Below are positions 1 through 64,000 of a DNA stretch of 64,000 bases, piece after piece. A program made the translations under genes and the position numbers. Positions within the stretch are counted from its first letter, which is position 1; each line of letters begins with the position of its first letter. The stretch covers positions 1 to 64,000 of the forward strand of contig JAJZBK010000004.1 in NCBI GenBank assembly GCA_021798955.1, in the 5' to 3' direction. The notes under the pieces are model-generated. The model was given only the letters and a program-made list of their open reading frames with translations, made no database searches and was not told the origin of the DNA. Source of the stretch: Actinomycetes bacterium (GTDB lineage: Bacteria > Actinomycetota > Acidimicrobiia > Acidimicrobiales > RAAP-2).

Positions 1-374
1 GCGGCCTCGGAAGGGCGGCGTCGGAAGGGCGGCCTCGGAAGGGCGGCCTCGGATGGGCGGCCTCGGAAGGGCGGCCTCGGATGGGCGGCCTCGGATGGGC
101 GGCCTCGGATGGGCGGCGGCGGAAGGGCGGCGGCGGAAGGGCGGCGTCGGAAGGGCGGCGGCGGAAGGGCGGCGTCGGAAGGGCGGCGTCGGAAGGGCGG
201 CCTCGGAAGGGCGGCCTCGGATGGGCGGCCTCGGAAGGGCGGCCTCGGATGGGCGGCCTCGGATGGGCGGCCTCGGATGGGCGGCGGCGGAAGGGCGGCG
301 TCGGAAGGGCGGCGGCGGAAGGGCGGCGTCGGAAGGGCGGCGGCGGAAGGGCGGCGGCGGAAGGGCGGCGGAAG
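1..374. repeat. 14-bp minisatellite array, about 26 copies
   Basis: The unit is GCGGCCTCGGAAGG, with variation at three positions (CCT/CGT/CGG in the middle, AA/AT near the end). The array runs from the window edge to about position 374 and may continue upstream. It lies just beyond the lpdA stop codon. Three overlapping open frames here merely translate the repeat (14 bp gives a 42-bp, 14-residue period) and are not credible genes. Confidence 0.95.
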
Positions 375-386
375 GGTGCGCCGCCC

Positions 387-1778
387 TCAATCGGCGGCAG
401 CGGCCAGCGTCTCGGCGAGTGCCGGGTGCACGAGCATCGAGTCCACGATGTCGGCCACCTTCAGGCCGGCCGTGACGGCGACGGCGAGGACCGAAATGAG
501 CTCGGAGGCGTTGCGACCGACGATCGACCCGCCGAGGACGACACCGGTCGCAGGATCCGAGACGATCTTCACGAAGCCCCTCGGATCGTTGTCGATGAGG
601 GCCCGGGCGCTCGACGCGAACGGAACTTTCGTGACGCGGATCTTGCGTCCCTCGGCGAAAGCGTCGGCCTCGGCCAGGCCGACGTCGGCAATCTCTGGCT
701 CGGTGAAGATCGCCGATGCTGCTTTGTCGTAGTTGAGGTGCCGGTGGCTCACCGAGTGCCCGCCGACGACGTGCTCGGCGACCTTGCGCCCTTGCATCAT
801 GGCCACCGACGACAGCGGAAGTTTGCCCGACAGGTCTCCAGCGGCATAGATGTGGGGCACGTTGGTCTGGCAGTGGTGGTTGATGGGCACGTACCCCGAG
901 CTGTCGACGATGACCCCAGCCGACTCGAGGCCGAGCGTCTCCGAGTTCGGCACAGAGCCGATGGCGAGCAGCGCGTGGGTGGCTACAACCGACCGACCGT
1001 CGTCGCACCGGACGACGACCCCGGGGCCCGAACCACTACCGTCGCCACAGGCGCCGATGTCCTCCACCCGTTCGATACCGATAGCGCGCGCCCCCTTCAA
1101 GAGCCGGACACCACGCCGGAGGAAGTCCTCTTCGAGCACGGCGGCGACCTCGGGGTCCTTGCGCGGTAGGACCTGCTGCCGGCTGACGATCAAGGTCACC
1201 TGGCAGCCGAGGGACTCGAACATGTGCACGAACTCGACGCCGGTGACGCCCGACCCGACCACGACGAGGTGCTCGGGGAGCACCTTGGGCGGATAAGCGT
1301 CTCTCGTCGAGAGGACCCGTTCGCCGTCGAGCTCGGCCCAGCCGGGGATGCGTGGCCGGCTGCCCGTGCAGACCAGGACGGCGTCGGCGGCGAACGACCG
1401 CGTCCCGTCCTCGGTGTCGACCACGACAGCGTGCGGGCCGTCGAGCCGGGCGGCGCCGCGAACCAGCTCGACCTGCTGGCTGCGGAGGATGTCCGTCGTG
1501 GTCTGCTCGAGGTGCTCGGTGATGCCGGTGATCCGGCTGGCCAGCGCCGGGAGGTCGAGCTCGCCCCCGGCGTGGGTGACACCCATTCCGGCGATGCGCG
1601 ACAGTGCGCTCATCGCACCCCCGGTGGCGATCATCGCCTTGGACGGGACGCAATCCCAGAGGTTGGCTGCACCGCCGACCACGTCCCGCTCGACGAGCAC
1701 GACGTCGACCCCGAGCCGTGCCGCGGTCGTGGCCGCCTCGGTGCCAGCGGGGCCGCCTCCGATGATGACAAAGCGCAT
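387..1778 (-). CDS. lpdA: LpdA-type flavoprotein disulfide reductase / NAD(P)H quinone reductase
   Basis: 463 residues, the full length of the pyridine nucleotide-disulfide oxidoreductase family. It has an N-terminal FAD fold (GGGPAG, residues 7-12), an NAD(P) site (VVVGSGVTGVEF, about 172-183) and a C-terminal dimer domain. The usual CxxxxC redox pair is reduced to one cysteine: the motif reads GGAANLWDCVPSK (Cys43 only). The same loss occurs in mycobacterial LpdA (Rv3303c), which this protein resembles along its length and which reduces quinones rather than lipoamide. Unlike that protein, a VHPALAE segment near the C-terminus keeps the catalytic-type histidine. It is therefore probably a cytoplasmic quinone reductase; a dihydrolipoamide dehydrogenase role is unlikely. 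A TAGCCT -10 box lies 6 nt before the ATG. Confidence 0.85.
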   Translation of the reverse strand: MRFVIIGGGPAGTEAATTAARLGVDVVLVERDVVGGAANLWDCVPSKAMIATGGAMSALSRIAGMGVTHAGGELDLPALASRITGITEHLEQTTTDILRSQQVELVRGAARLDGPHAVVVDTEDGTRSFAADAVLVCTGSRPRIPGWAELDGERVLSTRDAYPPKVLPEHLVVVGSGVTGVEFVHMFESLGCQVTLIVSRQQVLPRKDPEVAAVLEEDFLRRGVRLLKGARAIGIERVEDIGACGDGSGSGPGVVVRCDDGRSVVATHALLAIGSVPNSETLGLESAGVIVDSSGYVPINHHCQTNVPHIYAAGDLSGKLPLSSVAMMQGRKVAEHVVGGHSVSHRHLNYDKAASAIFTEPEIADVGLAEADAFAEGRKIRVTKVPFASSARALIDNDPRGFVKIVSDPATGVVLGGSIVGRNASELISVLAVAVTAGLKVADIVDSMLVHPALAETLAAAAD

Positions 1779-1784
1779 CGGCTC

Positions 1785-1790
1785 AGGCTA
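1785..1790 (-). promoter_or_regulatory. -10 box for leaderless lpdA
   Basis: TAGCCT on the minus strand, 6 nt before the lpdA ATG, with no Shine-Dalgarno sequence in between. This fits a leaderless transcript. Confidence 0.5.
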
Positions 1791-2044
1791 CGTGTCCCAG
1801 TGAGGGCACTTGGAACGCGTTGGCTTCCGCCGGCACAACGACGAGATGGCGGCCCGGCCGCTCCAGCGCTGGCCACCCAGCCATGCGGAGGTCCTACGTG
1901 AGGCAATGCATGGGTTGACGCGGAGGTTCGAGCTGCGTCAACGCGGCCAGTCGCCACAGTGCAGGCCGGGACGGCTACCCTCTTGGCCCGGCTGGCTCCG
2001 TTCGCCACCGGGTGCGACGCCCATGACCGCCGAGGAGACCATCG

Positions 2045-2653
2045 ATGGACCGCCACCACCGCCCACTCCGCTCACCCTTCGCCGCCGGGCTCCTGGTCGC
2101 GGCTGCCGCCCTGCTCGCTGCCTGCGGCTCGTCGTCACCCGCTGCATCGGGATCGTCCGCCACCTCCGCTCACCCGTCGTCCGGGGGAACGTCTCGGACG
2201 ACAGTGGCACCCACCTCCAACAGCGGGTCCGCGAGCGGGTCGGCCATCGGCACGATCAGCGACCCGTCGCCAGCCGGCACCTTCGGCAAAGAGCCGACCG
2301 TGGTCGTGCCGCCGGGCCCACCACCGACCCAGCTCGAGGAGGCCAACCTCGTCACGGGCACGGGCGCCACCGCGAAGGCCGGAGACACGGTCACAGTCCA
2401 GTACGTCGGCGTCGCCTACTCCACGCACAAGGTGTTCGACGCGTCGTGGAACCGAGGCCAGCCCTTCACCTTCACGCTCGGCGTGGGGCAAGTCATCAAG
2501 GGTTGGGACGAGGGCGTCGTGGGCATGAAAGTGGGCGGCCGCCGCGAGCTGATCATCCCGCCCCAGCTCGCCTACGGGTCGACCTCACCAGGAGCCGGCA
2601 TCGCCCCCAACGACACGCTGATCTTCGTGATCGACCTCGTGTCGGTCTCCTGA
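2045..2653 (+). CDS. FKBP-type peptidyl-prolyl isomerase lipoprotein
   Basis: 202 residues. A lipoprotein signal peptide ends in the lipobox LLAAC (Cys27), followed by a Ser/Thr/Gly-rich linker (about 28-95) and one C-terminal FKBP domain (about 100-202) with the GDTVTVQYVG, FDASWNRG, VIKGWDEGVVGMKVGG and LAYGS signatures. It should act outside the membrane as a prolyl isomerase helping secreted proteins fold. GAGGAG lies about 6 nt before the ATG, so unlike many neighbours this start is Shine-Dalgarno driven. It is divergent from lpdA and convergent with the phosphatase gene, separated from the latter by a strong hairpin. Confidence 0.9.
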   Translation: MDRHHRPLRSPFAAGLLVAAAALLAACGSSSPAASGSSATSAHPSSGGTSRTTVAPTSNSGSASGSAIGTISDPSPAGTFGKEPTVVVPPGPPPTQLEEANLVTGTGATAKAGDTVTVQYVGVAYSTHKVFDASWNRGQPFTFTLGVGQVIKGWDEGVVGMKVGGRRELIIPPQLAYGSTSPGAGIAPNDTLIFVIDLVSVS

Positions 2654-2681
2654 CCACGCCAACCAAAGGGCGGCCCATCAC

Positions 2682-2712
2682 CCGGGCGAACCGGGTCACC
2701 CGGTTCGCCCGG
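2682..2712. terminator. Bidirectional hairpin terminator
   Basis: A perfect 14-bp stem (CCGGGCGAACCGGG and its complement) with a 3-nt TCA loop, sitting between two convergent genes. There is no T-run, as is common in high-G+C actinobacteria. Confidence 0.75.
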
Positions 2713-2777
2713 AGCGCCAGCGCGACCGGGCTCAGACCAACCGGGCCTGGTCATACCCCCTGACGTCCTCTCGCCGG

Positions 2778-3485
2778 TCAGCGGTCTGGACCGCCGCTCC
2801 CCTCGCCGAGCTCGCCGGGCCGGGCCAACCGGTCAAGGTGCGCGATGTCGTTGTAGCCGCGCACGGTCCAGCGGCCCTCGTCGACGACGAGCCTCGAGAT
2901 CGAGGCGTTGTCGACCCCAACGAACGCGAACGGACGCGACCCCGTCGCCTCGGCGAGGATCGTCGCGATGACGCCGCCGTGCGTGAACACGGCCACGGTC
3001 TGGTCGGAACAGGCCTTGACCACCCTGCCGACGGCAGCGCGTACCCGTCGGACAAGGTCCTCGTTGGGCTCAGCACCAGGGATCACGTCCCAGCGCTCTT
3101 CGGTGAACATGCGCACGGCCACCGGGTCCCGATCGGCAACCTTCTGACGGAACAGGCCACCCTCCCACTCGCCGAGGTGGACTTCGCGAAAGTCGGGCTC
3201 TACAACTGACTGCACCCCAAGCATGGCCAGCAGCGGTGCTGCCGTCTCCGCCGTGCGGCGCAGCGGGGACACGACGACGCTATCGATGCCGAGCCCAGCC
3301 AGGCGCCGGCATACGGCCTCCGCTTGCTCACGACCCTCAGCTGCGAGCGGAGGGTCGCTGTGCAGGCCAAGCATCGGGAGGGAGCGTCCCTCCTCGACTG
3401 CTTCCGACGCCCCGTGACGGACCAGGAGCAGCTCGGTGGCGCCCGGAGGGACACGGTAGAGCTGCTGGGGAAACCGGCGCACCAC
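2778..3485 (-). CDS. Histidine phosphatase superfamily protein
   Basis: About 235 residues from the chosen GTG. The phosphatase motif LLLVRHG (residues 20-26) carries the phospho-accepting histidine. Further signatures are SPLRRTAETA, the EWEGG segment and VFTHGG with the second catalytic histidine. This is the cofactor-independent phosphoglycerate mutase-like fold; the substrate cannot be read from the sequence. The frame is open up to 3653, but the GTG at 3485 lies just after the acetyltransferase stop codon and gives the usual family length. It probably forms a two-gene unit with that upstream gene. Confidence 0.8.
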   Translation of the reverse strand: MVRRFPQQLYRVPPGATELLLVRHGASEAVEEGRSLPMLGLHSDPPLAAEGREQAEAVCRRLAGLGIDSVVVSPLRRTAETAAPLLAMLGVQSVVEPDFREVHLGEWEGGLFRQKVADRDPVAVRMFTEERWDVIPGAEPNEDLVRRVRAAVGRVVKACSDQTVAVFTHGGVIATILAEATGSRPFAFVGVDNASISRLVVDEGRWTVRGYNDIAHLDRLARPGELGEGSGGPDR

Positions 3486-3486
3486 C

Positions 3487-4014
3487 TCAGGAACCCTGGT
3501 AACGGTAGACGTTGGTCTCCCGCACCTCGAAGCCGAGGCGTTGGTAGAGCCGGTTCGCCGCCTCTCGACTAGGTCGGGACGTGAGGTCGACCGATGCTGC
3601 ACCGGCCATCGCCGCCTTGGCGAGCGCGGCTTGGACGAGTGCCTCGCCGACACCCCTGCCGCGCGCCCGCTCGTCGACGACGACGTCCTCGATCCACGCT
3701 CGTACTCCCGTGGGGAGACGGAACAGCGCCAGTGTGAGCGAGCCGACGATCATGCCGACGTCGGCGCCCGCACCACCGAGTGCGTCATCGCCACGGGTCA
3801 TGCCAACGGGCTCCTCGTCGTCCAGCACGGCGACAAAGAGCACGGTGGCATCGGAGGCGATGATGGCCGCGAGGTCCTCGGACGTGGGCGGGGGAGCCGA
3901 CGAGGACAGCTGAGGCACCAGGCGGGAGATGGCGTCGACGAGGGTGTCGGTCACGGCGTCGACGACGACCACCCGCAGCGCGTCCCGGTGTCCGTCCTCG
4001 GGGTGGGCGCTCAC
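3487..4014 (-). CDS. GNAT family N-acetyltransferase
   Basis: About 175 residues. The C-terminal half is a GNAT fold, with WIEDVVVDERARGRGVGEAL as the beta4/motif A acetyl-CoA loop (R-G-R-G-V-G), followed by an alpha helix and the typical ending ANRLYQRLGFEVRETNVYRY. The substrate is unknown. The frame is open to 4107, but a TACACT -10 box lies 8 nt before the GTG at 4014, which favours that leaderless start. The histidine phosphatase gene follows one base after the stop codon. Confidence 0.8.
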   Translation of the reverse strand: MSAHPEDGHRDALRVVVVDAVTDTLVDAISRLVPQLSSSAPPPTSEDLAAIIASDATVLFVAVLDDEEPVGMTRGDDALGGAGADVGMIVGSLTLALFRLPTGVRAWIEDVVVDERARGRGVGEALVQAALAKAAMAGAASVDLTSRPSREAANRLYQRLGFEVRETNVYRYQGS

Positions 4015-4022
4015 GGTCGAGC

Positions 4023-4048
4023 AGTGTACCGACCGTCGGTCGACCGAC
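4023..4048 (-). promoter_or_regulatory. -10 box and palindrome upstream of the GNAT gene
   Basis: TACACT (4023-4028) is 8 nt upstream of the GTG. Directly upstream is a perfect 14-bp palindrome, GTCGGTCGACCGAC (4035-4048), lying in the -10/-35 spacer where a repressor could act. Confidence 0.45.
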
Positions 4049-4176
4049 CGGCTCCCGTGCCCGTGAGGTGCCCGTGACGGGCACGCGCCTTCGCGATTCG
4101 CGCACAAAGCCCGGGGGCCGGCTGGACCACCACGACCGGGGTACCGAAGAGCGACGTCGTCAGCACCTCAGAGTCG

Positions 4177-4872
4177 TCAGAGCCGATCGGGGTCACCGCG
4201 CCAGGTGGGCGACCGGACCGAGTCGTAGAGGACGTCGACCGGCTCACCGGCAAGGGCAGCGAAGATGTGAGGTCCCCACCGCTCCGCTCCGGCGAGCGGA
4301 GCGGGAAGCCGGTCGGGAGCGAACCAACCGACGTCGGCGCACTCGAGCGGGTGAGGCCGCAGCTCGCCACCGACAGGTCGGCACTGGAAGACGAGGGAGT
4401 ACAACGGGATACGACTGATGCCGAGACGGAGCCCGTCGAGGACGGCGACGAGCCGGACGACCTCGACGTCGATACCGGTCTCCTCCTCGACCTCCTTCAC
4501 GACCACCTCGGCCGCCGAGTAGCCCACGTCGGCCCATCCGGTCGGGTACAGCCACACCCCCGAATCGGCGCGCTTGATGAGCAAGATCTCTCCGCGGTCG
4601 TTCCCGACGGCCGCCCCCACAGCGACCTTGGGCGTGACGTACCCGGGGACTCCTTCGCCGACCGAACGGAGCCACTCGTCCACCCTGCCCTCGGCGTCCT
4701 CGCCGGCAGCGTCGCCCTCGGCGCTAGCCCGGATGTCGGCAGCGACATGGAGCACTTCTTCGAAGCGCTCCTGCTCGTAGAGGGACTTGGTGAAGCCGAG
4801 GCCGGTACGAGCGATGCCGGCCAGAGCTTCGCTCCACCGCAACAGCTGCTTGGTCGAGACCCGGTGGTCCAC
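4177..4872 (-). CDS. Nudix hydrolase with NUDIX_4-type N-terminal extension
   Basis: About 231 residues. An N-terminal helical region of about 70 residues (LLRWSEALAGIARTGLGFT) matches the domain preceding a subgroup of ADP-ribose pyrophosphatase-like Nudix enzymes. The Nudix domain follows, with box GWADVGYSAAEVVVKEVEEE and then TGI. The metal-binding EVEEETG part is intact, but the first glutamate of the consensus (PGE) is a tyrosine here. It probably hydrolyses a nucleoside diphosphate derivative; the substrate is not determined. The frame is open to 5016, but TAGCGT lies 7 nt before the GTG at 4872, supporting that start. Confidence 0.8.
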   Translation of the reverse strand: MDHRVSTKQLLRWSEALAGIARTGLGFTKSLYEQERFEEVLHVAADIRASAEGDAAGEDAEGRVDEWLRSVGEGVPGYVTPKVAVGAAVGNDRGEILLIKRADSGVWLYPTGWADVGYSAAEVVVKEVEEETGIDVEVVRLVAVLDGLRLGISRIPLYSLVFQCRPVGGELRPHPLECADVGWFAPDRLPAPLAGAERWGPHIFAALAGEPVDVLYDSVRSPTWRGDPDRL

Positions 4873-4879
4873 GCCGTCG

Positions 4880-4885
4880 ACGCTA
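4880..4885 (-). promoter_or_regulatory. -10 box for leaderless Nudix gene
   Basis: TAGCGT, 7 nt upstream of the GTG start at 4872. It decides the start among several in-frame options. Confidence 0.45.
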
Positions 4886-5013
4886 CCGGATCGGCATCTC
4901 GATCGAACGCCCCACCGACACAGCAACGCCACCGACGTACCGCCGACTCCGCCGGCGGGGCCGTCTCCGGGTGGAGCTGCACTGCCGCGTGCCAGGTCGC
5001 GGGCATCGTGGGC

Positions 5014-5019
5014 CACAAT
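5014..5019 (+). promoter_or_regulatory. Possible -10 box for the Cys-rich small protein
   Basis: CACAAT, 5 nt upstream of the GTG at 5025. Weak on its own; supported by the same arrangement at neighbouring genes. Confidence 0.35.
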
Positions 5020-5024
5020 GGGGC

Positions 5025-5207
5025 GTGCCCGCCAACGAGGAGTGCCGCCACTACATCATGCAGACGACGAGCAGGAACGAAAAGCTCGAGAAGTGCCGGA
5101 TGGGCGCTAACGAGCACCTTCCGTTCTCCTGCCCGGACGGTTGCGTCTTCTTCGAGCCCCGGAAAGTCTCGGGAGCAGGGTGGACCATCCGCCCCGGGGG
5201 TGCCTGA
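5025..5207 (+). CDS. Small Cys-rich conserved-type protein (unknown function)
   Basis: 60 residues with four cysteines arranged as CRHY, EKCRMG and SCPDGC, ending in FFEPRKVSGAGW. The composition and cysteine spacing look like a small metal-binding module and are not those of a random frame in high-G+C DNA (few Arg/Ala/Pro runs; contains Met, Tyr, Phe, Asn). I recall similar short proteins in actinobacterial genomes but cannot name the family. It lies divergent to the Nudix gene. Nothing in the sequence shows a catalytic role. Confidence 0.55.
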   Translation: MPANEECRHYIMQTTSRNEKLEKCRMGANEHLPFSCPDGCVFFEPRKVSGAGWTIRPGGA

Positions 5208-5273
5208 CCCGATCCCATCTGTTCGCCGAGACCACGCCGGTCGGCTCCGGCTCCGGCTCCGGCTCCGGCGGTG

Positions 5274-5513
5274 TCAGCTCTCGACGATGTCGCCGAGCAA
5301 GTCGACCTGGACGCCCTCGGTCCGCAACCAACCGAGCCCCCGGTCGACCGCGTCGGGATCGCCTTCCAGCTCGCAGACCATCCACCCTTCGTGCTCGCCC
5401 ACGTCCGCACGGCGGATGTTCGCCATCACCCCGAGCTCGCTGACCAGTCGCGCCACGATCGGCTGGCGGACCAGCTCGTCTGGAAAGGTCAGTCGCACAC
5501 GGACACCGATCAT
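5274..5513 (-). CDS. NIL domain protein
   Basis: 79 residues forming one ferredoxin-like NIL domain (VRVRLTFPDELVRQPIVARL near the N-terminus, then the EGWMVCELEG strand and a C-terminal amphipathic helix). NIL domains are known from the C-terminus of the methionine transporter ATPase MetN and from small ferredoxin-like proteins linked to sulfur metabolism. The ATG at 5513 overlaps the larE stop codon as ATGA, so it is probably translated by coupling. Its function here may be sensing or delivering a sulfur compound for LarE; that is inference. Confidence 0.75.
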   Translation of the reverse strand: MIGVRVRLTFPDELVRQPIVARLVSELGVMANIRRADVGEHEGWMVCELEGDPDAVDRGLGWLRTEGVQVDLLGDIVES

Positions 5514-6598
5514 CGGTCGCCTCCAACCTGGTCGTCCCACGCACCCCCGACGTCACGTCGCCCACCACAGCCGTCAACACCCGGACCGGCAGGCGTCCCA
5601 CCCGGACCGACAGGCGTCCCGTTCGGACCGACAGGCGTCCCGTTCGTCGTAGGTGGCCGGCCCGAGCCGGTCCCATCAACCACCAAGGTCGCGTTGAGGT
5701 TGCCTGACCGGAACCCGTCGAGATCGAGCGTCACGTAGCGGTAGCCGGCGTCGTGCACGGCGGCAGCGACCTGCTCACGTCGATCGACCACCAAGGCGAA
5801 GTCATCAAGCGGAACTTCGAGGCGTGCCGTGTCTCCGTAGTGGCGAACCCTGAGCTGGCCGAAGCCCAGGCCCCGGAGTGCCTCCTCGGCGAGCGTTACA
5901 CGACGCAGGGTGCCGATGGTCACCGGCGTCCCGTAGGGAACCCGAGAGGCGAGACAGGCGGCAGCGGGCTTGTCCCACGTGCGCAGCCCGAGCGCCCGCG
6001 ACCATCGCCGGACGGCCTCCTTGGTGAACCCGGCAGTGACCAGCGGGAACGTGGCACCCGCCTGGGCCGCCGCCTGCTGGCCCGGTCGGTGGTCACCCAG
6101 GTCGTCCACGTTGACGCCGAGCACGACGCTGACCGCAGTGCCCTGAGGAGCAGCTTCTTGCTCGGAGCTGACGATCGGCGCCAGTGCCTTCATGAGGGAG
6201 GACTTGCAGTGAAAGCAGCGCAGGCCGTCGTTGGCCACGTAGGCAGGGTCAGCGAGCTCGTCGGTGACGACCTCCGTCCAGCGGAGCCCCCACTCGCCAG
6301 CCAGCGATCGGCACTCGGCGCGCTCGCTCGGTGCCAGCGACGGCGAGACAGCCGTGGCGCACAGCACGTGGCTGGGCCCCAGGACGTCTGTCGCCATCCA
6401 GGCCAGGAACGCAGAGTCGGCCCCGCCACTGAAGGCGACGACAACATGGCCGAGCGACCGCAGCTCGGAACGCAGTCGGTCGACAGCTTCGTCGTCCGTT
6501 CGGACGGAACCGGCGAGGTGGGGCGTGCGCGCTTCCTCGGGGTCGTCCTCGGGGCGCTCCGCCCCACCCAGCGTCGGCGCCGACAACGCGGTGCTCAC
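5510..6598 (-). CDS. larE: LarE-type ATP-dependent sulfur transferase (PP-loop)
   Basis: 362 residues. The PP-loop ATP pyrophosphatase motif SGGADS (57-62) adenylates a substrate carboxylate. Three cysteines, Cys128 and Cys131 (CFHC) and Cys215 (AACLASR), match the [4Fe-4S]-carrying LarE type rather than the single-Cys sacrificial type of Lactobacillus. LarE inserts sulfur into the nickel-pincer cofactor of lactate racemase-like enzymes, but no larA, larB or larC is nearby. The last 50 residues are a low-complexity tail (NGTPVGP repeats) encoded by a 21-bp tandem repeat. Its ATG overlaps the hemQ stop, and its stop overlaps the NIL start. Confidence 0.85.
   Translation of the reverse strand: MSTALSAPTLGGAERPEDDPEEARTPHLAGSVRTDDEAVDRLRSELRSLGHVVVAFSGGADSAFLAWMATDVLGPSHVLCATAVSPSLAPSERAECRSLAGEWGLRWTEVVTDELADPAYVANDGLRCFHCKSSLMKALAPIVSSEQEAAPQGTAVSVVLGVNVDDLGDHRPGQQAAAQAGATFPLVTAGFTKEAVRRWSRALGLRTWDKPAAACLASRVPYGTPVTIGTLRRVTLAEEALRGLGFGQLRVRHYGDTARLEVPLDDFALVVDRREQVAAAVHDAGYRYVTLDLDGFRSGNLNATLVVDGTGSGRPPTTNGTPVGPNGTPVGPGGTPAGPGVDGCGGRRDVGGAWDDQVGGDR
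5577..5645 (-). repeat. 21-bp tandem repeat inside the larE 3' end
   Basis: Three copies of a 21-bp unit (core CGGACCGACAGGCGTCCC on the + strand). It is a multiple of three, so it adds seven residues per copy (NGTPVGP-like) to the LarE tail. Confidence 0.8.
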
Positions 6599-7377
6599 CC
6601 GAGCACCCGGTGCAGGACCACGTCAAGAGGTGCGACCATGCCCGTCACGAACGGACCGAACTCGCCAAAGCGCGCCGAAGCCTCGTCGAAGCGCATGACG
6701 TAGACGCACTCCTTCAGGTCGTCGGGATGGGCTGCGAACAAGGTGACACCCCACTCCCAGTCGTCAAGACCCGCAGATCCGGTGATGACCTGGAGGACCC
6801 TTCCGGCAAACGTCCGGCCCACGGCCCCGTGGCCGTACATGAGCTCCTTGCGGTCGTCGTAGGCGAGCGAGTACCAGTTCGAACCCTCGACGTCGCCCCG
6901 TCGCTTCGACATGGGATAGAAGCAGATCGCCGGCATCCCCTCTGGGGGCAACCGGGGGTGAAGACGTGCCTCCCGCATGGCGTCAGGGATGCCCGCCGCG
7001 TACTCGGACACCTCGGTCAGCGAGACGTACGAGTCGACGACGTCAAGACCGGCACTCTGGACGGCGCTCTGGAAGTCGCGCAAGCGCCAGACGTCGGGGC
7101 CGAGCACCATCAGGCCGACGTCGGCCTTGTGACCGAGCACGGCAAAACTGATGACCTGCATCTCGGCCGCCTCGGCGTCCTTGGCCGCGGCGACCACCGC
7201 CTCGACGTCGACCGGACGGGCTCGCGCGGTGCAGAAGAGGTGGAGCACCCCCCAGCCCACCGACGGGCTCACCGGGCCGACGGCATCAGAGGAGCGGGGC
7301 GTCCCGACACGGCGACTCGACGCCGCGTCGTCTGTCGCGGGAGCGCCGGCAGCTTCGGCACCGCGTTCGGAGCTCAT
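6595..7377 (-). CDS. hemQ: Coproheme decarboxylase HemQ/ChdC (chlorite dismutase family)
   Basis: 260 residues. After about 40 low-complexity residues comes a chlorite-dismutase-fold domain. The motif FYPMSKRR contains Tyr154, the redox tyrosine that decarboxylates coproheme, and YGHGAVGR holds His183, the proximal heme ligand. The enzyme makes heme b from coproheme with peroxide, the route used by Gram-positive bacteria. It opens a hemQ-larE-NIL operon joined by 4-nt overlaps. TAGACT lies 7 nt before the ATG, which marks a leaderless start and supports the long N-terminus. Confidence 0.92.
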   Translation of the reverse strand: MSSERGAEAAGAPATDDAASSRRVGTPRSSDAVGPVSPSVGWGVLHLFCTARARPVDVEAVVAAAKDAEAAEMQVISFAVLGHKADVGLMVLGPDVWRLRDFQSAVQSAGLDVVDSYVSLTEVSEYAAGIPDAMREARLHPRLPPEGMPAICFYPMSKRRGDVEGSNWYSLAYDDRKELMYGHGAVGRTFAGRVLQVITGSAGLDDWEWGVTLFAAHPDDLKECVYVMRFDEASARFGEFGPFVTGMVAPLDVVLHRVLG

Positions 7378-7384
7378 CGCGCCA

Positions 7385-7390
7385 AGTCTA
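7385..7390 (-). promoter_or_regulatory. -10 box for leaderless hemQ operon
   Basis: TAGACT, 7 nt upstream of the hemQ ATG, directly after the groEL terminator hairpin. Confidence 0.55.
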
Positions 7391-7398
7391 GAGAACGC

Positions 7399-7429
7399 GT
7401 GAGGGGCGCCCCGCCGGGGCGCCCCTCAC
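7399..7429 (-). terminator. groEL terminator hairpin
   Basis: A perfect 14-bp stem (GTGAGGGGCGCCCC) with a GCC loop, 25 bp past the groEL stop codon, followed on the minus strand by GCGTTCTCT. It separates groEL from hemQ. Confidence 0.85.
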
Positions 7430-7453
7430 AACAGCCAGACCGGTGTGGTCCGA

Positions 7454-9164
<1,711 letters not shown>

Positions 9165-9226
9165 CAGCAAACCACGATCCGACGGAGGATGCAACCGCAC
9201 CGGGCCGCCGGTCTGACTCCGGCGTT

Positions 9227-9350
9227 GACCGGGCCGGAGTCAGCCGGGCCGGAGCCAGCCGGGCCGGAGTCAGCCGGGCCGGAGTCAGCCGGGCCGGAGT
9301 CAGCCGGGCCGGAGTCAGCCGGGCCGGAGTCAGCCGGGCCGGAGTCAGCC
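9227..9350. repeat. 15-bp stop-codon repeat at the cysO 3' end
   Basis: About eight copies of CAGCCGGGCCGGAGT. Read on the cysO strand the unit is TGACTCCGGCCCGGC, and the first copy begins exactly at the cysO TGA stop. Because 15 is a multiple of three, the array is a run of in-frame stop codons. Confidence 0.95.
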
Positions 9351-9620
9351 GCCGGCGACAGCCGGCACGATCGAGATGGTCTGCCCGTCGGCGACCGGCG
9401 TGGCGAGCCCCTCGAGAAAGCGGACGTCCTCGTCGGAGAGGAACACGTTCACGAAGCGACGGAGCTGGCCGGACTCGTCGAAGAGCCGCTCGGCGAAACC
9501 GGGGTGGGCGGCATCGAGGGCCTTGAGCACCTCGCCGACCGTCCCACCATCGACGAGCACCTCTCCGACACCGCCGGTCAGTGTGCGCAACTGGGCAGGG
9601 ACACGAACCTTGACGCTCAT
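9345..9620 (-). CDS. cysO: CysO-like ubiquitin-fold sulfur carrier protein
   Basis: 91 residues of the MoaD/ThiS family ending in the diglycine AVAGG needed for thiocarboxylate formation. It closely matches mycobacterial CysO, notably in LRRFVNVFLSDEDVRF and GLATPVADG. In mycobacteria CysO thiocarboxylate donates sulfur to O-phosphoserine through CysM, and Mec releases cysteine. Neither cysM nor mec is in this window. The ATG overlaps the last codon and stop of thrC (ATGA), so the two are co-translated. The stop codon is the first of a stop-codon repeat array. Confidence 0.88.
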   Translation of the reverse strand: MSVKVRVPAQLRTLTGGVGEVLVDGGTVGEVLKALDAAHPGFAERLFDESGQLRRFVNVFLSDEDVRFLEGLATPVADGQTISIVPAVAGG

Positions 9621-10921
9621 CGGGCACTCCTCGGTGCATCGGTGCCACCGGAGCCGTGCTCCGGGTCGGCAGTAGGGTGATCGGACTCGGCGCCCACGTC
9701 GACGACGGCGTCGAAGGCATCGAGCGTCGGGGCGATCGTAGCGGTCGGCCCGACCGCCCCCGCCAGCGCTTCCACCGTCTTCAGGCCGTGGCCGGTCACG
9801 AGGGCAACGACTCGCTCGTCCGGGCGGACCACCCCCTCGGCCGCCAGCTTGGCCAACGTGGCAATGGTCACACCACCCGCCGTCTCGGCGAAGATCCCCT
9901 CCGTGCGAGCAAGCAAGCGGATCCCGTCGATGACCTCGTCGTCGGTGACCGCGCCGCATGCACCCCCCGACCGGCGGATCGCTTCGAGCGCGTACCACCC
10001 GTCGGCTGGATTGCCGATGGCGAGCGACTTGGCAATGGTGTGCGGCTTGACCGGGCGCACCGCGTCGGTCCCTTCGGCAAAGGCAGTAGCGACCGGAGCG
10101 CAACCGGCCGCCTGGGCCCCCGAGATCCGGACTGGCTGCCCACCGTCGATGAGGCCGACCTTGGCAAGCTCTTCGAACCCCTTGGCCACCTTGGTCAGCT
10201 GGCTGCCCGAGGCGATCGGCACCACGACATGGTCGGGAGCCCGCCAGCCGAGCTGCTCGGCGACCTCGAACGCCAGCGTCTTCGAGCCCTCGGCGTAGTA
10301 GGTGCGGATGTTGACGTTGACGAAGGCCCACGACGGGTGCTCGCTGGTCAGCTCGGCGCACAACCGGTTCACGTCGTCATAGGTTCCCTCGACGGCCACC
10401 ACCGTGCCGCCGTAGACGGCAGTCATGGTGACCTTGGCCCGTTCGAGGTCGGCGGGGATGAGGACTACCGAGTCCATGCCGGCCCTGGCTGCGTGGGCGG
10501 CGACCGAGTTGGCGAGGTTGCCGGTCGATGCGCAGGCGGCGACCTTGAAGCCAAGCTGACGGGCCTTGGTCAACGCCACCGACACCACCCGGTCCTTGAA
10601 GGAGCCGGTCGGGTTGGCGGTGTCGTCCTTGATCCACAGCTCCCCCAATCCCAGCTCGGCAGCCAGCCGATCGGCGCGGACGAGCGGGGTGAAGCCGGCT
10701 CCGAGGTCGACCGGAGCGGCGTCGGCCACGGGCAGGAGGTCCTGGTAACGCCAGATGGTCCGAGGACCAGAAGCGATGCGGTCGCGACTGATCACCGACG
10801 CGATCCGCTCGTAGTCGTAGGTGACTTCGAGGGGACCGAAACAGAAGTCGCACACATGGAGTGCCTCTGCCGGGTAGGTGCGCCCACACTCACGACAGCG
10901 CAGTCCAGAAACGAAGTCCAC
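9617..10921 (-). CDS. thrC: Threonine synthase (PLP-dependent)
   Basis: 434 residues. An N-terminal zinc-ribbon-like knuckle (Cys9, Cys12, Cys24, Cys27) precedes the fold-type II PLP domain with NPTGSFKDR (Lys109 binds PLP), STGNLANSVAAHAA and VTGHGLK. It converts O-phosphohomoserine to threonine. GAGGAGG lies 4-5 nt before the GTG at 10921, a strong Shine-Dalgarno that fixes the start. The overlap with the CysO-like gene raises the possibility that the enzyme, or an alternative beta-replacement activity, is tied to sulfur transfer; that is speculation. The Ala/Thr-rich C-terminal 40 residues look non-catalytic. Confidence 0.9.
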   Translation of the reverse strand: MDFVSGLRCRECGRTYPAEALHVCDFCFGPLEVTYDYERIASVISRDRIASGPRTIWRYQDLLPVADAAPVDLGAGFTPLVRADRLAAELGLGELWIKDDTANPTGSFKDRVVSVALTKARQLGFKVAACASTGNLANSVAAHAARAGMDSVVLIPADLERAKVTMTAVYGGTVVAVEGTYDDVNRLCAELTSEHPSWAFVNVNIRTYYAEGSKTLAFEVAEQLGWRAPDHVVVPIASGSQLTKVAKGFEELAKVGLIDGGQPVRISGAQAAGCAPVATAFAEGTDAVRPVKPHTIAKSLAIGNPADGWYALEAIRRSGGACGAVTDDEVIDGIRLLARTEGIFAETAGGVTIATLAKLAAEGVVRPDERVVALVTGHGLKTVEALAGAVGPTATIAPTLDAFDAVVDVGAESDHPTADPEHGSGGTDAPRSAR

Positions 10922-11101
10922 GTGACCTCCTCATCGATCGGGCATTGGCACCTGGCAGACGACCTGCTCGCTCCGAGCCGGTCCTGCTGGTTGCCGCGGC
11001 GTCACGGGGCCCGTCCCTCGGCCGCTCTGGATGATGTTCCTATGGTGGACGATAGAGGCGGGCCACGTCAATGCAGGCCATCGGCCACGAGGTGCCCCCC
11101 T

Positions 11102-12088
11102 ATGCTCCAGGCGGTGAACCACGAGCGTCTCCCACAGGACGTCCGCGTCACGACGGGCGCGTTCCTCGCCGAACCGGGTCCCGCCGACCGAGGCTCCGCT
11201 CGCTCGTCCAAGTCGTTCGACCCGGAGCCACTCGTCTCCCAACTGCAGGGCCGCCGGGTGTCGGTGTGCATTCCTGCCCGCGACGAGGCGGCAACCGTCG
11301 GCGAGATCGTCACCACGGTCGTCTCCTCGTTGACCAGCGGCGGCGGCGGCGTTCCGCTGGTGCACGAGGTCCTGGTCGTCGACGACGGGTCGCGAGACGG
11401 CACCGCCCGTGTCGCCGAGGAAGCAGGGGCCCGTGTGGTGGCCCCCGACGGTGGCGGGCACGATCCCGCCGGCACGAGCCCACGCACCCGAGCGGAGGCA
11501 TCGACGACGGACACGCCGACCGCTGTCGGGGCACCGCCGACCGCTGTCGGGACGAGATCGGGCTTCGGCGGGAAGGGCCAGGCGATGCGGGCCGGTCTTG
11601 ACGCCGCCGTGGGCGACCTCGTGGTGTTCCTCGACGGCGACGTCTCGAACTTCCATGCCGGCTTCGTCACGGGGCTGCTCAGACCGCTTCTCGCAGACGA
11701 GACCGTCCTGCTCGTCAAGGGCTTCTACGACCGGCCGCTCGACGGGAGGCCCGGCGAGGGTGGCCGGGTGACCGAGCTGGTCGCCCGCCCCGTCATCGAG
11801 CTGCTCTTCCCCGACCTCCTCGGAGTCCGCCAGCCGCTGGCCGGCGAGACGGCCGCGCCACGCTGGGTCCTCGAAAAGTGCGGCCTCGACGACGGCTACG
11901 CCGTCGAGCTCGGCCTGCTCGTCGACGTGCTTGCTCACTTCGGGCCCGAAGTCATCGCCCAAGTCGACCTCGGTGTACGCGTCCACCGGAACCGGCCGCT
12001 CGACGAGCTCCGGCCTCAGGCAACCGACATCCTGCGGGCCGCCCTCGTGCGCAGGGGTTATCGAGCCCCCGGCAGCGCCGACGGTTGA
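11102..12088 (+). CDS. gpgS: Glucosyl-3-phosphoglycerate synthase (GT81)
   Basis: 328 residues, close to mycobacterial GpgS. Conserved blocks are VSVCIPARDEAATV, LVVDDGSRDGT, GKGQAMRAGL, VVFLDGDVSNF (metal-binding DxD), GGRVTELVARP, QPLAGE and VHRNRPLDEL. It transfers glucose from a nucleotide sugar to 3-phosphoglycerate, the first step to glucosylglycerate and, in mycobacteria, methylglucose lipopolysaccharide. Between the DDGS and GKGQ blocks sits an insert of about 40 low-complexity residues containing a duplicated PTAVG segment. An in-frame ATG at 11042, 6 nt after a GATGAT box, would add 20 residues. The stop codon lies in the first unit of a 16-bp array. Confidence 0.9.
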   Translation: MLQAVNHERLPQDVRVTTGAFLAEPGPADRGSARSSKSFDPEPLVSQLQGRRVSVCIPARDEAATVGEIVTTVVSSLTSGGGGVPLVHEVLVVDDGSRDGTARVAEEAGARVVAPDGGGHDPAGTSPRTRAEASTTDTPTAVGAPPTAVGTRSGFGGKGQAMRAGLDAAVGDLVVFLDGDVSNFHAGFVTGLLRPLLADETVLLVKGFYDRPLDGRPGEGGRVTELVARPVIELLFPDLLGVRQPLAGETAAPRWVLEKCGLDDGYAVELGLLVDVLAHFGPEVIAQVDLGVRVHRNRPLDELRPQATDILRAALVRRGYRAPGSADG

Positions 12089-12160
12089 CAGGGGCCGCCG
12101 TTGACAGGGGCCGCCGTTGACAGGGGCCGCCGTTGACAGGGGCCGCCGTTGACAGGGGCC
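12084..12160. repeat. 16-bp stop-codon repeat at the gpgS 3' end
   Basis: 4.8 copies of GTTGACAGGGGCCGCC. The gpgS stop TGA is part of the first unit, so every unit carries a TGA. With a 16-bp period, successive TGAs fall in all three frames. Confidence 0.95.
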
Positions 12161-12222
12161 AACGGAGCGACGACCAGGGTGCGAGAAGCCGCGGGCTGGC
12201 CGGGGTGCGAAGTTGCGCCGAC

Positions 12223-12228
12223 TAACGT
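12223..12228 (+). promoter_or_regulatory. -10 box for leaderless otsA
   Basis: TAACGT, 8 nt upstream of the ATG at 12237. Confidence 0.5.
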
Positions 12229-12236
12229 CGACTGCC

Positions 12237-13742
12237 ATGGCAGGTGGCCTCCCGCCCGGACCGGGCAAGACCTCCTCGACCTCCAGGGTGGACGCTCGCG
12301 CTCTGGTCGGTCAGCGCGACCGGCCACCGGGCGCTTCCCTCCCTGCCCGCCTCGACGACGTCGTCTTCGTGTCGAACCGCGGGCCACTCGCCTTCCACTT
12401 CGAGGACGGCGTTCCGGTAGCCGGCGTCACCGCCGGAGGCCTGGCCGGCTCGCTCCACCCGCTCGTCGAGGGAACCGGCGCCACCTGGGTGGCCTGTGCC
12501 CTGACCGACGCCGACCGGGCGGCGGCGGCGGCGGGGCTCATGCGTGACCCGGGGTTCCACATCGAGCTCGTCGACCCAGACCCCGACGTCTACCGCATGG
12601 CCTACGACGTCGTCTCCAACGCCACGTTGTGGTTCTGTCACCACCACCTCTTCGACGGCGCACGGCGACCGCGGTCGGACCGCCACTGGGCCGAGGCGTG
12701 GGAGGCCTACGAGACCTACAACCGCCTGTTCGCGGAACGCGTCGCCGCCGTCGCTCCGGAGGGAGGCCGGGTCCTCGTGCAGGACTACCACCTCATGCTG
12801 GTCGGCCAGCAACTGGAGCGGGTGCGCCCCGACCTGTCCACGGTCCACTTCACCCACACGCCGTTCGCCGACCCATCGGCACTCCGAATGCTGCCCGACG
12901 AGGTCCGCGATGCCCTTCTCGACGGCATGGCCGCGTACCGGACTTGCGGGTTCCACTCCCCGCGGTGGTCCGCCGCCTACCAGGCCTGCCAACGGGACCG
13001 GCTGGGCGACGGAGCCGGCGTCGAGGGGTCCCCCGCACCCCCTGTCTTCGTGTCCCCCCTCGGGACGGACGCCGATCGGCTCCTCGAGAGCGCCCGGAGC
13101 CAGGCAGTCGTCGATGCCGGCGCAGTGCTCGACGAGCTGATCGGGACCGGCCGCCAGGTGATCGTCCGAGTGGACCGGATGGAGCTCTCCAAGAACCTCC
13201 TGCGCGGGTTCTGGGCGTTCGACGAGCTGCTCGAACGACAGCCTCAACGACGGGGGCGCCTGGTCTTCCTGGCGCTCGCCTATCCGTCTCGACAGGGTCT
13301 GGCCGAGTACCTCGCGTACCAGAACGAGGTCGAGGCGACCGTGGCCCGCATCAACGAACGGTGGGGCACGCCGGACTGGACCCCGATCGTCCTCGAAGTC
13401 GAAGACGACTATCCGCGCTCGCTGGCCGCGCTCAAGCGCTACGACGTCCTGCTGGTCAATCCGGTCCGCGACGGCATGAACCTGGTCGCCAAGGAAGGTC
13501 CGTTGGTCAACGAGCGGGACGGCGTCCTCGTCCTCTCCCGCGAGGCGGGAGCCTTCGACGAGCTCAGCCCGGCGTGCGTAGGCGTGAACCCGTTCGACGT
13601 GACCGGTACTGCCAGGGCCTTGGCTGCGGCGCTGGACACCGCCGGCGAACGTCGACGTGCGTGGGCCGAGGAGCTCCGGGCGATCGTGGGCAGACGCCCG
13701 CCTGCCGTCTGGCTGGCCGACCAGCTGGGCGCCGCCGGCTGA
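12237..13742 (+). CDS. otsA: Trehalose-6-phosphate synthase (GT20)
   Basis: 501 residues. The GT20 features are VFVSNRGPLAF, AGGLAGSLHPL, VQDYHLMLVGQQL, HFTHTPFADP, VDRMELSKNLLRGFWAFDEL, LLVNPVRDGMNLVAKE and LSREAGAFDEL. It joins glucose from a nucleotide donor to glucose-6-phosphate; the convergent otsB removes the phosphate. Trehalose serves as an osmolyte and stress protectant. The start at 12237 is chosen over 12213 because TAACGT lies 8 nt before it. The first 45 residues are not conserved in the family. A two-copy 45-bp direct repeat follows the gene. Confidence 0.92.
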   Translation: MAGGLPPGPGKTSSTSRVDARALVGQRDRPPGASLPARLDDVVFVSNRGPLAFHFEDGVPVAGVTAGGLAGSLHPLVEGTGATWVACALTDADRAAAAAGLMRDPGFHIELVDPDPDVYRMAYDVVSNATLWFCHHHLFDGARRPRSDRHWAEAWEAYETYNRLFAERVAAVAPEGGRVLVQDYHLMLVGQQLERVRPDLSTVHFTHTPFADPSALRMLPDEVRDALLDGMAAYRTCGFHSPRWSAAYQACQRDRLGDGAGVEGSPAPPVFVSPLGTDADRLLESARSQAVVDAGAVLDELIGTGRQVIVRVDRMELSKNLLRGFWAFDELLERQPQRRGRLVFLALAYPSRQGLAEYLAYQNEVEATVARINERWGTPDWTPIVLEVEDDYPRSLAALKRYDVLLVNPVRDGMNLVAKEGPLVNERDGVLVLSREAGAFDELSPACVGVNPFDVTGTARALAAALDTAGERRRAWAEELRAIVGRRPPAVWLADQLGAAG

Positions 13743-13774
13743 ACCGCCCGGCCACCACCGGCCCGAGTGGAAGC

Positions 13775-13855
13775 GCTCCCCGGGCATCACGGTCACCCGT
13801 CACCGGCCGAATAGGACGAGCTCCGCGGGCATCACGGTCACCCGTCACCGGCCGG
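13775..13855. repeat. Two-copy direct repeat between otsA and otsB
   Basis: A near-identical 36-nt segment (GGGCATCACGGTCACCCGTC is its core) occurs twice with a 45-bp period between the convergent otsA and otsB. No function is evident; it could be an early-stage array. Confidence 0.75.
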
Positions 13856-13887
13856 GACGACAAGAACGTCAGCTTCCGGCGAGGACC

Positions 13888-14673
13888 CTACGGGCTCCCG
13901 AGGCTCGCCTCGAGGAGGTCGGTGAGCAAGGCCAGCGCGCCGCGAGGACCCTCGACCACCAGGTCGGCGGCGGCAGCGACCTCGGGAGCGCTCTCGGCGT
14001 CGACCACCGCGACTTTCAGCGTGTGGACACCGTCCTTGGCGCGACGGTCGAGGGCGGCGAACGCTGGCAAGTCCCCGACGTCGTCTCCCAAGAAGCATGC
14101 GCTCGAACACTCCCCGACCAGCTCCTCGGTAACGGAGCCCTTGTCGACGGGGAGCGGCGGTCGGAGCTCGACGCTCATGCGGCCGTCATGGACAGCGAGC
14201 CCCGAGGCGACCGCCTCTGCGTCTACACCGGCGCGCACCACACCTTCGAGCGAGGGAGCTCGTCGCCAGTGGACGGTCAGCGTCAGCCCTTTCTCCTCCA
14301 CGTCGGCCTCCGCCGGAAGTGAGGAGCGGAGCCGGCCAAGCACGTCGGCGACCACGTTGCGCCACTCGGCCGCGGCGGGCTCGACCACGACCGGTCCGGT
14401 GCCATCGGCACGCTCGAGCCCGTAGAGACCGGCCACGTGCACCCCCTCGAGGGGTCCCAGGCGATCGAGCAGGTAGGAAACCGGGCGACCCGACACCACG
14501 GCAACACTCCGGAACCGTCTGGCCAGCGCGGCGAGCACCTCGGTGACGCCGGGCAACGGGTGCGCCGTCGACGGGTCGGAGACGATCGGTGCGAGCGTGC
14601 CGTCGAAGTCGGTCAGGACCGCGGCACGACTCGGGTCTGCGACGAGCGGGGCGAGTCGGGCATCCAGCACCAC
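13888..14673 (-). CDS. otsB: Trehalose-6-phosphate phosphatase (HAD)
   Basis: 261 residues. HAD motif I is LTDFDGTLAPI (nucleophile Asp followed by the acid/base Asp), motif II is VAVVSGRP, and FLGDDVGDLPAF is motif III/IV. The cap region has VEEKGLTLTVHWR, as in OtsB. It dephosphorylates trehalose-6-phosphate made by the convergent otsA. It follows the LytR_C gene by four bases and is probably co-transcribed with it. The start is a GTG. Confidence 0.93.
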   Translation of the reverse strand: MVLDARLAPLVADPSRAAVLTDFDGTLAPIVSDPSTAHPLPGVTEVLAALARRFRSVAVVSGRPVSYLLDRLGPLEGVHVAGLYGLERADGTGPVVVEPAAAEWRNVVADVLGRLRSSLPAEADVEEKGLTLTVHWRRAPSLEGVVRAGVDAEAVASGLAVHDGRMSVELRPPLPVDKGSVTEELVGECSSACFLGDDVGDLPAFAALDRRAKDGVHTLKVAVVDAESAPEVAAAADLVVEGPRGALALLTDLLEASLGSP

Positions 14674-14676
14674 CCG

Positions 14677-15324
14677 TCAGCCGCGACGACTGGTCGTGGA
14701 CGTGGCGGGTGTGGTCGTGGTGGTGCTCGCGGCCGACGCCAGGTCCGGACCGGCGACCACCACGACCTTGGCCGAGCCGATCGTCCCCACCGGGACGCCT
14801 CCCGTGTACGGCGCCACGGCGTCGGCAGGGAGCTGCAGCGCCGCGGCAACGGCGGCGGCCGACGGTTCGAACCCGGCGAGGTAGTAGACCATCGTCTTGG
14901 TCACCTGTGCGGTGGCATTGACCGCTGGGAGCGTTCCCCAGCCCGCCGACTTGAGGGTGGCCGTCGTCCGACCGGCCAGACCGTTCACTTGGCTGCCGTT
15001 GGCGACCAGGACGTCGACCGAGCTCGGCGGGATCGTGGTGGTCGTGGTGGACGGCACGGTCGTCGTGGTCGAGGGATGCGTGGTGACCGCGGGCGCCGAC
15101 GACGCGCCGACTGGGCTGCTCGACCCCGCCGGCACTGGTCCCACGTCCGCCTTGCCGAGCAAGACCACCGTGACGGCGACGAAGACGACCAGCACGACGG
15201 TTGCCCGCCCCACCGGCAGCGGATGGACGACCCGGCCGTCAGGAGCGCGCCAGCGCGTCCGGGGGAAGTCGCCGGGGAGATCGTCGGGCACCGTGGGCCA
15301 GCCTGCCAACCGCGGACCGATCAC
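14677..15324 (-). CDS. LytR_C domain membrane protein
   Basis: 215 residues. A cytoplasmic N-terminus of about 40 residues is followed by one transmembrane segment (ATVVLVVFVAVTVVLL, about 41-56), a Ser/Thr/Pro linker with Thr runs (about 65-100) and a C-terminal LytR_C domain (VDVLVANGSQVNGLAGRTT, about 103-190), then a Thr-rich tail. Domains of this kind are found on their own or attached to LytR-CpsA-Psr cell-wall ligases and should lie outside the membrane. The exact role is unknown. otsB follows four bases downstream. Confidence 0.8.
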   Translation of the reverse strand: MIGPRLAGWPTVPDDLPGDFPRTRWRAPDGRVVHPLPVGRATVVLVVFVAVTVVLLGKADVGPVPAGSSSPVGASSAPAVTTHPSTTTTVPSTTTTTIPPSSVDVLVANGSQVNGLAGRTTATLKSAGWGTLPAVNATAQVTKTMVYYLAGFEPSAAAVAAALQLPADAVAPYTGGVPVGTIGSAKVVVVAGPDLASAASTTTTTPATSTTSRRG

Positions 15325-15358
15325 GCAAGGACCGTCGGCTTCAGCCGCCAGGACGACC

Positions 15359-15412
15359 CGGTGCCCCGACCGATCCGGTGCCCCGACCGATCCGGTGCCC
15401 CGACCGATCCGG
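15359..15412. repeat. 17-bp tandem repeat, three copies
   Basis: Unit GTGCCCCGACCGATCCG, between the LytR_C start and the aldo/keto reductase stop. Confidence 0.9.
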
Positions 15413-15452
15413 GTCGGCGGGCTCGTCCGCCTACCGGCCCGTCACACCCGGC

Positions 15453-16445
15453 TCAGCGTGGCGAGTCGCCCATGCGGTACTCGCTCGTCAGCTCGTCGAG
15501 CCGGCGCAGGACGTCGTCGGAGAGGTCGAGCTCGGTGGCTGCCAAGCTGGCGGCGAGCTGCTCTGGCCGGCTGGCGCCGATGATGGGCGCAGTCACCGCC
15601 GGGTTGGCAAGGACCCAAGCGACCGACAGCGTGACCAGGGGGACGCCGAGGTCCTCGGCGACGGCGCGCAGCTCCTCGACGGTGGCGAACTGGCGGTCGT
15701 GCCAGTAGCGCTCCTGGTAGAAGGAAGCGGCCGAGCCCAGGGTGAAGCGGGTCCCCTCGGGCGGCTCCGAGGCACGGTTGTGCTTGCCGGAGAGGAGCCC
15801 CCCGGCGATGGGGTTGTAGGGGATGACGCCGATGCCTTCCTCCTGGCACAGCGGCAGGAGCTCGCGCTCGAACTGGCGGAAGAGGAGGTTGTAGCGGGGC
15901 TGCACGGAGTCGAAGCGAGCGAGGCCGAGGGCCTCGCTCCGGCCGATCGCCCGGGCGACCTGGTAGGCGAGAAAGTTCGAGCACCCGATGTAGCGCACCT
16001 TGCCCGAGCGGACGAGGTCGTCGAGGGCGGCGAGGGTCTCGTCGATCGGCGTTCCCGCATCCGGTCCGTGGAGCTGGTAGAGGTCGAGGTAGTCGGTCCC
16101 AAGGCGCCGGAGTGACCCCTCGACGGCGTCCAGGATGTGCTTACGCGAGTTGCCCTGGTCCCAGGCGGCCTCGCCTATCCGTCCGAAGCACTTGGTGGCC
16201 ACGACGAACCGGTCGCGCTTGCCCCGCAACCACCTCCCAAGGATCTCCTCGGTACGGCCTACCGTCGACAGTCCACCGCCCAGCGGGTACACGTCGGCGG
16301 TGTCAAGGAAGGTGATGCCTGCCTCGTCGGCCCGGTCGAGAATGGCGATCGAGATCTCCTCGTCGCACTGGAAGCCGAAGGTCATCGTGCCGAGGCACAG
16401 CTCGGAGACGAGCAGGCCGGTCCGTCCGAGTCGTACGTGGTCCAT
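15453..16445 (-). CDS. Aldo/keto reductase
   Basis: 330 residues, a (beta/alpha)8 NADPH-dependent oxidoreductase. The catalytic tetrad is visible as DTADVY (Asp, Tyr), VATKCFG (Lys) and LYQLHGPD (His). Further signatures are YIGCSNF, QPRYNLLFR and the cofactor segment APIIGASRPEQL. It resembles YajO/YhdN-type enzymes; its substrate is not known. The start at 16445 is preferred to the longer frame because TACCGT lies 7 nt upstream of that ATG. Confidence 0.88.
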   Translation of the reverse strand: MDHVRLGRTGLLVSELCLGTMTFGFQCDEEISIAILDRADEAGITFLDTADVYPLGGGLSTVGRTEEILGRWLRGKRDRFVVATKCFGRIGEAAWDQGNSRKHILDAVEGSLRRLGTDYLDLYQLHGPDAGTPIDETLAALDDLVRSGKVRYIGCSNFLAYQVARAIGRSEALGLARFDSVQPRYNLLFRQFERELLPLCQEEGIGVIPYNPIAGGLLSGKHNRASEPPEGTRFTLGSAASFYQERYWHDRQFATVEELRAVAEDLGVPLVTLSVAWVLANPAVTAPIIGASRPEQLAASLAATELDLSDDVLRRLDELTSEYRMGDSPR

Positions 16446-16452
16446 GGCGGCC

Positions 16453-16458
16453 ACGGTA
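16453..16458 (-). promoter_or_regulatory. -10 box for leaderless aldo/keto reductase
   Basis: TACCGT, 7 nt before the ATG at 16445. Confidence 0.5.
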
Positions 16459-16557
16459 CCGCCCGCGGGCAGGAGAACCCTCGGCGCCCCGGCCGCCACC
16501 GGCGCACCACCGCACCGCAGCGCTGCCGGCGGTACCGTAACTTGGCGGCTTCGTCCC

Positions 16558-16630
16558 GCCGGTGTGGCGCAGCTGGTAGCGCAGGCGACTTGTAATCGTC
16601 AGGTCGTGGGTTCGAGTCCCACCACCGGCT
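16558..16630 (+). tRNA. tRNA-Thr (anticodon TGT)
   Basis: A complete 73-nt cloverleaf: acceptor stem GCCGGTG/CACCGGC with discriminator T, D-arm GCGCAGCTGGTAGCGC, anticodon arm GGCGA-CTTGTAA-TCGTC (anticodon TGT) and T-arm GTGGG-TTCGAGT-CCCAC. CCA is not encoded. An AT-richer islet with transposase remnants follows it. Confidence 0.96.
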
Positions 16631-17287
16631 CTCATTCACCCTGGTCAGGGGCTGTGTTTCCTTTCCAGGGGCTTCCATCAATTTGGGCCATCCCGACAAT
16701 GGCGGTCCCGAAGTCCGCTGGATCGCCGTGATAGTCGGGCACCAGCCCCAGCTACGACCACATCGGCCACGGGTGGGACGGGTCTGCTGCCCCACCCGGA
16801 GACAGGCTCGGTGTACAGCGGCTGCACGACTCGACCGGGGGATCGGTGGGGCGGCGCTCGGCCGCAAGGCGTAGACGTTGCCGGACGCCATGGTCACAGG
16901 GCGCGCCGCACTTGGACAGCGGGGCTCTATCGCGCCCGATCGTTCATCGGCCGATGAGCCGTGATGTCGACGCAGAGTTCAGGCAACGCGGCTGACGGCA
17001 CCGGGATCCGGTGCCGCCCTCCCTCCCCACACCGGGATCGGGTGCCGCCCTTCCTCCCCACATTGTGGGGCTCGGACTCGCATGACAGGTGGATCATGCT
17101 GCGGGACCGAGTCACCTGTAAACAGGCGGGTCCGTAGTCGTGGAAAGCCACCTGGAATCGAAACAGTAAGCAGGTGGGCGCCCTCGTTGTCATGCTCCCA
17201 TGGTTCACGGCAGGCGCTCTATACCCTTCTCGCGGCAAAGTGACGAGACACACCGAGCTAGGCCCAGGCATCTTTCTGATACGACGA
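16631..17287. other. Non-coding stretch after tRNA-Thr
   Basis: No convincing gene. On the minus strand a 37-codon frame ends at 16632 (GTAIVGMAQIDGSPWKGN), which looks like the C-terminal scrap of a protein, possibly from an integrated element, but I cannot name it. An imperfect direct repeat (16999-17060, 31-bp period) ends in the palindrome CCCCACATTGTGGGG (17056-17070). No second copy of the tRNA 3' end was found, so no att site is claimed. Confidence 0.4.
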
Positions 17288-17857
17288 TCACGATTCCGTA
17301 CTCGGAATCGATATGAGACGCCCAGCTCGGCGACAGAGCAGACTAGTCACTGTCGCAGTGGCAACAAGCAAGACGCAACCGACACCCGAGGCCGTTACTG
17401 CAACAATGTTCGCATACGAAGTCCCCATGAGGCGCAACAAGTTGAGTGCTGCCAGTAGGCCGACGCCGTTAAACAACCACTGTCTAGGGAGTTTCCTCCA
17501 CTTGCGGTCGATCGCCAACAGATATTGATCCGCCTCGTATGTCGACAACTTATCGACACGTAGACGACCAGTCGACATTTGCAGAATCTGCGGTATCCAT
17601 TTCCACCCACTGGCACGGTGCAATCGTGTCACATAATGATCATCAGATCGATCCACCGCTAGGCGCGTCAACACTACGAACAAGAGAGCCAGCTCTGCAG
17701 GTGCGATCCAAGGTGACCGATACACGAATGGTCTCAGTACACTTGCATTCAGTGGGAACGACAATAAACCCGACATCTCAATACACAACCCGACCGTGAT
17801 CAGCCAGTCCGAATGCTCGGCCAGCCAGAACATGCTCCGTCGATCTGCAAGCGTCAC
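17288..17857 (-). CDS. Hypothetical four-pass membrane protein in an AT-richer islet
   Basis: 189 residues of unknown family. Four hydrophobic segments are visible: WLITVGLCIEMSGLLSFPL (about 19-37), WIAPAELALLFVVLTRLAV (about 50-68), WLFNGVGLLAALNLLRLMG (about 127-145) and IVAVTASGVGCVLLVATATV (about 150-169). A soluble loop of about 55 residues lies between segments 2 and 3. Base composition is about 50-57% G+C, well below its neighbours, and codon choice includes many A/T-ending codons, which suggests transfer from another genome. It lies downstream of a tRNA gene and beside transposase fragments. Confidence 0.55.
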   Translation of the reverse strand: MTLADRRSMFWLAEHSDWLITVGLCIEMSGLLSFPLNASVLRPFVYRSPWIAPAELALLFVVLTRLAVDRSDDHYVTRLHRASGWKWIPQILQMSTGRLRVDKLSTYEADQYLLAIDRKWRKLPRQWLFNGVGLLAALNLLRLMGTSYANIVAVTASGVGCVLLVATATVTSLLCRRAGRLISIPSTES

Positions 17858-17906
17858 GATAGACTGCTCCTATCGTTTCGTGAGGCGCCGGTGCCTGCTA
17901 ACCGAT

Positions 17907-18085
17907 CTACACACGATGGACCACCGACCGGAAGCTACTCGATTCCAGGTCTTCTGACATGGTGACATCATCCGTAGGCGGTGAGCCCAGCTCTGTCGCC
18001 GAGCAAACGAGCCGCAGGTCAGTGCCCGGGTAGACGGTTCTGGTGGCGGTGAGCTCCTGGCAGAGCCCGGCGATGGCCCTCGTGT
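17907..18085 (-). pseudogene. Possible transposase C-terminal fragment
   Basis: On the minus strand an open stretch reads TRAIAGLCQELTATRTVYPG and then TDLRLV, continuing to a TAG at 17907. The ELTAT-x-TVYPGTDLRLV pattern is one I associate with the C-terminus of a transposase family, but I cannot name the family with certainty. No start codon or catalytic region accompanies it. Confidence 0.35.
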
Positions 18086-18239
18086 GCCGTGGAGCCCGAG
18101 CCGGACCGAACCGGGTCGGGTCGCACCGCCGGCTCCAGGAGGCACGAACCCCTTGTACGTGTGGTCACCCTGGGTCCCTCGGAGGCTCCATCGTCTGGAA
18201 GCGAGGGCTCTACGGGAGCCTTCGGGGCATCCGGCGTCG

Positions 18240-18375
18240 CGGCGCTACAGCCCGTCGAAGAAGGAACAGGCGGTGCGGCTGATGCGCCAGCTACGGACCG
18301 AGGTTGGGATTGAGCATGGGACGGTGCAGAGCGTCGCGAAGCAGCGGGGGCTCGGGGTGGAGTCGGTGCGGGCAT
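18240..18375 (+). pseudogene. IS3-family transposase OrfA remnant
   Basis: The frame encodes RRYSPSKKEQAVRLMRQLRT, then EVGIEHGTVQSVAKQRGLGV and ESVR: the N-terminal helix-turn-helix of IS3/IS911-type OrfA, where the usual form is RRYSPEFKxxAVR...VAxxLGVGxxxVRxWV. The match breaks off immediately after ESVRA, and there is no OrfB. It is a truncated relic with no visible inverted repeats. Confidence 0.7.
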
Positions 18376-18532
18376 CTCCCGTGCCGATGGACCGGCATCG
18401 CCTTCTCATCGGTCACTGCTGACATGGACGACCTCCTCGCTGAGGTGTCCGGACCGCGCGGGAACAGTGGAACGAACGCTCAGCCCCCAAAGTCGAGCAC
18501 GGGCGCCCGATCAGGTCGGGCTCGCGTCGGGG

Positions 18533-19630
18533 TCAGGGGACCCGGTACTGCAGGACGTCGACCGGCGCCAGTTCGCCGATGTCGCCGAAGGTGGGTGGCG
18601 TCAGCACGCCGCTCGCCACCAGACGGCCCTGGGCGGCGAGCAGTACCAGGTGGGCCCAGGTCTCGGCCACGGCCAGCATTTTGTTGAAGAGGTCGAGCTC
18701 GTCCATCGTCCGCTCGCGCCGAGTCCAGCGCAACCGCATCGCCACCTCGAAGGGGGTGGACGCCCCGGCAACCACCGCCCGCTCCACCTCGTCGAGGCGC
18801 CGGCCGTGGTGGTCGACCAGCTCGTCGACGCGGGCGTGGACGCTGGTGGCCACCGGCCCGTGAGCGGGAAGCAACATGGCGTCGGGAAGCTGGCGGACCT
18901 TGGCGAGGGACCCGAGGAAGGCGCCCAGGGGATCGGGCGAGAGCGCCGGCTCGAACCCGATCGAAGGTGTGATGGTCGGCAGCACGTGATCGCCGGCGAA
19001 CAGCAGGCCGGCTGCCGGGTCGTGGAAGACGACGTGCCCCCGGGTGTGCCCGGGCGTCTCGACGACGGCGAGCCGTCGCCCCGAGGCCAGGTCGAGCGGC
19101 CCTTCGACTAGCCACTCGTCGGGATAGCTCCAGCCGAGCGGGCCCTGCGCAGAGCCCGCTTGGCCCATGACGGCCAGCAGGTCGTCGGCCACGGTCGCTG
19201 CCCCACAGGAGCGCAGTAGCTGCAGCTGCGGCACCAGCGGAGCCCAACCCGGCGAGGCCAGGACGTCGAGCGAGGCCCGCTCGCCGTCACCGAGACGCAC
19301 CGTGGTTCCCAGCTCGGCACGGAGCGCTACAGCTTCGGAGTAGTGGTCGCGGTGCGCGTGGGTGACGAGGAACTGACCGATGTCGCCCAGCGAGCACCCG
19401 ATGGCAGCCAGGCCGGCGGCGAGAGCCGGGCGGGTCTCGGGGACGTCCCAACCGGCATCCACCAGGGCCAGGCCGTCGCCGTCCTCGATGGCGTAGACGT
19501 TGACCGCCCGCAGCCCGTCGTTTGGCAGCGGCAACGGGATGCGGTGGACGCCGGGCGCCACCTCGAAGGTACCCGGGGTGGTCCAATCCTCGGTACCCGC
19601 AGAGGTCCCAGGTGCTCGGTTTGCATCCAT
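18533..19630 (-). CDS. Metallo-beta-lactamase fold hydrolase
   Basis: 365 residues. The zinc motif is THAHRDH, with further ligands in TPGHTRGHVVFHD and FAGDHVLP, then LLPAHGPVA. A C-terminal helical region (about 270-345) resembles the winged-helix tail of LACTB2/RNase-Z-like MBL proteins. Hydrolysis of a thioester or phosphodiester is possible; the substrate is not determinable. A 26-bp repeat array (four copies) begins 20 bp upstream of its ATG, between it and marR. Confidence 0.82.
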   Translation of the reverse strand: MDANRAPGTSAGTEDWTTPGTFEVAPGVHRIPLPLPNDGLRAVNVYAIEDGDGLALVDAGWDVPETRPALAAGLAAIGCSLGDIGQFLVTHAHRDHYSEAVALRAELGTTVRLGDGERASLDVLASPGWAPLVPQLQLLRSCGAATVADDLLAVMGQAGSAQGPLGWSYPDEWLVEGPLDLASGRRLAVVETPGHTRGHVVFHDPAAGLLFAGDHVLPTITPSIGFEPALSPDPLGAFLGSLAKVRQLPDAMLLPAHGPVATSVHARVDELVDHHGRRLDEVERAVVAGASTPFEVAMRLRWTRRERTMDELDLFNKMLAVAETWAHLVLLAAQGRLVASGVLTPPTFGDIGELAPVDVLQYRVP

Positions 19631-19649
19631 CGTCCGTGTCTACCAACCC

Positions 19650-19753
19650 GGCTGGCCGCAGCACCAATGCGGAGCGGCTGGCCGCAGCACCAATGCGGAG
19701 CGGCTGGCCGCAGCACCAATGCGGAGCGGCTGGCCGCAGCACCAATGCGGAGC
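19650..19753. repeat. 26-bp tandem repeat, four copies
   Basis: Unit GGCTGGCCGCAGCACCAATG plus CGGAGC, four essentially identical copies in the divergent region between the MBL-fold gene and marR. Confidence 0.95.
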
Positions 19754-19892
19754 GAGCGGCGCGGCCTACGAGGGGCAGTGCCGAGCAAGACCGCTTTACC
19801 AGCGAGACCCGACCGGCGCGACCTGGCCAGTGCTCGGACCGCAAGCGGTCACCACCGGTCGGCGAGGCCGAACGGGACCGAACGTGGCGCGC

Positions 19893-19921
19893 TATTCTGT
19901 TCATCTGATGAATAGTTCATC
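19893..19921 (+). promoter_or_regulatory. marR promoter and overlapping operator
   Basis: TATTCT (19893-19898) is 9 nt before the marR ATG. TTCATC-T-GATGAA-TAG-TTCATC (19900-19921) forms two overlapping inverted repeats that include the start codon. A MarR dimer bound here would block its own operon; this is inferred from position and symmetry. Confidence 0.6.
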
Positions 19922-20417
19922 TACAGTCCCACGTCCGTCACGTTCCGCCCGTCAGGACACGACAGGCACCTCCGGCGGTCGTCGCACGTCGCTCGTGTGC
20001 CGCCTGCTCGAACTGGCTCCGGCCGTTCGACGGGCCTTCGAGGTAAGGCTCGACGCCGAACAGCGGGCGTTGTGGCGCTCGTTGACCGTCCACCAGCTCG
20101 AGGCCCTGGTCGCCCTCGAGGCCGGCCCGACCTCGATGCACTCCCTGTGTGACCGCCTGGAGATCAGCGAGAGCGCCGGCACCGCCCTGGTCGACCGCCT
20201 CGCCGCACGCAACCTGGTCGAACGGCAGGACGATCCCGACGACCGACGGGTGGTGCGTATCGCCGCCAGCGACACGGCCCAGGCGATGGTCGCCCAATAC
20301 CAACAGCTCAAGCGGGACCGGCTGGCCACCCTGCTCGCCGACCTTTCGACCGACGACTTGGCAACCCTGGTGCGCATCTACGAGTCGGTGCTCACCGGGG
20401 CAGGAGGAGCCCGATGA
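19908..20417 (+). CDS. MarR family transcriptional regulator
   Basis: 169 residues. A winged helix-turn-helix of the MarR type: LTVHQLEALVALEAGPTSMH, then LCDRLEISESAGTALVDRL and the wing RQDDPDDRRVVRIAAS. Such proteins repress drug-efflux genes until a ligand binds. The last codon and stop overlap the start of the downstream MFS exporter (ATGA), so the pair forms one operon. The leaderless start and the inverted repeats across it suggest autorepression. Confidence 0.88.
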   Translation: MNSSSTVPRPSRSARQDTTGTSGGRRTSLVCRLLELAPAVRRAFEVRLDAEQRALWRSLTVHQLEALVALEAGPTSMHSLCDRLEISESAGTALVDRLAARNLVERQDDPDDRRVVRIAASDTAQAMVAQYQQLKRDRLATLLADLSTDDLATLVRIYESVLTGAGGAR

Positions 20418-22285
20418 ACCGAACCCGGCCGGTCCCCGGCACGCCCGACGCCGACCGCTACAAGTGGTCGGCGCTCTTCAACACCACCCTCGGCGTGCTG
20501 CTCGTCTCCATCAACGAGTCGATCCTGATCATCGCCCTGCCCGACATCTTCCGCGGCATCAAGCTCAACCCGCTGGTGCCTGCCAACTCGTTCTACCTGC
20601 TGTGGATCCTGCTCGGCTTCATGCTGGTCACCGCGGTGCTCGTCGTGACCCTCGGTCGGCTCGGCGACCTGTACGGCCGGGTCCGCATGTACAACCTCGG
20701 GTTCGCCGTCTTCACGGTGTTCTCCGTCCTGCTGTCGGTGAACTGGATGCACGGGACGGCGGCGGGCGCGTTCATCGTCGGCATGCGCATCGGCCAGGGG
20801 ATCGGCGGGTCGTTCCTCTTCGCCAACTCGTCGGCCATCCTCACCGACGCCTTCCCTGAGAACCAGCGGGGCATGGCCCTCGGCATCAACAACGTCGCCG
20901 GCATCGCCGGCATGTTCATCGGCCTGGTCGTAGGCGGGCTCTTGGCCCCGATCGACTGGCGCCTGGTCTTCATCGTGTCCGCACCCTTCGGTCTGCTCGG
21001 CACCGTCTGGGCCTACGCCAAGCTCCACGACAGCGGCGTGCGGACCCGGGCTCGGATCGACTGGTGGGGAAACGTCCTCTTCGCCGTCGGGCTCACCCTG
21101 GTCCTCGTGGGCATCACCTACGGCATCCAGCCGTATGGCACCTCGGCCATGGGCTGGACCAGCCCTCGAGTCCTCGGCACGCTCATCGGCGGGCTCGTCC
21201 TGCTGACGGTGTTCGGGGTGGTGGAGAGCAAGGTCGCCTCGCCCATGTTCCGCCTGCAGCTGTTTCGCATCCGGGCGTTCCTGGCCGGCAACATCGCCTC
21301 GCTGCTGGCCGCCATCGGCCGTGGCGGTCTCATGTTCCTCTTCGTGATGTGGCTCCAGGGGATCTGGCTCCCGCTCCACGGGGTCAGCTTCACCGACACG
21401 CCGCTGTGGGCCGGCATCTACATGCTGCCGATGACCGGGGGCTTCCTCGTTGCCGGGCCCATCTCGGGCGTGCTGTCGGACCGCTATGGCGCCCGACCCT
21501 TCGCCACCTCGGGCATGGTCATCGCCTCGCTCACCTTCGTCGGCTTCCTGTTCCTGCCGATCGACTTCTCCTATACGCCCTTCGCCATCCTGATGGCGAT
21601 CAACGGCCTCGCCATGGGGCTGTTCGCCTCGCCCAACCGGGCAGCGATCATGAACAGCCTGCCGCCGGACCAGCGCGGCGCCGGGGCTGGTATGTCGGGC
21701 GTCTTCCAGAACGCGGCCATGGTCCTCTCCATGGGGATCTTCTTCACGCTCATGATCTCCGGCATCGCTTCGGCGCTACCGCGGACCCTCTACCGTGGCC
21801 TGGTCGCCCAGCACGTGCCGGTCGCGGCAGCCACCGCGGTCTCGCACCTGCCCCCGATCACGAGCCTGTTCGCCTCGCTGCTCGGCTACGACCCCATGAG
21901 CAAGCTGCTCGGTCCGGCAGTGCTGTCGCACCTGCCCGCCCACTCGGCCCACGTCTTGACTGGACGCCAGTTCTTCCCGACGCTGCTCGCCACCCCGTTC
22001 TCCGACGGGCTCACCATCGCCTTCACCTTCGGAGCGGTTGCCTGCGCCCTAGCCGCCCTGGCCTCGGTCCTTCGCGGCCAGAAGTACGTGCACGCCGTGG
22101 CGGCGCCGTCCGGAGCGGACGCTCGTCCGGGGACCGTCGAGGCCGACCGCACCACCAGCAACGAAGACACCCGAGCCGACGAGCCGGTGCTGGCTGCCCA
22201 GGGTGTCGGCGCCTTCGCCGGACATTCCTCGGCTCTCCCACCGGACGAGCCGGAGCAGCTCCCCGAGGCTTCCGCCACGACCTGA
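20414..22285 (+). CDS. MFS drug exporter, DHA2 (14-TM) family
   Basis: 623 residues with about 14 transmembrane segments and the antiporter motifs of DHA2 proteins: GRLGDLYGRVRMY (motif A loop) and RIGQGIGGSFLFANSSAIL (motif C-like). It probably exports a hydrophobic compound in exchange for protons at the cytoplasmic membrane. An extra hydrophilic loop of about 70 residues between the last two membrane segments and a charged C-terminal tail of about 60 residues are longer than usual. It is co-translated with marR. Confidence 0.9.
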   Translation: MNRTRPVPGTPDADRYKWSALFNTTLGVLLVSINESILIIALPDIFRGIKLNPLVPANSFYLLWILLGFMLVTAVLVVTLGRLGDLYGRVRMYNLGFAVFTVFSVLLSVNWMHGTAAGAFIVGMRIGQGIGGSFLFANSSAILTDAFPENQRGMALGINNVAGIAGMFIGLVVGGLLAPIDWRLVFIVSAPFGLLGTVWAYAKLHDSGVRTRARIDWWGNVLFAVGLTLVLVGITYGIQPYGTSAMGWTSPRVLGTLIGGLVLLTVFGVVESKVASPMFRLQLFRIRAFLAGNIASLLAAIGRGGLMFLFVMWLQGIWLPLHGVSFTDTPLWAGIYMLPMTGGFLVAGPISGVLSDRYGARPFATSGMVIASLTFVGFLFLPIDFSYTPFAILMAINGLAMGLFASPNRAAIMNSLPPDQRGAGAGMSGVFQNAAMVLSMGIFFTLMISGIASALPRTLYRGLVAQHVPVAAATAVSHLPPITSLFASLLGYDPMSKLLGPAVLSHLPAHSAHVLTGRQFFPTLLATPFSDGLTIAFTFGAVACALAALASVLRGQKYVHAVAAPSGADARPGTVEADRTTSNEDTRADEPVLAAQGVGAFAGHSSALPPDEPEQLPEASATT

Positions 22286-22364
22286 GGCCGGGCATCAACC
22301 CGGCGCGCGACCAGCCCGGCGACCAGCCCGGCGCGGAGCGGCTCGCACGACCGGGCAGTGGCGT

Positions 22365-23120
22365 CTACCCGGTGATCGCCTCGGGTAAGGCGTACGCGCC
22401 GGATGGCCACTGGGCGACCAGCGCGTACCGGTCACCACGGATGAGGCTCTGGCGCCACTCGATCGGCGTCTCACCGGCAACGGCGAGCCGTTCGATCGAA
22501 AAGGCTGCCGTCTGCGCCGGCAGCCGAAGCAGCCGGCGCTCAGCTGGCCCCGGGACGACCGGTCGGATGCGCTCCCAGCCACCGGTGATACGGACGGAAC
22601 AGGACGCGGCAAGGAGGTCGTAGAGACCACCGGAGGAGAGGTCCACACCGAGCAGTGCTCCCGCCTGGTCGTCTCGGAGCCACGAGCGGTCCCTGGCGAT
22701 CGGCTCGGGGCCGGCGAAGCGCAGGCGCTCGACGAAGACGACCTGGTCGCCCGGAGAGACAGCGAGGTGCGCCGCCACCGCTGCTGGAACCGGACGGTGC
22801 TCGGCAGCCATCACCTCGCTGCGCTCTTCGATGCCCCCGGCGCGCACCGTCGAGGCCAGGCTGTAGAGCGAGTGCAGAGGCTGTTCGAGCAACGGCTGAG
22901 CCACCGAGCTCCCGCGGCCGCGTTGTCGGACAACCAGTCCCTGCTGGGTGAGATGACGGACGGACTCCCGGACCGTCTGCCGGCTCACCGCGTACTGACG
23001 CGTCAGTTCTTCGTCTGTCGGAAAGTGCTCCTCGAACTCGCCGTCCACCAGCCGACGACGCAGGTCGTCGGCGATCTGCGCCCACAAGGGCAGCGGGCTC
23101 GACCGGTCGGGCGCGCCCAC
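22365..23120 (-). CDS. GntR family regulator with UTRA domain (HutC type)
   Basis: 251 residues. The winged helix covers about 10-75 (FPTDEELTRQYAVSRQTVRE, SVRHLTQQGLVVRQRGRGS); a UTRA ligand-binding domain covers about 95-245 (PIEWRQSLIRGDRYAL at its end). It is the last gene of an operon with a TauE/SafE permease and a DUF1634 protein, five bases after the latter. Inverted repeats overlapping the operon promoter (24486-24512) have GntR-operator character, so it probably represses its own operon in response to the substrate of the permease. Confidence 0.85.
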   Translation of the reverse strand: MGAPDRSSPLPLWAQIADDLRRRLVDGEFEEHFPTDEELTRQYAVSRQTVRESVRHLTQQGLVVRQRGRGSSVAQPLLEQPLHSLYSLASTVRAGGIEERSEVMAAEHRPVPAAVAAHLAVSPGDQVVFVERLRFAGPEPIARDRSWLRDDQAGALLGVDLSSGGLYDLLAASCSVRITGGWERIRPVVPGPAERRLLRLPAQTAAFSIERLAVAGETPIEWRQSLIRGDRYALVAQWPSGAYALPEAITG

Positions 23121-23124
23121 GACC

Positions 23125-23643
23125 TCAGACCCCGGCGAGGAAGAACGACCCGATCAGGACGACCAGCACGTAGAGCGTGACGATGGTCATGGGTGGGTCC
23201 TTCTCATAGATGAAGGAGAGCACGCCGACGGCCACCCGCAGGATCGGGGTGAGGATCAGGATCAGGATGCCGAGCACGACGATCCCACGCCCGTCGCCCC
23301 GGGCGATCGAGTGGCCCAGGGCCGAGAACGTGTGGGGGAACGGCGTCGTCCGCGACGTGAGCTGGTGGTACGAGAAGTGACCCCGGATCGGCACGTAGGC
23401 GGCGTGGTGGGCGAACATCAGTCCCAGCCCGGTGGCCACGACGGCCACGCTGACCACCACGCCGATCCGCAGCACCAAGCTGATCGCCAGCTCGACCTTA
23501 CGGATCTTCTCGTCCATCGCGGCCGCTTCTTCAGGAGTGAGGGCGCGATGGTGACCCGAGACAGCCTCGCCCTCGAAGGATGGCTTGGGTTCCTCGGCGG
23601 CAGGCGGCGTATCGCTTCCAGGACGTTCCGTCGGGTCGGTCAT
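23125..23643 (-). CDS. DUF1634 membrane protein
   Basis: 172 residues. A charged N-terminus of about 45 residues precedes three membrane segments (VLRIGVVVSVAVVATGLGLM; GIVVLGILILILTPILRVAV; IVTLYVLVVLIGSFFLAGV). The family is regularly encoded next to TauE/SafE permeases, as here: its start overlaps the permease stop. It is probably an accessory subunit of the transporter; its biochemical role is not known. Confidence 0.82.
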   Translation of the reverse strand: MTDPTERPGSDTPPAAEEPKPSFEGEAVSGHHRALTPEEAAAMDEKIRKVELAISLVLRIGVVVSVAVVATGLGLMFAHHAAYVPIRGHFSYHQLTSRTTPFPHTFSALGHSIARGDGRGIVVLGILILILTPILRVAVGVLSFIYEKDPPMTIVTLYVLVVLIGSFFLAGV

Positions 23644-24479
23644 GGGAAGATCCCCTTCTGGAGCATCTCCAAGGAGATGACGACGAGGACGATGACGAAG
23701 ACCAACCGCACCGTCTTGCTGGCCACCCGGCCGAGGACACGGGCACCGACCGTGGCCCCGAGCAGCACGCCGGCAGCAACGGGAGCGGCGATGATCGGGT
23801 CGATCTGGCCTCGGATGAAGTAGACGCCGGCGCTCGCTGCAGCCGTGACCCCGATCATGAAGTTGCTGGTGGCCGAGGAGACCTTCATCGGGAGGTGCAT
23901 CGCGCTGTCCATCGCCGGGACCTTCAGGGCGCCCGATCCGATACCGAGCAGGGCGCTGACCAGGCCGGCAACGTACATCAAGGCCAGCCCCGGCTTGGTG
24001 CCGACGACTTTGTACGGGATCTCCCGCTGCTCGGCGGCGTCGAAGTAGGAGCCGTGCAGGTTGAAGTAGTTGGCGATCCGGTCGTGCGACACGGTGAGCG
24101 GTGCGTCGGCGTGACGGCGGCGGAAGGTGGCGAAGGACGAGTAAGCGAGCACGAGCCCGAAGAAGACGAACAGGAACCGGGCGGGCAACAGGGTAGTGAG
24201 GTAGGCGCCGCTCACCGCCCCGGTGGTCGTAGCGATCTCGAGGAACATGCCGGCCCGGAGGTTGGTCATGCGCTCTCGGACATACGCGGCAGCCGCTCCG
24301 CTCGACGTGGCGATCACCGAGACGATGCTCGCCCCGATGGCCAACCGAATGTCCACGTGGTACAGGAGCGTGAGGGTCGGGACGATGACCACACCGCCAC
24401 CGAGACCGATCAGCGAGCCGAGGACGCCGGCGGCAACGGAGATGAGGGCCAGAGAGACCACGAAGTCGAGCGGCGTCAC
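23640..24479 (-). CDS. TauE/SafE family sulfite/organosulfur anion permease
   Basis: 279 residues from the GTG at 24479. About eight membrane segments in two halves, with the family hallmark glycines in GVLGSLIGLGGGVVIVPTLT and in the second-half counterpart VSALLGIGSGALKVPAMD. TauE/SafE proteins move sulfite, sulfoacetate or similar anions across the inner membrane. A consensus TATAAT lies 6 nt before the GTG, so the mRNA is probably leaderless and the 19 extra N-terminal codons of the open frame are not used. It is the first gene of the permease-DUF1634-GntR operon. Confidence 0.88.
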   Translation of the reverse strand: MTPLDFVVSLALISVAAGVLGSLIGLGGGVVIVPTLTLLYHVDIRLAIGASIVSVIATSSGAAAAYVRERMTNLRAGMFLEIATTTGAVSGAYLTTLLPARFLFVFFGLVLAYSSFATFRRRHADAPLTVSHDRIANYFNLHGSYFDAAEQREIPYKVVGTKPGLALMYVAGLVSALLGIGSGALKVPAMDSAMHLPMKVSSATSNFMIGVTAAASAGVYFIRGQIDPIIAAPVAAGVLLGATVGARVLGRVASKTVRLVFVIVLVVISLEMLQKGIFP

Positions 24480-24485
24480 GGTTCT

Positions 24486-24512
24486 ATTATACGTACAATC
24501 GCACATTCGTGC
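24486..24512 (-). promoter_or_regulatory. Promoter and putative GntR operator of the TauE operon
   Basis: TATAAT (24486-24491) is 6 nt upstream of the GTG. Overlapping it is the near-palindrome ATTGTACGTATAAT, which resembles GntR/AraR-type operators, followed upstream by a second inverted repeat GCACGAATGTGC (24501-24512). The operon's own GntR protein is the obvious candidate ligand. Confidence 0.65.
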
Positions 24513-24554
24513 AATCGAGTGGGGGGCGCCGTCCACGGCAGGCGATCGATCAGT

Positions 24555-26072
24555 TCAGTCCGGCGGGACGTCCCCGTCCTGCGTCCGCCTTCGTCTCGCC
24601 GCTCGATCGCCCATCGCAGCACGGTCGCAGACGAGGGACACGTCCCTCTCCGCCAAGGGCCGCTGGTGGCACACCTTGGCCTTGCGCCCGCTCCCGCACG
24701 GGCACGGGTCGTTGCGCCGCGCACCGGCAAGGACGCCCATGACCTCGTCGGCATGCCGGCCCTGGCGAAGCAGGTCCACGAGGAGCCGCATGAGCCCGTC
24801 GACGTAGGTGAAGTGAGACCGGTAGCCGGCGCAGAGGTAGTTGAGGCCGGGCTCCCCGTCTGGCGTCGCGACGAAGCGGTTCTTCGGGCACTCGCCCTGG
24901 CAGACGAAACGGACCGGGCACTCGCGGCAGGAGCGGGGAAGCGCGTCGCGCTTGGCCTCGCCGAAGGCGACCTGGCGGGGCGACTCCACCAGGTCGACGA
25001 GGTGTTCGGTCGCGACATTGCCCAGCAAGTGGTCCGGGTCGACGAAGTGGTCGCACGAGTACACGTCGCCGTTGTGGCCCACGGCCACGGCCCGGCCGCA
25101 CGTCTCCGCGAAGATGCACAGCGAGGCCGGCAGGCCCGCCCAGGCCGCCAGGGCTGCCTCGAACTGGGTGACGAAGACGGTCCCCACATCTCGGCGGACC
25201 CACTCGTCGAACACGGCCGAGAGGAACCTCCCCCACGCCTCGGGGTCGACCGACCGGTCGGTGACGCCGAGGCTGGCCGCCCCGGCCCCGGGGCCGGCCC
25301 CGGCCGCTTCACCATCGACTGATGCGGCGCCCGCCCGGTCGTCGTCGGGGTCGAGGCGCTCGACGATCGGGATGAACTGCACGAAGCGGGCGCCGAGCTC
25401 GTCGCGGAAGTAGCGGTAGACCTCGAGGGGGCGGTGTTGGTTGGCGGCGTGCACCGTGCAGAGGATGTTGTGCTCGACCCCGTGGCGCTTGAGCAGGCGG
25501 AGCCCGCGCAGCACGTGGTCCGAGGTCGGGCCGCCACGCTTGTCGTGCCGGTAGCGGTCGTGGAGCTCCGGTGGCCCGTCGATGCTGACCCCCACGAGGA
25601 AGTCGTGCTGGGCGAGCAGCTCGCACCAGGCGTCTGTCAGCAGGGTGGCGTTCGTCTGCATGGTGTGGTGCACCACCTGGCCCGGGCGACGGTACCGCTG
25701 GACCAGCTCGACCACCCGCCGGAAGAAGTCCACCCCCATGAGGGTCGGCTCCCCGCCCTGCCACGCCACGGTCACCTCGGGGGCACCCTCGTGGGCCTCG
25801 AAGAGCTGACGTAGGTAGAGCTCGAGGAGCCCGTCGGCCATCCGGAACCGGTCCCCCGGGTACAGCGCCTCCTTGGCCAGGAAGAAGCAGTACTCGCAGT
25901 CGAGGTTGCAGATCGGCCCGGTGGGCTTGGCGAGCACGTGAAAGGGTCCCCGTGCCGTGGCCACCGCCTGCGGCCCCGTGCCGTTGGAACCGGGCGCCTG
26001 CCCCCCGGTGCCCGTCCTCCCACGGGGACCAACGGTCGCCGGAGTCCGCTCCGGTGCCGACCGATCGCTCAT
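24555..26072 (-). CDS. Radical SAM/SPASM protein, anaerobic sulfatase-maturase type, with SEC-C tail
   Basis: 505 residues. The radical SAM cluster is CNLDCEYC (Cys55, 59, 62). Family-specific blocks are VTVAWQGGEPTLMG, MQTNATLLTDAW, VGVSIDGPPELHD and FVQFIPIVERL. A SPASM domain binding two auxiliary clusters includes CRECPVRFVCQGECPKNR. The C-terminus carries a SEC-C zinc motif (PCPCGSGRKAKVCH). anSMEs oxidise a Ser or Cys of type I sulfatases to formylglycine. No sulfatase is in this window, so the target is distant or different. The first 40 residues are low-complexity. Confidence 0.88.
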   Translation of the reverse strand: MSDRSAPERTPATVGPRGRTGTGGQAPGSNGTGPQAVATARGPFHVLAKPTGPICNLDCEYCFFLAKEALYPGDRFRMADGLLELYLRQLFEAHEGAPEVTVAWQGGEPTLMGVDFFRRVVELVQRYRRPGQVVHHTMQTNATLLTDAWCELLAQHDFLVGVSIDGPPELHDRYRHDKRGGPTSDHVLRGLRLLKRHGVEHNILCTVHAANQHRPLEVYRYFRDELGARFVQFIPIVERLDPDDDRAGAASVDGEAAGAGPGAGAASLGVTDRSVDPEAWGRFLSAVFDEWVRRDVGTVFVTQFEAALAAWAGLPASLCIFAETCGRAVAVGHNGDVYSCDHFVDPDHLLGNVATEHLVDLVESPRQVAFGEAKRDALPRSCRECPVRFVCQGECPKNRFVATPDGEPGLNYLCAGYRSHFTYVDGLMRLLVDLLRQGRHADEVMGVLAGARRNDPCPCGSGRKAKVCHQRPLAERDVSLVCDRAAMGDRAARRRRTQDGDVPPD

Positions 26073-26201
26073 CCGACCGGCACCGGGGGCCCGTTCGTCT
26101 GAGCCAGGAGAGCGGGCGGGCGGCCGAGGCTGGCAACGAGCACGGGCGTCGCCAGGTCGACGCAGCCCGACGGGCTGCGCAGCATCTCGGGGATGCAGGG
26201 C

Positions 26202-27089
26202 TCAGCCATCCTCGGCCAGCGCGGCGAGGACGACCTCGATGCCGGGCATGGGCCGTGGGGTCGGATTGCGACGCTCGACGATGTCCTCCATCCGCTGGCG
26301 CACCGGACCGAGCCACTGCTCGTCGTCGTGGGGCAGGACGTAGAAGATGCCGTCGCGTACCGCGTCGAGGACCTTGTCGGCGACGGCGGCCGGGTCCATC
26401 CCCGCCTCGAGCACCCGGCGGATGCCAGTACGGACCTTGGCGACGAAGGGGTCGTCGGCCGACACGGGAAGTGGTCCCTCCGGCCGGTTGCGGTCGGAGT
26501 CGGCGATGCGGGTGTTCACCCAGCCGGGGCACAGCACGGAGACGCCGACGCCGGGGGCGGCGTCGAGCAGGCTCAGGTAGAGGTGCTCGGAGAGCGCCAC
26601 GACGCCGAACTTCGAGACGTTGTAAGGGGCGCCGACGCCTCCGGTGAGCAGTCCGGCGATCGAGGCCGTGTTGACCACGTGACCCTCGCCCTGGGCGACG
26701 AGCCGGGGGACGAACGAGCGCACCCCGTGGATGACGCCCCACAGGTTGACCCCGAGCGTCCACGTCCAGTCCTCGAGCGTCGTGTCCCACGACGGTCCGA
26801 CGCCCCCCGATACACCGGCGTTGTTGCAGACGACGTGCACGGCGCCGAAGTGGGCTTCGGTCGCCTCGGCTAGCGCGTCGACCTCCTCGGCCCGGCTCAC
26901 GTCGGTGGGCACGTCGAGCACGTCGGCGCCGGTCGACCGGAGGCGTTCGGCGGCGCCGGCCAGCGCGTCACGCTCGATGTCGGCGAGCACCACGCCCATC
27001 CCCTCGGCGACGAAGCGTGCCGCCAGGGCGTACCCGATGCCGCTCGCCGCCCCGGTGACAACCGCGACCTTCCCCCGTAGCTCGTGCAT
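26202..27089 (-). CDS. Short-chain dehydrogenase/reductase
   Basis: 295 residues. The Rossmann nucleotide site TGAASGIG (about 12-19), the NNAG motif in VCNNAGVSGG and the catalytic YNVSK (Tyr-x-x-x-Lys) are present, with NTAS supplying the serine. A C-terminal extension of about 50 residues exceeds the classic SDR length. It is probably an NAD(P)-dependent oxidoreductase of unknown substrate. The start at 27089 is supported by TAGGCT 7 nt upstream, against a frame open to 27245. Confidence 0.88.
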   Translation of the reverse strand: MHELRGKVAVVTGAASGIGYALAARFVAEGMGVVLADIERDALAGAAERLRSTGADVLDVPTDVSRAEEVDALAEATEAHFGAVHVVCNNAGVSGGVGPSWDTTLEDWTWTLGVNLWGVIHGVRSFVPRLVAQGEGHVVNTASIAGLLTGGVGAPYNVSKFGVVALSEHLYLSLLDAAPGVGVSVLCPGWVNTRIADSDRNRPEGPLPVSADDPFVAKVRTGIRRVLEAGMDPAAVADKVLDAVRDGIFYVLPHDDEQWLGPVRQRMEDIVERRNPTPRPMPGIEVVLAALAEDG

Positions 27090-27096
27090 GTCGGCG

Positions 27097-27102
27097 AGCC
27101 TA
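27097..27102 (-). promoter_or_regulatory. -10 box for leaderless SDR gene
   Basis: TAGGCT, 7 nt before the ATG at 27089. Confidence 0.5.
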
Positions 27103-27334
27103 CGGCGTCGCACCGCCAGCGACCTGGCGAGCTCGGACGCCGATTGGCGGGACCGGTCGCGGTCGCGGCCCCCCTGGGCCCACCCGCCTGCATCCCGAGC
27201 CACGCCCAGCGAACCGGACTCGCCGCGTCCGTCTTCAACGATCAACCTTGCTCAAGCGATGAAGAACGCCCCTCGTAGCTCGCAGGTACGGGCGTGCTGA
27301 CCCGATCAGCATCGCACCTGCAGTTTCAGCGGGC

Positions 27335-27340
27335 TACGCT
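27335..27340 (+). promoter_or_regulatory. -10 box for leaderless modA
   Basis: TACGCT, 7 nt before the ATG at 27348. Confidence 0.5.
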
Positions 27341-27347
27341 TCCGTCG

Positions 27348-28397
27348 ATGCGCACCTGGGCTCCGTCGCCGGGGCTAGACCCTCGGAGCCACAGCGCTTC
27401 CCCGCCATCGCGTCGCACGCTCCTCGGCTCTTCCCCGCCATCGCGTCGCACGCTCCTCGGCTCTTCCCCGCCATCGCGTCGCACGCTCCTCCGGTCTGCC
27501 ACCATCGGCCTCCTCGCTGTCGCACTGACCGCTTGTTCCTCGCCAGCCACCACCCGCTCGTCGGGCTCCGCCTCGACATCGCGTGCATCCGCCGCCACGG
27601 CGGGCGGCCACGGCCAACCAGTCGACGTCCTCTATGCCGGTTCCCTGACCCACCTCATGCAGGACAGCCTCGGGCCGGCGTTCGACCGGGCGACGGGGGA
27701 CACCTTCGTGGGCTTCACCGGCGGGTCGGACGGGCTCGCCTCCGAGATCCGCGGCGGCACCCAGGTCGCCGACGTCTTCGTGAGCGCCGCCCCCTCGGCC
27801 GACCGTTCCCTCGAAGGGAAGGCGAACGGGTCGTGGGTGTCGTGGTACGCCACGTTTGCCACCTCGCCCCTCGTCCTCGGCTACAACCCAGCCAGCCGGT
27901 TCGCCAGTCGGTTGCGTACCCGCCCGTGGTACGACGTGGTCACCCAACCCGGCTTTCTCCTCGGTCGCACCGATCCGAGGATCGACCCGAAGGGAGTCCT
28001 CGCCGTCGAGGCGCTCGACCAGACCGCTGCGGCCCAGCACCTACCCCGCCTGGCCGGACTGACGTCGTCGACGGCGGGTGTCTTCCCCGAGGAGACCTTG
28101 GTGGGCCGGTTGCAAGCGGGCCAGCTGGATGCCGGCTTCTTTTACGAAGCCGAGGCCGTCGCCGCCGGCATCCCTACCGTGCCGCTCACCGGTGTCCACC
28201 TGGGGGCCACGTTCACCGTCACGGTGGTCGACCGGGCACCGCACGCGACAGCGGCCGCTGCTTTCGTCCGCTTCCTCCTCGGGCGGCGCGGCCAGGCCCT
28301 CCTGCGCTCCGCCGGCATGGACCTCGTGCGTCCGCCGGTGGTTGACGGGCGCTCCGCCGTGCCCGCCGACCTGCGGGCCACGCTCGGCGCAGCGTGA
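27348..28397 (+). CDS. modA: Molybdate/tungstate ABC transporter substrate-binding lipoprotein
   Basis: 349 residues. The lipobox is ALTAC (Cys63), followed by a periplasmic-binding fold starting VDVLYAGSLTHLMQ and continuing with VADVFVSAAPS, PLVLGYNPASRF, TDPRIDPKGVL, AGFFYEAEAVAAG and a C-terminal FVRFLLGRRGQALL. This is closer to the WtpA-like subgroup than to E. coli ModA. It delivers molybdate or tungstate to the fused permease-ATPase that follows with a GTGA overlap. The signal peptide n-region is abnormally long because a 33-bp unit is repeated three times (PPSRRTLLGSS). Confidence 0.88.
   Translation: MRTWAPSPGLDPRSHSASPPSRRTLLGSSPPSRRTLLGSSPPSRRTLLRSATIGLLAVALTACSSPATTRSSGSASTSRASAATAGGHGQPVDVLYAGSLTHLMQDSLGPAFDRATGDTFVGFTGGSDGLASEIRGGTQVADVFVSAAPSADRSLEGKANGSWVSWYATFATSPLVLGYNPASRFASRLRTRPWYDVVTQPGFLLGRTDPRIDPKGVLAVEALDQTAAAQHLPRLAGLTSSTAGVFPEETLVGRLQAGQLDAGFFYEAEAVAAGIPTVPLTGVHLGATFTVTVVDRAPHATAAAAFVRFLLGRRGQALLRSAGMDLVRPPVVDGRSAVPADLRATLGAA
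27399..27497 (+). repeat. 33-bp in-frame repeat in the modA signal peptide
   Basis: Three copies encoding PPSRRTLLGSS, the last diverging at its end. Each adds two arginines ahead of the hydrophobic core of the lipoprotein signal. Confidence 0.92.
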
Positions 28398-30247
28398 CTC
28401 GGCGGTCGTTCACCACCCCCCTCCCCTGGCTCGGGGCGCTCCTCGTCCTCTACCTGGTCGTCCCCCTCGTCGCCTTCGTGGTTCGTCTGGCGAGCTCGCC
28501 CCACGGCGTGCCCGCTGCCCCGGGAGCGGTGCATGCGCTCGTCATCTCGGTCACCACCGCAACCATCACCACCGCGCTGGTCGCCCTGACCGGCGTGCCG
28601 CTGGCCTACGTGCTGGCGCGTTCGCACGGTCGCCTGAGCGCCGTCGTCGGGATCCTCGTCCAGCTTCCCCTCGCTCTTCCTCCGCTCATGAGCGGCATCC
28701 TCCTCGTCGAGGTGGTGGGTCCCTACACGCCGCTCGGCAGGGCGGCAGGGCAGCGGCTGACCGACTCGTTGGCCGGGATCGTGCTGGCCCAGTCGTTCGT
28801 GTCGGCACCATTCCTCGTGGTGGCGGCCCGCTCCGCCTTCGCCCGTATCGAACCGGCCGTCCTCGACCACGCCGCCACCCTCGGGCACCGTCCCTGGTCG
28901 CGGTTCTTCCGGGTGAGCCTGCCCATGGCAGCCCCCGGGGTACGGGCCGGCCTGCTCCTCACCTGGCTACGAGCCTTCGGCGAGTACGGCGCCACCGTCG
29001 TGCTCGCCTTCCACCCCGAGACGCTGCCGGTCTACACCTACGTGCAGTTCTCCGGGACGGGCCTGCCGGCTACCGAGGCGCCGACTGCGCTCGCCCTCGC
29101 CGTGGCGGCTGGAGCCACTGCCCTCGGGCTCCTGCCTCGACGCCGTCGTCGACGTCGCCGTGCGCCCGCCACACCTGCGCTGCCGGCCCAACCGGGCCGA
29201 TCGACACCGGTGCGCTTCGCCCTGGCGACAACGGTCGGCACGTTCCACCTCGAGGTCGCCCATGCCGCGTCCAGCCATCGCCTGGCCCTCCTCGGCGCCT
29301 CCGGGGCGGGCAAGTCGCTCACCTTGCGGGCGATCGCCGGCCTCCTCGGCCCCCGGGTGGGCACGGTCGCCTACGGAGACGCCAGGGTCGACGCCGTCCC
29401 GTGCGAAGACCGGCTCCTCGGCTACGTCCCCCAGGGGTACGGGCTCTTCCCTCACCTCACCGTGTGGCAACAGGTGTGCTTCGGTACGGGCGCCGAGCCT
29501 GGCGTCGCCGCCCACTGGCTGCACCGCCTCCACCTCGCCGGGCTCGAGGACCGTGTCCCCGCCGAGCTGTCGGGCGGACAGCGCCAGCGAGTGGCCCTCG
29601 CCCAGGCGCTCGCCCGGTCCCCCCGCCTGCTGCTGCTCGACGAGCCCTTCTCGGCGCTCGACGTCCCCGTGCGCAGCGAGCTGCGGAGCGAGCTTCGTCG
29701 GCTCCAACGCGAGCTGTCGCTCTCCACGGTGCTCGTCACCCACGATCCCGCCGAAGCTGCGTTGTTGGCTGACGACGTCGTCGTCATCGACGGCGGTCGG
29801 GTCATCCAGGCCGGCAATCGCTCCGACGTCCTCGGGGCTCCGGCATCGCCCGCCGTTGCCCGCCTCGTGGGCTTCGGGAACCTCGGCCAGGGCCACGTGG
29901 CGGCCCCCGGCGTGGTGGCCGTCTCGGGTGGGGGCGACGGAGCACCGCCAGGCAGCGTGCTCGGGGCCGTGACCAGTACCTTGCCGGTGGGAACGGCGGT
30001 GGCCTGGGGCATCCGACCGGAGCACGTCGTCGTCACGCCGCTGGAGCAAGGAGACGAGCGGGGACCCGGCGCGACGGTCGTCGACGTCGTCGACCTCGGC
30101 GCCGTGTGCTCGACCGTCGTGGTCCTCGACAACGGGGTCGAGCTCGAGGCCCGCTCGACCGACGGAGACGTCCTCCCGCAAGGGAGCCGGTGCCGGGTGG
30201 TCGTCGCCCCCGACGCCGTGCACGTGTGGCCGAGCGACGGCGCCTGA
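28394..30247 (+). CDS. modBC: Fused molybdate ABC transporter permease-ATPase (ModB-ModC)
   Basis: 617 residues in one chain. About 1-250 form a BPD-type permease with six membrane segments and the EAA loop (DHAATLGHRPWSRFFRVSLP). An Arg-rich linker (about 250-275) leads to an ABC ATPase: Walker A GASGAGKS, signature LSGGQRQR, Walker B LLLLDEPFSALD and switch HDPAE. A C-terminal TOBE/Mop-like domain (about 505-615) may sense molybdate. These are normally separate proteins. The GTG at 28394 overlaps the modA stop. Import of molybdate at the membrane is the likely role. Confidence 0.9.
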   Translation: MTRRSFTTPLPWLGALLVLYLVVPLVAFVVRLASSPHGVPAAPGAVHALVISVTTATITTALVALTGVPLAYVLARSHGRLSAVVGILVQLPLALPPLMSGILLVEVVGPYTPLGRAAGQRLTDSLAGIVLAQSFVSAPFLVVAARSAFARIEPAVLDHAATLGHRPWSRFFRVSLPMAAPGVRAGLLLTWLRAFGEYGATVVLAFHPETLPVYTYVQFSGTGLPATEAPTALALAVAAGATALGLLPRRRRRRRRAPATPALPAQPGRSTPVRFALATTVGTFHLEVAHAASSHRLALLGASGAGKSLTLRAIAGLLGPRVGTVAYGDARVDAVPCEDRLLGYVPQGYGLFPHLTVWQQVCFGTGAEPGVAAHWLHRLHLAGLEDRVPAELSGGQRQRVALAQALARSPRLLLLDEPFSALDVPVRSELRSELRRLQRELSLSTVLVTHDPAEAALLADDVVVIDGGRVIQAGNRSDVLGAPASPAVARLVGFGNLGQGHVAAPGVVAVSGGGDGAPPGSVLGAVTSTLPVGTAVAWGIRPEHVVVTPLEQGDERGPGATVVDVVDLGAVCSTVVVLDNGVELEARSTDGDVLPQGSRCRVVVAPDAVHVWPSDGA

Positions 30248-30276
30248 GCCGAGGTGGCCGGCCCTCAGCGGAGGCG

Positions 30277-30335
30277 GTCGCTCAGGTCGCTCAGGTCGCT
30301 CAGGTCGCTCAGGTCGCTCAGGTCGCTCAGGTCGG
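30277..30335. repeat. 9-bp stop-codon repeat at the MerR-Mop 3' end
   Basis: About seven copies of TCGCTCAGG. On the gene strand the unit is TGAGCGACC, beginning exactly at the stop codon, so in-frame TGA recurs every nine bases. Confidence 0.95.
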
Positions 30336-30734
30336 GGCGCGCACCAGTGACACGTTGGTCGCCTTCACGACCGCCGTCACCATCACGCCCTCGGCCAGCC
30401 CCAGGTCGTCGGCCGCCTGTCGGCTGATCAGCGATACCAGCTGGTACGGCCCGGCCTGCACCTCGACGTGGGCCATCACCCGGTCGGTCACCACTCGGGT
30501 GACGATGCCGGCCACGTGGTTGCGGGCCGACTCGCGAGCTCTGACCTCGGGGTCCGGCTCGCCGTAGAGGGACCGGGCGAAGCGGGCCAGCGCCACCGCC
30601 TCGACCCGACGATGACCGGCGTCGTCGCGGGTGGCGGGGAGGTATCCGCTGTCGACCCACCGCCGCACCGTGTCCGGGCTCACGTCGAGGACGTCCGCCA
30701 CCTCACCCACGCTGTAGTCACCCACGGGGACCAC
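30327..30734 (-). CDS. MerR-type HTH plus Mop/TOBE domain regulator (ModE-like)
   Basis: 135 residues. An N-terminal excisionase/MerR-type helix-turn-helix (YSVGEVADVLDVSPDTVRRW, about 7-26, through about 50) is followed by a single Mop domain (ARNHVAGIVTRVVTDRVMAH, about 69-132) of the kind that binds molybdate. Such proteins act as molybdate-responsive regulators in actinobacteria and cyanobacteria. It is convergent with modBC. Regulation of the adjacent mod and moa genes is inferred from location. Confidence 0.82.
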   Translation of the reverse strand: MVPVGDYSVGEVADVLDVSPDTVRRWVDSGYLPATRDDAGHRRVEAVALARFARSLYGEPDPEVRARESARNHVAGIVTRVVTDRVMAHVEVQAGPYQLVSLISRQAADDLGLAEGVMVTAVVKATNVSLVRAPT

Positions 30735-30779
30735 CCACCGTCCCAGCGTAGGTGACCGGCCCAGAGTGCCGAGAGCGGC

Positions 30780-31019
30780 TCAGTCGGGGTCGTCCTCGGC
30801 AAAGGAGGCAGCCAGTGCCCGTGCCTGCTCGAGGGCGACCGTCGGGGTGACCCCCGCCGTCGCCGCCAACCAGCACGACAACGGCGCCGCCGTTCGCTCG
30901 GCAGCATGCGCGGCAGCTCCCGCCAGCTCGAGCAGGGGGCCGACGTCGGCGTCCGGCAGCGGTGCCACGCCGAGCGCAGCGGCATAGGCGTCGATCCAGG
31001 TGCGAACGTCGGTGGCCAT
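30780..31019 (-). CDS. DUF6457 protein in the molybdenum cofactor cluster
   Basis: 79 residues, mostly helical: TWIDAYAAALGVAPLP then LLELAGAAAHAAERTAAPLS. This matches the small actinobacterial DUF6457 family, often encoded next to, or fused to, molybdopterin-guanine dinucleotide genes. No catalytic motif is visible. TACCAT lies 7 nt before the ATG, and it diverges from the mogA-like gene. Confidence 0.7.
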   Translation of the reverse strand: MATDVRTWIDAYAAALGVAPLPDADVGPLLELAGAAAHAAERTAAPLSCWLAATAGVTPTVALEQARALAASFAEDDPD

Positions 31020-31026
31020 GGCCCAG

Positions 31027-31032
31027 ATGGTA
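31027..31032 (-). promoter_or_regulatory. -10 box for leaderless DUF6457 gene
   Basis: TACCAT, 7 nt before the ATG at 31019; back to back with the mogA-like promoter. Confidence 0.45.
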
Positions 31033-31084
31033 CCGGCGCCAGGGTGCGCCGCGCCGGAGCTCCTGGACGTTTGGCCCGTGTCGC

Positions 31085-31090
31085 TACGCT
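31085..31090 (+). promoter_or_regulatory. -10 box for leaderless mogA-like gene
   Basis: TACGCT, 6 nt before the GTG at 31097. Confidence 0.5.
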
Positions 31091-31096
31091 GCGACC

Positions 31097-31630
31097 GTGG
31101 TCCTCCGCGCCAAAGTGCTCGTCGTGTCGGACTCGGTCGCCGCCGGCACGGCCGAGGACCGCTCCGGCCCCGAGCTTGCCGCAGTCCTCGAGGAGGCCGG
31201 CTTCGCCGTGGTCGATCGGTTGGTCGTCCCCGACGGCATCGAGCCGGTCGCCACCGCCCTGCACCAACTGGCGCTCGGCTTCTCCGGGTTGGTCGTCACC
31301 ACCGGGGGAACGGGGTTCGCTCCCCGCGACCTCACACCCGAGGCGACCCGGTCGGTCGTCGAGCGCCTCGCTCCGGGCCTCGCCGAGGCAGTCCGACTGG
31401 CTGACCGAAAGGGCCGCTTGTCCCGCGGTGTGGCCGGAACCCTGGGACGCTGCCTGGTGGTGAACGTGCCTGGGTCGCCGACCGGCGCCAAGGACGGCAT
31501 CACCGCCGTGCTCGACGTGGTCCCCCACGCCCTCGCCCTGCTGGCTGGCGACAACCCTCACCCCCACAAGGGGCACGCCGACAGCCCGCATGCCGGGGCT
31601 CCGCACGGCAACAGCGCGGACACTGCCTGA
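31097..31630 (+). CDS. mog: MogA/MoaB family molybdopterin adenylyltransferase
   Basis: 177 residues. The family signature GLVVTTGGTGFAPRDLTPEA and the GRCLVVNVPGSPTGAKDGI block bind molybdopterin and ATP. MogA-type enzymes adenylate molybdopterin before MoeA inserts molybdate. The last 25 residues are a His/Gly-rich tail outside the fold. The GTG start at 31097 is 6 nt after a TACGCT box; the frame opens further upstream only by overlapping the divergent DUF6457 gene. Confidence 0.9.
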   Translation: MVLRAKVLVVSDSVAAGTAEDRSGPELAAVLEEAGFAVVDRLVVPDGIEPVATALHQLALGFSGLVVTTGGTGFAPRDLTPEATRSVVERLAPGLAEAVRLADRKGRLSRGVAGTLGRCLVVNVPGSPTGAKDGITAVLDVVPHALALLAGDNPHPHKGHADSPHAGAPHGNSADTA

Positions 31631-31640
31631 CGGGGCGAGG

Positions 31641-31883
31641 TCAGCCCCCCGAGACGGGTGGGAGGAGAGCGACCTCGTCGTCCTCGTCGAGCGGCGTGGC
31701 CGGACCGGCCCCCTCGCCGTTCACCCACACGCCGCAGTGGCTGGCCAGCCGGGCGAAGGCGTCGCCGTAGCGTTCACAGGCCGCGGCCACCACCTGGGCG
31801 ACGGTCGCTCCGGGCACCTGGTCGCCACGGGTCCCGGCCAGCTCGGCAATCGGTCCGAAGAGCCGGAGCCGGGCCACCCTCAC
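31641..31883 (-). CDS. moaD: Molybdopterin synthase sulfur carrier subunit MoaD
   Basis: 80 residues, a beta-grasp protein starting VRVARLRLFGPIAELAG and ending PPVSGG with the diglycine that is thiocarboxylated. It donates sulfur to MoaE during conversion of cyclic pyranopterin phosphate to molybdopterin. Its GTG overlaps the moaA stop (GTGA). The longer open frame is an antisense-free shadow of the moaA 3' end and is not used. Confidence 0.9.
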   Translation of the reverse strand: MRVARLRLFGPIAELAGTRGDQVPGATVAQVVAAACERYGDAFARLASHCGVWVNGEGAGPATPLDEDDEVALLPPVSGG

Positions 31884-32887
31884 CCGCCGATCATCGACAT
31901 GGACCGCGCCGGACGAAGAAAGCCAGGGTCGTTGATGGCGTGCCCGGGCAGCTTGTCCCACACGGCACGACGGAGCACTGCCTCGACCTCGGCATCGTCG
32001 GCCCCGCCCCGCAACAGGTCGCGCACCGACCGTTCGGCATCTGCGTTGGCGAACAGGCAGTTGCGCACGGCGCCGTCGGCTGTCAGCCGGAGCCGGTTGC
32101 ACGTCCCACAGAACGGTCGGGTGACGCTAGCCACGACGCCGATCGTCCCGCCGCCGTCTTGGAAGCGGTAGCGCTCCGCCGGAGCGGGGTCACCGGGGTC
32201 GACGACCGCCTCGAGCGGCCAGCGGGCATGCAGCCGGGCAAGGATGTCGGCCGCGGCGACCACCTGGTCGCGCTGCCAGCTCCCGGGTGCGTCGAGCGGC
32301 ATGAACTCGATGAAGCGCACCTCGCGCCCCGTTCGGCGGGCGAAGGCGCCGAAGTCCTCGACCTCGTCGTCGTTGACCCCGGCGATGGCGACCACGTTGA
32401 CCTTCAGCGGGGTGAGGCCGGCGGACTCGGCGGCGTCCATCGCCGCCAGCACCGTGGCGAGATCGCCGCGGCGACGGATGCGGGAGAAGCGCTCTGGCCG
32501 CAGGGAGTCGCAGCTCACGTTGACCCGGCGCAAGCCGGCGTCGGCAAGGCGGGGTGCCAGGCGAGCGAGACCCGTTCCATTGGTAGTCAGCGCTACGTCG
32601 TCGAAGCCCACGCCGGCGACCATGGCGACAAGGTCGACGAGGTCGCGGCGCACCAGTGGCTCCCCCCCGGTGAAGCGGACCGACCGCACCCCGAGCCGGT
32701 GGGCGATGGTCGCCACTCGAGTGATCTCCTCGAAGGTGAGCAGCTCGGCTCGAGGGAGGAACGGCACGCCCTCTTCGGGCATGCAGTAGACGCAGCGGAA
32801 GTTGCAGCGGTCCGTCACCGAGATCCGGAGGTCGGTGTGGACCCGTCCGTGGGAGTCGATGAGCGGCCCGTTGATCGGAGGTGACAC
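31880..32887 (-). CDS. moaA: GTP 3',8-cyclase MoaA
   Basis: 335 residues. Radical SAM cluster CNFRCVYC near the N-terminus, FTGGEPLVRRDL, the C-terminal cluster in CGTCNRLRLTADGAVRNC, and the conserved terminal diglycine (SMIGG) needed for GTP rearrangement. It catalyses the first step of molybdopterin synthesis. The GTG at 32887 gives the normal family length; the frame is open far upstream inside moeA. It lies between moeA (74-bp gap) and the overlapping moaD. Confidence 0.93.
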   Translation of the reverse strand: MSPPINGPLIDSHGRVHTDLRISVTDRCNFRCVYCMPEEGVPFLPRAELLTFEEITRVATIAHRLGVRSVRFTGGEPLVRRDLVDLVAMVAGVGFDDVALTTNGTGLARLAPRLADAGLRRVNVSCDSLRPERFSRIRRRGDLATVLAAMDAAESAGLTPLKVNVVAIAGVNDDEVEDFGAFARRTGREVRFIEFMPLDAPGSWQRDQVVAAADILARLHARWPLEAVVDPGDPAPAERYRFQDGGGTIGVVASVTRPFCGTCNRLRLTADGAVRNCLFANADAERSVRDLLRGGADDAEVEAVLRRAVWDKLPGHAINDPGFLRPARSMSMIGG

Positions 32888-32961
32888 GGTCGGCCGACGA
32901 GCCCGGACCGGAGGGGCCACACGAACACCTAACGGCGGACCACTGGACCCGGGCGGCGCGG

Positions 32962-34254
32962 TCACGACGGCCAGGTCCGGTCTTCGGCAGCCGGACCGGA
33001 GGGATCGAGCAGGACGACTTCGACCGAGCCGCCAACTTCGATGCCGTCGCCGTCGGGCACGAGGGCGAGGGCGTTGGCGTCGGCCATGACCCGCAGCTGA
33101 TGCGACCCCTGACCGCCGGTGGGGCGGACCCCGAGCGTCCCGTCGGTGCGGGCGCGGGCGGTCACCCGGAGGAGATGGAGCTTGCCGTCGGGCCGGCGAC
33201 GCAAGGGCACCTCGGCGGTTGCGGCCAGGCGTGGCCGGTCCGTCGTGGTGCTGCCGGCCAGGCGCCGCAGCCCCGGACGGGCAAAGAGCTCGTAGGACAC
33301 GAGAGCGGAGACGGGGTTCCCCGGCAGGCCGAAGACAGGAACCTCCGTCGAGGAAAGCATGCCGAAGGCGAACGGCTTGGCCGGCTTGATGGCGACCTGC
33401 ATCCAGCGCATGTCGTGGCACCGCTCGGCAAGGACGACCTTGGCCACGTCGCGGTCGCCGACGCTCACCCCACCGGTGACCACGACAGCGTCGACAAGCC
33501 CACCGGCACGCTCGAGCACGGCGGCGAGCGCAGCGGGGTCGTCGCCCACCTGGCCGAGGTCGAGCGGATCGAAGCCGTCGGCGGCGAGCTGGGCGAGGAG
33601 CGCGGGTCGGTTGGCGTCGTGGATCTTGCCCGCAGGCAGCGGTCCGGGGCCGGGGACGAGCTCGTCCCCGGTGGCCACGACGGCCACTCGTGGCCGGGGT
33701 CGGACGCGCACCGAGCTGATGCCGAGGCTGGAGAGCACCCCGATCGCCGCCGGAGACAGGGTCGCGCCGCACGCGAAGACCTCGCTGCCCGCGGCGATGT
33801 CGTCGCCGACCTGACGGACGTTCTCGCCGTCCGTCACGGGCCGGCCGATGACCACCGTGCCGTCCTCGCCGCGGATGGTGTCCTCGACCTTGCAGACGGC
33901 GTCCGCGCCCGGAGGTATCGGCGCACCCGTCATGATACGGACCGCCTCGCCCGGCCCGACGCCGATCGTGGGTGCGTCACCGGCCATCAGCGCTCCCCGT
34001 TCGACGAGCCGGCACGGCGCAGCGAGCGTGTCTGCTGCCCGCACGGCATAGCCGTCCATCGCCGAGTTGGCGAAGGGAGGGACGTCGTGGTCGGCGGCGA
34101 CGGCAGCGGCAAGGACAAGGCCGGCGGCCTCCCCGACGGAGACCTCACAGGGGGACAACGGGGTACAGCTCCTCAGGACGAACGCCCGCGCCTCGTCGAG
34201 GGGGACGAGCAAGCCGTGCCCCTCTCCGTCACGCGGCCCCGGGGTCACGCTCAC
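32962..34254 (-). CDS. moeA: Molybdopterin molybdenumtransferase MoeA
   Basis: 430 residues. MoeA blocks in order: VPPFANSAMDGYAVRA, RIMTGAPIPPGADAV, RQVGDDIAAGS, VAVVATGDELV, VVVTGGVSVGDRD and VFGLPGNPVSALVSYE. It inserts molybdate into adenylated molybdopterin. The GTG at 34254 overlaps the moaE stop codon (GTGA), which fixes the start against a frame open to 34416. Confidence 0.94.
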   Translation of the reverse strand: MSVTPGPRDGEGHGLLVPLDEARAFVLRSCTPLSPCEVSVGEAAGLVLAAAVAADHDVPPFANSAMDGYAVRAADTLAAPCRLVERGALMAGDAPTIGVGPGEAVRIMTGAPIPPGADAVCKVEDTIRGEDGTVVIGRPVTDGENVRQVGDDIAAGSEVFACGATLSPAAIGVLSSLGISSVRVRPRPRVAVVATGDELVPGPGPLPAGKIHDANRPALLAQLAADGFDPLDLGQVGDDPAALAAVLERAGGLVDAVVVTGGVSVGDRDVAKVVLAERCHDMRWMQVAIKPAKPFAFGMLSSTEVPVFGLPGNPVSALVSYELFARPGLRRLAGSTTTDRPRLAATAEVPLRRRPDGKLHLLRVTARARTDGTLGVRPTGGQGSHQLRVMADANALALVPDGDGIEVGGSVEVVLLDPSGPAAEDRTWPS

Positions 34255-34838
34255 ACCGGCTCCACCGGAGCGGACACCGGTGCCGGTCCACCGTCGGCCG
34301 TCGGCACACCGGTGCCTCCCCCGCGCCCGCTCCCGGCCTCGTCGGCACCCGGGAGCGCCCCATCGACGTCGCGCACGTCGTGGGCGCACAAGCCCCAGTC
34401 GGACCCTTCGGCCCACGTCTCGCGCTTCCAGATCGGGACCGACTCCTTTACGGCATCGATGCAGAACCGGGCGGCGTCGAACGCTTCGCCACGGTGCGGA
34501 GCGGACACCACGACCACCACGGAGACCTCCCCGACGGTGAGCCGGCCCAGCCGGTGCAAGAGGGCCACGCGCCCGAGGTCGGGCCAGCGCTCCCGGGCCG
34601 CCCGGGCGACAGCGTCGAGCCGGGGACCGACCTGCTCGAGGTAGGCCTCGTAGTCGAGGTGGGTGACCCCATGACGTCCCTCGGCATGGTCACGGACCGT
34701 GCCGCAGAAGGTGACGACCGCTCCGCAGCCGGGCCGGACGGCCCAGGCGAGCGCCTCGCTCGTCGGGAGGACCCCTTCGCCGGCGGCGATCCAGTCGTCT
34801 CCGGCGGGCAGGTCGCCGCCGAGGGGGACGTCGTGCAC
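34251..34838 (-). CDS. moaE: Molybdopterin synthase catalytic subunit MoaE
   Basis: 195 residues. VVTFCGTVRDHAEG, LDYEAYLEQV, HRLGRLTVGEVSVVVVVSAP, HRGEAFDA and VKESVPIWKRE are the catalytic lysine and arginine blocks of MoaE. Two MoaE and two MoaD form the synthase. The C-terminal 35 residues are Gly/Ala/Pro-rich and beyond the normal length. It heads a moaE-moeA-moaA-moaD operon; TACGAT lies 7 nt before the GTG start. Confidence 0.93.
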   Translation of the reverse strand: MHDVPLGGDLPAGDDWIAAGEGVLPTSEALAWAVRPGCGAVVTFCGTVRDHAEGRHGVTHLDYEAYLEQVGPRLDAVARAARERWPDLGRVALLHRLGRLTVGEVSVVVVVSAPHRGEAFDAARFCIDAVKESVPIWKRETWAEGSDWGLCAHDVRDVDGALPGADEAGSGRGGGTGVPTADGGPAPVSAPVEPV

Positions 34839-34845
34839 GACGTCG

Positions 34846-34851
34846 ATCGTA
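34846..34851 (-). promoter_or_regulatory. -10 box for leaderless moaE operon
   Basis: TACGAT, 7 nt before the GTG at 34838. Confidence 0.5.
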
Positions 34852-34904
34852 CCGGGCGGTGAGGCCCGTCCCTCCGAGCTCCCATCCGGCGACGGAGCGA
34901 GCGC

Positions 34905-35531
34905 TCACCCACCAGCCGCGCCCTCGCTTCGGGAGCTGATCCGGTCGAGGTCCTCGGGCGTGTCGACGTCGGTGAAGGCAGACGCGTCGACGCCAACCGG
35001 CCAGCGCGTCTCGTCGAGGAGCACGACTGCCTCGGGGTCGAGGTGGGCGAGCAGGGACCGCACCGAACGCTCGCCGCCCTCGACCAGGCCAGCGGCTTGG
35101 TCGAGGGCATCCGCCGACCAGCGCGCGCACAGCGTCTGGGGCCGACCAGCGACGACGGGCACGACGGTGCGGTCGTTCGGCCACGACGTGAGCATGGACA
35201 GAGCCGCCGTGGTCACGGCCGGGAGGTCACAGGCGACCACCAAGGCGCCGCCCACGTACCCGAGCGCGGCGAGGGCGCGGGCGCCGTCGACGAGGGCAGC
35301 GAGCGGCCCTTCCCCGGGGCGCTCCTCGGGGGCTCGAAGCAGCCCGGTGTGCCCGGGGCCCACTTCGACGAGCGGGGCTGCCACGCTACCGAGCACCGTC
35401 GCGACCCGGACCGCGCACGGCACGCCACCGACCACGAGCGTGGCCTTGTCCATGCCCATCCGCCGGCTCCGCCCGCCGGTGAGCACGATGCCGGCCGTGG
35501 GGACGGGCTGTCCTTCGCCGGTCAGGGCCAT
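34905..35531 (-). CDS. mobA: Molybdenum cofactor guanylyltransferase MobA
   Basis: 208 residues. The nucleotidyltransferase motif GIVLTGGRSRRMGMDKA binds GTP; VVACDLPAV carries the metal-binding aspartate. It attaches GMP to the cofactor for DMSO-reductase-family enzymes. It diverges from moaC with only 53 bp between the starts. The start at 35531 is preceded by GGGGGA, a plausible ribosome site; the frame opens a further 20 codons upstream. Confidence 0.88.
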   Translation of the reverse strand: MALTGEGQPVPTAGIVLTGGRSRRMGMDKATLVVGGVPCAVRVATVLGSVAAPLVEVGPGHTGLLRAPEERPGEGPLAALVDGARALAALGYVGGALVVACDLPAVTTAALSMLTSWPNDRTVVPVVAGRPQTLCARWSADALDQAAGLVEGGERSVRSLLAHLDPEAVVLLDETRWPVGVDASAFTDVDTPEDLDRISSRSEGAAGG

Positions 35532-35571
35532 CTGGGTCCCCCGGCGAGACGACGGGCGCGACACCGCCCGA

Positions 35572-35577
35572 TAGCGT
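35572..35577 (+). promoter_or_regulatory. -10 box for leaderless moaC
   Basis: TAGCGT, 7 nt before the ATG at 35585. Confidence 0.5.
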
Positions 35578-35584
35578 GGACGCG

Positions 35585-36127
35585 ATGCCACAGCGACACG
35601 TCGGAGCCCCCGAGCCCGAGGAACGGGGGCCGGAGCTCACCCACGTCGACCGGAACGGACGCGCCCGGATGGTCGACGTCTCCGCCAAGCCGTGGACCGT
35701 GCGCCTGGCCCTCGCCCGGTGCCGGGTGCAGTTCGAGCGGCCCCCACTGACGGGCGACCCCCTCGACGACGGGACGACCCCGCTCGTACCGTGGTCCGAG
35801 GTCTTCGAGGAAGCCCGTCTGGCGGGCATCCAGGCAGCCAAGCGCACATCCGAGCTGATCCCGCTGTGTCATCGGCTGGCCAGCGCGCACACCGACGTCC
35901 ACCTGCAGCTTACTGACGGCGGCGTGGCGATCGAGGGAACGGCGCAGGTCGTAGCGCCCACCGGCGTCGAGATGGAAGCGCTCACCGTGTGTGCCACGGC
36001 GGCCCTCGCCGTGCTCGCCGTCGTCCTCCCCTTCGACCCCGACGCCTCGATCGAAGACCTGACCCTGTGGCGCAAGAGCGGCGGCCGCTCGGGGGTGTGG
36101 GAGCGGGCCGCGCACCCCGAGATCTGA
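35585..36127 (+). CDS. moaC: Cyclic pyranopterin monophosphate synthase MoaC
   Basis: 180 residues. AKRTSELIPLCHRL and the substrate loop GTAQVVAPTGVEMEAL are diagnostic; MVDVSAKPWTVRLA opens the core. It works with MoaA to make cyclic pyranopterin monophosphate. Here it stands apart from the moaE operon and diverges from mobA. The ATG at 35585 is 7 nt after TAGCGT; a GTG three codons upstream overlaps that box and is less likely. Confidence 0.93.
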   Translation: MPQRHVGAPEPEERGPELTHVDRNGRARMVDVSAKPWTVRLALARCRVQFERPPLTGDPLDDGTTPLVPWSEVFEEARLAGIQAAKRTSELIPLCHRLASAHTDVHLQLTDGGVAIEGTAQVVAPTGVEMEALTVCATAALAVLAVVLPFDPDASIEDLTLWRKSGGRSGVWERAAHPEI

Positions 36128-36701
36128 CCCGACCGGACGACCGCCACGCCAGCTGGGCGGGAGGACGCACAGCCGTTCCTCCGCCGCCGTTCACCGGCGG
36201 ACGCTCGTGCGTCGAGGTCCCCGTGCACCCGCACCGTGCCCATGGTCCCAGTATGGCGGTCCAGGTCGCGCTCCCACCCACCGCACCGGGGGAGGCGAGA
36301 CCCGTGGGAGCAGGCTGCGCCGGCACCAGCGGCCACGACGGCTCGGTCCAGCGCCGACGCCGGAGGAGGGCTCGCGGCGCAGCGTTCGCCCGCACCCCAG
36401 CGCGACGCCGAACGAGGAGGGGGAACGGCCGGCGCACGCGTCGCACCGACGCTGGCGTGACCGCACACCGGGCCGTGTGCACCGATGCCGCGACGCGACG
36501 GCTGCGGGCATGGGCACTCCGAAGAGGTGTCACACCGACAGGCCACTATCTCGGCGTGGAGCCCACCGTCCTGATGGATCGCACAGCTGGCACAAGGGGC
36601 CGCAGCGACGGCTGCGCTGACCGCAGGGAAGGTCCCGGAGCTCGCCGCCACGGCTCGACCCGACCGTCAAGTCCGGGCGTTGTCGCGCCGATGCGTCCCA
36701 G
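36128..36701. other. 574-bp stretch without a recognisable gene
   Basis: Open frames run through it on both strands, but none has a recognisable motif or a good start. The minus-strand frame between about 36420 and 36651 is Cys-rich (CASCAIHQ, CRCDTSSECPCPQ) and might be a short gene; I could not support it further. Confidence 0.3.
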
Positions 36702-37607
36702 GTGAACGAGCTCACGGTGGCCCGCCGCCGGCACAGTGGACACGACTGCCTCGACGTGTGCACGCATACGGGGGTACGAGTGGGCTGGGTCGACCTCGAC
36801 GACGGCCGGGCCGTGCTCCGGCGTGCCGACCTGCGCCAGGAGTTCGAGCAGGCGCTCGGTCGGTACGGCTGCGAGCTCGCCGGGCAGCGGAGGGGCCAGG
36901 CCCAACGTGGCGGGGCCTCCCCTCAGGCGCTCGTGCGCCCGCGCTCCCACCCCGGTGCCGACGTCGTGGTCGGTCCTTGGGTGGACCTTGCCGCCAACGA
37001 GCCCGGCCGCTCGGTCGCCGCCACAGCCGCTGCGCTGCGCCACGAGGCGCCCGTGCGCTCCCTGCTCGCCCGGCTGCTCGGCGTGCACACGCGCGAGCGC
37101 GCCTTCCGGGTGGGCGCCGACGGCGAGCGCGTCGTCGGCGGACAGCTGGCACGGCTCCCCGCGGGCTGGCACGCCCTGCACTCGGTGCCGGTGGGGACAC
37201 GGGGCGCCGACATCGACCACGTGGTCATCGGACCCGGCGGCATCTACACGGTCAACACCAAGCACCTTTCGGACGCCCGCGTCTGGCTGCGCGGCGACCT
37301 GCTGGTCGTCAACGGGCACGAACGCCACTACGTGCCAGCGGCGCGGGCGGAAGCCGAACGGGCGAGCCGGCTCCTCGGGCGGGCGCTGGGTGGTGTGGGG
37401 AACGGGGGCGTCGACGTCGTCGGAGTCGTCGCCTTGGTCGGCGCGGAGAACGGGTTCAACGTCCGCTGCCAGCCCACCGATGGCGCCGTGGCGGTCGTCG
37501 GACACCGCCAGCTCGTCCCGTGGCTGCTCCGACGACCGACCGTCCTTCGTCCAGACGACATCGAGGCGGTCTTCGCGGCGGCGCGGCGGCCTGGCACCTG
37601 GGCGTAA
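36702..37607 (+). CDS. NERD (nuclease-related) domain protein
   Basis: 301 residues from a GTG. The C-terminal half has the NERD core: VPVGTRGADIDHVVIGPGGI, then YTVNTKH. These match the Glu/Asp-x(n)-Asp-Lys region of restriction-endonuclease-like folds. The N-terminal third resembles no domain I recognise. NERD proteins are thought to process DNA but few are characterised. Residues 63-73 (QRRGQAQRGGA) are encoded by a 19-bp segment identical to the core of the repeat array that starts just after the gene. Confidence 0.75.
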   Translation: MNELTVARRRHSGHDCLDVCTHTGVRVGWVDLDDGRAVLRRADLRQEFEQALGRYGCELAGQRRGQAQRGGASPQALVRPRSHPGADVVVGPWVDLAANEPGRSVAATAAALRHEAPVRSLLARLLGVHTRERAFRVGADGERVVGGQLARLPAGWHALHSVPVGTRGADIDHVVIGPGGIYTVNTKHLSDARVWLRGDLLVVNGHERHYVPAARAEAERASRLLGRALGGVGNGGVDVVGVVALVGAENGFNVRCQPTDGAVAVVGHRQLVPWLLRRPTVLRPDDIEAVFAAARRPGTWA

Positions 37608-37633
37608 CAGGCACGCTCGACGGCACCTCGGGG

Positions 37634-37832
37634 CGGGGCCGGGCCCAACGTGGCGGGGCGGGGCCCAACGTGGCGGGGCCGGGCCCAACATGGCGGGGCC
37701 GGGCCCAACGTGGCGTGGCGTGGCGTGGCGTGGCGTGGCGTGGCGTGGCGTGGCGTGGCGTGGCGTGGCGTGGCGTGGCGTGGCGGGGCGGAGCGGGGCG
37801 GGGCGGGGCGGAGCGGAGCGGGGCGGGGCGGG
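37634..37832. repeat. Compound array: 20-bp units then 5-bp units
   Basis: About four copies of a 20-bp unit (core GGGCCCAACGTGGCGGGG) run into about 15 copies of TGGCG and then GGGCG/GAGCG pentamers. It is strongly strand-asymmetric in G versus C and lies 25 bp past the NERD gene stop. Confidence 0.95.
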
Positions 37833-37880
37833 ACCTGGCTCGACGTCCGCCTGCCGGAGGCTGATGCAACTAGCAGCGGC

Positions 37881-37987
37881 CTCTGACCGCCAACCCCTCT
37901 GACCGCCAACCCCTCTGACCGCCAACCCCTCTGACCGCCAACCCCTCTGACCGCCAACCCCTCTGACCGCCAACCCCTCTGACCGCC
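37881..37987. repeat. 16-bp tandem repeat, 6.7 copies
   Basis: Unit CTCTGACCGCCAACCC. It is the second array in the same 544-bp gap between the NERD gene and the beta-propeller lipoprotein gene; apart from the arrays that gap holds nothing I recognise. Confidence 0.95.
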
Positions 37988-38151
37988 GGACGTGCTGGGC
38001 GCGCCCCCTCCCGACGACGCCTGTGCCAGGGTGTCCCTACCTGCCGCCATTCCACCGGCCGGGTCGGACCGTCACCGCTTGGCCGCGGGCACCCTGCCCG
38101 TCATCCCCGGTCGCGGCGGCGGTCAGCTGCCCAGGCGTGCAAGGAGGCGAC

Positions 38152-39462
38152 GTGACGACGCGACGAGCCACCAGAGCAACGACGGCACCACCTCTCCGCC
38201 TGAGCACCTCCCAACGGGTGGTCGCCGCACTGGCTGCCGTCGCCGTCTTGCTCGCCGCCTGCTCGAGCCCGAGCGTCACACCTCCCCCCCACCACCGGGG
38301 GCGGACAACACGGCCGTCCGCGTCACCGGTGAGCTCGCGCAGCACCTTCCCGCCAGGGACGCCGGCATGGCTTTCCACGCTCGAACGCGCCGCGGCCGGC
38401 AGCCCGAGCTACCTCCAGCCCGGTTCGGACCCCTCGGTCCTCCCGGGCCCCGTGCTGATCGCCGACCGGAACAACTCACGCCTCCTCCTCGTCGACCCGA
38501 AGGGGCAGATCCTCTGGCAGTACCCGCCGCCGGGGACGCCGACGACCGCGGCCTTCCGTTCGCCCGACGACGCCTTTTTCGGGCCGAACGGCAAGGAGGT
38601 CATCGCCACCGAAGAGTCGAACTTCGCTCTCAGCACCATCGCGCTCCACCGCACGCCGACGGGGCCCGAGCCCGTCACGGGCACCGTCACCTGGACGTAC
38701 GGGCACCCGGGCGTGCCCGGTTCTGCCGCTGACGAGCTCGACAACCCCGACGACGCCATGCTGCTGCCCAACGGGGACGTGCTCACCGCCGACATCAAGA
38801 ACTGCCGGATCCTCCTCATCGACCCCGGAGCACATGTGCCGACCCACATCTACGGAGAGACCACCCCGTACTGCTACCACCAGCCCCCGGCTCGCTTCGG
38901 GAGCCCAAACGGCGTGTTCCCCATGACCAACGGCGACTACCTGGTCACCGAGATCAACGGCGACTGGGTCGACGAGATGACGCCATCGGGGTCCATCGTC
39001 TGGTCCACCCATCCGCCGGGCTTCTCGTACCCCTCCGACAGCAACGAGGTCAGCCCCGGCGTCTTCGTGTCGGTCGACTACACGAAGCCGGGCGGCCTCG
39101 AGACGTTCAACCAACAGGGGCAGGTGTTGTGGCGGTACACGCCGACGAGCCCCTCCGGCGTCCTCGACGAGCCCTCCTTGGCGCTCCCCCTGCCCAACGG
39201 CGACTTCCTGCTGAACGACGACTACAACCACCGGGTCATCGTCGTCGACCCCCACACCAACCAGATCGTCTGGCAGTACGGCCACACCGGCGTGCCGGGC
39301 TCTGCCCCTGGCTACCTCGACAAGCCTGACGGCGTGGACCTCGCCCCGCCGTTCTCGCTCCTCGTCGCCCACGCGGCGACCATGGGACTGCCCCCGGCGA
39401 GCTTCGCACCGTCTGCTCCGGGGCTCAACGCCAGCAGTCCGGGGGGTTCGACCGCCCCCTAG
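38152..39462 (+). CDS. Secreted beta-propeller (PQQ/NHL-like) lipoprotein
   Basis: 436 residues. Lipobox LLAAC at about 33-37. The mature part is a beta-propeller built of repeats with the pattern VLIADRNNSRLLLVDPKGQI-LWQY, e.g. LLPNGDVLTADIKNCRILLID and LPNGDFLLNDDYNHRVIVVD; the last repeat closes with QIVWQYGHTGVPGSAPGYL. No catalytic residues identify an enzyme. AAGGAGG sits 4-5 nt before the GTG at 38152, the strongest ribosome-binding site in the window, and decides the start. Confidence 0.8.
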   Translation: MTTRRATRATTAPPLRLSTSQRVVAALAAVAVLLAACSSPSVTPPPHHRGRTTRPSASPVSSRSTFPPGTPAWLSTLERAAAGSPSYLQPGSDPSVLPGPVLIADRNNSRLLLVDPKGQILWQYPPPGTPTTAAFRSPDDAFFGPNGKEVIATEESNFALSTIALHRTPTGPEPVTGTVTWTYGHPGVPGSAADELDNPDDAMLLPNGDVLTADIKNCRILLIDPGAHVPTHIYGETTPYCYHQPPARFGSPNGVFPMTNGDYLVTEINGDWVDEMTPSGSIVWSTHPPGFSYPSDSNEVSPGVFVSVDYTKPGGLETFNQQGQVLWRYTPTSPSGVLDEPSLALPLPNGDFLLNDDYNHRVIVVDPHTNQIVWQYGHTGVPGSAPGYLDKPDGVDLAPPFSLLVAHAATMGLPPASFAPSAPGLNASSPGGSTAP

Positions 39463-39482
39463 CAGACCACCCGGTCAGCCGT

Positions 39483-40673
39483 TCACAGGCGCGTGAGCTT
39501 CCACGAGGCCGACGGGCCGGACAGGTCGGCTGCCGTCCGGATGGGCACGGTGGTGGTCGTTCCGCCGTGCTCGATGGCGAGCGAGCCGATCCGCTCTCCC
39601 GCCCGCACCGACCCCGACGGCAGCGACACGTGCTCCACCAGGCGGACCGGAAGACCGGGCCAACCCACCACCCGGACGGTCCCACCGGCCACGGCGGCCA
39701 CCGAGCTGTTCCATGCCGTGGTCACGTGACCCACCACCGTCCCGTCGGTGACCACCGATTCGCTACGCAGGACGGCGGTGGCCGCCTTGACCAGGGCCTT
39801 TCCCGCGTCGAGGGCGGTCGTGATGGGGCTCACGCCTCCCTGGCCCATCACCGCCCCCACGAGGTGCACGGTGCGCCCACCGACCGTCGGGTCGGCGTCG
39901 AAGAGGAAGCACCCACCCGACGTGGCGTTGGTGCCAGTCTTGATGCCCACGATGCCGTCGTGCCCGAGCACCGCGTCGTAGTTGTAGAGGAGCCCGGCCA
40001 CCGGCAGGATGACCTGGGGCATGGCCACGATGTGGGCGAAGGCTGGGATGCGCATCGCCGCTTCACCCAACTTGACCAGGTCCGGGGCGTTCGACACCGA
40101 GCCCGAGGTGAACCCGGCGGGCCCGGTGAAATGAGTCGAGGTGAGGCCCAAGGCCCGGGCGTCGGCGTTCATCTTGTCCACGAACGCCGTGGTGCTCCCG
40201 GCGTCCCAGTTGGCCAGCAGACGCGCCAGGTTGTTCCCCGAAGGAATGAGCATGCCCTCGAGGGCTTGCCGTTCGCTGAGCTGCTCGCCCGCCTTGACCG
40301 CGACCACGGACTGCTTCTCCGAGAGGGACAGGGCGTAGTCGTAGACGTCAGTAGCGCTGACGGTGAGCTCGGGTCCTGACGCGCCGGGGGCAAGCGGGTG
40401 GTCGTGGAGCACGACGTAGGCGGTCATGACCTTGGTGATGCTGGCGATCGGCAGCGCCTCCGTCGACCCCACCGAGCCGAAGCTTCCGACACCGTCAACA
40501 GCGAGGGCGGCCTCCCCAGTCTGGGGCCAGGGGAGTGCCGGTCGCTGCCCGGCCAGACGGACCGTGGCGAGCGAGGGTGCATAGCTCGGGGGCGGGACAG
40601 AACGGAACCACTGGACACCGACCAGGGCAGCCACGACCACCACCACCGCTCCGACAACGATCCGGGTCACGTC
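39483..40673 (-). CDS. D-alanyl-D-alanine carboxypeptidase (serine peptidase S11)
   Basis: About 396 residues. An N-terminal signal anchor (VTRIVVGAVVVVVAALVGVQWF) is followed by the penicillin-binding fold with SITK (nucleophile Ser and Lys), SGN and KTGT boxes. It trims the terminal D-Ala of peptidoglycan stem peptides outside the membrane. The C-terminal 100 residues form a beta-rich domain as in PBP5-type enzymes. The start is uncertain: AAGGAGG lies 11 nt before the GTG at 40673, while another GTG at 40703 would place that ribosome site inside the gene. Confidence 0.85.
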   Translation of the reverse strand, partial: DVTRIVVGAVVVVVAALVGVQWFRSVPPPSYAPSLATVRLAGQRPALPWPQTGEAALAVDGVGSFGSVGSTEALPIASITKVMTAYVVLHDHPLAPGASGPELTVSATDVYDYALSLSEKQSVVAVKAGEQLSERQALEGMLIPSGNNLARLLANWDAGSTTAFVDKMNADARALGLTSTHFTGPAGFTSGSVSNAPDLVKLGEAAMRIPAFAHIVAMPQVILPVAGLLYNYDAVLGHDGIVGIKTGTNATSGGCFLFDADPTVGGRTVHLVGAVMGQGGVSPITTALDAGKALVKAATAVLRSESVVTDGTVVGHVTTAWNSSVAAVAGGTVRVVGWPGLPVRLVEHVSLPSGSVRAGERIGSLAIEHGGTTTTVPIRTAADLSGPSASWKLTRL

Positions 40674-40878
40674 CCTGCTCGCCTCCTTGTGGACATCCGC
40701 CACGTTCGTGCCCCGGCCGGCAGGCGCGAGCCTCGGAGCGACTGCGGGTGCTCTCCAGGCGCCGCCGGCTGACGCCCGGGGGCCCACGGTAGACAGTCCG
40801 ACGGCGAGACGGGTGGCGCCCCCAGGGGAGCTGGGGTGCTTCCCCCGGGTCGGTCCTGAGCAGACCGGACCGGGGCTG

Positions 40879-40953
40879 CCCGGCGTGGTCGGGCGGCCTC
40901 GGGTCAGCCCGGCGTGGTCGGGCGGCCCCGGGTCAGCCCGGCGTGGTCGGGCG
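40879..40953. repeat. 29-bp stop-codon repeat at a gene 3' end
   Basis: 2.6 copies of a 29-bp unit (core CCCGGCGTGGTCGGGCGGCC). On the gene strand each complete unit contains GGGCTGACCC, and the gene's TGA is the one in the first copy. A 29-bp period puts the next TGA in a different frame. Confidence 0.9.
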
Positions 40954-42108
40954 AGCGGACATGGTCACGAAGTCACGCGCCCACCACGACTCGAAGAACG
41001 TCCAGGGTCCCTGCACGGTCGACGGGAGGAGCTTCGTGCCGTTCGCCGGCGCGGCAAGCCCACCCGGCGGCGGGTCGTAGGAGGCGAAGACCGGCCAGTC
41101 CGGGTTGATGTCGAGCTCCATCCCACGCACGACCCCTGCGGCCACGAGCAGCTGCGCCAGCTGCAACGGGTCGAGGGCTGGCCCGGCCGCGTAGACGAGG
41201 GCGCCATCGGCGGTGACCCCGACGCCCGAGCGCCACTGGGCCTCGATACCGGGCACGGAGGGCGCGCACGACGTGGCCCCGCACGTGGCCCCCCATGCCT
41301 GCCAGTCCGGGGTCGCCGCCTGGGTGGTCGGCCGACCCCCGTCGACGAGCAGGACGAGGTTCTGTCGCACAGAGACGACGTCGGGCGCCATCTGCACGTC
41401 GGTGCCCCATGCGCCCACCGTCACTCCGCCGCCCGAGGTGATGACGAGCGAGGCGGCGCCGGCCACCAGCGGCACGATCGTCCGGCCTTCGGTGACGTAG
41501 CCCCCGCCGGCTGCGTCCATCTTGAACCCGCCGTTGAACGCGGCAACGAGCGAGGCCGCCTGGGCCGGCTCGATCGGGGCGGTGTAGCGGTAGGGGCCGC
41601 CGCCGGGGCTCACCGATCCGGAGTACAGGCGAGCGGCCAACAGGTGGGTGTCCATCCAGGCGACCCCCGCCGGCTGCGAGCCCCCAGGGGGCACGAGGGT
41701 CGTCTCGTAGAGGGCGGGAGACCCGTCGACGAGGCGACCGGCCGGACGCCACGCACCTGTCCCGGGCGAGGCAGCAGCGATCGGAGCCGGCGGGGGCAAC
41801 GGGGTCATCGACGGCGACACGCCCTGCGAGCCGGCCGGCGGCGAGGAGGCCGCCGGCACCTCGGAGGGTTGCGTCGGCGGCGGGGTGGCGGGCGTCGGCG
41901 AGGTCGGAGCGGTGGGCCGGGCAATCGGGACGGTTGGGCCGGAGCGGGGTCGGTGGCGCCCGGAAGCGGCGAGACCACCGCCACAGGCCGCGGTCAGCAG
42001 GCCGAGGGTGACGAGCACCAAGGACAGTCGCGCCGTCCCGAGGCCACGGTGGACCAGCCGGTCGGTGACGGCGGGCACCGGTCCAGGGGTAGGTCGTCGC
42101 GCCACCAC
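40933..42108 (-). CDS. Phosphodiester glycosidase (NAGPA) family lipoprotein
   Basis: 391 residues. Lipobox LLTAAC follows a signal peptide; a Pro/Ser/Thr linker of about 70 residues leads to a NAGPA-type domain (AAFNGGFKMDAAGGGYVTEG, LLVDGGRPTT, GVGVTADGALVYAAG, GMELDINPDWPVF). Relatives of mammalian N-acetylglucosamine-1-phosphodiester glycosidase in bacteria probably act on cell-wall glycans. AAGGGA lies about 6 nt before the GTG at 42108. The stop codon lies in a tandem repeat. Confidence 0.8.
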   Translation of the reverse strand: MVARRPTPGPVPAVTDRLVHRGLGTARLSLVLVTLGLLTAACGGGLAASGRHRPRSGPTVPIARPTAPTSPTPATPPPTQPSEVPAASSPPAGSQGVSPSMTPLPPPAPIAAASPGTGAWRPAGRLVDGSPALYETTLVPPGGSQPAGVAWMDTHLLAARLYSGSVSPGGGPYRYTAPIEPAQAASLVAAFNGGFKMDAAGGGYVTEGRTIVPLVAGAASLVITSGGGVTVGAWGTDVQMAPDVVSVRQNLVLLVDGGRPTTQAATPDWQAWGATCGATSCAPSVPGIEAQWRSGVGVTADGALVYAAGPALDPLQLAQLLVAAGVVRGMELDINPDWPVFASYDPPPGGLAAPANGTKLLPSTVQGPWTFFESWWARDFVTMSARPTTPG

Positions 42109-42173
42109 GCCGTTCCCTTCCGACCAGGGACCGGCCCGTCGGGACCTTCCGAGCGATGGCCGCGTGGTCCGGC

Positions 42174-43862
42174 CTACGACTCGACGTCGAAGAAGGTCGA
42201 GCGCAGCTCGCGCTTGAGCATCTTGCCCGACGGGTTGCGGGGCAACCGGTCCTCGCTGAAGACGATCCGCGACGGGACCTTGAACGGTGCCAGACGTTCG
42301 GACAGGAAGGTCCGGAGCTCGTCCTCGGTCAGCGAGGCACCGTGCTTGCACTGCACGACGCAGGCGACCTCCTCGCCGAGCCGCTCGTGGGGGACACCGA
42401 ACACCGCAGCTTCGTAGACGGCTGGGTGCTCGTAGATGGCGCTCTCGACCTCTGCGCAGTAGACGTTCTCACCCCCCCGCAAGACCATGTCCTTGGCCCG
42501 GTCCTCGATGTAGAGGAACCCCTCCTCATCGATCCGGCCGATGTCACCCGTAGCGAGCCACCCCTCCACGATCGTCTCGGCAGTGGCCTCCGGCTTGTTC
42601 CAGTACCCACGGATGAGATTGGGGCCCTTCAGCCAGATCTGGCCACGGCTTCCGACGGGGAGCACGGCGCCGAACTCATCGCGGATCTCGACGTCCATGA
42701 TGGTCGTCCGGGCACGACCGGTCGAGGTGGGATGGGCGACGTAGTCGTCACCGGTGTTCCCCGGGCCGTACGCGTTCGTCTCGGTCATCCCGTAGCCGAT
42801 GTTCGGGCGCCCCCGACGGAAGCCGTGCTCGACGCGGTCGACCAGCGTGGCCGGCGCGGGAGCGCCGCCGCCACCGACGCTCACCAGCGAGGACGTGTCG
42901 TACTCGGAGAACTTCGGGCACTCGAGGAGGTCCCAGCTCTGGGTCGGCACTCCGACGAACGTGGTCACCCGCTCGGCTTCGATGAGCCGGAGTGCCTCTT
43001 CGGGCTCCCATTTGCGCATCATGACGAGCTTGTAGTGCAGCCCGAAGCACGACAGCATCACCGGAACGCACCCGGTCACGTGGAAGAGCGGGACGATGAG
43101 GATGAAGCTCGGTTCGAACCCACCGCCGCCCAGGATGTTCTCCCCCCGACGAGCCGACTGGATCGTGGTGTTGGCCCAGAACGCCATCAACGCGTGCACG
43201 ACCGCCCGGTGGGTCGACACGGCGCCCTTGGGGAACCCGGTCGTCCCCGACGTATAGAGGATGGTGGCGTCGTCGTCGGGGCCGACGTCGACGGACGGCA
43301 TGGCGTCCCCGAGGGTGACCACGTCCTCGTACCTGCGGACGCCGTCGGGGAGCACCGCTGCGGGCTCGGTCCGCACCACGATGACCGGTATGCCCCGCTC
43401 GGCGGCCACCCGCCCGGAACGCTCGGCGCGCTCGGGGTCGGCGACCAGCACGGAAAGCCCCGAGTCCTCGACTCCGTAGGCCAGCTCGGGCTCGGTCCAC
43501 CAGGCGTTCAGCGAGACGGAGACGGCCCCGACCGACAGGATGGCGGCAAAGGCCACCACCCACTCGGGGAGGTTCCGCATGGCAATGCCGACCCGGTCAC
43601 CCTTGCGGACGCCATACGTGTGGACGAGGGCGTGGGCCAGCGCGTCGACATGGCGCATGGTCTCGTCGAAGGTCCACCGCTCGTCTTCGTAGACGAGGAA
43701 CGTCGATTCGTCTCCCCGCGCCCTGGCAAAGAGGTGCCCGAGCGTGGGCGGTGCGTTCTTGAACAGCCGATAGCGAACCCCCCGTACGGTCCCCTCGACC
43801 AGCTCGAAGTCCTGCCCGGGCCCGGTGACAGCGGCGAACGCCTCGTCGTAGCTGAGCGGCAT
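42174..43862 (-). CDS. Acyl-CoA synthetase (AMP-forming)
   Basis: 562 residues of the ANL superfamily. ATP/AMP motifs are ILYTSGTTGFPKGA, GYGMTETNAYG, WLATGDIGRIDEEGFLYIED (hinge aspartate region) and the catalytic lysine in LPRNPSGKMLKREL. It activates a carboxylate, probably a fatty acid, to its CoA thioester; chain length cannot be read. GAGAGAGG lies about 8 nt before the ATG at 43862, which excludes the 124 extra codons of the open frame. Confidence 0.9.
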   Translation of the reverse strand: MPLSYDEAFAAVTGPGQDFELVEGTVRGVRYRLFKNAPPTLGHLFARARGDESTFLVYEDERWTFDETMRHVDALAHALVHTYGVRKGDRVGIAMRNLPEWVVAFAAILSVGAVSVSLNAWWTEPELAYGVEDSGLSVLVADPERAERSGRVAAERGIPVIVVRTEPAAVLPDGVRRYEDVVTLGDAMPSVDVGPDDDATILYTSGTTGFPKGAVSTHRAVVHALMAFWANTTIQSARRGENILGGGGFEPSFILIVPLFHVTGCVPVMLSCFGLHYKLVMMRKWEPEEALRLIEAERVTTFVGVPTQSWDLLECPKFSEYDTSSLVSVGGGGAPAPATLVDRVEHGFRRGRPNIGYGMTETNAYGPGNTGDDYVAHPTSTGRARTTIMDVEIRDEFGAVLPVGSRGQIWLKGPNLIRGYWNKPEATAETIVEGWLATGDIGRIDEEGFLYIEDRAKDMVLRGGENVYCAEVESAIYEHPAVYEAAVFGVPHERLGEEVACVVQCKHGASLTEDELRTFLSERLAPFKVPSRIVFSEDRLPRNPSGKMLKRELRSTFFDVES

Positions 43863-44061
43863 CCGTGTGGTCCTCTCTCGAGTCGTGTCGTTCTTCCCAG
43901 CCCGCCGCGGCGCCCATCGAAGTCGCTCTCCGGCGGCCGACGTGTGCCCGGTCCTCACCGTAGCGGTGCATCCGGACGACAGCGAGACCTCGAGCAGGGG
44001 CTCCAGTCGGCCCAAGGGCTCCGGTCGGCTCGAGGAACCCGGTCGGCTCGCACTTGTTGGC

Positions 44062-47000
44062 TCAGGGGCACCGGTCGGCTCTGGCCGCCTGCTGTGACCG
44101 GCGAGACCGGCGAGACCGGCGAGACCGGCGAGACCGGCGGCGGTAGCCGACCACGTTTCCTGCCGCCAGAGCGAGGAGGACGAGGCCGGCCAGGGACCCG
44201 AAAAGCAAGGCGTAGCCGGTGGCGCCCAGCCCACCGGGTCTAAGCACCGGTGGCGTCCCGGCAGGGAGGGCGACCTGGTCCGCCGCCGTTTGCGTGTAGA
44301 GCTCGGAGGAAGTGGGCAGCACCAGGGAGCCGGGCTCCCCGGGGACCTGGACGATCCCGCCGGTGACGAGCACCTGCCCGTTCGAAAGGGCTACGACCGC
44401 GGCGCCCGACCGCGCCGTCGCCAGGGAGCCGGCACTCGTCCATGCACCAGTTGCCGGGTCGTAGACCTCGGCCGAGGCCAACGGCTGCCCGGCGTTCTCA
44501 CCGCCCACCGCCAGCACCTCGCCGTCGGCCAGCGTCACGACGCCCGGCAGGACGGGTGACACAGACATCCCTCCGGTCGCCTGCCACGAGTTCGTCGCCG
44601 GGTCGTACCGGTCGGCGGCGTTCCCGTCTCCGACCACCAGCACGTCACCCCCGCGGAGGACGGCTGCCGTTGCCAGCAGTCGTGGCACGCTCATTGTGCC
44701 GGCAGACGACCAACGGCCCGTCGTCGGGTCGTACCGCTCGGCCGTGGCCAGGGCACCTTGGGCGTCGAAGCCGCCCGCCACCAGCGCACCGCCTCCGGGC
44801 AACGAGGCGGCGGCGGCGGACACCCGGGGCTTCGCCAACGGGGCCGTCTGCGACCAGCGGCCAGTGGCCGGGTCGTAGATCTCGGCAGAGGCGAGTGGTC
44901 GGTGGTCGATGCCTTCGCCGCCGGCGACGAGCACGTGGCCGTCGCCCAGGACGACTACCGAGGCGAACGCCCGGGCCGTGCCGAGCGAGCCGACGGTCGA
45001 CCACGATCCGGTCCGCGGGTCGTAGACCTCAGCAGAGGCAAGCGGTCGGTGGTCCGTCCCGAGCCCACCGGCAACCAGCACGTCGCCACCGGGCAGGCTG
45101 GCAGTCGCTGCCCCGACCCGCGCCACCGCGAGTGACCCGGTGGCCGTCCACGCGCCGGTCACCGGGTCGTAGACCTCGGCTGAGGACACCGCTTGGCCAG
45201 CCGAGCCGACACCTCCGGCAACCAGCACGTCGCCACCGGGCAGGCTGGCCACCGCCCCGAAGCCGTGTCCACCGGCCAACGAGCCCGTCGACGACCACGT
45301 CCCCTGCGGTGTGCTCGCTCCGAACACGGCCGGCCCGCTGCTCGGGGCGACCTGGGCGACGGGGTCCTGCGGCGTGACGACCGCCCGGCGGGCAGGCGAC
45401 GCGGGGCTTCCGGAGGCGGGACTTCCCGTCTCGGCGCCGCCCGGCCCCCCGGGTCCGCCAGCGGTCCCGCCGAGGAGCGGGGCGGCAACGAGGACCGCCC
45501 GTCCGACGCGGCGCACGTAGGCGACCACCTGGATGGGGCCGGCCGGAGCAACCTCGCCCGTCCCACCGACCTCGCTGACCTGGTCGACGAGCACGGGAGC
45601 AGAGGACCCGGTGGTCGCCCCGGCGTCGCGTCGGGCGGACAGGCCACCGACGTCGCCGGTGGCAACCGACATCGAGCCGTCGTAGTCGAAGGTGATCGAG
45701 TAGCCGTCGGCTTCGAGCGTCACACCGCTGCCGGTGACCGATAACCCGGTCTTTTGCAGCGTGAAGGAGGCCGAGGTCCCCTCCCACTGGTAGTCGCACG
45801 GGTACGGGATCCAGCCGTCGTAGTAGCAGGCTTGGGTAGCCACGTAGGCGGCCACCTCGACCGAGACGCTCCCCCAGATGAAAGCGCTGATACCGCTGGT
45901 GGAGACCTTGATCGACACCGATGCCGACAGCGATCCCCCGACCTCGAGGGCGGGGCCGATCTGGGCGCTGCCGGGCCCGAGGGACAGCGAGCCGTCGAAC
46001 TCGAACTTGAAGGTGGTCGGCGAGGCGTCAAGCGTGATGCTGACCGGTCCGATGCTCAGGCCTCCAATGGTGATCTGCGATACCGACCCGGTGAAGTTGA
46101 TGCTCGGCGGGGCGAGGCCGATGTTGGCGAGCACCGAGATCTGGATGCCTTCGACGCTCCCCTGGAACCCGAGGCCCAACCCCGCCGGGTAGGTGGTGCC
46201 CCCGAGGGTGGCGCCCTCGGGGGAGATGTAGAGCGACGCGTAGTCGACTTCGAGCAAGCTGGCCTGCCCGAAGTCCTTGAACGGCTCGAGTGCCGGCGTG
46301 CCCGAGTTTTTGGTGCCGATGGCGAGGTCGAGGAGGAACGGGTCGAAGTTGAAGGCGAAGGTGATCGGCGCACCCTCGAGGTAGCCGATGGTGGTCGCCA
46401 CGTTGCTCGGCAAGGCGGTGACCGTGCCGTAGAGGCCGACGTTGGGCAGCGGGACGCCGTCGCCGAAGCTGATCCCTCCCTCGAGGCCCGCGCACTTGAT
46501 GGTGAGCCCGCTGATCCCAAAGGCGCCCTGCCACCCCGTCGACGGGCCGCTGCAGTCCCCGAACGACAGGCTCACGTTGATCCCCGTGTCGCTCACAGTC
46601 AGCTCGCCGGTCAGCTGGTGCGACGACGGCGACCCGATCGAGCCGGGCGAAGCAACGTCGAGGGTGGCGGTCATGCCCACCGAGAAGGTCGGCCCGGCCG
46701 GGCTCAGCTCCACCTGGAGGAAGCCCGAGTCGAGCACGAGCGAGCTGCCGGCGCTCGAGAAGACGGTGAGCCCCGAGCCGAGCGAGATCGAGATCCGGAG
46801 CAGGTAGGTGTCCGTCTGGAAGTCGGCGGTGCCCACGGCGACGAGACCGGACCCCGACGGCACGTCGATGCCGATGGCCGACAGGCCCGAGGTGACCGAG
46901 CCGGGCAGGGAGATGGACAGGGCGAAGTCGAGACCCTGGCTCAGGTCGATCGTCCCGAGAGCGGGATCACCGGTCTGGAACCCGGGCACGGCGGCGCTCG

Positions 47001-50000
47001 CGTAGTAGAGGTAGGCGGTGTCGCCGCTCGAGCCGAGCCACTGCGACAGGTTGGCCTCGGCGCCCACCACGAACGTCCCGCCCGAACCGATCTGCAAGGT
47101 GGCGTTCTGGACGAGGGACCCGCCCCCGGGCATCTGGACGGTGAGCACGAGCCGGGCGGCGACCTGGTAGGAGCCCTGGGACTCGCTGAGGGTGAACGTC
47201 GGCGCACCGAGCTCGACCGCACCACCGGCGAAACTGGCAGACAGCTGGCTCAAGGTGGCCGACAGCGAGAAGCTCCCGGCGGTGAGGTCGAAGCAGCCAC
47301 TCGCCGAGGCCGAGCCGGAAAAGCCGGAGAGGGAGATGCCGAGTGATCCGGTGACGGCAAGCCACAGGTCTCCCGCCGCGGCGACGGTGCACCCCGACGG
47401 TGGCGTCGCGTCTCCGAGCTGGACCGAGTCGACGGCGAGCGACACGCCGCCGACCGACAGGGCGAACAGTGGGTTGGCGCCGACGCCGGTGGCCGACAAC
47501 GAGAAGGTGACCACTCCGCTGCTGTCGCTGATGGTCCCCGACAGCGCGGCGTCGATGGTCACCGACGGCGCCGGCTGCCATGCCTGTGCCTGGGCAGCAG
47601 CCACCGTCAGGCTCCAGGTGTCGAGGGAGGAGAGCGTCCCGTCGAGCGATAGGGAGCCGAGGCCGTCGACCGACAAGGTGCCGGTGACGGCGAGCCCAGA
47701 CGTGCCGAGCGAGAGCCCGACGTCGGTGAGGGTGACCGGGACCCCGGGGAACGGGGTGAACGGCCCGGCGATAGGGCCGGGCGTGCAGGAGGAGCCCGAC
47801 GGCTGGCAGGTCGTCACGTCCGCGGTCACCACGCCCTGGGCGCTCCGCGAGATGGTGCCCCTGAGGCCGACGGCGGTGCCGAAGACGACGAGGCCGCTGA
47901 CGGTCGCCGTGCCGGAGAAAGACCCGTCGGTGAGCCCGATGTCGACGTCGAGGGCGACGGTGGCCGGTGCCTGCCCGGGGACGGGGACCACCCCCGAGAC
48001 GGCAAGCGACAGCGTTCCCGACGAGAAGGACAGGGTGGCACCGGTCAGGGCGGCCCCGTCAGGAAGCGTAAGGAAAGGGAAACCGGGCGGGGCGTGGAGG
48101 TCGGCGGTGAAGGAGGGCGACGACCCCGGGTCCCAGCTCCCGCTGAAGGTGATCGTCCCCCCCGGGGGCAGCGTGAACCCCGCTGCCTCGAGGGCCGAGG
48201 CGACCCCTGCCGAGGGGACGAGCACGGCGTCTCCGTTGAACCCCTTTGCCAACGCCACCGTGCCGATCGCCGTGTCGCCGGTGTCGAAGGTAGCGACTGG
48301 CGCCGACGAGTAGGCAAAGAACCCGGTGAGGGGGACGCCGAGCTGGGAGAGGTCGACGCCGGCCACAGCCACGACCAAGGCACCGTCGTCGTCGGAGACG
48401 GTGACGGTGAGCGGCGACGAGCTGAGCGTGGGGATGGAGGCGCTGGCCGAGCCGTCGACGGCGATGCCGGTCCCGACGCCCCCGGTCACCGACAGGCTGG
48501 TGAGGGTGACGGTGATCCCGCTCGCCACCGGCACGGTCAGCGACGATCCGGCCGGGTCGAGGTGGAACGAGACGCCCCCCGTCCGGAGGTCGATCGAGCC
48601 CTCGACGGCGGCCGCCAGGCCGCCGGCCCCCGGTGTCCCCACCGATACGACGCCCTCGAGGGAGAGGGTCGGATCGGCTGGACGCTGGAGCGAGCCCGAT
48701 GCACACGTCGGGGTCGTACCAAAGGCGAGCGAGACGCAGTCGACGGTGACGGAGACGCCGGTTGTCGGGTCCCAGGCCACCACCGGGGTCGGGGTCGTGC
48801 CGGGTGCTGGTGGCGTGCCGGCCTCGAAGTCGTAGGAGACGGTACCCGTGGTCGTGATGGTGACCGAGCCCGTCAGCGAGGTGAGGGAGAGGGCAAGCGA
48901 GCTGAACGGCGACCACGTCCCGACGTCGGCACCAGAGACTCCGAGCGTGAACGTCCCAGCCGAGTAGGAGCCGGTCACCGACAGAGTGAGGGCGCTAGTC
49001 GACGAGGCGACGGCGTCGCCGAGCACGGCGGTGGCACCGAACGTGAGGGCGAACGGCCTCCCCGACGTCGGCGCCGCGAGGGTCGCCGTCACGTCCTCGA
49101 GCTCGAGCCCGGGCAGCGGAGCGTACGGTGCGCTGGACGGCGCCAGGGTGAACGTCAGCGCCGTGGCCAACGATCCACCGGTGCCCGTCCCGACCGTGAA
49201 GGACGCCTGGACGGGTGGGCCGAAGGGGAGGCCAGCGAGCACCGCCGACCCGCTTGCCGTCGGCGTCGTCCCCGACAGGGCCACGGTGACGGTGGCGTCG
49301 ACCGAAGGAACACCCGCCGGCGGCGTGACCGGAGCGATGGTCACCGTGGCTTCGGGTCCGGCGGCGTCGGAGAAGGTGAGCCCGAGGGCATAGCTGACCG
49401 AGGCATCGGGGTTGCCGAACGGCAGGGACCCGAGGGGGACGGTCAGGGTGCCACTCGTCACCTGGCCGAGGGTGTCCGACCCGCTTCCCGAGCCGGTCAC
49501 GTCGAAGCACAGGGCCGCGTCTGGCCCGAGAGCGATCCCCGAGCCGAGCCCCCACGCCGCCGGCAGGGCGAGCGTGCCCCCCGTCAGGCACAACGTCGGC
49601 GTGCTCCCTGCGGTCTGGGCATCCTCGACGTAGCCGGTCAGCCCCGAGGCAACCGCCAGCGTGCCACCGAAGAGCGACAGCGAGCCGGCAGTGATCGGGA
49701 GGTCCGACGAGGCCGTGCACCCTCCCGTCGTGCCGCCCAAGGTGACCGACACCCGGTCGACAGCGGTCGGCAGCCCGCCCACGGCGAAGGAGACGGTCGC
49801 CCCGCTCGTTCCCGCCTGGTTCCACAGGCCGCCAAAGACGCTCGAGCACGCCGCGCCGGCTGTGAAGGACGCCGTGGCCGGTGCCGACCCGGCGAAGTCG
49901 GACGAGGTCGAGGTGTAGGCAGTGCCGTAGGCGGTCGTCCCCACCGTCGGCGCCGCCTGGTCGGCGCACGTCGCCGTAGCCGCCCCGCCCGCGCCGGCGA

Positions 50001-53000
50001 CGAGGGGGACGGCGAGACAACTGGCGATCGACACACCTCCGGCCGAGAAGGCAACCGTGCCGACTGGTGCCACGGCCGAACCCGGCGAGGCATCGGCGAC
50101 CGTGGTCGTGAGGTCGAGCGCGCCGGCCGCCGTCGGGTCCGGAGCGACGGCGAGCGACGTGGTCGTGGCGGCAGAGACGACCTCGACCGAGGCGGATGCC
50201 GTGCTGTCCTGGAACCCGCCGCCGGCATAGGCGAAGGTGCCGCCGAAGGTGGTCGCCCCCGGAGCGGGGCTCGGCACCTGGCACGTGGCGACGCCGGCGG
50301 CAACCGACACCGCCTGGCACACCGGTGTGCCGTCGGAGGTAATGGCAGCGCCGTCCTCACGGAAGGCGACCGTCCCTTGGGCCACCGGCACACCGCCCGT
50401 CGAGGTGACCGTCGCCCGAAGCGTGAGGAGGGCTCCGTAGGCGACCGACGCACCATCGGCCAGGACGGTCCCGCCCGTGGTGCCCGTTGTCGACGCTCCG
50501 GTCACGACGGCGAGCGCCATCGTCGTCGGTGCCCCGCTCACCTGGTAGAAGGACACCGGGGAGGCGGACGGCTGGGTCAGTGAGCCTGCCGGAACGACGT
50601 AGGTGGCGACGACCTCGTCCTCGCCACCGGGGTCGGGGACGAACGTGCACGAAGCGGTCCCCGTCGCCGCCGACCCCGATCCCGTCACAGCAAGAGCCAG
50701 GCCGGTGCAGGGGGCACCCGTCGTCGACGTGACCGGGTTGCCGTTCTCGGCAAAGGAGATCGTCCCGGTCGGCGCGGCATCGCCGGCGGCCAGTGCGACG
50801 GTCGCCGTCAGGGTGACGGGCTGGCCTCCGGTCTCGTTGACCGGGTTGAGCTCGCTGCCCTTCGGCGAGACGGACACGGTGGTCGGGTCGGGGCTCGGCG
50901 TGTACGGCGTGGTGGCGCCGGCAGTCGTCCAGTCGGCACACGCCGCCACACCGCTCGAGGTCGGGCAGTAGGTAGCAGTGAACGTCTCGGTGCCAAGGGT
51001 GGTCGGTGCCGGGCCACCCGTGCAGGTGTAGACGGTCTGCTCGGCGCCGGGTGAACCGCTCGACTGGCCCGTGGCAGCCGTCTGGGCGGCGTCGCACCCG
51101 GTGATCGGCACGGCGCTCGCACCGCTGCCGACGAAGAAGCTCACGCCGCCGTTGGGTGGGGCGCCCGCCGTCGTGGTGACGGTGGCCGTGATCGTCGTAC
51201 CCACCCCGACGTAGGCGTCACCGGTGCCGTTGACCGCCAGCGACGCCACGGTGGCAGTCGCCTGGCCGACGGTGATCGAGGGACTGGAGGAGGTCGAAGG
51301 GTTGGCCTGTTGGTCACCGGAGAAGGCAGCGTCCACCTGTTCGCCAACCGAGGGGGTGAAGACACAGGCCGGCACCGTGCCGTCGACCGGACCGGTGCCG
51401 GAGGCGAGCGTGACGGCAACCGGCTGCACGAGGCCCTGGCAGTCGAGCGGCGTGCCGCTCGTCGTCTGGTAGGTGAGGGTGCCTCGTGCCGTGGTGTCGG
51501 TGCTCGGGAGGTCGTGGACCGTCGCCTGCAGCGAGACGGTGGTCCCGTAGGTGACCGACACGGCGCTGGTCGAGTTGTCGGCCACGAGGGTCGTGGTCGT
51601 GGCGTACTTGCCCATGGTGGCGGACGACGACGTGGCACTGACCGGCGACGCGGCGTTATCGGTGTTGCCGCCGTAGACGGCGGTGAACGAGTAGGACTGA
51701 CCAGGAACGGGATAGGGAGCGGTGACCCCGAACGTGCACCCGACGGAAGCCGTGGCACCGACAGCAACCGAGGTGGGGACGGCGGTCGTGCACACCGGCG
51801 TCGTCGAGGAGAGCTGGTCGTAGAAGGAGACGCTGCCGCCGCCGAGCGTGCCGACGGCATAGGAGGCTGGCGTGACGGTGGTCGACAGGGCGATGTCGGG
51901 TGGGGTCGCCGAGGACTGGACGGTCGCGGTGGGCGCCGCGACGGAGGTCGGGTCGGGCACGCCGTCGACGGTGAAGTACCCCGTCGTCGCTCCAGCCAGT
52001 GTGTCGTCACCGGAGTAGATGGCGACAAACGAGGCGTCCCCGGCAGTCGTGTCGGTGAACGTGCACGACGCCGTACCGTTCGCAGCGACCGTCGCCGTGC
52101 ACGCGGGGTTGGTGGCGCCGAGCTGCACGAAGGAGACCGTTCCGGTCGGCGTGTAGCCAGCCGGTCCGGAGACGGTGGCCGAGAGGCTTGCGTTCGGGTC
52201 ACCGAGGGACGCGGTGACCGTCGAGGGAACGACCACCGACGGCGTGAGGAGCGTCCAGCTGATGGTCGCGGTACCTCCGGTCCCGCTGGGCGCCCCGTTG
52301 CCCGCTCCCACCGACCCCGAGGCGAAGTAGGTCGTGAGGTACGCGTCAGCACCGCCACCGCCACCGCCACCGCCGGCGTCGGCCTCGGCGCCCCCGCCGC
52401 CGCCACCGCCGGCCCAGCCGCCGCCACCACCTCCGCCCCCGCCGCCACCGGAGGCCGCGCCGCCACCACCACCGCCGTTCGAGCCGGAGCCGCCACCACC
52501 ACCCGAGCTCGCCGGGCACCCGCTCCCGCCGCCGCCCGGGGTAGAGCCAACGCCGCCGCCACCGCCGCCGCCGTTGCAGTCGATCGAGACGTACTTGCCA
52601 CCCGAGCCCCCGCCACCACTGCCACCACTGCCGCCACTGCCGCCACCGGCACCGAGCGCACCGCCACCGCCACCGCCACCGCCACCGCCGGCCTCGGCGA
52701 CCGTCACGCCACCGATGACGAGCGACGTGCCGCCGCCCCCGCCACCGCCCGACGACCCACCGGCACCTCCACCGCCACCGCCGCTGCCGCCGCCGTTGAA
52801 GCCACCGCTCTGACCGCTGCCTGCTCCACCGACCACGACAGTGAGGGACGAGCCACCGCTGAGGCCGGTGAGGACGCCAGTGACCTTCCCTCCGGCGCCT
52901 CCCGAGGCGCCGCCGGCTCCGTCGAGGGTGACCGACACGGTAGACGTCGAGGACGAGATGTACGGGGGCAAGGTCACCGTGCTGGTGCCCGGCCCGTACG

Positions 53001-53397
53001 TGCAGACGACCTCGGTGGCGGGCAGGTTCGTGCCGCACCCGGGGTGTGTCGACACCGCGGCGGCCGTCCGTGCCGGCAGCGGGCCGGCAGGGACAGGCGG
53101 GCGGGCCAGGGCGGGTGGGACGCCAACGGGGGTCGACAGCGGGGGCACGACGGCGACCACGGCGACCAGGGTGGCGACAGCCAGGGTGCCCCAGGCCCGC
53201 CACGACCAGCGAGGAGCGGCCGCAGCAACGCTCCGGGCGGCGCGCTCCGCGCCACGCGCCATGTGGCGCGTCACGCCACCTGCTGTCGTGCCTACACGGT
53301 ACGCCCAGCGGCGCCGACCACCCCCGATGCCGACCCGCCCGCGCTGCACACGGGCACCCCCATGCGGCGCGATCGGGTCCACCCCCTGCGACCCCAT
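44062..53397 (-). CDS. Giant cell-surface protein: Gly-rich, Ig-like, unknown beta region, Kelch repeats, C-terminal anchor
   Basis: About 3111 residues. In order: a secretion signal with a long basic n-region and hydrophobic core WGTLAVATLVAVVAVV (about 70-85); a Gly-rich domain (about 158-370, long GGGG runs); several Ig-like repeats of the Big_3/5 type (about 380-1190; recurring GTVSF, TASCTF, AxYSGD); about 1500 residues of Ser/Thr/Gly/Leu-rich beta sequence without a family I recognise; about 6.5 Kelch-type repeats of 49 residues (about 2699-3016; SLPGGDVLVAGG, SAEVYDPVTGAW); then LGATG, a membrane segment and an Arg tail. The end resembles a sortase signal in which LPxTG has become LGATG. 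It is probably an adhesin. TACAAT lies 9 nt before the ATG; a GTG at 53274 is an alternative start. Confidence 0.8.
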   Translation of the reverse strand: MGSQGVDPIAPHGGARVQRGRVGIGGGRRRWAYRVGTTAGGVTRHMARGAERAARSVAAAAPRWSWRAWGTLAVATLVAVVAVVPPLSTPVGVPPALARPPVPAGPLPARTAAAVSTHPGCGTNLPATEVVCTYGPGTSTVTLPPYISSSTSTVSVTLDGAGGASGGAGGKVTGVLTGLSGGSSLTVVVGGAGSGQSGGFNGGGSGGGGGGAGGSSGGGGGGGTSLVIGGVTVAEAGGGGGGGGGGALGAGGGSGGSGGSGGGGSGGKYVSIDCNGGGGGGGVGSTPGGGGSGCPASSGGGGGSGSNGGGGGGAASGGGGGGGGGGGWAGGGGGGGAEADAGGGGGGGGADAYLTTYFASGSVGAGNGAPSGTGGTATISWTLLTPSVVVPSTVTASLGDPNASLSATVSGPAGYTPTGTVSFVQLGATNPACTATVAANGTASCTFTDTTAGDASFVAIYSGDDTLAGATTGYFTVDGVPDPTSVAAPTATVQSSATPPDIALSTTVTPASYAVGTLGGGSVSFYDQLSSTTPVCTTAVPTSVAVGATASVGCTFGVTAPYPVPGQSYSFTAVYGGNTDNAASPVSATSSSATMGKYATTTTLVADNSTSAVSVTYGTTVSLQATVHDLPSTDTTARGTLTYQTTSGTPLDCQGLVQPVAVTLASGTGPVDGTVPACVFTPSVGEQVDAAFSGDQQANPSTSSSPSITVGQATATVASLAVNGTGDAYVGVGTTITATVTTTAGAPPNGGVSFFVGSGASAVPITGCDAAQTAATGQSSGSPGAEQTVYTCTGGPAPTTLGTETFTATYCPTSSGVAACADWTTAGATTPYTPSPDPTTVSVSPKGSELNPVNETGGQPVTLTATVALAAGDAAPTGTISFAENGNPVTSTTGAPCTGLALAVTGSGSAATGTASCTFVPDPGGEDEVVATYVVPAGSLTQPSASPVSFYQVSGAPTTMALAVVTGASTTGTTGGTVLADGASVAYGALLTLRATVTSTGGVPVAQGTVAFREDGAAITSDGTPVCQAVSVAAGVATCQVPSPAPGATTFGGTFAYAGGGFQDSTASASVEVVSAATTTSLAVAPDPTAAGALDLTTTVADASPGSAVAPVGTVAFSAGGVSIASCLAVPLVAGAGGAATATCADQAAPTVGTTAYGTAYTSTSSDFAGSAPATASFTAGAACSSVFGGLWNQAGTSGATVSFAVGGLPTAVDRVSVTLGGTTGGCTASSDLPITAGSLSLFGGTLAVASGLTGYVEDAQTAGSTPTLCLTGGTLALPAAWGLGSGIALGPDAALCFDVTGSGSGSDTLGQVTSGTLTVPLGSLPFGNPDASVSYALGLTFSDAAGPEATVTIAPVTPPAGVPSVDATVTVALSGTTPTASGSAVLAGLPFGPPVQASFTVGTGTGGSLATALTFTLAPSSAPYAPLPGLELEDVTATLAAPTSGRPFALTFGATAVLGDAVASSTSALTLSVTGSYSAGTFTLGVSGADVGTWSPFSSLALSLTSLTGSVTITTTGTVSYDFEAGTPPAPGTTPTPVVAWDPTTGVSVTVDCVSLAFGTTPTCASGSLQRPADPTLSLEGVVSVGTPGAGGLAAAVEGSIDLRTGGVSFHLDPAGSSLTVPVASGITVTLTSLSVTGGVGTGIAVDGSASASIPTLSSSPLTVTVSDDDGALVVAVAGVDLSQLGVPLTGFFAYSSAPVATFDTGDTAIGTVALAKGFNGDAVLVPSAGVASALEAAGFTLPPGGTITFSGSWDPGSSPSFTADLHAPPGFPFLTLPDGAALTGATLSFSSGTLSLAVSGVVPVPGQAPATVALDVDIGLTDGSFSGTATVSGLVVFGTAVGLRGTISRSAQGVVTADVTTCQPSGSSCTPGPIAGPFTPFPGVPVTLTDVGLSLGTSGLAVTGTLSVDGLGSLSLDGTLSSLDTWSLTVAAAQAQAWQPAPSVTIDAALSGTISDSSGVVTFSLSATGVGANPLFALSVGGVSLAVDSVQLGDATPPSGCTVAAAGDLWLAVTGSLGISLSGFSGSASASGCFDLTAGSFSLSATLSQLSASFAGGAVELGAPTFTLSESQGSYQVAARLVLTVQMPGGGSLVQNATLQIGSGGTFVVGAEANLSQWLGSSGDTAYLYYASAAVPGFQTGDPALGTIDLSQGLDFALSISLPGSVTSGLSAIGIDVPSGSGLVAVGTADFQTDTYLLRISISLGSGLTVFSSAGSSLVLDSGFLQVELSPAGPTFSVGMTATLDVASPGSIGSPSSHQLTGELTVSDTGINVSLSFGDCSGPSTGWQGAFGISGLTIKCAGLEGGISFGDGVPLPNVGLYGTVTALPSNVATTIGYLEGAPITFAFNFDPFLLDLAIGTKNSGTPALEPFKDFGQASLLEVDYASLYISPEGATLGGTTYPAGLGLGFQGSVEGIQISVLANIGLAPPSINFTGSVSQITIGGLSIGPVSITLDASPTTFKFEFDGSLSLGPGSAQIGPALEVGGSLSASVSIKVSTSGISAFIWGSVSVEVAAYVATQACYYDGWIPYPCDYQWEGTSASFTLQKTGLSVTGSGVTLEADGYSITFDYDGSMSVATGDVGGLSARRDAGATTGSSAPVLVDQVSEVGGTGEVAPAGPIQVVAYVRRVGRAVLVAAPLLGGTAGGPGGPGGAETGSPASGSPASPARRAVVTPQDPVAQVAPSSGPAVFGASTPQGTWSSTGSLAGGHGFGAVASLPGGDVLVAGGVGSAGQAVSSAEVYDPVTGAWTATGSLAVARVGAATASLPGGDVLVAGGLGTDHRPLASAEVYDPRTGSWSTVGSLGTARAFASVVVLGDGHVLVAGGEGIDHRPLASAEIYDPATGRWSQTAPLAKPRVSAAAASLPGGGALVAGGFDAQGALATAERYDPTTGRWSSAGTMSVPRLLATAAVLRGGDVLVVGDGNAADRYDPATNSWQATGGMSVSPVLPGVVTLADGEVLAVGGENAGQPLASAEVYDPATGAWTSAGSLATARSGAAVVALSNGQVLVTGGIVQVPGEPGSLVLPTSSELYTQTAADQVALPAGTPPVLRPGGLGATGYALLFGSLAGLVLLALAAGNVVGYRRRSRRSRRSRRSRRSQQAARADRCP
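44096..44140. repeat. 9-bp repeat encoding the (SRR)n tail of the giant protein
   Basis: Five copies of GACCGGCGA. In frame on the minus strand it encodes Ser-Arg-Arg repeats, lengthening the basic tail behind the membrane anchor. Confidence 0.9.
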
Positions 53398-53406
53398 CGA
53401 CGGCGC

Positions 53407-53412
53407 ATTGTA
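53407..53412 (-). promoter_or_regulatory. -10 box for the giant surface-protein gene
   Basis: TACAAT on the minus strand, 9 nt before the ATG at 53397. Confidence 0.5.
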
Positions 53413-53655
53413 CTGGACGCCCCTCTCACCTGCTCGAAGAGCGGCCGTCGAGTGAGCGGCGAGTGGTCGGCGGCCACGTTGCCGTGTTGACACGTGCGCT
53501 CAGCGTGGCTGCCGGATGGCCTTCGGCACCGGACCAGTGCGCCGTCGCCCTCGACGTTCTACCATCCGAGGTGCGGACGCCGGCCCCGTCGACGTCCGGG
53601 TGGCACGAGCGGGACGGTCGCCGCACCGCCGAGACGAACGAGCAAGGGAGTGCCG

Positions 53656-54093
53656 ATGTACCAGCGCATCGTGGTCGGGACCGACGGTTCCGAGTCGGCC
53701 GGCAAGGCCGTCGAGACGGCGGCCGACATCGCCCGGTCGTGGGGGTCGTCGATCCATGTCGTCACCGCCTACCGCCCCTCGGATCCCGGCATGGCCGGCT
53801 TCGCCGGCGCGGCGCTGGCCGACGCTGGTGTGGACCGGCTGCTGAAGGAGGGGGCAGCCAACAAGATCGCCCGTGACGCGGTGGACCAGTGGTGTGGCGG
53901 CCTGTCCGCCCAGGCACACGCCGTCGGCGAGGACGCCGCTGACGCCATCTTGGGCACCGCCCAGGGGGTCGGTGCCGATCTCATCGTCGTCGGGAGCCGC
54001 GGCATGCGCGGGGCCCGTCGCTTCCTCGGCAGCGTGCCCAACTCGGTGTGCCACGGGGCCGAGTGCGCGGTCCTCGTCGTCAAGACCGACTAG
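53656..54093 (+). CDS. Universal stress protein (UspA family)
   Basis: 145 residues: IVVGTDGSESAGKAVETAAD at the N-terminus and the ATP-binding signature GADLIVVGSRGMRGARRFLG followed by SVPNSVCHGAECAVLVVK. It is a cytoplasmic nucleotide-binding stress protein. AAGGGAG about 5 nt before the ATG fixes the start at 53656, well inside a longer open frame. Confidence 0.9.
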   Translation: MYQRIVVGTDGSESAGKAVETAADIARSWGSSIHVVTAYRPSDPGMAGFAGAALADAGVDRLLKEGAANKIARDAVDQWCGGLSAQAHAVGEDAADAILGTAQGVGADLIVVGSRGMRGARRFLGSVPNSVCHGAECAVLVVKTD

Positions 54094-54169
54094 CGGGCCC
54101 CGGCCTCTGAGGGACCCGGAACGCGGGCGATCCGGCCCGGCTCGTCGGGTGCCGCCTCCAACCGCGACG

Positions 54170-54617
54170 GGCAGGGGACGCGCCGGCGTGGGCGGCCGAG
54201 CACCCGCATGTCGCCGGCCCCTACCGGAGCGCCAGCACGCTCTACGTCGCCGCGGACGAGGGGCCTTGGCACCGGCCGGGCGCCGGCCGGCTCGCCTGGC
54301 ACGACGGTCTGCGGCTGAGCGCTCCCGAAGGGCCCGCGTCGTGGTGGGCGCTCCCCTTGCCGTGCCACCCCGCCTAAAGCGGTGCCGAGCTCACCTACCA
54401 CCACGACCGGTCGCGCTGGAGCGAGCTCGCGGGCGAAGCCCGGCTGCGCACGGACCCCCGCGGCCAGGAGTTCGTGGTCGACGCCACCGCGGGCTGGCGG
54501 GCGTGGCTCGAGGACGTCCTGCTCGCGGGCCGCCGCCCGGTGCCGGTGCACCCTCGCGTCGGCCGGCGGGAAGCCGACTGGCGCCCTGGCCTCAGGCCGA
54601 CTCGGCCGCCGCCTTGA
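54170..54617 (+). pseudogene. Decayed gene with in-frame TAA
   Basis: One frame reads coherently as protein on both sides of a TAA at 54375-54377. Before it: YRSASTLYVAADEGPWHRPG and LAWHDGLRLSAPEGPASWW; after it: SGAELTYHHDRSRWSELAGE and FVVDATAGWRAWLEDVLLAG, ending at a TGA at 54615. Tyr/Trp/His content is far above that of random frames nearby. No convincing start codon is visible. I do not know the family. The 3' end overlaps the convergent SRPBCC gene. Confidence 0.5.
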
Positions 54618-55056
54618 GGGCCTCCAGGGTCTGCGGGATGCCGGTGCGGGCGGCCTCGGAGCGGGCCGCGACCTCGGCGGGGGCGCCGTCGCCGAAGCGC
54701 TCGTCGAAGCGGACGAGGCCGTCGGGGAGGAACGCCCACGACTCGGTCACCTCGGTCCCACCCTCGACCGGAGTGAACATGTAGCCCCACCGGACGAACG
54801 ACCCTCCGACCACGAAGGCGAACTCACGACCGCGATCGGCCACCACGACCTGCGAGCGCGTCTCCCACGTCCGCTCGGGCGTCACGTTGCGACCGGTGAA
54901 CCAGCAGCCTGGCGTCGCGTCGGCGCCCTCGTCCCACCAGCAGGCCTTGCACACCGGGCTCCACTCGCCCATGCGGGTGACGTCGGCGACCAGGTCGTAG
55001 ACGACCTCGGGCGACGCTTCGACGACGACGGAGGCGGAGAAGGTCAGGTCGGGCAC
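54592..55056 (-). CDS. SRPBCC (polyketide cyclase/START-like) protein
   Basis: 154 residues: FSASVVVEASPEVVYDLVAD, VTRMGEWSPVCKACWWDEG, and a C-terminal helix ARSEAARTGIPQTLEALKAA, the helix-grip fold with a hydrophobic cavity. It binds a lipid or aromatic ligand; no enzyme activity is shown by motif. The GTG at 55056 is 6 nt after a weak GACACT box. The frame opens upstream only by overlapping the divergent gene. Confidence 0.82.
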   Translation of the reverse strand: MPDLTFSASVVVEASPEVVYDLVADVTRMGEWSPVCKACWWDEGADATPGCWFTGRNVTPERTWETRSQVVVADRGREFAFVVGGSFVRWGYMFTPVEGGTEVTESWAFLPDGLVRFDERFGDGAPAEVAARSEAARTGIPQTLEALKAAAESA

Positions 55057-55127
55057 GACGCCAGTGTCGCGCTCCCCGGGGCCCGAGGGCACGGCAGGCG
55101 GCGCCCCACCATGGCAGGATCGGCACC

Positions 55128-56129
55128 GTGCCGCCGTTGACCGCCCTGGACGAGCTGCTCGTCCACCAGCTTCCCGAACCGCTGCCGAACGTGGTCGCCC
55201 ACCACCCACACTGGCGCGAGAGCTACTTCTTCGTGGCCCATCGTCCAGACACCCTGGGCGACGTGGTCATCCTCACCCTCGCCACCTACCCACAGCGGCG
55301 CGAGCTCGACTCCCTGCAGATGGGCAGCGTCGCCGGCGTCCCCGTCCTGAGCCGGCACGCCCGGCCCTTCGGGGACGACCCGCATACGCCCGACGTGGGG
55401 GCAGCGCGGGTCGAGATCGTCCGTCCCTACCAGGAGATCCGGCTGTGGGCCGACCCCGAGCGCTGCGAGCTCGGGATGGACCTCACCTTCCGGGCCCGGA
55501 CCCGCCCCTACGGGCTCCGGCGCGGCACGATGCGCTGTGGCAACGAGGTCGTCTGGGACCAGAGCCACCTCTTCCAGTCGGGCACCTACCACGGCACCTA
55601 CGAGGTCGGCGGCTCCGTCACCGACGTCGACGGCTGGTGGGGCCAGCGCGACCACTCGTGGGGGATCCGCGACCACGCACGCTGCCCGCTGTGGCTGTGG
55701 TTGCAGGTGCAGCTCCCCGACGGGTTCCTCGGGGTGTGGCACTGGGAGCTGGCCAACGGCGCCCGCGTCTATACCGACGGGTGCTGGGCGGCGACCGACG
55801 GCAGCGACCCCGTCCCGCTGGTCGACTTCGCCCACGACCTCGCCTGGGTGGACGGGACGGGTACGCCGGTCGGCTACGGGCGCGACGGCTCGGGCGTCAC
55901 CGGGCTGCGTGGGACGGCGACGTTCGCCTTGGAGGGGGGACAGACCGTGACGGTCGCCGTCGAGGGGCCCCTCGCCCGCCCCTACGAGCCGTTCCACCGC
56001 GGCGGTCTCAGCCAAGTGCGAGCCACGACCGACGACGGGCGCTCGGGGACGGCCATCTTCGAGGTCACCGGAGCGCGGCACCACCGCTACTTCCCCGACA
56101 CGCTCGTCGAGGGGGAGCTCCCGGCGTGA
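55128..56129 (+). CDS. Lipocalin-like protein (AttH/hydroxyneurosporene-synthase type)
   Basis: 333 residues, all-beta. The diagnostic stretch WWGQRDHSWGIRDHA and GFLGVWHWELANG resemble the lipocalin-like AttH/CrtC-type and DUF7064/7065 families. The catalytic function is unknown; relatives often sit with terpenoid or steroid genes. The stop overlaps the GTG of the kinase-like gene (GTGA), so the two products probably work together. Confidence 0.7.
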   Translation: MPPLTALDELLVHQLPEPLPNVVAHHPHWRESYFFVAHRPDTLGDVVILTLATYPQRRELDSLQMGSVAGVPVLSRHARPFGDDPHTPDVGAARVEIVRPYQEIRLWADPERCELGMDLTFRARTRPYGLRRGTMRCGNEVVWDQSHLFQSGTYHGTYEVGGSVTDVDGWWGQRDHSWGIRDHARCPLWLWLQVQLPDGFLGVWHWELANGARVYTDGCWAATDGSDPVPLVDFAHDLAWVDGTGTPVGYGRDGSGVTGLRGTATFALEGGQTVTVAVEGPLARPYEPFHRGGLSQVRATTDDGRSGTAIFEVTGARHHRYFPDTLVEGELPA

Positions 56130-57232
56130 CGATCCCCGCGTCGCCCGACGAGCTCGACCCCGTCTGGCTCACCGAGGTGCTGGGCGGGGCGGGCGCGCTC
56201 GACGGCGCCCAGGTCGCGGCCGTCGAGCGCACCCCGATCGGCACGGGGCAGATGTGCGACACGTTCCGGCTGGCGCTCTCCTACGACCGCCCCACCGAGG
56301 CACCGGCCTCGGTGGTGGTGAAGGTCCCGGCGGCCGACGAGGCCAGCCTCCAGGCAGCCATGGCCCTGCGCTGCTACGAGATCGAGGTCCGCTTCTACCA
56401 GGAGCTGGCCCCCAGCCTGCCGGTCAGGACGCCCTACCCCTACTACGCCGACCTCGCGGCAGGCAGCCCCCGTTTCGTCCTCGTCGTCGAGGACCTTCCC
56501 ACCGCCCACGCCGGCGACCAGCTTGCCGGGTGCACCGTGGCCGAGGCGGCGGCTGCGCTCGACGAGCTCGTCCGGCTCCATGCCCCTCGGTGGGGGGACC
56601 CCTCGCTCGCCGAGCTCGAGTGGCTCCACCGTGACCCCGAAGGCTCACGGCAATTCCTCCTCGGCCTCCTCCCGCAGCTGTGGGACGGGTTCCGCGACCG
56701 CTACCAAGAACGCGTCACGCCCGACGTCCACCAGGCAGGCGAGGCGCTCTTCGCCCGGCTGGATGCCTACCTCGGCGCCGACACCGGGCCGTCGACGGTG
56801 ACGCACGGTGACTACCGCTTGGACAACCTGCTCTTCGGCGCGCCCCCCGGCAGCCCAGCCGGCCCAGCCGGCCCAGCCGGCAGCAGCGATCGGGTCGCCG
56901 TCCTCGACTGGCAGACGGCCGGCCACGGCCCGGCGCTCGCTGACGTCGCCTACTTCGTCGGTGCAGGCCTCGTGGCCGAGGACCGGCGAGCCCACGAGCA
57001 CGACCTCGTCCGCCGGTACCACCGTCGGCTCACCGCCGCCGGGGTCCACGACTACCCCTGGGAGCAGTGCTGGTCCGCCTACCGACGGGGAAGCTGGTCG
57101 GGGCTCGTGATGGCCGTCGCCGCGTCGATGCTGGTGGAACGGACCGAGCGCGGCGACGCGATGTTCCTCGCCATGGCCGACCGGCACGCGCGTCACGCCC
57201 TCGACCTCGACGCGGCCGCCGTGATCGGCTGA
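56126..57232 (+). CDS. Aminoglycoside phosphotransferase / ecdysteroid-kinase-like protein
   Basis: 368 residues. The small-molecule kinase fold shows a lysine in PASVVVKVPA, the catalytic loop THGDYRLDNLLFG (Asp and Asn) and the metal site VLDWQTAGHGPALADVAYF. It phosphorylates a hydroxyl group on an unknown small molecule; related actinobacterial genes occur in lipid and steroid loci. A 9-bp in-frame repeat (PAGPAGPAG) lies between the two motifs. It is translationally coupled to the lipocalin-like gene. Confidence 0.85.
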   Translation: MTIPASPDELDPVWLTEVLGGAGALDGAQVAAVERTPIGTGQMCDTFRLALSYDRPTEAPASVVVKVPAADEASLQAAMALRCYEIEVRFYQELAPSLPVRTPYPYYADLAAGSPRFVLVVEDLPTAHAGDQLAGCTVAEAAAALDELVRLHAPRWGDPSLAELEWLHRDPEGSRQFLLGLLPQLWDGFRDRYQERVTPDVHQAGEALFARLDAYLGADTGPSTVTHGDYRLDNLLFGAPPGSPAGPAGPAGSSDRVAVLDWQTAGHGPALADVAYFVGAGLVAEDRRAHEHDLVRRYHRRLTAAGVHDYPWEQCWSAYRRGSWSGLVMAVAASMLVERTERGDAMFLAMADRHARHALDLDAAAVIG

Positions 57233-57394
57233 CGGCCCGCGCTCAGGGTCGCCAGTCCGGGGGCGACCCCCCGGCGGTCCGAGCCCGAGGCAAGCTAAGG
57301 GACACCGGAGCCCGCCCGGCCGCCGCGAGCGGCCGGCCACCGGGGGCACGGACCCATGACGGGCGTGACGAGCGCCCGAGCCGGAGGAGGCTCG

Positions 57395-58381
57395 ATGATC
57401 GAGGCACGAGGCCTCACCAAGCGGTACGGCACGACGGTCGCTGTCGACGACCTGTCCTTCACCGTCCGTCCCGGCCAGGTGACCGGGTTCCTCGGCCCCA
57501 ACGGGTCGGGCAAGTCGACGACGATGCGCATGATCATGGGGCTCGACCACCCGAGCGCGGGTGCGGTCACCGTCAACGGACGCCGGTACGGCGACCTCCC
57601 CCGACCGCTGCGCGAAGTCGGAGCCCTGCTCGAAGCCAAGGCCATCCACCCCGGACGCAGTGCGTACAACCACCTGTGGTGCCTGGCCCAGACCAACGGC
57701 ATCCCGCGGGCACGGGTGGACGCCGTGCTCGATCTGGTCGGCCTGACCGACGTCGCCCGGCGGCGAGCCGGAGCGTTCTCCCTCGGCATGGGCCAGCGCC
57801 TGGGCATGGCGGCCGCCCTCCTCGGCGACCCCGGGGTCCTGCTCTTCGACGAGCCCATCAACGGCCTCGACCCCGAGGGCATCCGGTGGGTGCGCAACCT
57901 GCTCAAGGGCCTCGCCGCCGAAGGACGGACGGTGTTCGTCTCGAGCCACCTGATGAGCGAGATGGCGCTCACCGCCGACCACTTGGTGGTGATCGGACGA
58001 GGCAAGCTCATCGCCGACCTGCCGGTCGAGCAGTTCATCGCCCAGAGCTCGCGCCAGTACGTGCGGGTCCGTTCGCCCGAGGCCGCTCGCCTGGGTGAGA
58101 TGCTGCGAGCCGCCGGCGCGACCGTGGCTGACGAGACGGACGGCGCGCTGGCTGTCACCGGGCTCGCCATCACCGACATCGGCGAGACGGCGGGGCGCAA
58201 CAACATCGTCCTCCACGAGCTCTCGCCGCAGGCCGGCTCGCTCGAGGACGCCTTCATGGAACTGACCAACGACAGCGTCGAGTACCGGGGCGACGTCACC
58301 ACCGATGTCGCCAGGCCTATCCCGACGACCGTGCCGGCCGGATCCCCGGAGCCCGGACCGCTCTCCGACTTGACCAGGTGA
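57395..58381 (+). CDS. ABC-2 type exporter ATP-binding protein
   Basis: 328 residues: Walker A GPNGSGKST, degenerate signature FSLGMGQRLGMAAAL, Walker B VLLFDEPINGLDPEG and the switch SSHLMSE. The C-terminal 90 residues are the accessory domain of bacitracin-type exporters. It powers the permease encoded five bases downstream. GGAGGAGG about 5 nt before the ATG at 57395 fixes the start. Confidence 0.92.
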   Translation: MIEARGLTKRYGTTVAVDDLSFTVRPGQVTGFLGPNGSGKSTTMRMIMGLDHPSAGAVTVNGRRYGDLPRPLREVGALLEAKAIHPGRSAYNHLWCLAQTNGIPRARVDAVLDLVGLTDVARRRAGAFSLGMGQRLGMAAALLGDPGVLLFDEPINGLDPEGIRWVRNLLKGLAAEGRTVFVSSHLMSEMALTADHLVVIGRGKLIADLPVEQFIAQSSRQYVRVRSPEAARLGEMLRAAGATVADETDGALAVTGLAITDIGETAGRNNIVLHELSPQAGSLEDAFMELTNDSVEYRGDVTTDVARPIPTTVPAGSPEPGPLSDLTR

Positions 58382-58385
58382 CCCG

Positions 58386-59228
58386 ATGACCACGACTGCT
58401 CCTTCCTCGCCCGCACCGTCGAACGTGCCGGCCCCCCTGGCGACGACCACGCGTCTCTCTCCCGTCGACGTCCTGCGTTCCGAGTGGACGAAGCTCCGCT
58501 CGGTGCGCTCGACGGTCTGGAGCCTCGCCGCGCTGGCGATCGCTACGGTCGGGCTCGGAGCGATCATCACCGCGGTGTCGAACAACCACTGGCGCACCTT
58601 CTCTGCCGTCGAGCGGTTGAGCTTCGACCCGACCAGCCGGAGCCTGCGGGGCGTCTTCCTCGCCCAGCTGGCCATCGGGGTGCTCGGCATCTTGGTGATC
58701 ACCAGCGAGTACGGCACGGGGATGATCCGGGCCACGCTCGCTGCCGTGCCCCGGCGACCCCTCGTGCTCGCGGCCAAAGCGACCGTGTTCGGCGCTGTCG
58801 CCCTGGTGGTGAGCGAGGTGGTGACCTTCGCCGCCTTCTTCGTGGGTCAGAGCCTGTTGAAGAGCCCCGTTCCCCATGCCAGCCTCGGTCAACCCGGGGT
58901 AGCCAGAGCCGTGATCGGCAGTGGCATCTACCTTGCCGTGCTGGGCCTGCTCGCCCTCGGCATCGGGTCGCTCATCCGCCATACCGCCGGCGCCATCAGC
59001 ATCTTCGTCGGGGTGCTGTTGATCCTTCCACTGATCCTCAATGCCTTCCCGACCTCGGTCCAGCAGTCGCTGTCCAAGTTCCTGCCGCTGACCGTCCTCC
59101 AGGCGATGATCTCGACCCAGCCTCGACCCGACACGTTCGCCCCGTGGACGGGCCTCGGGCTGATGGCCGTCTACGCGGCGGTGGTCCTTGTGGCTGCCGG
59201 CGTGCTCTTCGTCCGCCGGGACGCCTGA
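58386..59228 (+). CDS. ABC-2 type exporter permease
   Basis: 280 residues with about six membrane segments (VWSLAALAIATVGLGAIITA; FLAQLAIGVLGILVITSEYG; a pair around 120-150; GIYLAVLGLLALGIGSL; SIFVGVLLILPLIL; AVYAAVVLVAAGVLF). The SEYGTGMIRATLAAVPRR loop is typical of ABC-2 permeases. Partner of the preceding ATPase; the cargo is unknown. Confidence 0.9.
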   Translation: MTTTAPSSPAPSNVPAPLATTTRLSPVDVLRSEWTKLRSVRSTVWSLAALAIATVGLGAIITAVSNNHWRTFSAVERLSFDPTSRSLRGVFLAQLAIGVLGILVITSEYGTGMIRATLAAVPRRPLVLAAKATVFGAVALVVSEVVTFAAFFVGQSLLKSPVPHASLGQPGVARAVIGSGIYLAVLGLLALGIGSLIRHTAGAISIFVGVLLILPLILNAFPTSVQQSLSKFLPLTVLQAMISTQPRPDTFAPWTGLGLMAVYAAVVLVAAGVLFVRRDA

Positions 59229-59310
59229 CCCTTTACCACCCGGGCCCCAGACCCGGCGCTCCAGTACCGCTCTGGCGGCGCGCTCGGACGGGGGGGATGA
59301 TGGGCTCGCC

Positions 59311-60885
59311 ATGGCCGTGCACCCCCTCACACCAGGCACGTCCCCGTCGACGGCGCCCGTCGTCGACCGCCGAGCCAGCACGCGGCGGACCGCCGTTGCC
59401 GGCTCGGTCCTCGCCATCGTCCTCGTCGCCGTCCTCGCCGCCGTCCTGGTGCCCCTCAGGGACCACCTGAACGTAGCGACGGCCGCCCTCGTCCTCGTAG
59501 TCCCCGTCGTCGCCGGGGTCGCCGTCGGCGGCTTCGCCGCCGGCATCGTGGCGACGGTCACTGGCTTTCTGGCCTACGACTTCCTCTTCATCCCGCCCTA
59601 CTCCACCCTGTCGGTCGGCGCGGCGCAGAACTGGACCGCGCTCGGGGTCTACGCCGTGGTGATGGTGGTGGTAGCCCGCGTCGTCGCCCGGCTCGACGCT
59701 GCTCGAGCCGAAGCCCAGTACCGGGCCGGCAGTGTCCGACGCCTCTTCGACCTCTCCGAGCTCCTGGTGCGCGACCTGGCTGTCGGCGAGCTCCTCGAGA
59801 CGATCGTGGACGCCATGGTGCCGGCGTTCGCCCTCGACGGCGCTGCGCTGTTGCTGCCGTCGGAGGACGGGCTCGAGCTGGTGGCCTCGGCCGGCCGACC
59901 GCTCGACCGAGAGGAACTCGACCGTCTCTCCGCCCACTCGGCCGTGCCGGTCACCATCGGGCGGACGGCAGCGCGCCAGGGCGACGTGCAGGTCCTGGCC
60001 CTCGAGGCGTCCGGACGGGCCATCGGGCTGCTGGCGCTGCGTGGCCCGGCCGAGACCGGGAGCGACCGCGACCTGCTCGGTGCGTTCTCCAACCACCTCG
60101 CGCTCGCCCTCGAGCGCTCCCAGCTGCGCGAGCAGGCCGTCCGGGCCCGTCTTCTCGAGGAGGTCGACCGGCTCCGCCGCTCGCTGGTCGGCGCCGTCTC
60201 CCACGACCTCCGGACCCCGCTCGCCACCATCAAAGTGGCGACGTCGACCCTCCTCGACACCGGAGCCCCGGTCGGGCCCCAGGACGCCGCCGAGCTGGTC
60301 GGGCTGGTCGACGCCCAAGCCGACCGGCTCGAGCGCCTCGTCTCGAACCTCCTCGACATGACCCGCATCCAGTCGGGTGCGCTCGAGCTCCGACGGAGGC
60401 GTGTGGCGGTCGCCGATCTCGTCGACGAAGCGATCGCCCTCGTCTCCACCGCACCCGAGCCGGCTCCCGTGGCGGTCGTCATGCCCAGCCACCTTCCCGA
60501 CGTCGACGTCGACCCCGTCCTCGTCCGGCAGGTGCTCGCCAATCTCGTCGACAATGCCGTCCGTCACGCGCCCGAGAGCGAACCGGTCACCGTGTCAGCC
60601 ACGCTGCGCCCCCACGGTCGCGTCGAAGTGGCCGTCGAGGACCGGGGGCCGGGCGTGGCAGCCGACGAGCGCACCACGATCTTCGAGATGTTCAACCGCC
60701 GCGAGGCAGGCGGTCGCGGTGGGCTCGGCCTCGCCATCGCCAAGGCGTTCGTGGAGGCCCACGGTGAGCGCATCTGGGTCGAGGACGCCCCGACCGGTGG
60801 GGCGCGCTTCTGTCTCACGTTGCCCCCTGCCAACCAGGACGCCACCGACGTCGTCGTCCACGCCGCCGGACGTGGGGCACCCTGA
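59311..60885 (+). CDS. kdpD: KdpD-type sensor histidine kinase lacking the N-terminal KdpD and Usp domains
   Basis: 524 residues. Four membrane segments of the DUF4118 type (about 25-115; GFLAYDFLFIPPYSTLSV), a GAF domain (about 140-275), then HisKA with GAVSHDLRTPLATIK, N-box NLVDNAVRHAPE, G1 EDRGPGVAADE and G2 GGRGGLGLAIAKAF. Classic KdpD (about 900 residues) begins with a cytoplasmic KdpD/Usp region that is absent here, so sensing must rely on the membrane and GAF parts. It is followed two bases later by kdpE. The ATG at 59311 comes after a GATGAT box. Confidence 0.88.
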   Translation: MAVHPLTPGTSPSTAPVVDRRASTRRTAVAGSVLAIVLVAVLAAVLVPLRDHLNVATAALVLVVPVVAGVAVGGFAAGIVATVTGFLAYDFLFIPPYSTLSVGAAQNWTALGVYAVVMVVVARVVARLDAARAEAQYRAGSVRRLFDLSELLVRDLAVGELLETIVDAMVPAFALDGAALLLPSEDGLELVASAGRPLDREELDRLSAHSAVPVTIGRTAARQGDVQVLALEASGRAIGLLALRGPAETGSDRDLLGAFSNHLALALERSQLREQAVRARLLEEVDRLRRSLVGAVSHDLRTPLATIKVATSTLLDTGAPVGPQDAAELVGLVDAQADRLERLVSNLLDMTRIQSGALELRRRRVAVADLVDEAIALVSTAPEPAPVAVVMPSHLPDVDVDPVLVRQVLANLVDNAVRHAPESEPVTVSATLRPHGRVEVAVEDRGPGVAADERTTIFEMFNRREAGGRGGLGLAIAKAFVEAHGERIWVEDAPTGGARFCLTLPPANQDATDVVVHAAGRGAP

Positions 60886-60887
60886 CC

Positions 60888-61565
60888 ATGGCCACGGTGC
60901 TCGTCGTCGACGACGATCGTGCCCTGCTGAGGGCGCTCCGGGTAGGGCTCGCTGCTCGCGGCCACGAGGTGTCGGTGGCGGTGACCGGCGAGGAGGGGCT
61001 CTCCAAGATCGCCCTGTCGAGCCCCGAAGTGGTGGTGCTCGACCTCGGCCTTCCCGACCTCGACGGCCTCGAGGTGTGCCGACGCGTCCGCCAGTGGAGC
61101 GACGTGCCCGTCATCGTGCTCTCCGCCACCGGCCTCGAGGAACGCAAGGTCGCCGCCCTCGACGGAGGTGCCGACGACTACGTCACCAAGCCCTTCGGCA
61201 TGGCCGAGCTCGAAGCCCGCATCCGCGCCGCCCTCCGGCACCGTCCGGCCGAGGTGACGCCAGGCGACGAAGTGATCACGACCGGTTCGCTCGCCGTCGA
61301 CTTCGTCCACCACCAAGTCTCCCTCGACAACCAGACGGTCGACCTCACCGCGCGCGAGTTCGACCTTCTCGCCTTCCTGGCCCGCAACGTGGGCAAGGTC
61401 TGCACGCACCGGATGATCCTGAGCCAGGTCTGGGGGAGCGAGTACGGCAGCGAGACCGAGTACCTGCGGGTGTACGTCTACCGGCTCCGACGGAAGCTCG
61501 GAGACCCCGAAGGCCGGTTGGTGCGCACGGCACCGGGCATCGGCTACGCCCTCGAGCCAGGCTGA
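60888..61565 (+). CDS. kdpE: KdpE response regulator (OmpR family)
   Basis: 225 residues. Receiver domain with DDD near the N-terminus, phospho-acceptor Asp in VVVLDLGLPDLDG and Lys in YVTKPFG; a winged-helix OmpR/PhoB DNA-binding domain (LTAREFDLLAFLARNVGKVC, YLRVYVYRLRRKLGDPEG). It should activate kdpFABC at low potassium or high osmolarity. GTTCAC direct repeats in front of the downstream operon are likely targets. The stop codon begins an 11-bp repeat array. Confidence 0.93.
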   Translation: MATVLVVDDDRALLRALRVGLAARGHEVSVAVTGEEGLSKIALSSPEVVVLDLGLPDLDGLEVCRRVRQWSDVPVIVLSATGLEERKVAALDGGADDYVTKPFGMAELEARIRAALRHRPAEVTPGDEVITTGSLAVDFVHHQVSLDNQTVDLTAREFDLLAFLARNVGKVCTHRMILSQVWGSEYGSETEYLRVYVYRLRRKLGDPEGRLVRTAPGIGYALEPG

Positions 61566-61650
61566 GCCGGGGCTGAGCCGGGGCTGGTCACGGGCTGGTC
61601 ACGGGCTGGTCACGGGCTGGTCCCGACCGGCCCCCGACCGGCCCCCGAGG
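61563..61650. repeat. 11-bp arrays starting at the kdpE stop codon
   Basis: Two copies of TGAGCCGGGGC, the first TGA being the kdpE stop, then about three copies of TGGTCACGGGC and two of ACCGGCCCCCG. All three units have the same 11-bp length. Confidence 0.92.
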
Positions 61651-61714
61651 CGCTCGAGGCGCCGCAAGCGGGCCGGGGCACCCCGAACCGCGCCGGGCTG
61701 CAACGCCGGGCAGC

Positions 61715-61780
61715 GTTCACGAATTGTTCACGGCGACGCGGCCCGCGTTCACACCGGGTTCACGGCCCGTCCGTCAAGGT
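61715..61780 (+). promoter_or_regulatory. kdp operon control region with four GTTCAC boxes
   Basis: GTTCAC occurs at 61715, 61726, 61747 and 61758: two pairs, each with an 11-bp period, the pairs 32 bp apart (three helical turns). This is the tandem direct-repeat layout bound by OmpR/PhoB-type regulators. A CAAGGT -10 box (61775-61780) lies 6 nt before the ATG at 61787. Confidence 0.7.
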
Positions 61781-61786
61781 GGCCGT

Positions 61787-61870
61787 ATGGGAGATCTGAT
61801 CGCCGTCCTCGGGACGCTCGCCTTCTTCGCCGCCATGCTCGGCCTGGTCTGGGGGCTCGACCGGCTGTGA
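61787..61870 (+). CDS. 27-residue membrane peptide upstream of kdpF
   Basis: Encodes MGDLIAVLGTLAFFAAMLGL followed by VWGLDRL: one membrane segment with an acidic start and a basic LDRL end. Its stop overlaps the kdpF GTG (GTGA), and the kdp promoter lies directly in front of it. I recall similar unnamed short frames ahead of kdpF in other genomes. It could be an extra Kdp subunit or a coupling leader; too short for routine annotation. Confidence 0.65.
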   Translation: MGDLIAVLGTLAFFAAMLGLVWGLDRL

Positions 61871-61956
61871 GCCCGACCGACGGCATCCTGCTCGCCCTCT
61901 CGGTGGTGCTCCTTGTCTACCTGGGCGTGGCCCTCTTCAAGGCCGAGTGGTTCTGA
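61867..61956 (+). CDS. kdpF: KdpF, small stabilising subunit of the Kdp ATPase
   Basis: 29 residues: VSPTDGILLALSVVLLVYLG followed by VALFKAEWF, one membrane helix with the ending typical of KdpF (KAEWF; compare INAEAF in E. coli). It stabilises the KdpABC complex. The GTG start overlaps the preceding stop; its own TGA overlaps the kdpA ATG. Confidence 0.85.
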   Translation: MSPTDGILLALSVVLLVYLGVALFKAEWF

Positions 61957-63647
61957 TGGGCTACTTCTGGACCATCGTCGTCCTCGTCGCCGTCCTGGCC
62001 CTCGCCTGGCGATTCCTCGGCTCGTACCTGGCCGCCGTCTACGAGGGGCGGGTCACCTACCTGCGCTTCGTCGAGCGCCCCCTCTACCGCCTGCTCGCCG
62101 TCGACCCTGAGGCCGAGCAGAGCTGGACCCGCTACGCCGGTGCCCTCCTCGTCTTCTCGGCCGTCGCCCTGCTGCTCTCGTACCTGCTCATCCGCATCCA
62201 GGGCTCGCTTCCGTTCAACCCCCAGCACCTCGGGGCCGTGCCACCGGCACTGTCGTGGAACACGGCGGTGTCCTTCGTCACCAACACCAACTGGCAGAAC
62301 TACGCGGGCGAGTCGACGATGTCGTACTTCTCGCAGATGGCCGTCCTCGAGGTCCAGCAGTTCGTGAGCGCGGCGGTCGGCATCGCGGTGGCTGTCGCCC
62401 TCATCCGGGGGTTCGCCCGCCGGGGCTCGTCCACCATCGGCAACTTCTGGCTGGACCTCGTGCGCGGCGTCCTCTATGTGCTCGTCCCCATCGCCTTCCT
62501 CGCCGGCGTCGTCTTCGTGGGCCAGGGCGCAGTGCAGACCCTCGGCGGTCCGGCGGTCGTCCACAACGCGCTCGACGGCGCCACCCAGACCATCGCGCGG
62601 GGTCCGGCCGGCTTCATGGAAGCGATCAAGCAGCTCGGGACCAACGGTGGCGGGTTCTTCAACGCCAACGGGGCCCACCCCTTCGAGAACCCCACTGGGC
62701 TCACCAACCTGCTGTCGATCGCCCTCCTCCTCTGCATCCCGGTGGCACTCACCTACACCTTCGGCAAGCTGGCGGGCAGCGTGCGGCAGGGGGTGGCCGT
62801 GCTCGCCGCCATGACGATCATCTTCGGCGCCTGGCTGGGCGTCGCCTCCTTCGCCGAGTCCCAGCCCAACCCGGCCGTCACCGCCACCCATGCCGTGGCC
62901 CAGCCACAGGGGAACATGGTGGGCAAGGAGGCCCGCTTCGGCCCCCTGTCGTCCTCCCTCTACAACGTCGCCTCGACCCAGACGTCGACCGGGTCGATCG
63001 ACAGTGCCAACGACTCCTACACCCCGATGGGTGGGTTCGCGCTGCTCACCGGCATGATGCTCGGCGAAGTCACCCCCGGTGGCGTCGGGAGCGGTCTGTA
63101 CACGATCCTCCTCTTCGCCATCATCACGGTGTTCATCGGCGGGTTGATGATCGGACGAACACCCGAGTACCTGGGCAAGAAGATCCAGGCTCGCGAGGTC
63201 AAGCTCGCCGCCTTCGCCGTCCTGGTGATGCCACTCGTGGTGCTCGTGCTCACCGCCGTGGCCACCTCCGTCCATGCCGGCCGAGCGGGACCGCTGAACG
63301 CCGGGCCGCACGGTTTCTCGGAGATCCTCTACGCCTTCACCTCGCAAGCCAACAACAACGGCTCCGCCTTCGCCGGGCTGTCGGGCAACACCGCCTTCTA
63401 CAACGTGACCGGCGGCCTGGCCATGCTCTTCGGGCGCTTCGCCATCATCGTCCCCACGCTGGCGCTCGCCGGCACGCTGGCGGCGAAGGAGGCCGTCCCG
63501 GCCGGGCTCGGGACCTTCCGCACCGACACCCCCCTGTTCACCGGGCTGCTCATCGGCATCATCATCATCGTCGGCGGCCTCACCTTCTTTCCGGCGGTCG
63601 CCCTCGGGCCGATCGTCGAGCAACTCAGCCACGGGAGGCTCTTCTAG
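61956..63647 (+). CDS. kdpA: Potassium-transporting ATPase subunit KdpA
   Basis: 563 residues, full length, with about ten membrane segments. Selectivity-filter loops of the channel-like subunit are visible: NTNWQNYAGE, LGTNGGGFFNANGAHPFENP, TPMGGFALL and TSQANNNGSAFAGL. It binds and passes K+ while KdpB hydrolyses ATP. It overlaps kdpF by one base and is followed at once by kdpB. Confidence 0.97.
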   Translation: MGYFWTIVVLVAVLALAWRFLGSYLAAVYEGRVTYLRFVERPLYRLLAVDPEAEQSWTRYAGALLVFSAVALLLSYLLIRIQGSLPFNPQHLGAVPPALSWNTAVSFVTNTNWQNYAGESTMSYFSQMAVLEVQQFVSAAVGIAVAVALIRGFARRGSSTIGNFWLDLVRGVLYVLVPIAFLAGVVFVGQGAVQTLGGPAVVHNALDGATQTIARGPAGFMEAIKQLGTNGGGFFNANGAHPFENPTGLTNLLSIALLLCIPVALTYTFGKLAGSVRQGVAVLAAMTIIFGAWLGVASFAESQPNPAVTATHAVAQPQGNMVGKEARFGPLSSSLYNVASTQTSTGSIDSANDSYTPMGGFALLTGMMLGEVTPGGVGSGLYTILLFAIITVFIGGLMIGRTPEYLGKKIQAREVKLAAFAVLVMPLVVLVLTAVATSVHAGRAGPLNAGPHGFSEILYAFTSQANNNGSAFAGLSGNTAFYNVTGGLAMLFGRFAIIVPTLALAGTLAAKEAVPAGLGTFRTDTPLFTGLLIGIIIIVGGLTFFPAVALGPIVEQLSHGRLF

Positions 63648-64000
63648 ATGGCCGCGCCACACCCCGGGGACACCGCTCCGGACCCGACGACGACCCCGAC
63701 TGGAGACGACACCACCGCCCGCCCCCACGGGGTCGCCAAGCCCCGACGGCTCTTCGACCGCGAGATCCTCGGCCCTGCCGTCGTCGAGGCGTTCCGCAAG
63801 CTCCACCCGAAGGTACAGGTCCGCAACCCGGTCATGTTCGTGGTGCTGGTGGGCACGGTGGTCACCCTCGTCGAGGCGGTCGCCCACCCGTCGGTGTTCA
63901 CGTGGTCGATCACCGTGTGGCTGGCCCTCACCGTCCTCTTCGCCAATTTCGCCGAGGCGGTGGCCGAGGGCCGGGGCAAGGCCCAAGCCGAGACGTTGCG
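63648..64000 (+). CDS. kdpB: Potassium-transporting ATPase ATP-binding subunit KdpB (5' part)
   Basis: The first 117 codons; the gene runs off the window. After about 30 Thr/Asp/Pro-rich residues, the family N-terminus appears: AVVEAFRKLHPKVQVRNPVM, then FVVLVGTVVTLVEAV, TVWLALTVLFANFAEAVAEG and RGKAQAETLR. It is the P-type ATPase that drives the KdpA channel. Confidence 0.95.
   Translation, partial: MAAPHPGDTAPDPTTTPTGDDTTARPHGVAKPRRLFDREILGPAVVEAFRKLHPKVQVRNPVMFVVLVGTVVTLVEAVAHPSVFTWSITVWLALTVLFANFAEAVAEGRGKAQAETL

Follow-up and report, generated by a model that had tools for sequence, protein, structure and literature searches.

Four GTTCAC boxes lie upstream of kdpFABC in the window (the whole stretch of 64,000 nucleotides that we analysed). 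These boxes very probably form a kdp operator that is read by the neighbouring response regulator KdpE as two tandem dimers, with the downstream dimer substituting for a -35 element and low potassium giving rise to a leaderless transcript. For the four boxes themselves, two tandem KdpE dimers would be the best explanation. The first-pass annotation had predicted a KdpE site here; we extend this reading in that the downstream pair of boxes is most likely a part of the core promoter.

Four GTTCAC boxes between kdpE and kdpFABC

The first-pass annotation described the boxes, at 61715-61763, as two direct-repeat pairs with an 11-bp period, 32 bp apart. We found that all four boxes are exact matches on the plus strand (Table 1), and a pattern scan confirmed the spacing: the start-to-start steps of boxes I-IV are 11, 21 and 11 bp, with a pitch of 11 bp inside each pair (I-II and III-IV), 32 bp from pair to pair, and a 15-bp linker between the pairs. 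A pair of 6-bp direct half-sites with a 5-bp spacer is present twice at the window's kdp, and the 221-bp gap between kdpE and a leading ORF of 27 codons contains all four boxes. GTTCAC occurs 37 times on both strands of the window, compared with a shuffle mean of 25.05, and 37 was reached in one of 100 shuffles. Under a Poisson model at the observed density, about 1e-4 clusters of four same-strand copies within 49 bp would be expected per window. In the whole genome (2.52 Mb, 54 contigs) the exact pattern GTTCAC-N5-GTTCAC occurs four times, two at kdp and two of the PHO-box type; when up to one mismatch was allowed, there were nine matches in the genome versus one for the control pattern.

Table 1. 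Features of the kdp region in the window. Minus positions are counted from the putative transcription start at 61787.
Feature	Position	Strand	Relative to start	Basis
Kinase half of KdpD-like protein (DUF4118, GAF, HisKA, HATPase)	59311..60885	+		best NCBIfam match KdpD, far below cut-off
kdpE, OmpR-type response regulator, proposed to read the boxes	60888..61565	+		PF00072, PF00486
Box I, GTTCAC	61715..61720	+	-72 to -67	exact match, conserved column block
Box II, GTTCAC	61726..61731	+	-61 to -56	exact match, conserved column block
Box III, GTTCAC	61747..61752	+	-40 to -35	exact match, conserved column block
Box IV, GTTCAC, at the -35 region	61758..61763	+	-29 to -24	exact match, conserved column block
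Putative -10 element, CAAGGT	61775..61780	+	-12 to -7	conserved columns
Putative start of a leaderless transcript, at base 1 of the leading ORF	61787	+		fixed -10-to-start-codon spacing
Leading ORF, 27 codons (MGDLIAVLGTLAFFAAMLGLVWGLDRL), one hydrophobic stretch	61787..61870	+		conserved peptide
kdpF	61867..61956	+		TIGR02115, 26.6 bits, just below the cut-off of 26.85; scanned without first codon
kdpA	61956..63647	+		PF03814, TIGR00680
kdpB, runs past the window end	63648..64000	+		ORF; continuation has E1-E2_ATPase domain

The boxes directly precede kdpFABC with kdpDE linked, which is the gene context of a KdpE-controlled promoter. The OmpR-type regulator that the first-pass annotation placed beside the boxes is indeed there: the kdpE product has a receiver and a Trans_reg_C domain, and its best NCBIfam match is KdpE, although at 202.7 bits versus a cut-off of 325. 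The start of the KdpD-like kinase was taken from the ORF list, and the domain scans used 59278-60885. Past the window end are the rest of kdpB, kdpC, and then a distinct gene that encodes the KdpD sensor and Usp domains; KdpD is split, with the kinase half before kdpE and the sensor and Usp half after kdpC (59311-60885 and L219:2464-3894). Among the matches listed, from which records of this genome itself may be missing, the closest named kdpA records come from Acidimicrobiaceae and other actinomycete metagenome assemblies. The leading ORF had no NCBIfam match, and its peptide has a mean pN of 0.138 over a mean pS of 0.407, a ratio of 0.34 (321 pairs). Four genomes (L222-L225) that we call Mycobacterium-like from their kdp site encode a peptide matching it in length and pattern ahead of kdpF, and in Mycetohabitans the corresponding position is taken by a 34-codon ORF with the annotation 'potassium ABC transporter ATPase'.

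Conservation of the boxes in related kdp promoters

Of the 172 genomes in the window's family, 115 gave a match to KdpA and 87 a close match to KdpE, with E values up to 1e-66. We assembled 134 upstream regions, copies included. kdpF was unrecognised in 12 of them, as was the leading ORF in three more, leaving 119 regions, 99 of them distinct; five with a wrong or cut start were dropped (L022, L027, L152, L214 and L218), and removal of near-copies (at least 75% identical) reduced the remaining 94 promoters to 82. These comprise 75 promoters known to be from the window's family and seven of other or uncertain family (L006, L010, L053, L056, L058, L060 and L063). For the alignment, the promoters were anchored where the leading small ORF begins; this ORF was required to have 26-28 codons, so that its uniform length is partly selected.

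In the 82 nonredundant promoters, four half-sites with the core NTTNA each keep an almost constant distance to the leading ORF's start codon. T at -70, -59, -39 and -28 is found in 66, 71, 73 and 77 promoters (61, 67, 66 and 71 of the 75 known to be from the family), and A at -68, -57, -36 and -25 in 57, 60, 64 and 62. Outside the four box blocks, the -10 element and the start, the information content is low, with little conservation between the pairs. When a register of +/-1 base was allowed, the core T and A were kept in all four boxes of 68 of these 75 family promoters, in three boxes of six, and in two boxes of one. The comparison with relatives, which had been proposed as a check on the KdpE site with absence of conservation counting against it, came out in favour of the site. 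The pair-to-pair pitch is not constant, being 32 bp in 47 and 31 bp in 26 of the 82 promoters; in 37, boxes I and III fit best when started at -72 and -40. In the window's lineage the steps from box to box are 11-21-11; a portion of the 82 promoters has 11-20-11 instead.

To describe the periodicity independently of any motif, we computed a repeat spectrum of the 82 promoters against 20 shuffles, which peaked at lags of 11, 20/21, 31/32 and 42/43 bp. The observed counts over the shuffled means were 226/9.8 at lag 11, 61/6.2 at lag 20, 35/5.6 at lag 21, 105/4.6 at lag 31, 98/5.8 at lag 32, 45/5.2 at lag 42 and 64/4.8 at lag 43, and no other lag between 6 and 60 exceeded a z of 2.6. From the shuffle counts and this spectrum, a chance origin of the four boxes was rejected.

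Published KdpE sites and the four-box layout in other bacteria

The KdpE site of E. coli has been described as the half-sites TTTATA-N5-TTTACA under a 23-bp footprint from -72 to -50 (PMC3264566). Like the pairs in the window, it is a 6-N5-6 direct repeat with an 11-bp pitch. In contrast to the window, the published site is one pair instead of two, and its half-site letters differ; if the window's start is 61787, boxes I-II lie at -72 to -56, and the E. coli footprint matches these two boxes only. In M. smegmatis, the reported site is a single one of 22 bp (CCGTAAAGAAACCATCAAGGCC, GTAAAG-N5-ATCAAG) with a 120-bp 5' UTR (PMC5401905). It has the same 11-bp pitch, and its letters match the TTNAAG class found in the window's family; one pair and a 120-bp 5' UTR stand against two pairs and a probably leaderless transcript in the window. 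In two of the four Mycobacterium-like genomes (L222 and L223), the distance to the leading ORF differs from that in the window. By eye, these two have an extra box, GTAAAG or GTCAAG, 21 bp upstream of the pair corresponding to the published site, placed as box II is before box III in the window. For Deinococcus, a T-rich region before kdp has been reported (PMC5716572). The available text of PMC9239096 and PMC7657598 does not resolve the half-sites of KdpE, and we found no four-box KdpE operator in the titles and abstract openings of the listed KdpE-site literature, which consisted mostly of open-access papers. The KdpE reading of the first-pass annotation is thus supported by the conservation of the boxes, by the KdpE-like neighbour, and by published sites of the same 6-N5-6 form.

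We then searched the regions upstream of kdpA in other groups for sets of four hexamers resembling one another, placed at 0, d, P and P+d, over a grid of alternative d and P. Among 63 nonredundant regions, E. coli included, only d=11 with P=32 stood out, with nine regions at a score of at least 26 and seven at a score of at least 28, while the other cells had 0-5 and 0-2. In ten plasmid-borne kdp regions that were fetched after this peak had been seen, the same cell was found in six, and the other cells in 0-2. Of the 81 regions in the combined outside set, 73 were nonredundant, and these 73 had 15 at a score of at least 26, compared with six for the best rival cell (d=9, P=27, as expected of codon rhythm), and 12 at a score of at least 28, compared with at most two for any other cell. 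Among 940 control windows drawn from L069-L132 of that collection, one reached a score of 26. The 15 regions include E. coli, Enterobacter, Duffyella and Streptomyces, of which the first three were counted separately though related to one another. The other 58 of the 73 regions were below the threshold; in these the layout may be absent, the half-sites may have diverged too far for self-similarity, or some of the regions may miss the promoter.

In Duffyella, the boxes read TTTATA-N5-TTTATA-N15-TTTACA-N5-TATATA, followed after 10 nt by TAGACT. Ideonella has CTTGAT, CTTGAT, CTTGTC and CTTGAT with TAGCAT after 11 nt, and E. coli has TTTATA, TTTACA, TTTGCG and TTTGCA with TACCCT after 10 nt. The second E. 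coli pair, TTTGCG-N5-TTTGCA, lies exactly 32 bp from the published pair, and we found no mention of it in the available text of PMC3264566. The same layout recurs in some promoters of other phyla, and on this comparison it seems to be old.

KdpE as the proposed reader of the boxes

By their letters the boxes form three classes, which correspond to different recognition helices of KdpE. The helix YLRVYVYRLRRKL occurs with GTTCAC or ATTCAT boxes, which is the class of the window; YLRVYAHRLRRKL and similar helices occur with mostly GTTGAC or GTTAAC boxes; and YVHAYVHRLRQKL occurs with TTNAAG or TTCAG boxes. Of 70 loci tried, a subset of a longer list of KdpE places, 68 yielded a KdpE sequence; seven of these were without a helix match or a paired promoter, leaving 61 genomes. 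At position 6 of box IV, with a register of +/-1 base, the R-type helix goes with C in 18, T in two and G in two genomes, and the H-type helix with G in 38 and A in one; in a fixed register the counts are C15, G4, A2 and T1 for R, and G38 and C1 for H. Since the change between R and H is a single event on the KdpE tree (SH-aLRT 99), this covariation counts once, and we take it as good but single evidence that KdpE would be the reader.

As we read the motif, the R/H position appears to be that of R193 in E. coli KdpE, a residue reported to be important for DNA binding (PMC3264566). The rule agrees in the two other families of the order that were examined (G044 with H and G056 with R). A prediction of H at this position in the Mycobacterium-like KdpE failed: R was found in all four genomes, with boxes mostly ending in AAG. 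G038 and G040 also have the R-type helix although their boxes end mostly in AAG; in L341 and L353 the helix was not matched. Because the extension to the Mycobacterium-like genomes failed, the rule, as judged from these sequences, is local.

Actinobacterial PHO boxes are 11-bp direct repeats that start with GTTCACC, and the window's boxes share with them the hexamer GTTCAC and the 11-bp pitch. It could therefore be argued that the boxes are PHO boxes bound by PhoP and that this organism has kdp in its phosphate regulon, a reading that we consider improbable. The same genome does contain two GTTCACC-N4-GTTCACC sites (L031, G000:C16:18843, and L034, G000:C54:4811), each before an MFS-type ORF with a putative phosphate-symporter signature. 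In both of these sites the seventh base is C, whereas at kdp the bases after boxes I-IV are G, G, A and G, and no GTTCACC heptamer repeats are found there. Moreover, the kdp boxes of relatives shift to the GTTGAC or TTNAAG types while the PHO-type sites in the same genomes (for example, G147 and G149) stay GTTCACC, and the four-box layout occurs at kdp of other phyla with other letters. The window's boxes thus differ from the actinobacterial PHO box in the seventh base, in the four-box layout with its 15-bp linker, in gene context and in evolutionary drift. Since G147 and G149 have PHO-type sites together with kdp boxes of quite a different class, the sequences indicate that the two are separate motifs, with a hexamer common to both in the window's lineage. 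PhoP could conceivably act as a second reader of the kdp boxes. In E. coli, PhoR has been reported to phosphorylate KdpE (PMC7657598).

GTTCACC-N4-GTTCACC was found in 32 of the 172 family genomes, with one match for the control pattern, and 31 of 35 such places were inspected. At least ten of the 31 precede an ORF with GMGFFTDAYDLF or a close or cut-off form, a signature that we take to be that of phosphate symporters. Two long ORFs behind such sites matched Pfam MFS_1 and Sugar_tr when tested, and a 91-residue ORF fragment from the window's genome had no Pfam match. Three of the 31 precede an ABC ATPase resembling PstB (one tested: ABC_tran), and several others stand before other genes or within coding-like sequence. 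The ORFs behind the two sites in the window's genome are nearly identical, and both stretches end inside the ORF; by eye, the L034 site follows an arsenate-reductase-like ORF.

The downstream pair as a probable part of the core promoter

The alignment of the 82 promoters contains a -10 element of the type xAnnnT at -12 to -7, with A at -11 in 73 promoters and T at -7 in 77. C is found at -1 in 71 of them, and the start codon is ATG in 75 and GTG in seven. The fixed step from the -10 element to the start codon suggests that the kdp mRNA is leaderless and starts at 61787. A pattern scan for sigma-70 consensus promoters gave no match. In class II activation of the OmpR/PhoB kind the last repeat stands about 10-11 nt before the -10 element without a good -35 element, and box IV lies 11 nt before the putative -10. 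The earlier placement of the boxes 'upstream of the kdp promoter' needs correction for boxes III-IV, which would lie within the promoter itself, where a -35 element would otherwise be.

Tandem operators of the PhoB/OmpR type, such as the pho boxes of E. coli pstS, consist of 11-bp direct repeats bound by tandem dimers, the final one lying about 10 nt ahead of the -10 element. The pitch, the tandem form and the distance to the -10 element in the window are like those of such operators that replace the -35 element; unlike them, the window has a 15-bp linker that splits two pairs, and the letters differ. In 16 four-box promoters with a pitch of 31 or 32, TAnnnT occurred ten times at 16-20 nt from the start of box IV and at no other offset from 6 to 59; at the preset offsets of 14-18, it was found in only seven of the 16, against a background of 0.031.

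Alternatively, boxes I-II alone could be the KdpE site, with the letters of boxes III-IV serving an alternative sigma factor as its -35 element (SigF-like GTTC). The E. coli footprint was reported for -72 to -50 only (PMC3264566), and the kdp promoter of M. smegmatis has been called SigF-dependent from GTTC-N13-GGGCA (PMC5401905), both of which would fit. However, in any one lineage boxes III and IV look like boxes I and II and the two pairs change together, the peaks of the repeat spectrum at 31/32 and 42/43 arise only with both box pairs, the 11-bp separation of III and IV is the half-site pitch, and the -10 element is of the xAnnnT type. We judge that the sigma-factor reading has little chance of being correct and prefer a second KdpE dimer at boxes III-IV. 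The spacing of the M. smegmatis 'SigF' motif (PMC5401905) equals that from box IV to the -10 element in the window; as a lead, the M. smegmatis 'SigF' promoter may be a box IV followed by a -10 element.

After the kdpE stop codon, at 61560-61648, there is an 11-bp minisatellite with the units GGCTGAGCCGG, GGCTGGTCACG and ACCGGCCCCCG, and many other high-identity short tandem repeats occur along the window (1-370, 9229-9365, 19649-19754, 37632-37987 and others; 47 rows, overlaps included). That the boxes are functionless leftovers of this array (GGCTGGTCACG), whose 11-bp unit contains GGTCAC, is extremely unlikely and was rejected from the comparison with the sister genome G001, in which a different 10-bp repeat replaces the array and the four boxes are unchanged; the boxes are, besides, conserved across the family.

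Discussion

We propose that a phosphorylated KdpE dimer would bind boxes I-II (-72 to -56) and a second dimer boxes III-IV (-40 to -24), on about the same helix face as the first. The downstream dimer would replace the -35 element and bring RNA polymerase to the weak -10 element (-12 to -7), and low potassium would then lead to a leaderless mRNA from the ATG of the leading small ORF.

On balance, we favour the idea that across bacteria the kdp operator consists of four half-sites with the layout 11-21-11, bound by two KdpE dimers at a distance of 32 bp; the literature would then describe half of this operator. It is likewise somewhat probable that in this general model the downstream dimer covers the -35 region and lies 10-11 nt from the -10 element, and that E. 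coli has TTTGCG-N5-TTTGCA as an unrecognised second pair. The KdpDE system has been much studied, and the E. coli operator has been described as one 23-bp site (PMC3264566). If the operator is double, with the second dimer at -35, this would suggest how KdpE contacts RNA polymerase, and a simple mutational test would be possible in E. coli K-12. For the Acidimicrobiia, which are known mainly from metagenome assemblies, the kdp region would provide a model of a leaderless low-potassium promoter that can be read from sequence alone.
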